From a virus: DNA of 20,061 bases. A program made the position numbers and the translations under genes. The stretch is from positions 1-20,061 of the IMG/VR virus record IMGVR_UViG_3300007770_000115; one strand, 5' to 3'. Shown here one piece after another: positions 1-20,061 of the stretch (its first letter is position 1; each line of letters starts with the position of its first letter). The notes under the pieces are model-generated. The model saw nothing but the letters and a program-made list of their open reading frames with translations, made no database searches and was not told the DNA's origin.

Positions 1-96
1 GGGGCGGCAACGCCCCAGGCCTCGGCTATGGGAGCGGCCATGCTATCGACAAAGAACGCCGGCGCGCTCGCCGGCAAGAACGCAAGGAGCGAAAAC
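1..96. other. Upstream edge, no gene assigned
   Basis: This short stretch precedes the first confident start. The + frame that leads into the next gene has no stop codon here, so a longer form of that gene cannot be excluded. The strong AAGGAG at 84-89, directly before the ATG at 97, argues that translation starts there. A short GCCGGC inverted repeat lies around 59-76. By synteny, capsid genes should lie just upstream of the window. Confidence 0.3.
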
Positions 97-498
97 ATGA
101 AACCGAGAAAAATGGTGCCGGTGCGCGTGCTCCGCTCCACCGTCGCGAGCGGCGTCAACCTGGCCGAGAGCACGACGGCCGAGATCAGCCCGACAGATTT
201 CCGCGTCCTCGAGACCCTGGGCAAGGTCGAGCTCGACGGCGAGGCCCTCGAGGCCGACGCCCGAGAGAGCGAGAAGCCCGAGGGCGAGCTCGCCGAGGAT
301 TCACCCGTCGAGGCCCTCGAGCTCGGTGACGGCCCGGTTGCCGGACTCCACGAGGCCGGCCTGGCCGAGCTCGGCGCGCTTGCCGACTTCATCGCCGCCG
401 GCGAGGACCTCACCAAGATCGAAGGCGTCGGCAAGGCGACCGAGAAAAAGATCGTCGCCGCGCTCGAGGCCGCCGGCCTGATCGAAGGCGAGGCCTAG
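97..498 (+). CDS. Small head-tail region protein with C-terminal helix-hairpin-helix
   Basis: This 133-aa acidic protein sits immediately before the head-tail joining gene, where siphophages usually carry a small connector or decoration-like protein. The N-terminal 45 residues follow a pattern common in phage proteins of this position: a short beta segment (VRVLR), a spacer, then FRVLETLGKVEL. The middle is rich in Glu and Ala and probably flexible. Residues about 105-128 (LTKIEGVGKATEKKIVAAL) match a helix-hairpin-helix, a fold that binds DNA or protein. The ATG at 97 is chosen because AAGGAG lies 7 nt upstream; an in-frame ATG at 28 has no such site. One base separates the stop from the next GTG start. 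The exact function is unknown; an adaptor role is inferred from position only. Confidence 0.7.
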   Translation: MKPRKMVPVRVLRSTVASGVNLAESTTAEISPTDFRVLETLGKVELDGEALEADARESEKPEGELAEDSPVEALELGDGPVAGLHEAGLAELGALADFIAAGEDLTKIEGVGKATEKKIVAALEAAGLIEGEA

Positions 499-499
499 C

Positions 500-769
500 G
501 TGCCGTTTACCGAGGATCTCGCCCCATTCTTCGACTCCGATGAATTCGGCTCCACCGTGACGCATGGTGCAACCACATTCGTCGGGATTTTCGACAATGG
601 ATTCAGCGAGGTCCTCGGCGCGGCGAGCTCTCACCCGACCCTGACTTGTAAGACCTCCGACGCCCCGGCCGTCGGCGAAACGATCACGATAGCCGGCACT
701 GATTACACGATCATGGTTCACGAGCCCGACGGCGTTGGCGTCACTGTCCTCGAGCTCGAGGAGGCCTAG
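500..769 (+). CDS. Head-tail joining protein, lambda FII-like
   Basis: This 89-aa protein resembles the lambda gpFII family, which caps the head connector and docks the finished tail. Matching features are an acidic N-terminus (EDLAPFFDSDEFG), a THGATTFVGIFDN segment, and a C-terminal beta-rich part in which a TCKTSDAP segment leads to GETITIAGTDYTI and then to a VTVLELEEA ending. Length and order are normal for the family. It starts with GTG one base after the previous stop, using the GAGG embedded in the end of the upstream gene. The next gene starts in the same way, so the pair is translationally coupled. Its place before the Z-, U- and V-like genes is exactly the lambda order. The family assignment is by recognition of pattern, not by alignment. 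Confidence 0.82.
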   Translation: MPFTEDLAPFFDSDEFGSTVTHGATTFVGIFDNGFSEVLGAASSHPTLTCKTSDAPAVGETITIAGTDYTIMVHEPDGVGVTVLELEEA

Positions 770-770
770 C

Positions 771-1298
771 GTGCTCACGATCAACGTGAAGGGCGACATG
801 CGGCGAATCCTACGCCATGCCGACGCCGTACAGCGGCGGCACGTGCCGGCCGCCACCGTGCGCGCCCTGAATCGCACAATGAGCTGGGTTCGGACACAGG
901 CTAAGCGCGAGGGCGCGGCCGCGCTCAAGGTCCCCGTCGGCCACGTCAACCGGCGCATGAGGTCTTACAAGGCCTCGAAAAAGAATCGCTCCGCGCTTCT
1001 CACCTTCATCACCGGCGGCATCAGCGCGGCGACCCTCAAGCCTCGACAGACGAAAAAGGGAGTAACCGCCGGCCGGCACCGCTTCGCCGGCGCCTTCGTC
1101 GCCAAGGGCATCGCCGGCAAGACCGTCGTGTTCAAGCGCAAGGCCCCGAGCCCCTATCCGCTCGAGGGTAAGAAGATCGACACCGGCCCCGCCGTGCGGC
1201 GCATTACAAACGTCGTGCGGGACTCGAGCCGTGATCGGTTCAACTTCGAATTCGAACGAGACCTTAAAGCAAGGATCAAGGGTTATGGCGCACGCTAG
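771..1298 (+). CDS. Tail completion protein, lambda Z-like
   Basis: This 175-aa basic protein matches the phage minor tail protein Z family, needed in lambda to finish tails so that they join heads productively. The N-terminal part contains the typical ALNRTMSWVRTQAKREGA helix. The middle has TLKPRQTKKGVTAG and GAFVAKG, and the later part has TVVFKRKAPSPYPLE. GTG at 771 is taken as the start because it follows the upstream stop by one base and uses the GAGGAGG at 758-764. An in-frame ATG at 735 lies inside the previous gene and has no clear ribosome site. The 3' end overlaps the next start by 14 nt, so coupling continues down the operon. Confidence 0.82.
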   Translation: MLTINVKGDMRRILRHADAVQRRHVPAATVRALNRTMSWVRTQAKREGAAALKVPVGHVNRRMRSYKASKKNRSALLTFITGGISAATLKPRQTKKGVTAGRHRFAGAFVAKGIAGKTVVFKRKAPSPYPLEGKKIDTGPAVRRITNVVRDSSRDRFNFEFERDLKARIKGYGAR

Positions 1299-1719
1299 GC
1301 AACAGATTCGCGACGCCGTCGTTGCCGCGCTCACGACGGCCGCCATTGCCGGCGGCCGCATCTATAGCGGCCACGTTTACCGGCTCAGTACCCTCCCAGC
1401 GGTCAACGTCACGACGCCCGCCGAGGAGCGCGACGAGGACAAGAGCGCCAACGATGCCGACGCCTTCGCCGTCGTCATCGCCGTCAACATTCACGCGGCC
1501 GCCGCGAGCGATCTCGATGACACGCTCGACGCGCTGGCCGCCGCGATCCATCAGACCATGGCCGGCGATAGCACCCTCGCCGGCCTGGTTACAGTGCTTT
1601 CGCTACTCGAGACCGAGACCGAGCTCGAGGATGAGGCGAAAACGCCCCATGGGCGGCTCACGATGCGCTGGGGCGCGCTTTACCACGTGAGCCCGACGGA
1701 CCCCGAGAGTCTCGTTTAA
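1285..1719 (+). CDS. Tail terminator protein, lambda U-like
   Basis: This 144-aa protein corresponds to the lambda gpU family, whose hexamer closes the head-proximal end of the tail tube and sets where polymerisation stops. Family-like features are an N-terminal helix (ARQQIRDAVVAAL), a GRIYSGHVYRL turn followed by LPAVNV, an LDDTLDALAAAIHQTM helix, and a C-terminal RLTMRWGALYHVS strand. ATG at 1285 is preferred over an in-frame ATG at 1231 because AAGG at 1271-1274 precedes it. It overlaps the end of the Z-like gene and is followed 15 nt later by the tail tube gene, the lambda order. Confidence 0.8.
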   Translation: MAHARQQIRDAVVAALTTAAIAGGRIYSGHVYRLSTLPAVNVTTPAEERDEDKSANDADAFAVVIAVNIHAAAASDLDDTLDALAAAIHQTMAGDSTLAGLVTVLSLLETETELEDEAKTPHGRLTMRWGALYHVSPTDPESLV

Positions 1720-1734
1720 CGCAGGAGGACGCAC

Positions 1735-2133
1735 ATGGGACTGTTTCACGGCAAAAACGGCTCGGTCGATTTCAACTCGATCACGGTTGGAAGCGCCAAG
1801 AGCTGGTCATATGAGGAAACCGCCGAGCTCGCCGATAAGACGGCGATGGGCGACACGACCAAGAGTTACTCGACCGGCGTGACCGACGGCTCCGGTTCCA
1901 TCACGTGCGTTATGAGCGCCGTCGATGGCTCGGCCCAGGATACCGGTCAGGCCGATATCGACGTCGGCGACGAGGTCACGCTCATCCTCTACCCGGCCGG
2001 CAACACGTCCACTTACTCTAAGTGGGAGGGCACCGTCACCGTCACCGGCGTCAGCCGCAGCGCCGACCTTTCGAGCATGGGCGAGTTCTCGTTCACGTTC
2101 CAGGGCGGCCTCACCCAGGGCACCGTTACCTAG
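1735..2133 (+). CDS. Major tail tube protein
   Basis: This 132-aa beta-rich protein is the likely tube subunit (lambda gpV position), polymerising on the tape measure to form the DNA conduit. It begins MGLFHGKNGSVDF and contains SAKSWSYEETAELADKTAMGD and repeated Ser/Thr-Gly strands. A VGDEVTLILYP strand and a STYSKWEGTVTVTGV segment lead to the end, typical of tail tube beta-barrels. It lacks the extra C-terminal Ig-like domain found on lambda gpV and is therefore short. A very strong GCAGGAGGA at about 1721-1729 precedes the ATG, consistent with high expression of an abundant structural protein. Confidence 0.85.
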   Translation: MGLFHGKNGSVDFNSITVGSAKSWSYEETAELADKTAMGDTTKSYSTGVTDGSGSITCVMSAVDGSAQDTGQADIDVGDEVTLILYPAGNTSTYSKWEGTVTVTGVSRSADLSSMGEFSFTFQGGLTQGTVT

Positions 2134-2148
2134 CAGGAGGTTTAGGAA

Positions 2149-2517
2149 ATGTCGAGCAGGCCCGACGTTAACAGCATCGCAACGGCACACTTTCGCGAGG
2201 TCATGGGAAACGTGCGCGTCATCGACGCCCCGGAATGGGGCTTGACTGGCGAGCACGCTATCCACGTTTGGCCGGCCACGCTCACCGAGCTCCAGCGGAT
2301 CAACCGCAAGGCCGGCGCGAATAACAACAACCTCGAGCTCCTGGCCGAGACTCTGATCGTCCGCGCTCGGTTCGCCGACCGCACCCCGATCTGGCAGGCC
2401 GGACACCGTGCCGTCATCATGCACGAATTCGATCCCGACGTTGTTGCTCGAGTCGTCGCCGAGATCAACGACGACCAGGCCGGCGGCACGGCGGCGGGAG
2501 GGGATTCGGGAAACTGA
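2149..2517 (+). CDS. Tail assembly chaperone, G-like product
   Basis: This 122-aa protein occupies the lambda G position between tail tube and tape measure. Such proteins coat the tape measure and recruit tube subunits but are absent from the finished tail. Visible features are an N-terminal HFREVMGNVRVIDAPEWG segment, a TLTELQRINRKAG helix, and a helical acidic C-terminal region (DPDVVARVVAEIND) followed by a Gly-rich tail. An AGGAGG at 2134-2141 precedes the ATG. The last two codons, GGA AAC, form part of a GGGAAAC slippery heptamer directly before the TGA, so a fraction of ribosomes should shift into the next frame (see the fusion product). Confidence 0.85.
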   Translation: MSSRPDVNSIATAHFREVMGNVRVIDAPEWGLTGEHAIHVWPATLTELQRINRKAGANNNNLELLAETLIVRARFADRTPIWQAGHRAVIMHEFDPDVVARVVAEINDDQAGGTAAGGDSGN

Positions 2518-2732
2518 TAATCGGCGGCGAGCTCGTCGTCACACTCGAGGAGCTCGCCGCCATAACCGCCAGTCTCACGACGATCAGCGACGCCGCGATA
2601 TTGAATCTATACGGCTTCGCCGAGATCCTGGGGCGCACCGTTGACGAGCTTGCCGACGTAATGACCCCGTCCGAGCTCGTGAGCTGGGAGCACATCAAGG
2701 CCGAACAGCTCAAGCGAAAGGGCAGGCTATGA
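2149..2732 (+). CDS. Tail assembly chaperone GT fusion made by -1 frameshift
   Basis: A -1 shift at GGGAAAC (2508-2514) makes the ribosome read CTG at 2514 next, avoiding the TGA at 2515-2517. The new frame stays open for 72 codons to the TGA at 2730-2732, which overlaps the tape measure ATG. The predicted fusion is about 194 aa. The extension has no usable start of its own near its beginning. It reads as protein: LIIGGELVVTLEELAAIT, then a helical segment with GRTVDELADVMTPSELVSWE, ending in a basic KAEQLKRKGRL. In lambda the equivalent gpGT is made at GGGAAAG; its T part binds the tube subunit while G binds the tape measure. The frame and motif are read directly; function is by analogy. Confidence 0.85.
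2508..2561 (+). promoter_or_regulatory. Programmed -1 ribosomal frameshift signal
   Basis: GGGAAAC at 2508-2514 is in the X XXY YYZ register of the upstream gene (codons GGA 2509-2511, AAC 2512-2514). Eight nucleotides later a perfect 12-bp inverted repeat starts: GGCGGCGAGCTC at 2523-2534 and GAGCTCGCCGCC at 2550-2561, with a 15-nt loop. Slip site, spacer and stem match the standard layout of bacterial -1 frameshift signals. Confidence 0.88.
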
Positions 2733-5263
2733 CCGTCAGAGCGCGCTATAGGTTCGACGCCCAGGATGGGAGCAAGAGAGCTGTTCGGAGCTTTCGCAAG
2801 AATATCCTGAGCGCCGATCGCGCCGTCGATGGACTGAAAAAGCGCCTCGTCGGCATGGCCGGCGCCGCCGGCCTGGGCCTGGTCGCTCGCGAGGTTGTCA
2901 AGACCGGCGTGAGCTTCGGCCGCGAAATGGCAAACGTCCAATCGATCACCGGCGCCAGCAAGCGCGAGCTCGATGCGCTCACCAACTCGGCCCGCGAATG
3001 GGGGCGCATCACCGCCTTTAGCGCAAGGGAGGCCTCCCAGGCGCAATACGCGCTGGCCAGCGCGGGCCTCGACGTCAAGCAAGTCATCGGCTCGCTCGGC
3101 CCGGTCCTCAAGTTTGCCGGCGCTGCCCAGGCCGAGCTCGGCCAGGCCGCCGAGATCACCGCCGGCGCCATGAATGCTTTCAAGCTCAAGGCCAAGGATA
3201 CCGAGCGGATCGTTAACGTGTTCGCCGCCGGCATCAAGGCGAGCCCGCTCAACGCCGAGCGCCTGGGCGACGCGCTCGCCTACGCTGGCCCGATCGCCGG
3301 CACGTTCAACATGAGCCTCGAGGACACCGTCGGCATCCTCGGCGCATTCCACTCGGTAAACATCAAGGGAGCGATGGCCGGCACGCGCTTCGCCTCGACG
3401 ATGCTCGCAATGCAAAAGGCGATGACAAGCAGCAAGGGCAGGATTTCCGAGCTCCTCAAGGCCTGGAAGCCGATGGAGACCGGACTTATCGGCGGCCTCG
3501 AGCTCCTCGAGTCGGCCGGCTACTCGGCCGAGGAGGCGCTCGCCGAGCTCGGCGCGAAGGGTGGCCCCGGCCTGGCCGCGCTCCTGACCAAGGGCACCAC
3601 GGCGATCAAGGCGATGCGCGACGCCGTCACCGATACCGACCAAGCGACCGAGGCCTACAAGACGCAGATGGATACCACCTGGGGCGACTTCAAGACCCTT
3701 ATGAGCGCGCTCACCGACAAGGCTATCGGCGGCTGGGGGAAGATCGAGGACGGCGTGCGCGGTTCGTTGCAGCGCATGACCGAGGAGATCAATTCATGGG
3801 GGCAGAGTATCCAGGACGAGGCCATTCAGTCGATGAAGGACCTCGGCCAGGAGATCGAGCATATCCAGCAGCTCACCGCGATCCGCGACCTCGTCGATAC
3901 CACAGCGGAGCTCAACAGCGAGAGCGGGAGCCTCTTTGACGCATTCGAGGCCCTGGGCAAGACGACCGAGCGTTACGATACGAGCGTCAAGCGCCTCGGC
4001 GCCGTCATGTCCGACGGCACTTTCGCCGCAAAGGGCCTGCATTCGAGCTTCAACGATCTCGCCGTCAGTGAGGGCTATTGGGTTGGCATGGTCGCCAAGG
4101 ATGCGATTCAAATGATGGAGCAACAGAATCGCGCAATGGATGCGGCCGACGAGCGCGCCCGACAGCTCGCCGAGAGCTTCGACGCTCTCGGCGTTGACTT
4201 CACGAGCCTCCTTGGCGATATCCGCGCCCTACACGGCACGCAAGACCCGTTCAACACGGCCAACGCCGAGACCGCCGCCGCGCTGATAGAGCGGATCAGC
4301 GAAGCCCAGCGCGAGGTGAACATCGGCCTCCTCAAGGGCGAGATCAGCGGCGAGGCCTGGGCGACGATGCGCGACCGGCTCGAGGAATACCGCAAGGCCC
4401 TCGACCTCTATGAAACCAAGCTACGCACGCTCATGGAGCTCGAGGCCCAACGCAAGGAGCTCATCGAGGCCGGCGCTGGCGGCGGCCCCGGCGGCGGCGG
4501 CGAGGAGGGTGCGATCGACCCGATCCGCGCCCTCCTCGAGGGCCGCGAGACTCCCGGCGGCGCCAACATGGCCGTCGATGACGCCCTCAAGGGCGCCGGC
4601 GACTTCTCTGGCGAGTTCGCCGATCCGGCCGAGCGCTTTAACGATATGATCGACGCCATGGCCGAGACCCGCGCCGAGGCCGAGATCCTCACCGACGCTT
4701 TCAATAACCTCGGCGCCTTCGGTGAGCAGGCAATGACCTCGCTGATCGACGCGAGCATTGCGGCCGTGCGCGGCTCGAAAAAGAGCTACGGGGAAATGGG
4801 CAAGGTCCTCGCGAAATGGACGGCCGACACGCTCAAAGCCGTCGCCTCTCAGGCCGCCGGTAAGGCCCTGTTTTACACGGCCGAAGGACTCGCCCACTTG
4901 AGCATGGGCAACGGCGTCAAGGCCGGCGAGGCCTTCGCCGCCGCGAAAACCTACGCCGTAACGGCTGGCGTTGCCGGCACCATGGCCGTCGCCGTCGGCG
5001 CCGTCAGCGCCAACAACGCACCGACAGGCGCTTTTATGTCCGAGCGCGAGAAAGAGGAAACCGCCGGCCTGGACACCTCGAGCGCGGCATCCGGCTCGCG
5101 GGCGATCACGAGCTCACAGGTCGCTCAGGCCGCCGCCGCGATCCACGTGACGCACGTTTACTATGGCAACGTCTACTTCGGCGATCAAAACCAAGCGACG
5201 ACCGAGGCGATTCAGGACCAAATTGATACTGGCGCGCTTTCCTTCGGCGAGGAGGTCTCCTAA
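2729..5263 (+). CDS. Tape measure protein, TP901-type
   Basis: This 844-aa protein is the tail tape measure, which sets tail length and is ejected ahead of the DNA. Residues about 55-320 match the phage minor tail (TP901) core. Marker segments are FGREMANVQSITGASKREL, ITAFSAREASQAQYALASAG, and a FNMSLEDTVGILGAFHSVNI stretch. Next comes the KGAMAGTRFASTMLAM stretch and a TTWGDFKTLMSALTDKAIG helix. The middle (about 350-600) is helical and coiled-coil-like. A Gly-rich linker near 585-600 separates it from a C-terminal hydrophobic Ala/Gly region at about 690-765. Using the usual rule of about 0.15 nm per residue, the tail would be near 125 nm; this is an estimate. The ATG overlaps the TGA of the frameshift product and its own ribosome site is weak, so reinitiation by ribosomes finishing GT is likely. 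Confidence 0.93.
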   Translation: MTVRARYRFDAQDGSKRAVRSFRKNILSADRAVDGLKKRLVGMAGAAGLGLVAREVVKTGVSFGREMANVQSITGASKRELDALTNSAREWGRITAFSAREASQAQYALASAGLDVKQVIGSLGPVLKFAGAAQAELGQAAEITAGAMNAFKLKAKDTERIVNVFAAGIKASPLNAERLGDALAYAGPIAGTFNMSLEDTVGILGAFHSVNIKGAMAGTRFASTMLAMQKAMTSSKGRISELLKAWKPMETGLIGGLELLESAGYSAEEALAELGAKGGPGLAALLTKGTTAIKAMRDAVTDTDQATEAYKTQMDTTWGDFKTLMSALTDKAIGGWGKIEDGVRGSLQRMTEEINSWGQSIQDEAIQSMKDLGQEIEHIQQLTAIRDLVDTTAELNSESGSLFDAFEALGKTTERYDTSVKRLGAVMSDGTFAAKGLHSSFNDLAVSEGYWVGMVAKDAIQMMEQQNRAMDAADERARQLAESFDALGVDFTSLLGDIRALHGTQDPFNTANAETAAALIERISEAQREVNIGLLKGEISGEAWATMRDRLEEYRKALDLYETKLRTLMELEAQRKELIEAGAGGGPGGGGEEGAIDPIRALLEGRETPGGANMAVDDALKGAGDFSGEFADPAERFNDMIDAMAETRAEAEILTDAFNNLGAFGEQAMTSLIDASIAAVRGSKKSYGEMGKVLAKWTADTLKAVASQAAGKALFYTAEGLAHLSMGNGVKAGEAFAAAKTYAVTAGVAGTMAVAVGAVSANNAPTGAFMSEREKEETAGLDTSSAASGSRAITSSQVAQAAAAIHVTHVYYGNVYFGDQNQATTEAIQDQIDTGALSFGEEVS

Positions 5264-6412
5264 ATGAGCACCCGCGCTTTTCTCGGAATCGAAGCCCAGC
5301 CCGCCGCCGTCGATTGCATGAGGGCGGCCGCCGGCCTCTACGTGCCTAACCATGCTTTCCGCGACGGCAACGCCAACCTTTACAGCGGGACCAAGACCGG
5401 CAACGGCGACGGCCTCTCGTGGAATAGGACGAAATATCGCGGCTGGTATTATCACGGCGCCGACGCCGGCGACGCCTATGGACACTACGGCGGCGCAAAA
5501 AGCCCTTACGGATTTCTCGACGCCTCGAGCCTCTACATCGCCACCGATCAAACGACCGCCACCGCGCCCGACTTCGCGACCAATCACCGCGTTTTGGCCG
5601 CGACGATTCATACCGATTACATTCCGTTCAACCGCTACTTTGCCGCGCACTATGACAAGGCGATCACGCTTGCGCTCGCCGCCGTCGTGCCGGCCGACGT
5701 GACGATCGGAACCAACCTCAAGGCCTTCCTCGCCTGCTACGATTCCGACGGCGCCCTCATCACGGCCGGCACTCATGGCACGCCGCCGCTCACCGAGGCC
5801 AACCCCGTTGAGCTGGTCTTTGACGACGCCGGCACGACCGGCACCGGAGATTGGCAGCGGCTCCTTGCCTCGACAGCCGAGGTCATGCCGGCCGGCACCG
5901 CCTATGTAATTCTCCATATCGGGCACAACAGTCCCGACAGCGCAAATACCGGCCTCGTCTATGGCGACCTCTCGCTCATGCTCAACCCGGCCAATGTTTC
6001 AATCGCCGAGAGCTCGCCGGTGCTGTTTCAGGATCTCGACCCGGTCGAGCTCCGCGTCGGCAGCGCAATGGCCTGGGAGGCCCTCGGCGCCTCGAGTCGC
6101 GTTATGCTCTCAGGCCAGCGCGTGCGCTCGGTCGGAATCAAGGACGGCCTCAAGGCGCGCTTTCATGCCGTGTTCACCAAAATCAGCGATGAAGCGTATC
6201 AGGAGCTCCTCACGATCTGGCACTTGAGCACGCTCGGCCTCGGCCAGCACGTGCCCGAGCCGGTGCCGGTTTGCATCGACTTCGGGCTCGGCCAGCTTCC
6301 CTTTTTCGGTTACTACAACGTCACACGCGCCAGTTTCAGCGGGAGCTTTCATCCTCATTGGACACTGGCCGGCCAAGGCTACGACGTCGCGCTCGAGCTC
6401 GAGGAGGCCTAG
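5264..6412 (+). CDS. Minor tail protein with carbohydrate-binding-like N-terminal part
   Basis: This 382-aa protein lies between the tape measure and the tail-tip gene, the position of distal tail or minor tail proteins. The first 240 or so residues look like a jelly-roll carbohydrate-binding module. A GNANLYSGT/GDGLSWNR start is followed by strands and then a segment with YDSDGALI, WQRLLASTAEVMPAGTAYV and GDLSLML, a pattern usual in such modules. The last 130 residues (DPVELRVGSAMAWEAL, SVGIKDGLKARFHAVF, LPFFGYYNVT) are a separate beta-rich domain probably used for tail attachment. The ATG follows the tape measure stop with no gap, and AGGAGGT at 5250-5256 provides the ribosome site. It ends in LELEEA, whose codons carry the ribosome site of the next gene. 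I do not recognise a named family for the whole protein. Confidence 0.72.
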   Translation: MSTRAFLGIEAQPAAVDCMRAAAGLYVPNHAFRDGNANLYSGTKTGNGDGLSWNRTKYRGWYYHGADAGDAYGHYGGAKSPYGFLDASSLYIATDQTTATAPDFATNHRVLAATIHTDYIPFNRYFAAHYDKAITLALAAVVPADVTIGTNLKAFLACYDSDGALITAGTHGTPPLTEANPVELVFDDAGTTGTGDWQRLLASTAEVMPAGTAYVILHIGHNSPDSANTGLVYGDLSLMLNPANVSIAESSPVLFQDLDPVELRVGSAMAWEALGASSRVMLSGQRVRSVGIKDGLKARFHAVFTKISDEAYQELLTIWHLSTLGLGQHVPEPVPVCIDFGLGQLPFFGYYNVTRASFSGSFHPHWTLAGQGYDVALELEEA

Positions 6413-6414
6413 CC

Positions 6415-9400
6415 TTGCGGACCTTGTTCGAGATCCAGACCGACACGCCCGCCATTTGGGAGGACTATAGCGATCGCGTCGTTTTCGACGGCCTGGGCGC
6501 CATCAGCTACAAGGCCGGCCGCGATGGCCGGCCGATTCTGAGCCCACCCTCGGTCCTGACGATCGACAACCGCGACGGCCACTTTTTCACCGAGCCCGAC
6601 GCCGTTGGTAGCGTGTTCGCTTCCGGCTGGGAGGGCCGCCGCGTGCGCTTCAAGCTCGAGCATGGCGGACAGGACGCAATCACGATTGGAACCTTTCGCG
6701 TCACCGACGAGGACGGCCTCCGCTCAGGCCGCGACGGCTGGGCGCAACTTCGCCTTGAGAGCCTGGCCGAGGAGCTCAAGCGCGGCGATGCGAGCGAGAT
6801 CGCCCACGGTCGAGGTTGGTATCCTGATATCCCTTGGACCGTCGCAATTCAGCGCACCCTGAAGCCCGAGGAAACCGGCGGCATCGCCTTGCCGAGCGAC
6901 GCCATCGCCTTCGAGGAAACGCGCCGCGCCATCAGCTCGGCCGGCCGGCCCGGCGATCGGACCTCAAGCGGATTCGACGCGCTCAGGACCCGCGCCGCCG
7001 ACGCTTGCTTTAACGAAGCCAATGGCCGTTTCGCCTTCCTCACCGTCGAGGGCGGCATATGGGAGCTCGAGCCAACAACGGGAATTTATACCGAAGTCTC
7101 GAAGTCATGGACCCTTGCCAACAACCGCGATGCGCTCCGAATTTGGTGGAGCCAGCAAAGCACTGGCGACGGCACCTATTTTGTCCTCACGGCTCCCGGC
7201 AACACGGCCTATGGTTGGGGCGGCTTCCGCGAGCGCTATGCCAAGGGGACTTCGTTCAACATCTACCGCACCGACCAGGCGAGCGCGGTCGGCGGCGCCG
7301 GCGCCTCGGACTCGGAGAACGTCCTCACGCCCTGCCTCGTGCGCGATCACATCAACGAGAAGCCCGACCCGCTCGGCAACGGCGGGATCGGCGCGAGCGG
7401 TTACAACGTCTACGGGATGCGAGTCTATGGAAACGAGTATTATGCCTTCGCCGACAATGACAGCTATCACTTTGGGATCAGGGAGCGGCGCGAGGCGATC
7501 CTCATTCCCTTCGCGCAATACGCCTATCCGCTCGAGCTGAGAAACTTCACCGTCGGTGCTGAGATCGACGAGGTCGAGATATTCAAGGTCAAGCGCGGCC
7601 ATGATTGGGAGGCCGCGCCGATCAACGCCTACTCGCCCGACAACGATAACCGTTGGACCGTCGGTCCCAATGAGGGCGCTGGCTCGAGCGGTCGCTGGGC
7701 GACCCTCAACAATCGCGCCGGCGCCGGTTATTATAGCTTCGTCCTCCTCGACGACGACCTCACCCTCACCGATCTCGACCCGGCGACCTGGGCGCATTTT
7801 TACACCGGCCTCAAGCACTCGATCGGCCAAGGCCCCATGGTCGATCTCTCGACCGATCACCGTGACGGCATCGCCGCCTATGATGGCGTTTACTGGCTCG
7901 CATACTTCCGATATAACACGGCCACGCGCACCTATCGCCTGATCTGTGCGTTTAACGACGGCTCGACGCAATCGGAGGTCGAGGTCGCCGAGCTCAAGGA
8001 GCACCGGCTTCCGACCTTCGTGGTTTGCGATATCACGCGCCCGACCGACAACCGAGGCCAGCGCGGCGCGATCATCTACGGCTGGATCGACTACGACCCG
8101 CAGCCGATCGCCGATCACGAGGTCGGCCCCGACACGAATGCCAACGGTACTTGCGTGATGGCCGAGAGTGGCATCGACGTGTGCCCGGTCGATACCGCGA
8201 GCCACTCGGCCGCGCCGACCTTCTCGGCCCAGGGCGGCACCGTCGTCCGCTTCCGCGAGTTCGAGGACGACGCCCCACTCGACCGACATAATCAGGGCGG
8301 CACAAATGAGCACATTTCCGGCCGATGGACTCCGATTGCAATAGGGTTCAAGCGCTACCTCCAAGACGGCCTCCCTAACAATCGGACGCACTACAACGCC
8401 GTCATATCCTGCATCGACCGCGCCGAGCTCGAGCCCTATGAGCCCGGCACCGAGAGCTATGAGCAAGCCCGCGCCGGCACGGCGACCTATCGCCTTTTCT
8501 ATCTACACATCACGATCGCCGGCGCCTCGGCCGTCGAGCCTTACGCCTATGCCACGTCGATCACCGACACGCGAGGGCCTGGCGTCGATATCCAGCACGG
8601 CAGCCCCTTGCCCTGGATGGGGTTCTCCCGCCTTTGTCGCGGCCGCGATGGCGACGAGGAGACCAACAACACCGCCCAGCACGTATACGCCTACAGCCCG
8701 GCCGATCGCGGCCTTTACGCTTTCGCATGCGACGATACCGGCCTCGGCCGGCCGGCGCCGGTCGGCCACGTGCAGAGTACGGAAATTTGGTTTGGTCCCG
8801 GCACCCTCGCCGTCGGCAATGATGGCGACGGCGACCTTGAGGCGCCCATTGTTGCCGGCGTAACCTGGCCGACCTTCCCCGGCGCCGACTTCGAGCGCCT
8901 CCCGAATGGGAATTATCAGGCCTGGCTCTACGGGCCGCATCACATGGGCCGCGTGCCGTTGCTCGATAACAAGGACACGAATAAGCTCACGGCCATCGGC
9001 AAGCTCGCCGACCTCGCCGACCATGTTTTCCTCTACGGCCGCGACGGCGTCGCCGAGCTCAAGGCCTACCCGGCATCCGACGCCTCGGCCGATCTGACGA
9101 TCAGGGCGCCCGAGCACGTCGGCCAGGCCGAGCGCTCTCGCACCGAGATCGTCAACACCTCCCAGCGCTCGGTTTATGACGTGCACCCCGGCGAAATCAG
9201 CATTACCCGTTTTCTCGCCCCTGGTAGCGTGTTCGCCGCCGAGCCGATCGTCACCGGCCTCGGAAGCTATCCGCTCGAGCTCGAGCTCCGTTGCATCCTG
9301 GCCGGCCGGCCAAGCGATGCGAGTCACTACCAAAGCGGCCGATCGCCTTGGCGCTCGCGTTGTCTTTTCGGCTGGCGCATGACGACCGCCCGCGTTAAGA

Positions 9401-11928
9401 CCCAGCTCGCCGCCGCCGCGACCGGCGGCTACGGCTTCCTGGCCGTCGAGTCGCTTGAGGGCATTGCAATCGGTGACACCGTCACGCTCGGCCTCGAGGA
9501 CGCCGATATCCGAATCACGACCATCTATCCCGGCAACATTCTCGCGCTGGCCGAGCCTCTAGCGAACAGCTACAGCGCCGGCGACGCCGTGCACATCGAC
9601 CCGAGCTTTACCGCGAATTGGTCGCACCAGCTTCGGCGCGACGAAAGCACCGGCCGCTATGTTGGCATCGCCGAGCTCCTGGCCGGCGGCAATGTCGGCG
9701 ACAGGGTTATCAGGGTTAGCACGCTCGAGCCATTCGCGCCCGGCACGCTCATCAGGATTCATCCTCACGGCGACGACTTCGTTGCCGGCGCTTCTACGCC
9801 CGACTATCTCGACGCCTATCGCGTCAAGGCCGTGCGCTCGGAGACCATGACCGGCGCCTATAACGAGCTCGAGATCGAGAGCCTCGGATCGACTCCCGGC
9901 GGCCTGGTCACGGCCGTCAGTGAGGGCGACCCGATCACCTGTTTCGTCAATATCCCGCCCAACTCCCTGATCCAGCGCGTCGGGCAAAGCGGCATCATGG
10001 TCGGCCTAGTCGGCACGGCGACGACGGCCGACGAGGAAGCCGGCGAGAGCCCGCTCGCCGAGGGCGATCTGATCCGCGTCGTCTATCCCGGCCTCGAGCT
10101 GAAACGGAATCAGCACAGCCGCATTTTCATCGCCGATAGCGATAGCGTCGGCACCTACGGCACGCGCAAGGCCAAGCGCCGCACGCCGAATAAATACGCC
10201 GACCGCGAGCTATCGACGATCCTGGCGACCCGGCAAGTCAGGCGCGGCGCCTCTGGCCGGAAGCGCTTCAAGGTCCCCGGTATCAAGATGGGCGACCCGG
10301 CCGAGCTCGAGGCCCTCGTCACGCTCAACCCCTTCGACGTCGTCAACTACGTCGATTATCGACTCATGCCCAACGCGTCGGGATACTCCGCGTTATGCCT
10401 CGTCGTCGATCACGTCTATCACCACCGCGACGCGAGCGTTGACCTCGTGCTCGAGGAGATTGATTCGAGCGCCGCCGGCGGCCGCCTCCTCGGCGAGAAT
10501 AAGACGCCGATCGCGGCCGACTTCAAAGCCGCCGGCGATGACGGCGAGGTTTGGCTCGCTTGGGATAAGCCCGAGGCCTCCGACTTCGACGAGGTTGAGA
10601 TCCGATGGAGCACCGCCGGCCCGATCAAGGATATCGACGACGGCACCCAGCTCGGCACCTACTCGGCCGGCACCTACTCGGCGAAGCATACGAGCCTGAG
10701 CAACGGCACGACCTACTATTACGCCGCATTCGTTAAGACGACCGCGAGCAAGGTGAGCGCGGCGAGCCATGCGACGGCTACGCCGGCGGCCGACCTGGCC
10801 GCGCCGACGAGCCTGACGGCTACGGCTGGCGATGAGGAGATCAGCCTCGCCTGGACCGACCCCAGCGGCGACGACCTGGCCGGCGTTCTCGTGCGCTACA
10901 ACGAGGGAAGCACCTACCCGACGACGGCCGACGACGGCACCGGCGGCGGCACGGCCCAGGCCGGCGCCGAGGCGATCGCCGTGACCGGTCTCAAGAATGG
11001 GATTCGCTATAGTTTCAGCCTGTTCGCCATCGACGGCACCGGCTCGCCCTCGAGCGCCGCCAACGTGCGCGGCGTGCCCGACTTCGACCCCGAGGAGATC
11101 AGCGACTATATCGAGGCGAATTGGTGCGCCCACTCTATCCTTGACGACTACGCCAGCGGCGATCCGATTGACGATCTCGCCGACGCCTCGAGCGCCGGCC
11201 ATGATCTCACCAAATACCTCGACGCCTATCGGCCGACCCTCGACCACTCGCACGCCGATTTCGATGATATCGCCGTCGTCGAGCACGACTATCCTGGCAC
11301 GCCGCGCTTGCTCAAAGGCACGACGAATTGGGACCCGCTCATCGAGGGCGGCGCTCGAGGCGCCATGGTCATCTTTGTCGGCGCGCTCGACGTCGTCAGC
11401 ATAAGTTACACGCCGATAGCACACTACGGCGCCGGTAATTATTACTGGTACTGGCGAGGGAATCGGATCGTTGTTTATGAGGACGCGAGCGCCGGCGCCC
11501 CTGGCGGTTATGCTCTGTTCACGATCAGCGGCCTGACGGCCGGCACGCCTGGGATCTACGCTTTCCGCTACTTGCCCGCCGCCGAGGCTCGAGGCTACAG
11601 CGACGCCAACGCCGAGACCGCCGACGGCAATGACGACGGCGACGCGCCCGACGACGTGACCGGCTCGCCCTCGATCCCGATATCCGTTGGGACGGTATGG
11701 GCGACCGGCAACCCGCTTGACGGCCGATGGGCGCAAATCATCCTCGTCAGCGATGCCGACACCGGCACACTTGAGCGGCTTTTCACCAAGCTCCGGGAAA
11801 AGTATCCGAGCCTCGCCACCAACATCGACGAGCACGGCGGCTTTACCACCGGATTCGACCAGGGCCTCGATATCGACGGCCCAGGCTTCACAAACGGCTT
11901 TGACCAGGGATGCAAGGCCGGAACATAG
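6415..11928 (+). CDS. Giant tail-tip / host-specificity protein with FN3 and lectin-like domains
   Basis: This 1838-aa protein most likely forms the tail tip and contacts the host. Residues 1-165 resemble the start of a baseplate hub protein (VLTIDNRDGHFF, RVRFKLEHGGQ, IGTFRVTDEDGL, WTVAIQRTL). Residues about 170-850 are a very large beta-rich region with many aromatic repeats, perhaps a propeller. Residues about 855-960 again look hub-like (IGKLADLADHVFLYGRDGV, then ELKAYP). Residues about 1363-1550 hold two fibronectin-III domains (EVWLAWDKPEASDFDEVEI; EEISLAWTDPSGDDLAGVLV). From 1560 on there is a lectin-like domain ending with a WAQIILVSDADTGTLERLF strand-helix and two GFDQG repeats. TTG at 6415 is chosen because GAGGAGG at 6401-6407 lies 7 nt upstream and it follows the previous stop by two bases, as the GTG starts at 500 and 771 do. 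Confidence 0.85.
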   Translation: MRTLFEIQTDTPAIWEDYSDRVVFDGLGAISYKAGRDGRPILSPPSVLTIDNRDGHFFTEPDAVGSVFASGWEGRRVRFKLEHGGQDAITIGTFRVTDEDGLRSGRDGWAQLRLESLAEELKRGDASEIAHGRGWYPDIPWTVAIQRTLKPEETGGIALPSDAIAFEETRRAISSAGRPGDRTSSGFDALRTRAADACFNEANGRFAFLTVEGGIWELEPTTGIYTEVSKSWTLANNRDALRIWWSQQSTGDGTYFVLTAPGNTAYGWGGFRERYAKGTSFNIYRTDQASAVGGAGASDSENVLTPCLVRDHINEKPDPLGNGGIGASGYNVYGMRVYGNEYYAFADNDSYHFGIRERREAILIPFAQYAYPLELRNFTVGAEIDEVEIFKVKRGHDWEAAPINAYSPDNDNRWTVGPNEGAGSSGRWATLNNRAGAGYYSFVLLDDDLTLTDLDPATWAHFYTGLKHSIGQGPMVDLSTDHRDGIAAYDGVYWLAYFRYNTATRTYRLICAFNDGSTQSEVEVAELKEHRLPTFVVCDITRPTDNRGQRGAIIYGWIDYDPQPIADHEVGPDTNANGTCVMAESGIDVCPVDTASHSAAPTFSAQGGTVVRFREFEDDAPLDRHNQGGTNEHISGRWTPIAIGFKRYLQDGLPNNRTHYNAVISCIDRAELEPYEPGTESYEQARAGTATYRLFYLHITIAGASAVEPYAYATSITDTRGPGVDIQHGSPLPWMGFSRLCRGRDGDEETNNTAQHVYAYSPADRGLYAFACDDTGLGRPAPVGHVQSTEIWFGPGTLAVGNDGDGDLEAPIVAGVTWPTFPGADFERLPNGNYQAWLYGPHHMGRVPLLDNKDTNKLTAIGKLADLADHVFLYGRDGVAELKAYPASDASADLTIRAPEHVGQAERSRTEIVNTSQRSVYDVHPGEISITRFLAPGSVFAAEPIVTGLGSYPLELELRCILAGRPSDASHYQSGRSPWRSRCLFGWRMTTARVKTQLAAAATGGYGFLAVESLEGIAIGDTVTLGLEDADIRITTIYPGNILALAEPLANSYSAGDAVHIDPSFTANWSHQLRRDESTGRYVGIAELLAGGNVGDRVIRVSTLEPFAPGTLIRIHPHGDDFVAGASTPDYLDAYRVKAVRSETMTGAYNELEIESLGSTPGGLVTAVSEGDPITCFVNIPPNSLIQRVGQSGIMVGLVGTATTADEEAGESPLAEGDLIRVVYPGLELKRNQHSRIFIADSDSVGTYGTRKAKRRTPNKYADRELSTILATRQVRRGASGRKRFKVPGIKMGDPAELEALVTLNPFDVVNYVDYRLMPNASGYSALCLVVDHVYHHRDASVDLVLEEIDSSAAGGRLLGENKTPIAADFKAAGDDGEVWLAWDKPEASDFDEVEIRWSTAGPIKDIDDGTQLGTYSAGTYSAKHTSLSNGTTYYYAAFVKTTASKVSAASHATATPAADLAAPTSLTATAGDEEISLAWTDPSGDDLAGVLVRYNEGSTYPTTADDGTGGGTAQAGAEAIAVTGLKNGIRYSFSLFAIDGTGSPSSAANVRGVPDFDPEEISDYIEANWCAHSILDDYASGDPIDDLADASSAGHDLTKYLDAYRPTLDHSHADFDDIAVVEHDYPGTPRLLKGTTNWDPLIEGGARGAMVIFVGALDVVSISYTPIAHYGAGNYYWYWRGNRIVVYEDASAGAPGGYALFTISGLTAGTPGIYAFRYLPAAEARGYSDANAETADGNDDGDAPDDVTGSPSIPISVGTVWATGNPLDGRWAQIILVSDADTGTLERLFTKLREKYPSLATNIDEHGGFTTGFDQGLDIDGPGFTNGFDQGCKAGT
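10653..10682 (+). repeat. Perfect 2 x 15-bp tandem duplication in FN3 domain
   Basis: The 15-mer CGGCACCTACTCGGC occurs at 10653-10667 and again at 10668-10682 with no gap. It encodes GTYSAGTYSA inside the first fibronectin-III domain of the tail-tip protein. Perfect identity at every codon suggests a recent slippage duplication that kept the frame. Confidence 0.9.
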
Positions 11929-11938
11929 GAGGTATCAA

Positions 11939-12478
11939 ATGGCCGACAGTGTCAGGACTCGCACCTCGCTCCTGAGCCTCTACGCCGACAACAGCACGCA
12001 AAACATCAGTCCCCAGGATCTCCGCGACGGCATCGTTTCGGTCATGGGAGTCCTCGCTCACCTGTACGTCACCGGCAACTCGACGGCGCAAACCGGCATC
12101 GGCACGAGCTATGTCACCGTCGATTGGGGCAACGGCGGCGGCGACGGTGACGACGACAACGCAGCGAGCGACTACGCCAACGATCGGATCGAGGTCGGGA
12201 GCCTCGGCGACGGCGTCTATCTCCTCGCTTTCCAGGCGAGCTTTACCGGCAGCGCAAGCGCGGAGTTTACCTTTGCTATCGCCAACAACGGCACGCCGCT
12301 CACCGGCGCCGTTTGCATGCACGAGTTCACCGCCGCCGCCGAGAAGGGTAGCTGTTCGATCGTCGCGCTGGCGACTCTATCCGACGGCGACCTTGTGACC
12401 GTTCAAGTTAAGGCCGACGCCGCGAGCAAACAGATTACCATGGCCGAGGCCCAGCTCGTTGCAAAGCGTTTGAAGTAG
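11939..12478 (+). CDS. Tail fibre-like protein with C1q/TNF-like beta sandwich
   Basis: This 179-aa protein begins with a segment frequent in phage fibre proteins (LYADNSTQNISPQDLRDGIV), likely an attachment helix. Residues about 40-179 resemble a C1q/TNF-type jelly roll. Segments are SYVTVDWGNGG, RIEVGSLGDGVYLLAFQASF, AEFTFAIANNGTPL, CSIVALATLSDGDLVTVQV and a final AEAQLVAKRL strand. Proteins of this kind form trimers on tail tips or neck and can bind receptors. AGGAGGT at 11927-11933 gives a strong ribosome site, and the gene follows the tail-tip gene by 10 nt. The fold call rests on the pattern of strands, so moderate certainty only. Confidence 0.75.
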   Translation: MADSVRTRTSLLSLYADNSTQNISPQDLRDGIVSVMGVLAHLYVTGNSTAQTGIGTSYVTVDWGNGGGDGDDDNAASDYANDRIEVGSLGDGVYLLAFQASFTGSASAEFTFAIANNGTPLTGAVCMHEFTAAAEKGSCSIVALATLSDGDLVTVQVKADAASKQITMAEAQLVAKRLK

Positions 12479-12543
12479 GGTAACGGTCTCGCTCAGGGAT
12501 GGGGGCGCGACGGATGAAAGACCTAGCCAGGAGGACCCTAATA

Positions 12544-12831
12544 ATGCCAAGAGAAGCTCGCCGGCCGGTTAGCTATGTCGTCATCGCCGCCATAATCGGG
12601 ATCGCCGCTCAAGGAGTCACGGCCGGCCTGTGGCTCGGCCGTATCGAGGCCACCAAGGCCGACCGCTCGGAGATAGCCGCCGCCCGCAATGAATGGCGCG
12701 CCGAGCTCGTTGACCACGAGCGGCGCTTTACCGATCACATTGCCGGTAACGAAAACCTCGAGGGCCGGATAGTCACCGAGCTCAAGAATATCGACCGGCG
12801 CCTCGAGAGCATCGAGGACCGGCTACCGTAG
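12544..12831 (+). CDS. Membrane-anchored coiled-coil protein, possible lysis accessory
   Basis: This 95-aa protein has a basic N-terminus (MPREARRP) and one hydrophobic segment at residues about 9-30 (YVVIAAIIGIAAQGVTAGLW). A charged helical tail with heptad-like spacing follows and ends NIDRRLESIEDRLP. Such one-helix plus coiled-coil proteins are common beside phage holins and could be a spanin-like or holin-accessory protein. ATG at 12544 is preferred over upstream in-frame ATGs at 12499 and 12514, because AGGAGG at 12529-12534 sits 9 nt before it. The gene ends 10 nt before the next start. No named family recognised. Confidence 0.72.
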   Translation: MPREARRPVSYVVIAAIIGIAAQGVTAGLWLGRIEATKADRSEIAAARNEWRAELVDHERRFTDHIAGNENLEGRIVTELKNIDRRLESIEDRLP

Positions 12832-12841
12832 GAGGCGCGTA

Positions 12842-13072
12842 ATGCCTGAGTTTGCAATCATCGCCTCGGCGTATCACGCGCAGGGAGTTTGCATGGACGT
12901 TTTCCGCGCCAACGCAAACGGCGAGCTCACGACCATCACCGCCCGCGACGCCGAGGCGGCTCGCGCCATCGCGATCGCCTGGCTCCGCGAGAATCTCGGC
13001 GGCTCGAATTTCACCCTTCGCCATATCGACATAATCCCCGCCGAGGAAATGGGGATTGAACCAAGGAGCTAG
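12842..13072 (+). CDS. Small hypothetical protein, 76 aa
   Basis: I do not recognise this protein. It starts MPEFAIIASAYHAQGVCMDVF, continues with TITARDAEAARAIAIAWL and ends IIPAEEMGIEPRS. The pattern is a beta-strand, an amphipathic helix rich in Ala, then another strand, so a small alpha/beta fold is likely. AGGAGG at 12830-12835 gives a strong ribosome site. It lies between a membrane-anchored coiled-coil gene and the holin, so a link to lysis or late assembly is possible but only from position. Confidence 0.65.
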   Translation: MPEFAIIASAYHAQGVCMDVFRANANGELTTITARDAEAARAIAIAWLRENLGGSNFTLRHIDIIPAEEMGIEPRS

Positions 13073-13076
13073 AGCT

Positions 13077-13517
13077 ATGTGGGATAAGATCACCGGCACC
13101 GTCGGCGCCATCCTCAAGCCGATCACGTCGCTCATCGACGACGTGCACACAAGCGACGAGGAGCGCGGCAAGCTCGCGGCCGCTCGAGATCAGGTCTCGG
13201 CGAGCCTGACGACGAAAATCCTCGAGGTCGAGACCCGCGCCCTCGAGGCCGTGACGAAAGTACAGATGGCCGAGCTCGGCCAGGACGACAAGGTCACGAA
13301 ACGCTGGCGCCCCTACGTCGGCTATCTCCTGGGATCGGCCATCGGCATCAACCTCCTCGCCCCGCCGATCGCCGCGCTGATCGGTCGCACGGCCGATATT
13401 CCCCAGGCCGATCCTGAGCTCGTGCTCATCGCCGCGAGCTTGCTCGGCGTCAAGGCCGTCGGCCGCAGTATCGAGAAGCGCGCCCGAACGCTCCTCGGCA
13501 AGGCCGGCGGCGATTAA
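13077..13517 (+). CDS. Holin, GTA-type three-helix family
   Basis: This 146-aa protein resembles the three-transmembrane holin family found in gene transfer agents and many alphaproteobacterial phages. Features are an N-terminal MWDKITGTVGAILKPITSLIDD helix, a TSDEERGKL turn, a long helix ending with DDKVTKRWRPYVG, and then hydrophobic segments (YLLGSAIGINLLAPPIAALIG; LVLIAASLLGVKAVG). The C-terminus is a basic GRSIEKRARTLL. The predicted role is timed permeabilisation of the inner membrane to release endolysin. AAGGAG at 13063-13068 supports ATG at 13077 over the upstream ATG at 13056. It is the last gene of the operon, with a terminator 43 nt downstream. Of its 18 leucines, 14 are CTC, the normal codon habit here. 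Confidence 0.85.
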   Translation: MWDKITGTVGAILKPITSLIDDVHTSDEERGKLAAARDQVSASLTTKILEVETRALEAVTKVQMAELGQDDKVTKRWRPYVGYLLGSAIGINLLAPPIAALIGRTADIPQADPELVLIAASLLGVKAVGRSIEKRARTLLGKAGGD

Positions 13518-13560
13518 GCCCGAGGGCGCGCCCTTTCGCCTGCTCGGCGCTCTCGGCGGC

Positions 13561-13594
13561 CGCCGGTGCTCCCTGGGAGCGCTGGCGGCTTTTT
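13561..13594 (+). terminator. Rho-independent terminator closing the late operon
   Basis: A 12-pair stem (13561-13572 with 13576-13587, including two G-U pairs) with a CTG loop leads to five T at 13590-13594. It lies 43 nt after the holin stop and before the next promoter, so it plausibly ends the structural and lysis transcript. Confidence 0.85.
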
Positions 13595-13780
13595 CATGCT
13601 CGGACCTGACCCGAGCCCAGGCGCGCACCACGCCGGCCGCTCCTGGCGCTGGCCGAGAGATCCAGGCCCGAGCCGGGCAATCAGGCGCCGAAGCCCTCGA
13701 GGCGCTCAGGCGGCCGCTCAGGAGCTCAGGCGAGGCCGGCAGAAAAGGGAAAGAAAAAGAGAGAAAATTAGCGCAAGGAG
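13595..13780. other. Intergenic control region with repeats and purine tract
   Basis: No convincing gene lies here. The heptamer TCAGGCG or TCAGGAG occurs at 13681, 13706, 13718 and 13726. A 27-nt run of purines, rich in A, fills 13741-13767 in a genome that is otherwise very GC-rich. The A-rich end lies just upstream of the -35 box and may act as an UP element. The repeats could be sites for a regulator, perhaps the small helix-turn-helix protein encoded at 14123, or iterons. These roles are inferred. Confidence 0.55.
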
Positions 13781-13809
13781 TTGACAGGAAAGCAGGAAAG
13801 GAGTATAAA
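13781..13809 (+). promoter_or_regulatory. Near-consensus sigma70 promoter
   Basis: TTGACA at 13781-13786 is followed after exactly 17 bp by TATAAA at 13804-13809, one mismatch from the -10 consensus. The expected transcription start is near 13816. It would drive the 83-aa gene, the helix-turn-helix gene and the helicase-methyltransferase pair. Confidence 0.88.
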
Positions 13810-13869
13810 TAGAGCATGACAAACGACCAGCGCATCAGCTTTCCGACCCCGAGCCCCAGGAGGGACACC

Positions 13870-14121
13870 ATGAATCCGGCGATCCTGACTCCCCGCGTTT
13901 CGCTCCTCGTTAACTTCGGCGCTCTCGTGCGCTTCATCGCCATCGACACCGAGCGCGGCCTCCTCGTCGAGATCGCCGATATCAGCCGCAACGGCATCGG
14001 CCAAGGCGGCGCCGGTGAGCGCTACTACGCCGACCCGGCCAAGTGCCGGCGCGCCGTGCCCGGTTTTGATTATGCCTACGGCGCCGATCCGGTCCCTTAC
14101 GCTATGGCAAAGGAGGCCTAG
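13870..14121 (+). CDS. Small hypothetical protein, first gene of the cargo operon
   Basis: This 83-aa protein is not recognised. It begins MNPAILTPRVSLLVNFGALV, contains RFIAIDTERGLLVEIADISR and ends with YADPAKCRRAVPGFDYAYG and MAKEA. It has a beta-rich N-terminal half and one Cys. The ATG at 13870 is preferred because AGGAGGG at 13858-13864 lies just upstream. An in-frame ATG at 13816 would add 18 residues and would fall at the expected transcription start, so a leaderless longer form is possible. Codon use is native (GC-rich third positions), unlike the helicase gene two positions downstream. Its stop is separated by one base from the next ATG, using the GAGGCCTAGC junction found elsewhere in this genome. 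Confidence 0.72.
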   Translation: MNPAILTPRVSLLVNFGALVRFIAIDTERGLLVEIADISRNGIGQGGAGERYYADPAKCRRAVPGFDYAYGADPVPYAMAKEA

Positions 14122-14122
14122 C

Positions 14123-14341
14123 ATGACCACCAACAACGCCGAGCTCACCGTCACCGAAGCGACCCGCCGACTCAACGCCGGCGGCGTCGCGTGCTCGTCG
14201 CCGACCGTGCGCGCCTGGCTCGACGACGGCACGCTCACCGGCCGCACGCTCAACCGGCCGAGCGGCCGCCGCTTCATCGCCATCGACGTCGAGAGCGTCG
14301 AGGCCCTCATCGCCAAACTCACCAAAACCCAGGAGAATTAG
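14123..14341 (+). CDS. Small MerR/excisionase-like helix-turn-helix protein
   Basis: This 72-aa protein is nearly all one DNA-binding domain. Residues 7-65 follow the MerR-like or excisionase winged-helix pattern: LTVTEATRRLNAGG (first helix and turn), CSSPTVRAWLDDGTL (recognition helix), then the wing GRTLNRPSGRRFIAID and a final SVEALIAKL helix. Such proteins act as regulators or as directionality factors. AAAGGAGG at 14109-14116 is its ribosome site. It is the last gene with native codon use before the foreign-looking helicase, which starts 3 nt later. It may regulate its own promoter region (13681-13809). No integrase is visible, so excisionase function cannot be supported. Confidence 0.78.
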   Translation: MTTNNAELTVTEATRRLNAGGVACSSPTVRAWLDDGTLTGRTLNRPSGRRFIAIDVESVEALIAKLTKTQEN

Positions 14342-14344
14342 GCT

Positions 14345-15721
14345 GTGGAATATACTGACTTTGTTTCCCAGAAAAGAGCCGCCCGCGTCGATGCCGGGTT
14401 TAACCCCGGAGAACTGTCATCCGGCCTTTTCGACTGGCAGGCGGCGGTTGTCCGTTGGGCGCTGCGGAAAGGGAGGGCCGCGATCTTCGCCGACACGGGC
14501 CTCGGCAAAACTTTTATGCAATGCGAATGGGCGCGGCATGTCGCGGACCATGCGGATGGGGGAGTACTCATCTTGGCCCCGCTCGCGGTGGCGAAACAAA
14601 CCCAGCTCGAGGCCGCGAGATTCGGCATCAATGTCGAATATGTGAGGGAGCCGCCCCGGACTAGCCGGGGCGTGTGGGCAACCAATTACGAGATGGCGGG
14701 GGCATTCGACCTCGCGTCATTCGATGGAATCGTGCTAGATGAGTCCAGCATCCTCAAGAGTCAAACGGGAAAGATCCGGTCTAAGCTCATATCGGATTGC
14801 CAGAAGATTCCCTATCGGTTAAGCTGCACCGCCACTCCGTCGCCGAATGACCACATGGAGCTTGGCAACCAGGCCGAGTTTCTGGGCGTGATGAGCATGG
14901 CCGAAATGCTCGCCATGTACTTCACGCACGACGGCAGCTCAACCCAGAACTGGAGACTTAAGGGGCATGGGCGTGCGAGATTCTGGGAATGGCTCGCCAC
15001 ATGGGCCGCGTACATAAGAAAGCCGTCTGACATCGGCTATCCCGATGATGGCTATGATCTCCCCCCGATGAACATCTCTGAACACGAAGTGAAAACTGCG
15101 AAGGCGGGGGACGGGGCGCTATTCCCCGCGCCCGCGCAAACGATGACAGAGCGGCGCAAGGCGAAGCGAGACAGCATCGCGCAGCGAGTGGCGAGGGCGG
15201 CGGCCCTAGTCAACGAATCCGATGAGGAGTGGATAGTGTGGTGTCACCTAAACGCAGAGCAGGACGCGCTTGAATCTGCGATAATCCGAGATTGCGTTAG
15301 CGTCCGGGGGGCGGATTCGATAGAGGACAAGGAGTCTCGGCTTTCCGCGTTCGCGGCGGGTCGGGCGAAAATCCTGATATCAAAGCCGTCCATCGCCGGG
15401 TTCGGTCTCAATCTCCAGCACACCAGGAACATGGTGTTCGTTGGGCTGGATGATAGTTTTGAGAAATTCTACCAAGCCGTGCGCCGCCAATACCGCTTCG
15501 GGCAAACCAGGGAAGTCAATGTCCATATTGTGACGAGCGACGGCGAGGGGGCAATTCGGGCGAACATTGAAAGGAAGCGCATGCAGCACGAAGAGGTGTC
15601 GGCGGAAATGGCTGCGCTTATGGGTCCGGCGATGAAGTCCGAAATCGTTGGGGCGATTCACACTAGCACCGGCTATGACGCCGGGCAGAATATGGAGGTT
15701 CCGTCTTGGTTAAATCGATAG
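14345..15721 (+). CDS. SNF2-like superfamily 2 helicase paired with a methyltransferase
   Basis: This 458-aa protein carries all the main SF2 helicase motifs. They are a Q-type entry FDWQAAVVRWAL (29-40), Walker A ADTGLGKT (49-56), Walker B as DESS (132-135, in place of DEAH), SCTATP (160-165) followed by SPNDHMELGNQAEFLG, motif V near SKPSIAGFGLNLQH (346-359), and motif VI QAVRRQYRFGQ (377-387). This is the compact SNF2 type common in phages next to DNA methyltransferases. No nuclease domain is seen; the C-terminal 60 residues are helical. It starts with GTG, AGGAG lies at 14331-14335, and it overlaps the methyltransferase gene by 16 nt. Codon use and GC content differ strongly from the flanking phage genes, indicating acquisition from another source. 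Role probably ATP-driven movement on DNA in a modification or defence context; not proven. Confidence 0.9.
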   Translation: MEYTDFVSQKRAARVDAGFNPGELSSGLFDWQAAVVRWALRKGRAAIFADTGLGKTFMQCEWARHVADHADGGVLILAPLAVAKQTQLEAARFGINVEYVREPPRTSRGVWATNYEMAGAFDLASFDGIVLDESSILKSQTGKIRSKLISDCQKIPYRLSCTATPSPNDHMELGNQAEFLGVMSMAEMLAMYFTHDGSSTQNWRLKGHGRARFWEWLATWAAYIRKPSDIGYPDDGYDLPPMNISEHEVKTAKAGDGALFPAPAQTMTERRKAKRDSIAQRVARAAALVNESDEEWIVWCHLNAEQDALESAIIRDCVSVRGADSIEDKESRLSAFAAGRAKILISKPSIAGFGLNLQHTRNMVFVGLDDSFEKFYQAVRRQYRFGQTREVNVHIVTSDGEGAIRANIERKRMQHEEVSAEMAALMGPAMKSEIVGAIHTSTGYDAGQNMEVPSWLNR

Positions 15722-16698
15722 ATCAAGAAGTCACCGACGACTATGCAATTTATCACGGGGATTGCGTAGAGTTGATCAGGGGGATCCCCGACGACTCGAT
15801 AGGGCTTTCCGTCTACAGCCCCCCGTTCTCGTCGCTATTCACCTACAGCGACTCTGACCGCGACATGGGCAACAGCAACGGCGACGATGAATTCTTCACG
15901 CACTATCGGTATCTTATCGCCGAGCATTACCGGACAATGATGCCGGGCAGAATAGTCGCCGTCCACTGCATGAACTTACCCACGTCGAAGCAAAACCACG
16001 GATTCGTCGGGCTGCGCGACTTTCGGGGGGAAATCATCCGGGAATTCATCGCGGCGGGATTCATCTATCACTCGGAGGTCTGTATATGGAAAGATCCTGT
16101 GACTGCGATGCAGCGCACCAAGGCCGTGGGGCTGCTGCACAAGACCATCGAAAAGGATAGTTCGCAGTCGCGGATGGGGATCCCTGACTACCTGTGCATG
16201 TTCCGCAAGCCCGGCGAGAACCCGGAGCCAGTAGCGGGGAGACTCAGGATCGACGATTTCGCCGGAGCTCGCCCGCCGGATGTGGCGCTCGACGCCTTTA
16301 ACGGCGAAGTCGATAGGTGGAATTCGATCAATATTTGGCAGCGATATGCATCGCCAGTGTGGGGCGACATCCGCCAATCCAACACCCTGCAATATCGCGA
16401 TGCCAGGGACAACGACGACGAACGGCATATATGCCCGCTCCAGCTTGATGTTATCGACCGGGCGATGCAGCTATGGAGTAACCCAGGCGACACGGTATTG
16501 TCCCCGTTCGGGGGCATCGGATCGGAGGGGTATGTCGCCGTGAGAATGGGGCGCAAGCCCGTCATGTTTGAGCTTAAGGCGTCCTACTTCGAGATCCAGC
16601 GGAAGCACATGAGGCAAGCGGTTGACGAGCGAGACACCCCAACGCTATTCGATCAATCGGACACATCCACCCCGAAGCCCGCCGACACTTGCCGGTAA
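15706..16698 (+). CDS. Beta-class DNA methyltransferase, probably N4-cytosine
   Basis: This 330-aa enzyme transfers a methyl group from S-adenosylmethionine to an exocyclic amino group of DNA. Motif IV is SPPF at 38-41, followed by a variable middle (about 60-235) that should hold target recognition. Motif X (HICPLQLDVIDRAMQLW, 241-257) precedes motif I (LSPFGGIGSEG, 265-275), giving the beta-class order. SPP(F/Y) is typical of N4-cytosine enzymes such as M.PvuII, though N6-adenine cannot be excluded. It starts with TTG at 15706, supported by GGAGGTT at 15694-15700, and overlaps the helicase gene by 16 nt. Only 3 of its 18 leucine codons are CTC, against 14 of 18 in the holin. No matching endonuclease gene is visible, so it may protect phage DNA rather than form a full restriction system. 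Confidence 0.92.
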   Translation: MVKSIDQEVTDDYAIYHGDCVELIRGIPDDSIGLSVYSPPFSSLFTYSDSDRDMGNSNGDDEFFTHYRYLIAEHYRTMMPGRIVAVHCMNLPTSKQNHGFVGLRDFRGEIIREFIAAGFIYHSEVCIWKDPVTAMQRTKAVGLLHKTIEKDSSQSRMGIPDYLCMFRKPGENPEPVAGRLRIDDFAGARPPDVALDAFNGEVDRWNSINIWQRYASPVWGDIRQSNTLQYRDARDNDDERHICPLQLDVIDRAMQLWSNPGDTVLSPFGGIGSEGYVAVRMGRKPVMFELKASYFEIQRKHMRQAVDERDTPTLFDQSDTSTPKPADTCR

Positions 16699-16821
16699 TA
16701 AGTGGCCTCATAGACCACGGGGCGTGAGCTTCACTGGTGGAATTGATCGAGCCCGCTGGGCTCATGCGGCGCCGGCGGCGGCCGCTCATGGTCGCCGCCG
16801 GCATTACAATAGGGAGAAGCT
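16699..16821. other. Intergenic stretch with two hairpins
   Basis: This is the gap between the methyltransferase and the replication gene. GAGCCC-GCT-GGGCTC at 16750-16764 is a small perfect hairpin. A larger one pairs GCCGGCGGCG (16771-16780) with CGCCGCCGGC (16793-16802) across a 12-nt loop. Neither is followed by a T run, so they may be attenuators, operators or weak terminators at the downstream edge of the foreign cassette. No clear promoter is seen. Confidence 0.55.
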
Positions 16822-17910
16822 ATGGCAACGAAACTCCGAGGCGACTATCGAACGATCAACGCCTCATTTTGGGATGACCCTGACGTACAGGCCGAGCTCA
16901 CGCCGGAGGCCCGGCTCGCCTTCGCCGTGCTCCGCACCTGTCAGAGCTACGGCCTCGCCGGGATCTTCCGCTACTACCTCGCCACCTTTCGCGCCCAGGC
17001 CGGCCTCACCGTCGAACGCGGTTGGTCTGACAATCAGGCGCTCGGCCTGTTCACCGAGCTCGAGCGCGCCGGCTACCTGGCGCACGACGCCGAGCGTTCG
17101 GTTGTCTGGATCATCGACGGCCTCCGCTGGGACCCGCACGTTTCCCTGGCTCACGCTCGTCAGCGCGCCGGCGTGCTCGCGCAACTCCGCTCGCTCCCGC
17201 GCACGCGGCTCCTGCTACCGTTCCTCGACCGCTACAATCTCCTCGACCTTGAGGAGGCCGAGGACCTCGCGACGAGAGCACGGGAAAGCGTAAACGATCC
17301 CGCCTCATTAGACGATCACCCCCAGCTAGAGGCTTTCCCGCGTTTGAATTTAGTGGATACCGAAATTTCAAAACGCGATGGTCCTCCTACTCCTACTCCT
17401 ACTCCTACTCTTACTCCTACTCCTAAACCTACACCTAGCGCGAAGCCCTCACCGCCGGCGCCGCCGGCGGCCGCGCACGAGAAGCGCGACGAGGAGAGGC
17501 GGCTCGAAAGCCAGCGCCTCCTCGACGAGCTGATCGGAAACGCCGAGGAGCTCGAAGCCGGCGGCGGCACGGTCGCCGCGCTCTACTTCGCCGAGGCCGA
17601 GCGCGGCCTCGTGGACTACTACGCCACGCGAGGAGGGCGATGGACGCCGACCCGTCGCCGGAATCTCCTGAGCCAGCTCAAGCGCTACGATCTCCGCGCC
17701 GCGCTGGCCGGCCTCGAGGTTTACGCCGACAAGCACGCCGGCGCGAAGGATGAGCGATTCCTCGCCGGCATTGCCCGACGGATGGAGCGCGACCTTGGCA
17801 GCCCTCAAGGCCGCAAGGAATTCGACCGAGAGCTCGCCCGCCATCGCAAGAGCGCCGGCGCTGGCGTGTTCTCGCAAGCCCAGGAGGAGCTCGATGAGCG
17901 ACGCGCCTGA
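16822..17910 (+). CDS. Replication initiator-like protein
   Basis: This 362-aa protein has an N-terminal winged-helix-type region (about 1-110) like those in phage replication initiators of the lambda O or DnaD-related kind. Segments are YRTINASFWDDPDVQAELTP, RLAFAVLRTCQSYGLAGIF, QALGLFTELERAGYL and VVWIIDGLRWDPH. Residues about 188-218 are a Pro-Thr then Pro-Ala linker. The C-terminal part (220-362) is charged and helical and could recruit a helicase loader or helicase. GGGAGAAG at about 16812-16819 is the ribosome site. It overlaps the next gene by 17 nt. The linker-coding region has unusual codons (TTG AAT TTA, TCA AAA) and repeats, suggesting a non-coding constraint there. No separate helicase loader gene is seen. 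The function is inferred from domain pattern and position. Confidence 0.72.
   Translation: MATKLRGDYRTINASFWDDPDVQAELTPEARLAFAVLRTCQSYGLAGIFRYYLATFRAQAGLTVERGWSDNQALGLFTELERAGYLAHDAERSVVWIIDGLRWDPHVSLAHARQRAGVLAQLRSLPRTRLLLPFLDRYNLLDLEEAEDLATRARESVNDPASLDDHPQLEAFPRLNLVDTEISKRDGPPTPTPTPTLTPTPKPTPSAKPSPPAPPAAAHEKRDEERRLESQRLLDELIGNAEELEAGGGTVAALYFAEAERGLVDYYATRGGRWTPTRRRNLLSQLKRYDLRAALAGLEVYADKHAGAKDERFLAGIARRMERDLGSPQGRKEFDRELARHRKSAGAGVFSQAQEELDERRA
17281..17439 (+). repeat. AT-richer repeat region inside the initiator gene, candidate replication origin
   Basis: CGGGAAAGC at 17281-17289 and GCTTTCCCG at 17332-17340 form a perfect 9-bp inverted repeat. Directly after it, GCGTTTGAATTT (17340-17351) and GAAATTTCAAAACGC (17362-17376) form an imperfect AT-rich inverted repeat. 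From 17386 to 17439 there are nine hexamer units: CCTACT at 17386, 17392, 17398, 17404 and 17416, with variants at 17410, 17422, 17428 and 17434. In lambda the origin lies inside gene O at the matching place between the two protein domains. The repeats are read directly; origin function is inference. Confidence 0.55.
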
Positions 17911-18370
17911 GACCCGCACGAGCTTCGGCCGCGCCCGACGGGGCACCGGCCAGGAGCGCAAGAGCCTCGACCTCGGAAAGCCTCGATACCTTCATCTCGA
18001 CGAGGACGGCCTCACCACTTGGCTATGGTGCGCCCGGTGCGGCGCCCGGCGCGCTGGCAACGGCGCCGGCTTCGCTGGCGGCTGGCTCCACCTGTTGCAC
18101 CCTGACGCCCAGCCCGGCGAGCTCCTACCGAGGATCGTCGCCGTGATCCCTTGCGACTGTGAGCTCGGAAAGATCCGGCGCCGGGCGGCCCTCGCCAACG
18201 GCGCCGACCCGATTCCCGGGCTCGACCGCTTCAAGCCCTCGCGCCTTCGAGGGCCTCACTTCGTCAGGACAGGAGAGATCGCCGGCCCATTCGCCGGCGA
18301 GGACCCGCCGGCAGATCACGCCGCCGGCGAAACCCTCGAGCTCGCTGACCAATCCGAGCTCGAATTTTAG
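17894..18370 (+). CDS. Hypothetical protein with possible zinc-binding cysteines
   Basis: This 158-aa protein is not recognised. It contains WCARCGA (C46, C49) and IPCDCELG (C87, C89), with H66 and H69 between them, so it may bind a metal. The N-terminus is charged and the last 40 residues look disordered, ending LELADQSELEF. AGGAGG at 17882-17887 sits 6 nt before the ATG, within the end of the initiator gene, which it overlaps by 17 nt. That overlap ties its translation to the initiator and suggests a role in replication or regulation, but there is no direct evidence. The endolysin gene starts 11 nt after its stop. Confidence 0.68.
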   Translation: MSDAPETRTSFGRARRGTGQERKSLDLGKPRYLHLDEDGLTTWLWCARCGARRAGNGAGFAGGWLHLLHPDAQPGELLPRIVAVIPCDCELGKIRRRAALANGADPIPGLDRFKPSRLRGPHFVRTGEIAGPFAGEDPPADHAAGETLELADQSELEF

Positions 18371-18381
18371 GGAGGAAAGCA

Positions 18382-18999
18382 ATGAGCAACGAACCAACCG
18401 ATTGGCGCGACCTCGTGCCCGAGCGTGAGCCGCGCCGGATCTCCGACCGCGAGGAGCTCGAGCCGCGCACGCGAAAGCTATGCACGGCCCTCCTCGAGCG
18501 CGCCGACGCCGCCGGCGTGCCGGCCATCCTGATCGAGACCGTCCGCTATGAGGGCCGCCAGGCCTGGCTCTACGCGGCCGGCCGCACGCGGGAAGGCCGC
18601 AAGGTAACAAACGCCAAGCCCGGCGAGACCTGGCATGACCCGGCCTCGCGCCGCGCTTTCGACGTTGTGCTCATCGACGCGGCCGGCCGCGCCTGGTGGG
18701 ATGCGCCGGCCGAGCGCTGGGACAAGCTCGGCGCCATCGGCAAGGGCCTCGGCCTGACCTGGGGCGGCGACTTCCCTGGCCTCCGCGATGCCGGACATTT
18801 CCAGCTCGACCGCGTCACGCTCGCCGAGGCCAAGAGCATCATCGACGCCTATCGCGTCAAGGCCGTGCGCGCCGAGCTCATCATCGCCGACCAGCGCGCC
18901 CTCGCCCTCGCACGCGAGCTCACCGAGCTCCGCGAGATCCTCGAGGGCCTGGTCGATTTCGTTGGCGCGCCGGCCGACAACGAGGAGCTCGAAACATGA
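18382..18999 (+). CDS. Endolysin, M15-family peptidase
   Basis: This 205-aa protein matches phage peptidoglycan peptidases of the M15 (VanY / L-alanyl-D-glutamate) group. Likely zinc ligands are H85 in GETWHDPASRRAFD, D94 at the end of that motif, and H139 in GLRDAGHFQL, with D136 as candidate catalytic base. WDKLGAIGKGLGLTWGGDF (113-131) is a family signature. The H-to-D distance is 9 residues rather than the usual 7 of SxHxxGxAxD, an insertion seen in this DPASRRAFD variant. No signal peptide or membrane segment is present, so export should need a holin. Residues 150-205 are a helical tail, including a 9-residue stretch shared with the tail-tip protein. GGGAGG just before the ATG is the ribosome site. 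It is translationally coupled to the next small membrane protein. Confidence 0.85.
   Translation: MSNEPTDWRDLVPEREPRRISDREELEPRTRKLCTALLERADAAGVPAILIETVRYEGRQAWLYAAGRTREGRKVTNAKPGETWHDPASRRAFDVVLIDAAGRAWWDAPAERWDKLGAIGKGLGLTWGGDFPGLRDAGHFQLDRVTLAEAKSIIDAYRVKAVRAELIIADQRALALARELTELREILEGLVDFVGAPADNEELET
18842..18870 (+). repeat. 29-nt exact repeat shared with the tail-tip gene
   Basis: Bases 18842-18870 are identical to 9809-9837. Both are read in the same frame and encode DAYRVKAVR, here in the C-terminal helix of the endolysin and there in the tail-tip protein. The two proteins are otherwise unrelated around it. Confidence 0.85.
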
Positions 19000-19157
19000 A
19001 CCGAGGCGAGCGACCGCACACCGCCGGCGCGCCTGTAGTGCTCGCCTTGCTCACGCTCGTCATCTACCTCGCCCTCGGCCTGGTCGCCGTCGGCGTTGCA
19101 ACCTGTACCCAAACCAAGGAGGGCACGCCTCATGCCCACGCTAGAAATCACCGTTAA
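18996..19157 (+). CDS. Tiny membrane protein next to endolysin, possible spanin or holin-like
   Basis: This 53-aa protein starts in an ATGA overlap with the endolysin stop. It has a short basic N-terminus (MNRGERPHT) and one long hydrophobic segment at about 13-36 (PVVLALLTLVIYLALGLVAV). A short polar end with one Cys (ATCTQTKEG) and two His follows. Position directly after an endolysin suggests a lysis role such as a pinholin-like or small spanin component. It is too short for a typical coiled-coil inner-membrane spanin. Its 3' end overlaps the next gene by 26 nt. The codon pattern and overlap support it as real, but no family is recognised. Confidence 0.6.
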   Translation: MNRGERPHTAGAPVVLALLTLVIYLALGLVAVGVATCTQTKEGTPHAHARNHR

Positions 19158-19392
19158 GCACCCGACCGCAAACCCTGAGCTCATCAAGTCGCGCCCCCGC
19201 CTCGTGTCGCACGCGATCATTCGCGAGCGCCAGGGGAAGAACGGCCGCAAGGCCGTCGAGCGGCTCGAGCTTCCTGGCCTAGGAAGCGCCGGCCCGCTCG
19301 CTTTCGAGGCGATCCGATATGCGGCCCTTGCGATCCTCCGCTCAACCGACGAGCACGGTACGCCGCCGCCGCTTGTCCGCACGAGGAGGTAA
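19132..19392 (+). CDS. Small hypothetical protein, 86 aa
   Basis: I do not recognise this protein. It is basic, beginning MPTLEITVKHPTANPELI, with RPRLVSHAIIRERQGKNGRK and an Ala-rich helix (AFEAIRYAALAILRSTDE) near the end. The ATG at 19132 is supported by AAGGAGG at 19116-19122, 9 nt upstream, rather than earlier in-frame codons. It overlaps the small membrane protein gene by 26 nt and is followed 3 nt later by the next start, so it belongs to the same operon. A nucleic-acid-binding role would fit the charge but is only a guess. Confidence 0.65.
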   Translation: MPTLEITVKHPTANPELIKSRPRLVSHAIIRERQGKNGRKAVERLELPGLGSAGPLAFEAIRYAALAILRSTDEHGTPPPLVRTRR

Positions 19393-19395
19393 GCA

Positions 19396-19680
19396 ATGCG
19401 CGCAGAGATCACCAAAAGCGGCCGGCTTGTTGTTGTCGGCGACACGCCGGCCGAGGACCTCGCCCTCGAGCGCTGGGCCGAGCATTGGAGCGCGACCGCA
19501 AAGCATGAGCTCATGCGCGCCGAGCTCGCGGCCTACATGGACGGGCTCGCCGGTGAGGACGGGAATGATTACGCCGACCCAGGCCCGTCGCCGACGCCGC
19601 CGACCGGCTGGCCCGAGCTCGGCGTCATTCAGCTCGGCAACATTCGCGAGCTCAAAGGGGGGAATTATGCGGATCGTTGA
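19396..19680 (+). CDS. Small hypothetical protein, 94 aa
   Basis: Not recognised. It starts MRAEITKSGRLVVVGDTPAED, then has an amphipathic helix with conserved-looking aromatic residues (LERWAEHWSATAKHELMRAEL). A Pro-rich segment (DPGPSPTPPTGWPELG) and a beta-like end follow. The helix pattern with W-x-x-x-W is typical of small phage proteins that pack against partners. GAGGAGGT at 19383-19390 is a strong ribosome site placed across the previous stop. Its 3' end overlaps the next gene by 14 nt. Confidence 0.65.
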   Translation: MRAEITKSGRLVVVGDTPAEDLALERWAEHWSATAKHELMRAELAAYMDGLAGEDGNDYADPGPSPTPPTGWPELGVIQLGNIRELKGGNYADR

Positions 19681-19999
19681 CCCGTCGGATCTCCTGGCCG
19701 AGGACCTTCGCGCCGAGCTCCTCGTCGCGCTCTACAAGCACGGCTCGGAGATTCTCAGCGAGCAGCCTCGCGACGCCGTGAGCGACCGCCGGCGATGGCG
19801 CCTGCATGGGCCTGGCGGTTGGGTAGAGTTCGCGGCCGCCGGCCGTGACGCGCTCGAGCTCGTCGCGTGTTCGGACGACGGCGAGGAATACCTCGCCGCC
19901 CAGGCCGCCGCCTTCGCGCCCTCGGCGGCTCGGAAGCTCGTGCGCGGCGCCTTGGATGCATGGGCAGGCCGTCAGCAATGCGACCTGTTCACGACGTAG
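19667..19999 (+). CDS. Hypothetical protein, 110 aa
   Basis: Not recognised. The protein begins MRIVDPSDLLAEDLRAELLV, contains RRRWRLHGPGGWVEFAAAG and ends in a helix rich in Ala (AARKLVRGALDAWAGRQQ) and CDLFTT. The final motif resembles small C-terminal tails seen on phage accessory proteins. The ATG at 19667 follows AAAGGGGGG at about 19655-19662 and overlaps the previous gene by 14 nt, indicating coupled translation. No transmembrane segment or known catalytic motif is seen. Confidence 0.62.
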   Translation: MRIVDPSDLLAEDLRAELLVALYKHGSEILSEQPRDAVSDRRRWRLHGPGGWVEFAAAGRDALELVACSDDGEEYLAAQAAAFAPSAARKLVRGALDAWAGRQQCDLFTT

Positions 20000-20018
20000 G
20001 AGGGAGAGAGCGACCCGC

Positions 20019-20061
20019 GTGACCCGGCCGACCCGGTCACGTCGGTCACTTGGCGGCCGCC
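20019..20061 (+). CDS. Possible start of another gene, cut by the window edge
   Basis: A GTG at 20019 opens a frame that runs to the end of the window, with AGGAGGGAG at 19998-20006 upstream. The spacing is longer than usual, so the true start may be elsewhere. The visible peptide (MTRPTRSRRSLGGR) is basic. The DNA here has GTGACC and two GGTCAC copies, which could equally be a regulatory site. Confidence 0.25.
   Translation, partial: MTRPTRSRRSLGGR

Follow-up and report, generated by a model that had tools for sequence, protein, structure and literature searches.

The tail assembly chaperone genes of an uncultured phage very probably carry a programmed -1 ribosomal frameshift signal of the lambda G/GT type, at positions 2508-2514 of the 20,061-nt stretch of DNA that we analysed (IMG/VR record IMGVR_UViG_3300007770_000115; hereafter the window). 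Many long-tailed phages use such a slip back before a stop codon to make two versions of a tail-helper protein. This reading of the sequence, proposed in a first-pass annotation, was upheld by our comparisons: it is supported by the gene order, a match to a chaperone profile, a T domain in the -1 frame, and a slip site present in every relative examined.

Slip site, reading frames and neighbouring genes

The window has a lambda-like order of genes (FII-like head-tail joining, PF05354; Z-like, PF06763; U/gp17-like; V; G/T; H), in which the G-like ORF sits between the major tail protein and tape measure genes (Table 1). The G-like ORF matched the PHROG tail assembly chaperone family phrog_16513 (E 3.5e-9) and shares 32-37% identity with the annotated chaperone of Rhodobacter phage RcRhea; a search of the G-like protein against Pfam gave no chaperone family match. 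Elsewhere, the window encodes a holin of the GTA_holin_3TM family (PF11351; 13056-13517), as in gene transfer agents, a helicase (Helicase_C/SNF2-like) followed by an N6/N4 DNA methylase (14345-16698), and a Peptidase_M15_4 protein (18382-18999).

Table 1. Features of the tail chaperone region (window positions)
Feature	Coordinates	Strand	Remarks
Major tail protein (V position)	1735..2133	+	phrog_10528, E 5.5e-6
G-like tail assembly chaperone ORF	2149..2517	+	122 aa + TGA
Slippery heptamer GGGAAAC (G_GGA_AAC, in register)	2508..2514	+	abuts the stop
T-like -1 frame extension	2514..2732	+	72 codons (2514-2729) + TGA 2730-2732
0-frame stop TGA	2515..2517	+	directly 3' of the slip site
Spacer, slip site to stem	2515..2522	+	8 nt
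Stem, 5' arm GGCGGCGAGCTC	2523..2534	+	12 bp, perfect
Loop	2535..2549	+	15 nt; predicted inner fold: 1x1 mismatch, 3 bp, 7-nt terminal loop
Stem, 3' arm GAGCTCGCCGCC	2550..2561	+	pairs with the 5' arm
Tape measure protein	2729..5263	+	PF10145, E 2.8e-29; phrog_1533, E 1.5e-51

The 3' end of the G-like gene reads TCG GGA AAC TGA in the 0 frame, and GGGAAAC spans its final two sense codons. The first-pass annotation had the location and register exactly right, its phrase "two codons before the stop" denoting these last two sense codons. It had also described a 72-codon open -1 frame with no early start, ending in a TGA that overlaps the tape-measure ATG at 2729, and the coordinates confirm each of these features: past the slip site, the -1 codons are CTG ATA ATC, and the earliest canonical starts in this frame are TTG 2601, ATG 2661 and GTG 2679.

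The extension also encodes a homologous T domain. A profile built from the extensions of relatives matched the window segment 2325-2729 (19.2 bits, E 1.3e-5), the only significant match among 358 six-frame segments (runner-up, E 0.67). The matching domain covers residues 25-58 of the extension.

In-register slippery heptamers are rare in the window, with three in 5188 codon positions of its 13 ORFs (GGGAAAC at 2508, GGGAAAC at 2205 and GGGAAAG at 14767). Two of these lie within the G-like gene. The 55 nt that follow the second GGGAAAC (2205-2211, read as ATG GGA AAC) fold with moderate stability (-27.8 kcal/mol), and the -1 frame entered from this heptamer is closed by a stop at 2322-2324, so slippage there would yield a shortened protein. 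The matching position of RcRhea reads MRGQ, and the 2205 heptamer therefore does not look conserved. Its presence shows that a heptamer need not have an evident role, which counts against the frameshift reading.

If the signal operates as in lambda, the majority of ribosomes would stop at the TGA at 2515 and release the 122-aa G-like chaperone. A minority would slip back one base on G_GGA_AAC, re-pairing from GGA to GGG and from AAC to AAA, and would read on to the TGA at 2730 to produce a G-T fusion of ~194 aa. The stem at 2523-2561 may stall the ribosome and so stimulate slippage. By analogy with lambda, many copies of G would bind the tape measure, and the rarer G-T would recruit the tail-tube subunit.

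Conservation of the slip site among relatives

Relatives were chosen for their similarity to the G part of the protein alone, not for a slip site, and identical regions were removed, leaving 59 distinct sequences including the window. Matches from a scan for slip patterns had been chosen for their slip site and were excluded from the conservation tally; they entered only the structure statistics and the T-domain profile. Searching phage records at the DNA level with positions 1700-5300 gave no match, and a first profile scan of genome contigs found no relatives; a second such scan gave five Rhodobacterales loci. Single-protein scans of viral contigs returned only two near-identical contigs. 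These two contigs, from other samples, have an identical slip site and stem, and their sole difference from the window over 1735-2760 is at 2494.

An in-register slippery heptamer was present in 59/59 distinct sequences, that is, in the window and 58/58 relatives. The first-pass annotation had suggested comparing relatives for loss of the slip site and stem, and this outcome supports the signal. Sixteen of the heptamers are GGGAAAC and 43 are AAAAAAN, mostly AAAAAAC. Besides the window, GGGAAAC in register occurs in RcRhea, R4C, L013, L033, L037, L038, L044-L054, L092 and L124. In all distinct sequences but L123 (8 codons), the distance from heptamer to stop is zero or one codon, and the extensions of relatives run to 45-108 codons, except in L089 (3 codons in its stored sequence).

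Two overlapping frames that encode adjoining parts of one functional unit are also what one would see if a sequencing error, or a true frameshift mutation, had split a single gene. We give this explanation almost no credence: the two contigs from other samples share the slip site and stem, and dozens of relatives with this -1 arrangement and a slippery heptamer already refute it.

The T-like frame might instead give a protein of its own rather than part of a fusion, with ribosomes terminating and then reinitiating at the TGA or close to it. The stop reads TGATG in RcRhea (L002), L046, L048-L051 and L054, which places an overlapping ATG of the -1 frame at the stop, and the window has a purine run, GGGAGGGG, upstream at 2496-2503. 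In those TGATG relatives a free T product arising by reinitiation is possible. For the window we regard reinitiation in place of fusion as very improbable. Its -1 frame opens with CTG ATA ATC and offers a first canonical start only at TTG 2601, where no obvious ribosome-binding site is seen by eye; many relatives also have no start there, yet the heptamer is kept in all.

The T extension is annotated unevenly. R4C (L008) has none annotated, the T region of phi3LM21 carries a separate CDS labelled 'hypothetical', and in HTVC111P and HTVC112P a minus-strand ORF was called where the -1 extension follows AAAAAAG. These annotation misses concern L008, L039, L040 and L041.

The stem-loop downstream of the slip site

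The perfect 12-bp stem with a 15-nt loop, claimed by the first-pass annotation to start eight nucleotides past the slip site, is exact by coordinates. Its spacer falls in the 5-9 nt range for stem-stimulated -1 frameshifting, and the stem is stable. The same annotation called the hairpin unusually exact, a description that holds in part. The inverted repeat at 2523-2561 is the sole perfect one with 12-nt arms and a loop of ≤30 nt in the 20-kb window, and the 93-nt fold has a z of -3.4, with 0/200 dinucleotide shuffles as stable. When the peptide was held fixed and codons were drawn by the phage's own usage, however, an arm of at least 12 bp arose in 1072 of 20000 resamplings (5.4%), and 52 of 4000 (1.3%) reached an MFE equal to or below that of the window.

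The earlier caution that GAGCTC is common in this genome, and that part of the stem could reflect codon bias, was right. The window holds 65 copies of GAGCTC against ~7 expected from base composition, and of 42 copies tested, 38 are in phase with the codons GAG CTC and encode Glu-Leu. The excess is a codon habit rather than a motif. The stem is unusual, yet much less so than its appearance suggests, and its perfection is partly codon bias.

Is the stem a stimulator? The family as a whole bears on this question. Under codon permutation, 42 representatives had a mean z of -1.12 at +5 after the slip site (an excess of structure), compared with -0.04 to -0.55 at seven upstream offsets in the same representatives, a baseline that reveals a weak background structure bias. 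The 45-nt intervals starting 0-10 nt past the slip site were the most structured positions examined in this way (family mean z -0.81 to -1.12; Wilcoxon p ~1e-4 to 3e-4, with rows that are not fully independent). As judged from these predicted folds, the family as a whole tends towards extra structure right behind the slip site. The window ranks among the members with the strongest folds, and L048, L050, L008 and L092 have stems of differing sequence at the same place. Several relatives, mainly AT-rich ones with AAAAAAC (L097, L109, L042), are without a good stem, so the stem is not universal.

From these comparisons, we consider it likely that the stem at 2523-2561 stimulates frameshifting. 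The weaker bacterial AAC slip codon would fit a need for such a stem. A frameshift without a stimulatory stem is a serious possibility, although not the one that we favour: the 12-bp stem would then be a by-product of the palindromic Glu-Leu GAG CTC lying beside Gly-Gly and Ala-Ala codons, and the heptamer and adjacent stop would drive slippage. The codon resamplings with an equal or longer stem, the roughly ten-fold excess of in-phase GAGCTC, and the relatives that conserve the slip site but have no stem all point this way. Against it stand the extra structure found family-wide at the same position after codon control, the strength of the window's own fold, and the different-sequence stems that occupy the same place in four relatives.

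The one mildly distinctive feature of the window is that its stem lies within an extra stretch of coding sequence. The T domain is preceded by 24 residues here versus few residues after the slip in most relatives, making the stretch between slip site and T domain ~20 codons longer than usual, and the stem falls inside it. This extra stretch (2514-2585) encodes TLEELAAITA, which resembles the T domain's own TVDELADVMT, and is possibly an old partial duplication. The idea that the stimulator was gained as a coding insertion, supplying a strong hairpin that compensates for the weak bacterial AAC slip codon, is speculative and in our judgement rather unlikely.

Other candidate elements were considered. 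A pseudoknot could form between GTCGT in the loop and a downstream ACGAC, but 5 bp in a stretch so repetitive and GC-rich is unpersuasive. The purine run at 2496-2503, taken as a Shine-Dalgarno-like stimulator, has no counterpart by eye in RcRhea or R4C. Rfam contained no family matching this region. In R4C, a T run comes behind the stem that lies past the slip site (L008 1845-1867), and this stem would also resemble an intrinsic terminator.

Relation to known frameshift systems

The lambda slip heptamer is GGGAAAG, and the first-pass annotation treated the GGGAAAC of the window as a notable departure from it. This emphasis is not supported by comparison: GGGAAAC has been documented for several other phages, and the nearest relatives conserve it. 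The closest named relatives are the Rhodobacter Cronusvirus phages RcRhea, RcCronus and RcSaxon. The chaperone is deposited as a two-piece joined CDS in RcRhea and RcSaxon, and a -1 frameshift has been stated for the Cronusvirus tail assembly chaperone (PMC4882933). Like the window, RcRhea has GGGAAAC directly before TGA, a -1 extension, and the tape measure gene next. Cronusvirus differs in its shorter extension (46 codons versus 72), in a different and weaker stem, and in the TGATG overlap at the stop. Dinoroseobacter phage R4C carries the same GGGAAACTGA as the window.

The window shares with the lambda G/GT system (Levin 1993; Xu 2004, 2013, 2014, as cited in PMC5009743) its gene order, the -1 direction, a slip near the end of G, and a T extension before the tape measure. 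In Burkholderia phage KL1, gp18/gp19 have GGGAAAC immediately before TGA and a predicted downstream stem-loop (PMC3483164); KL1 differs in having an additional tail gene before its tape measure. GGGAAAC is likewise reported as the chaperone slip site of Caulobacter phage Colossus (PMC3556154) and haloarchaeal virus HCTV-1 (PMC5009743), which belong to different phage groups from the window.

The site in the window looks genuine and is well formed but ordinary, and GGGAAAC slip sites in tail chaperone genes have already been reported. The finding leaves our understanding of the frameshift mechanism unchanged. It provides, at the level of sequence, confirmation of an uncultured phage with a conserved tail-chaperone frameshift, and should aid annotation, in which the T extension is often overlooked or wrongly called. 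It also makes the stem-dependence of AAC-type sites easy to test, and yields a family-wide dataset in which all relatives keep the slip site, of the GGGAAAC or AAAAAAN type, and the stem appears to turn over freely.
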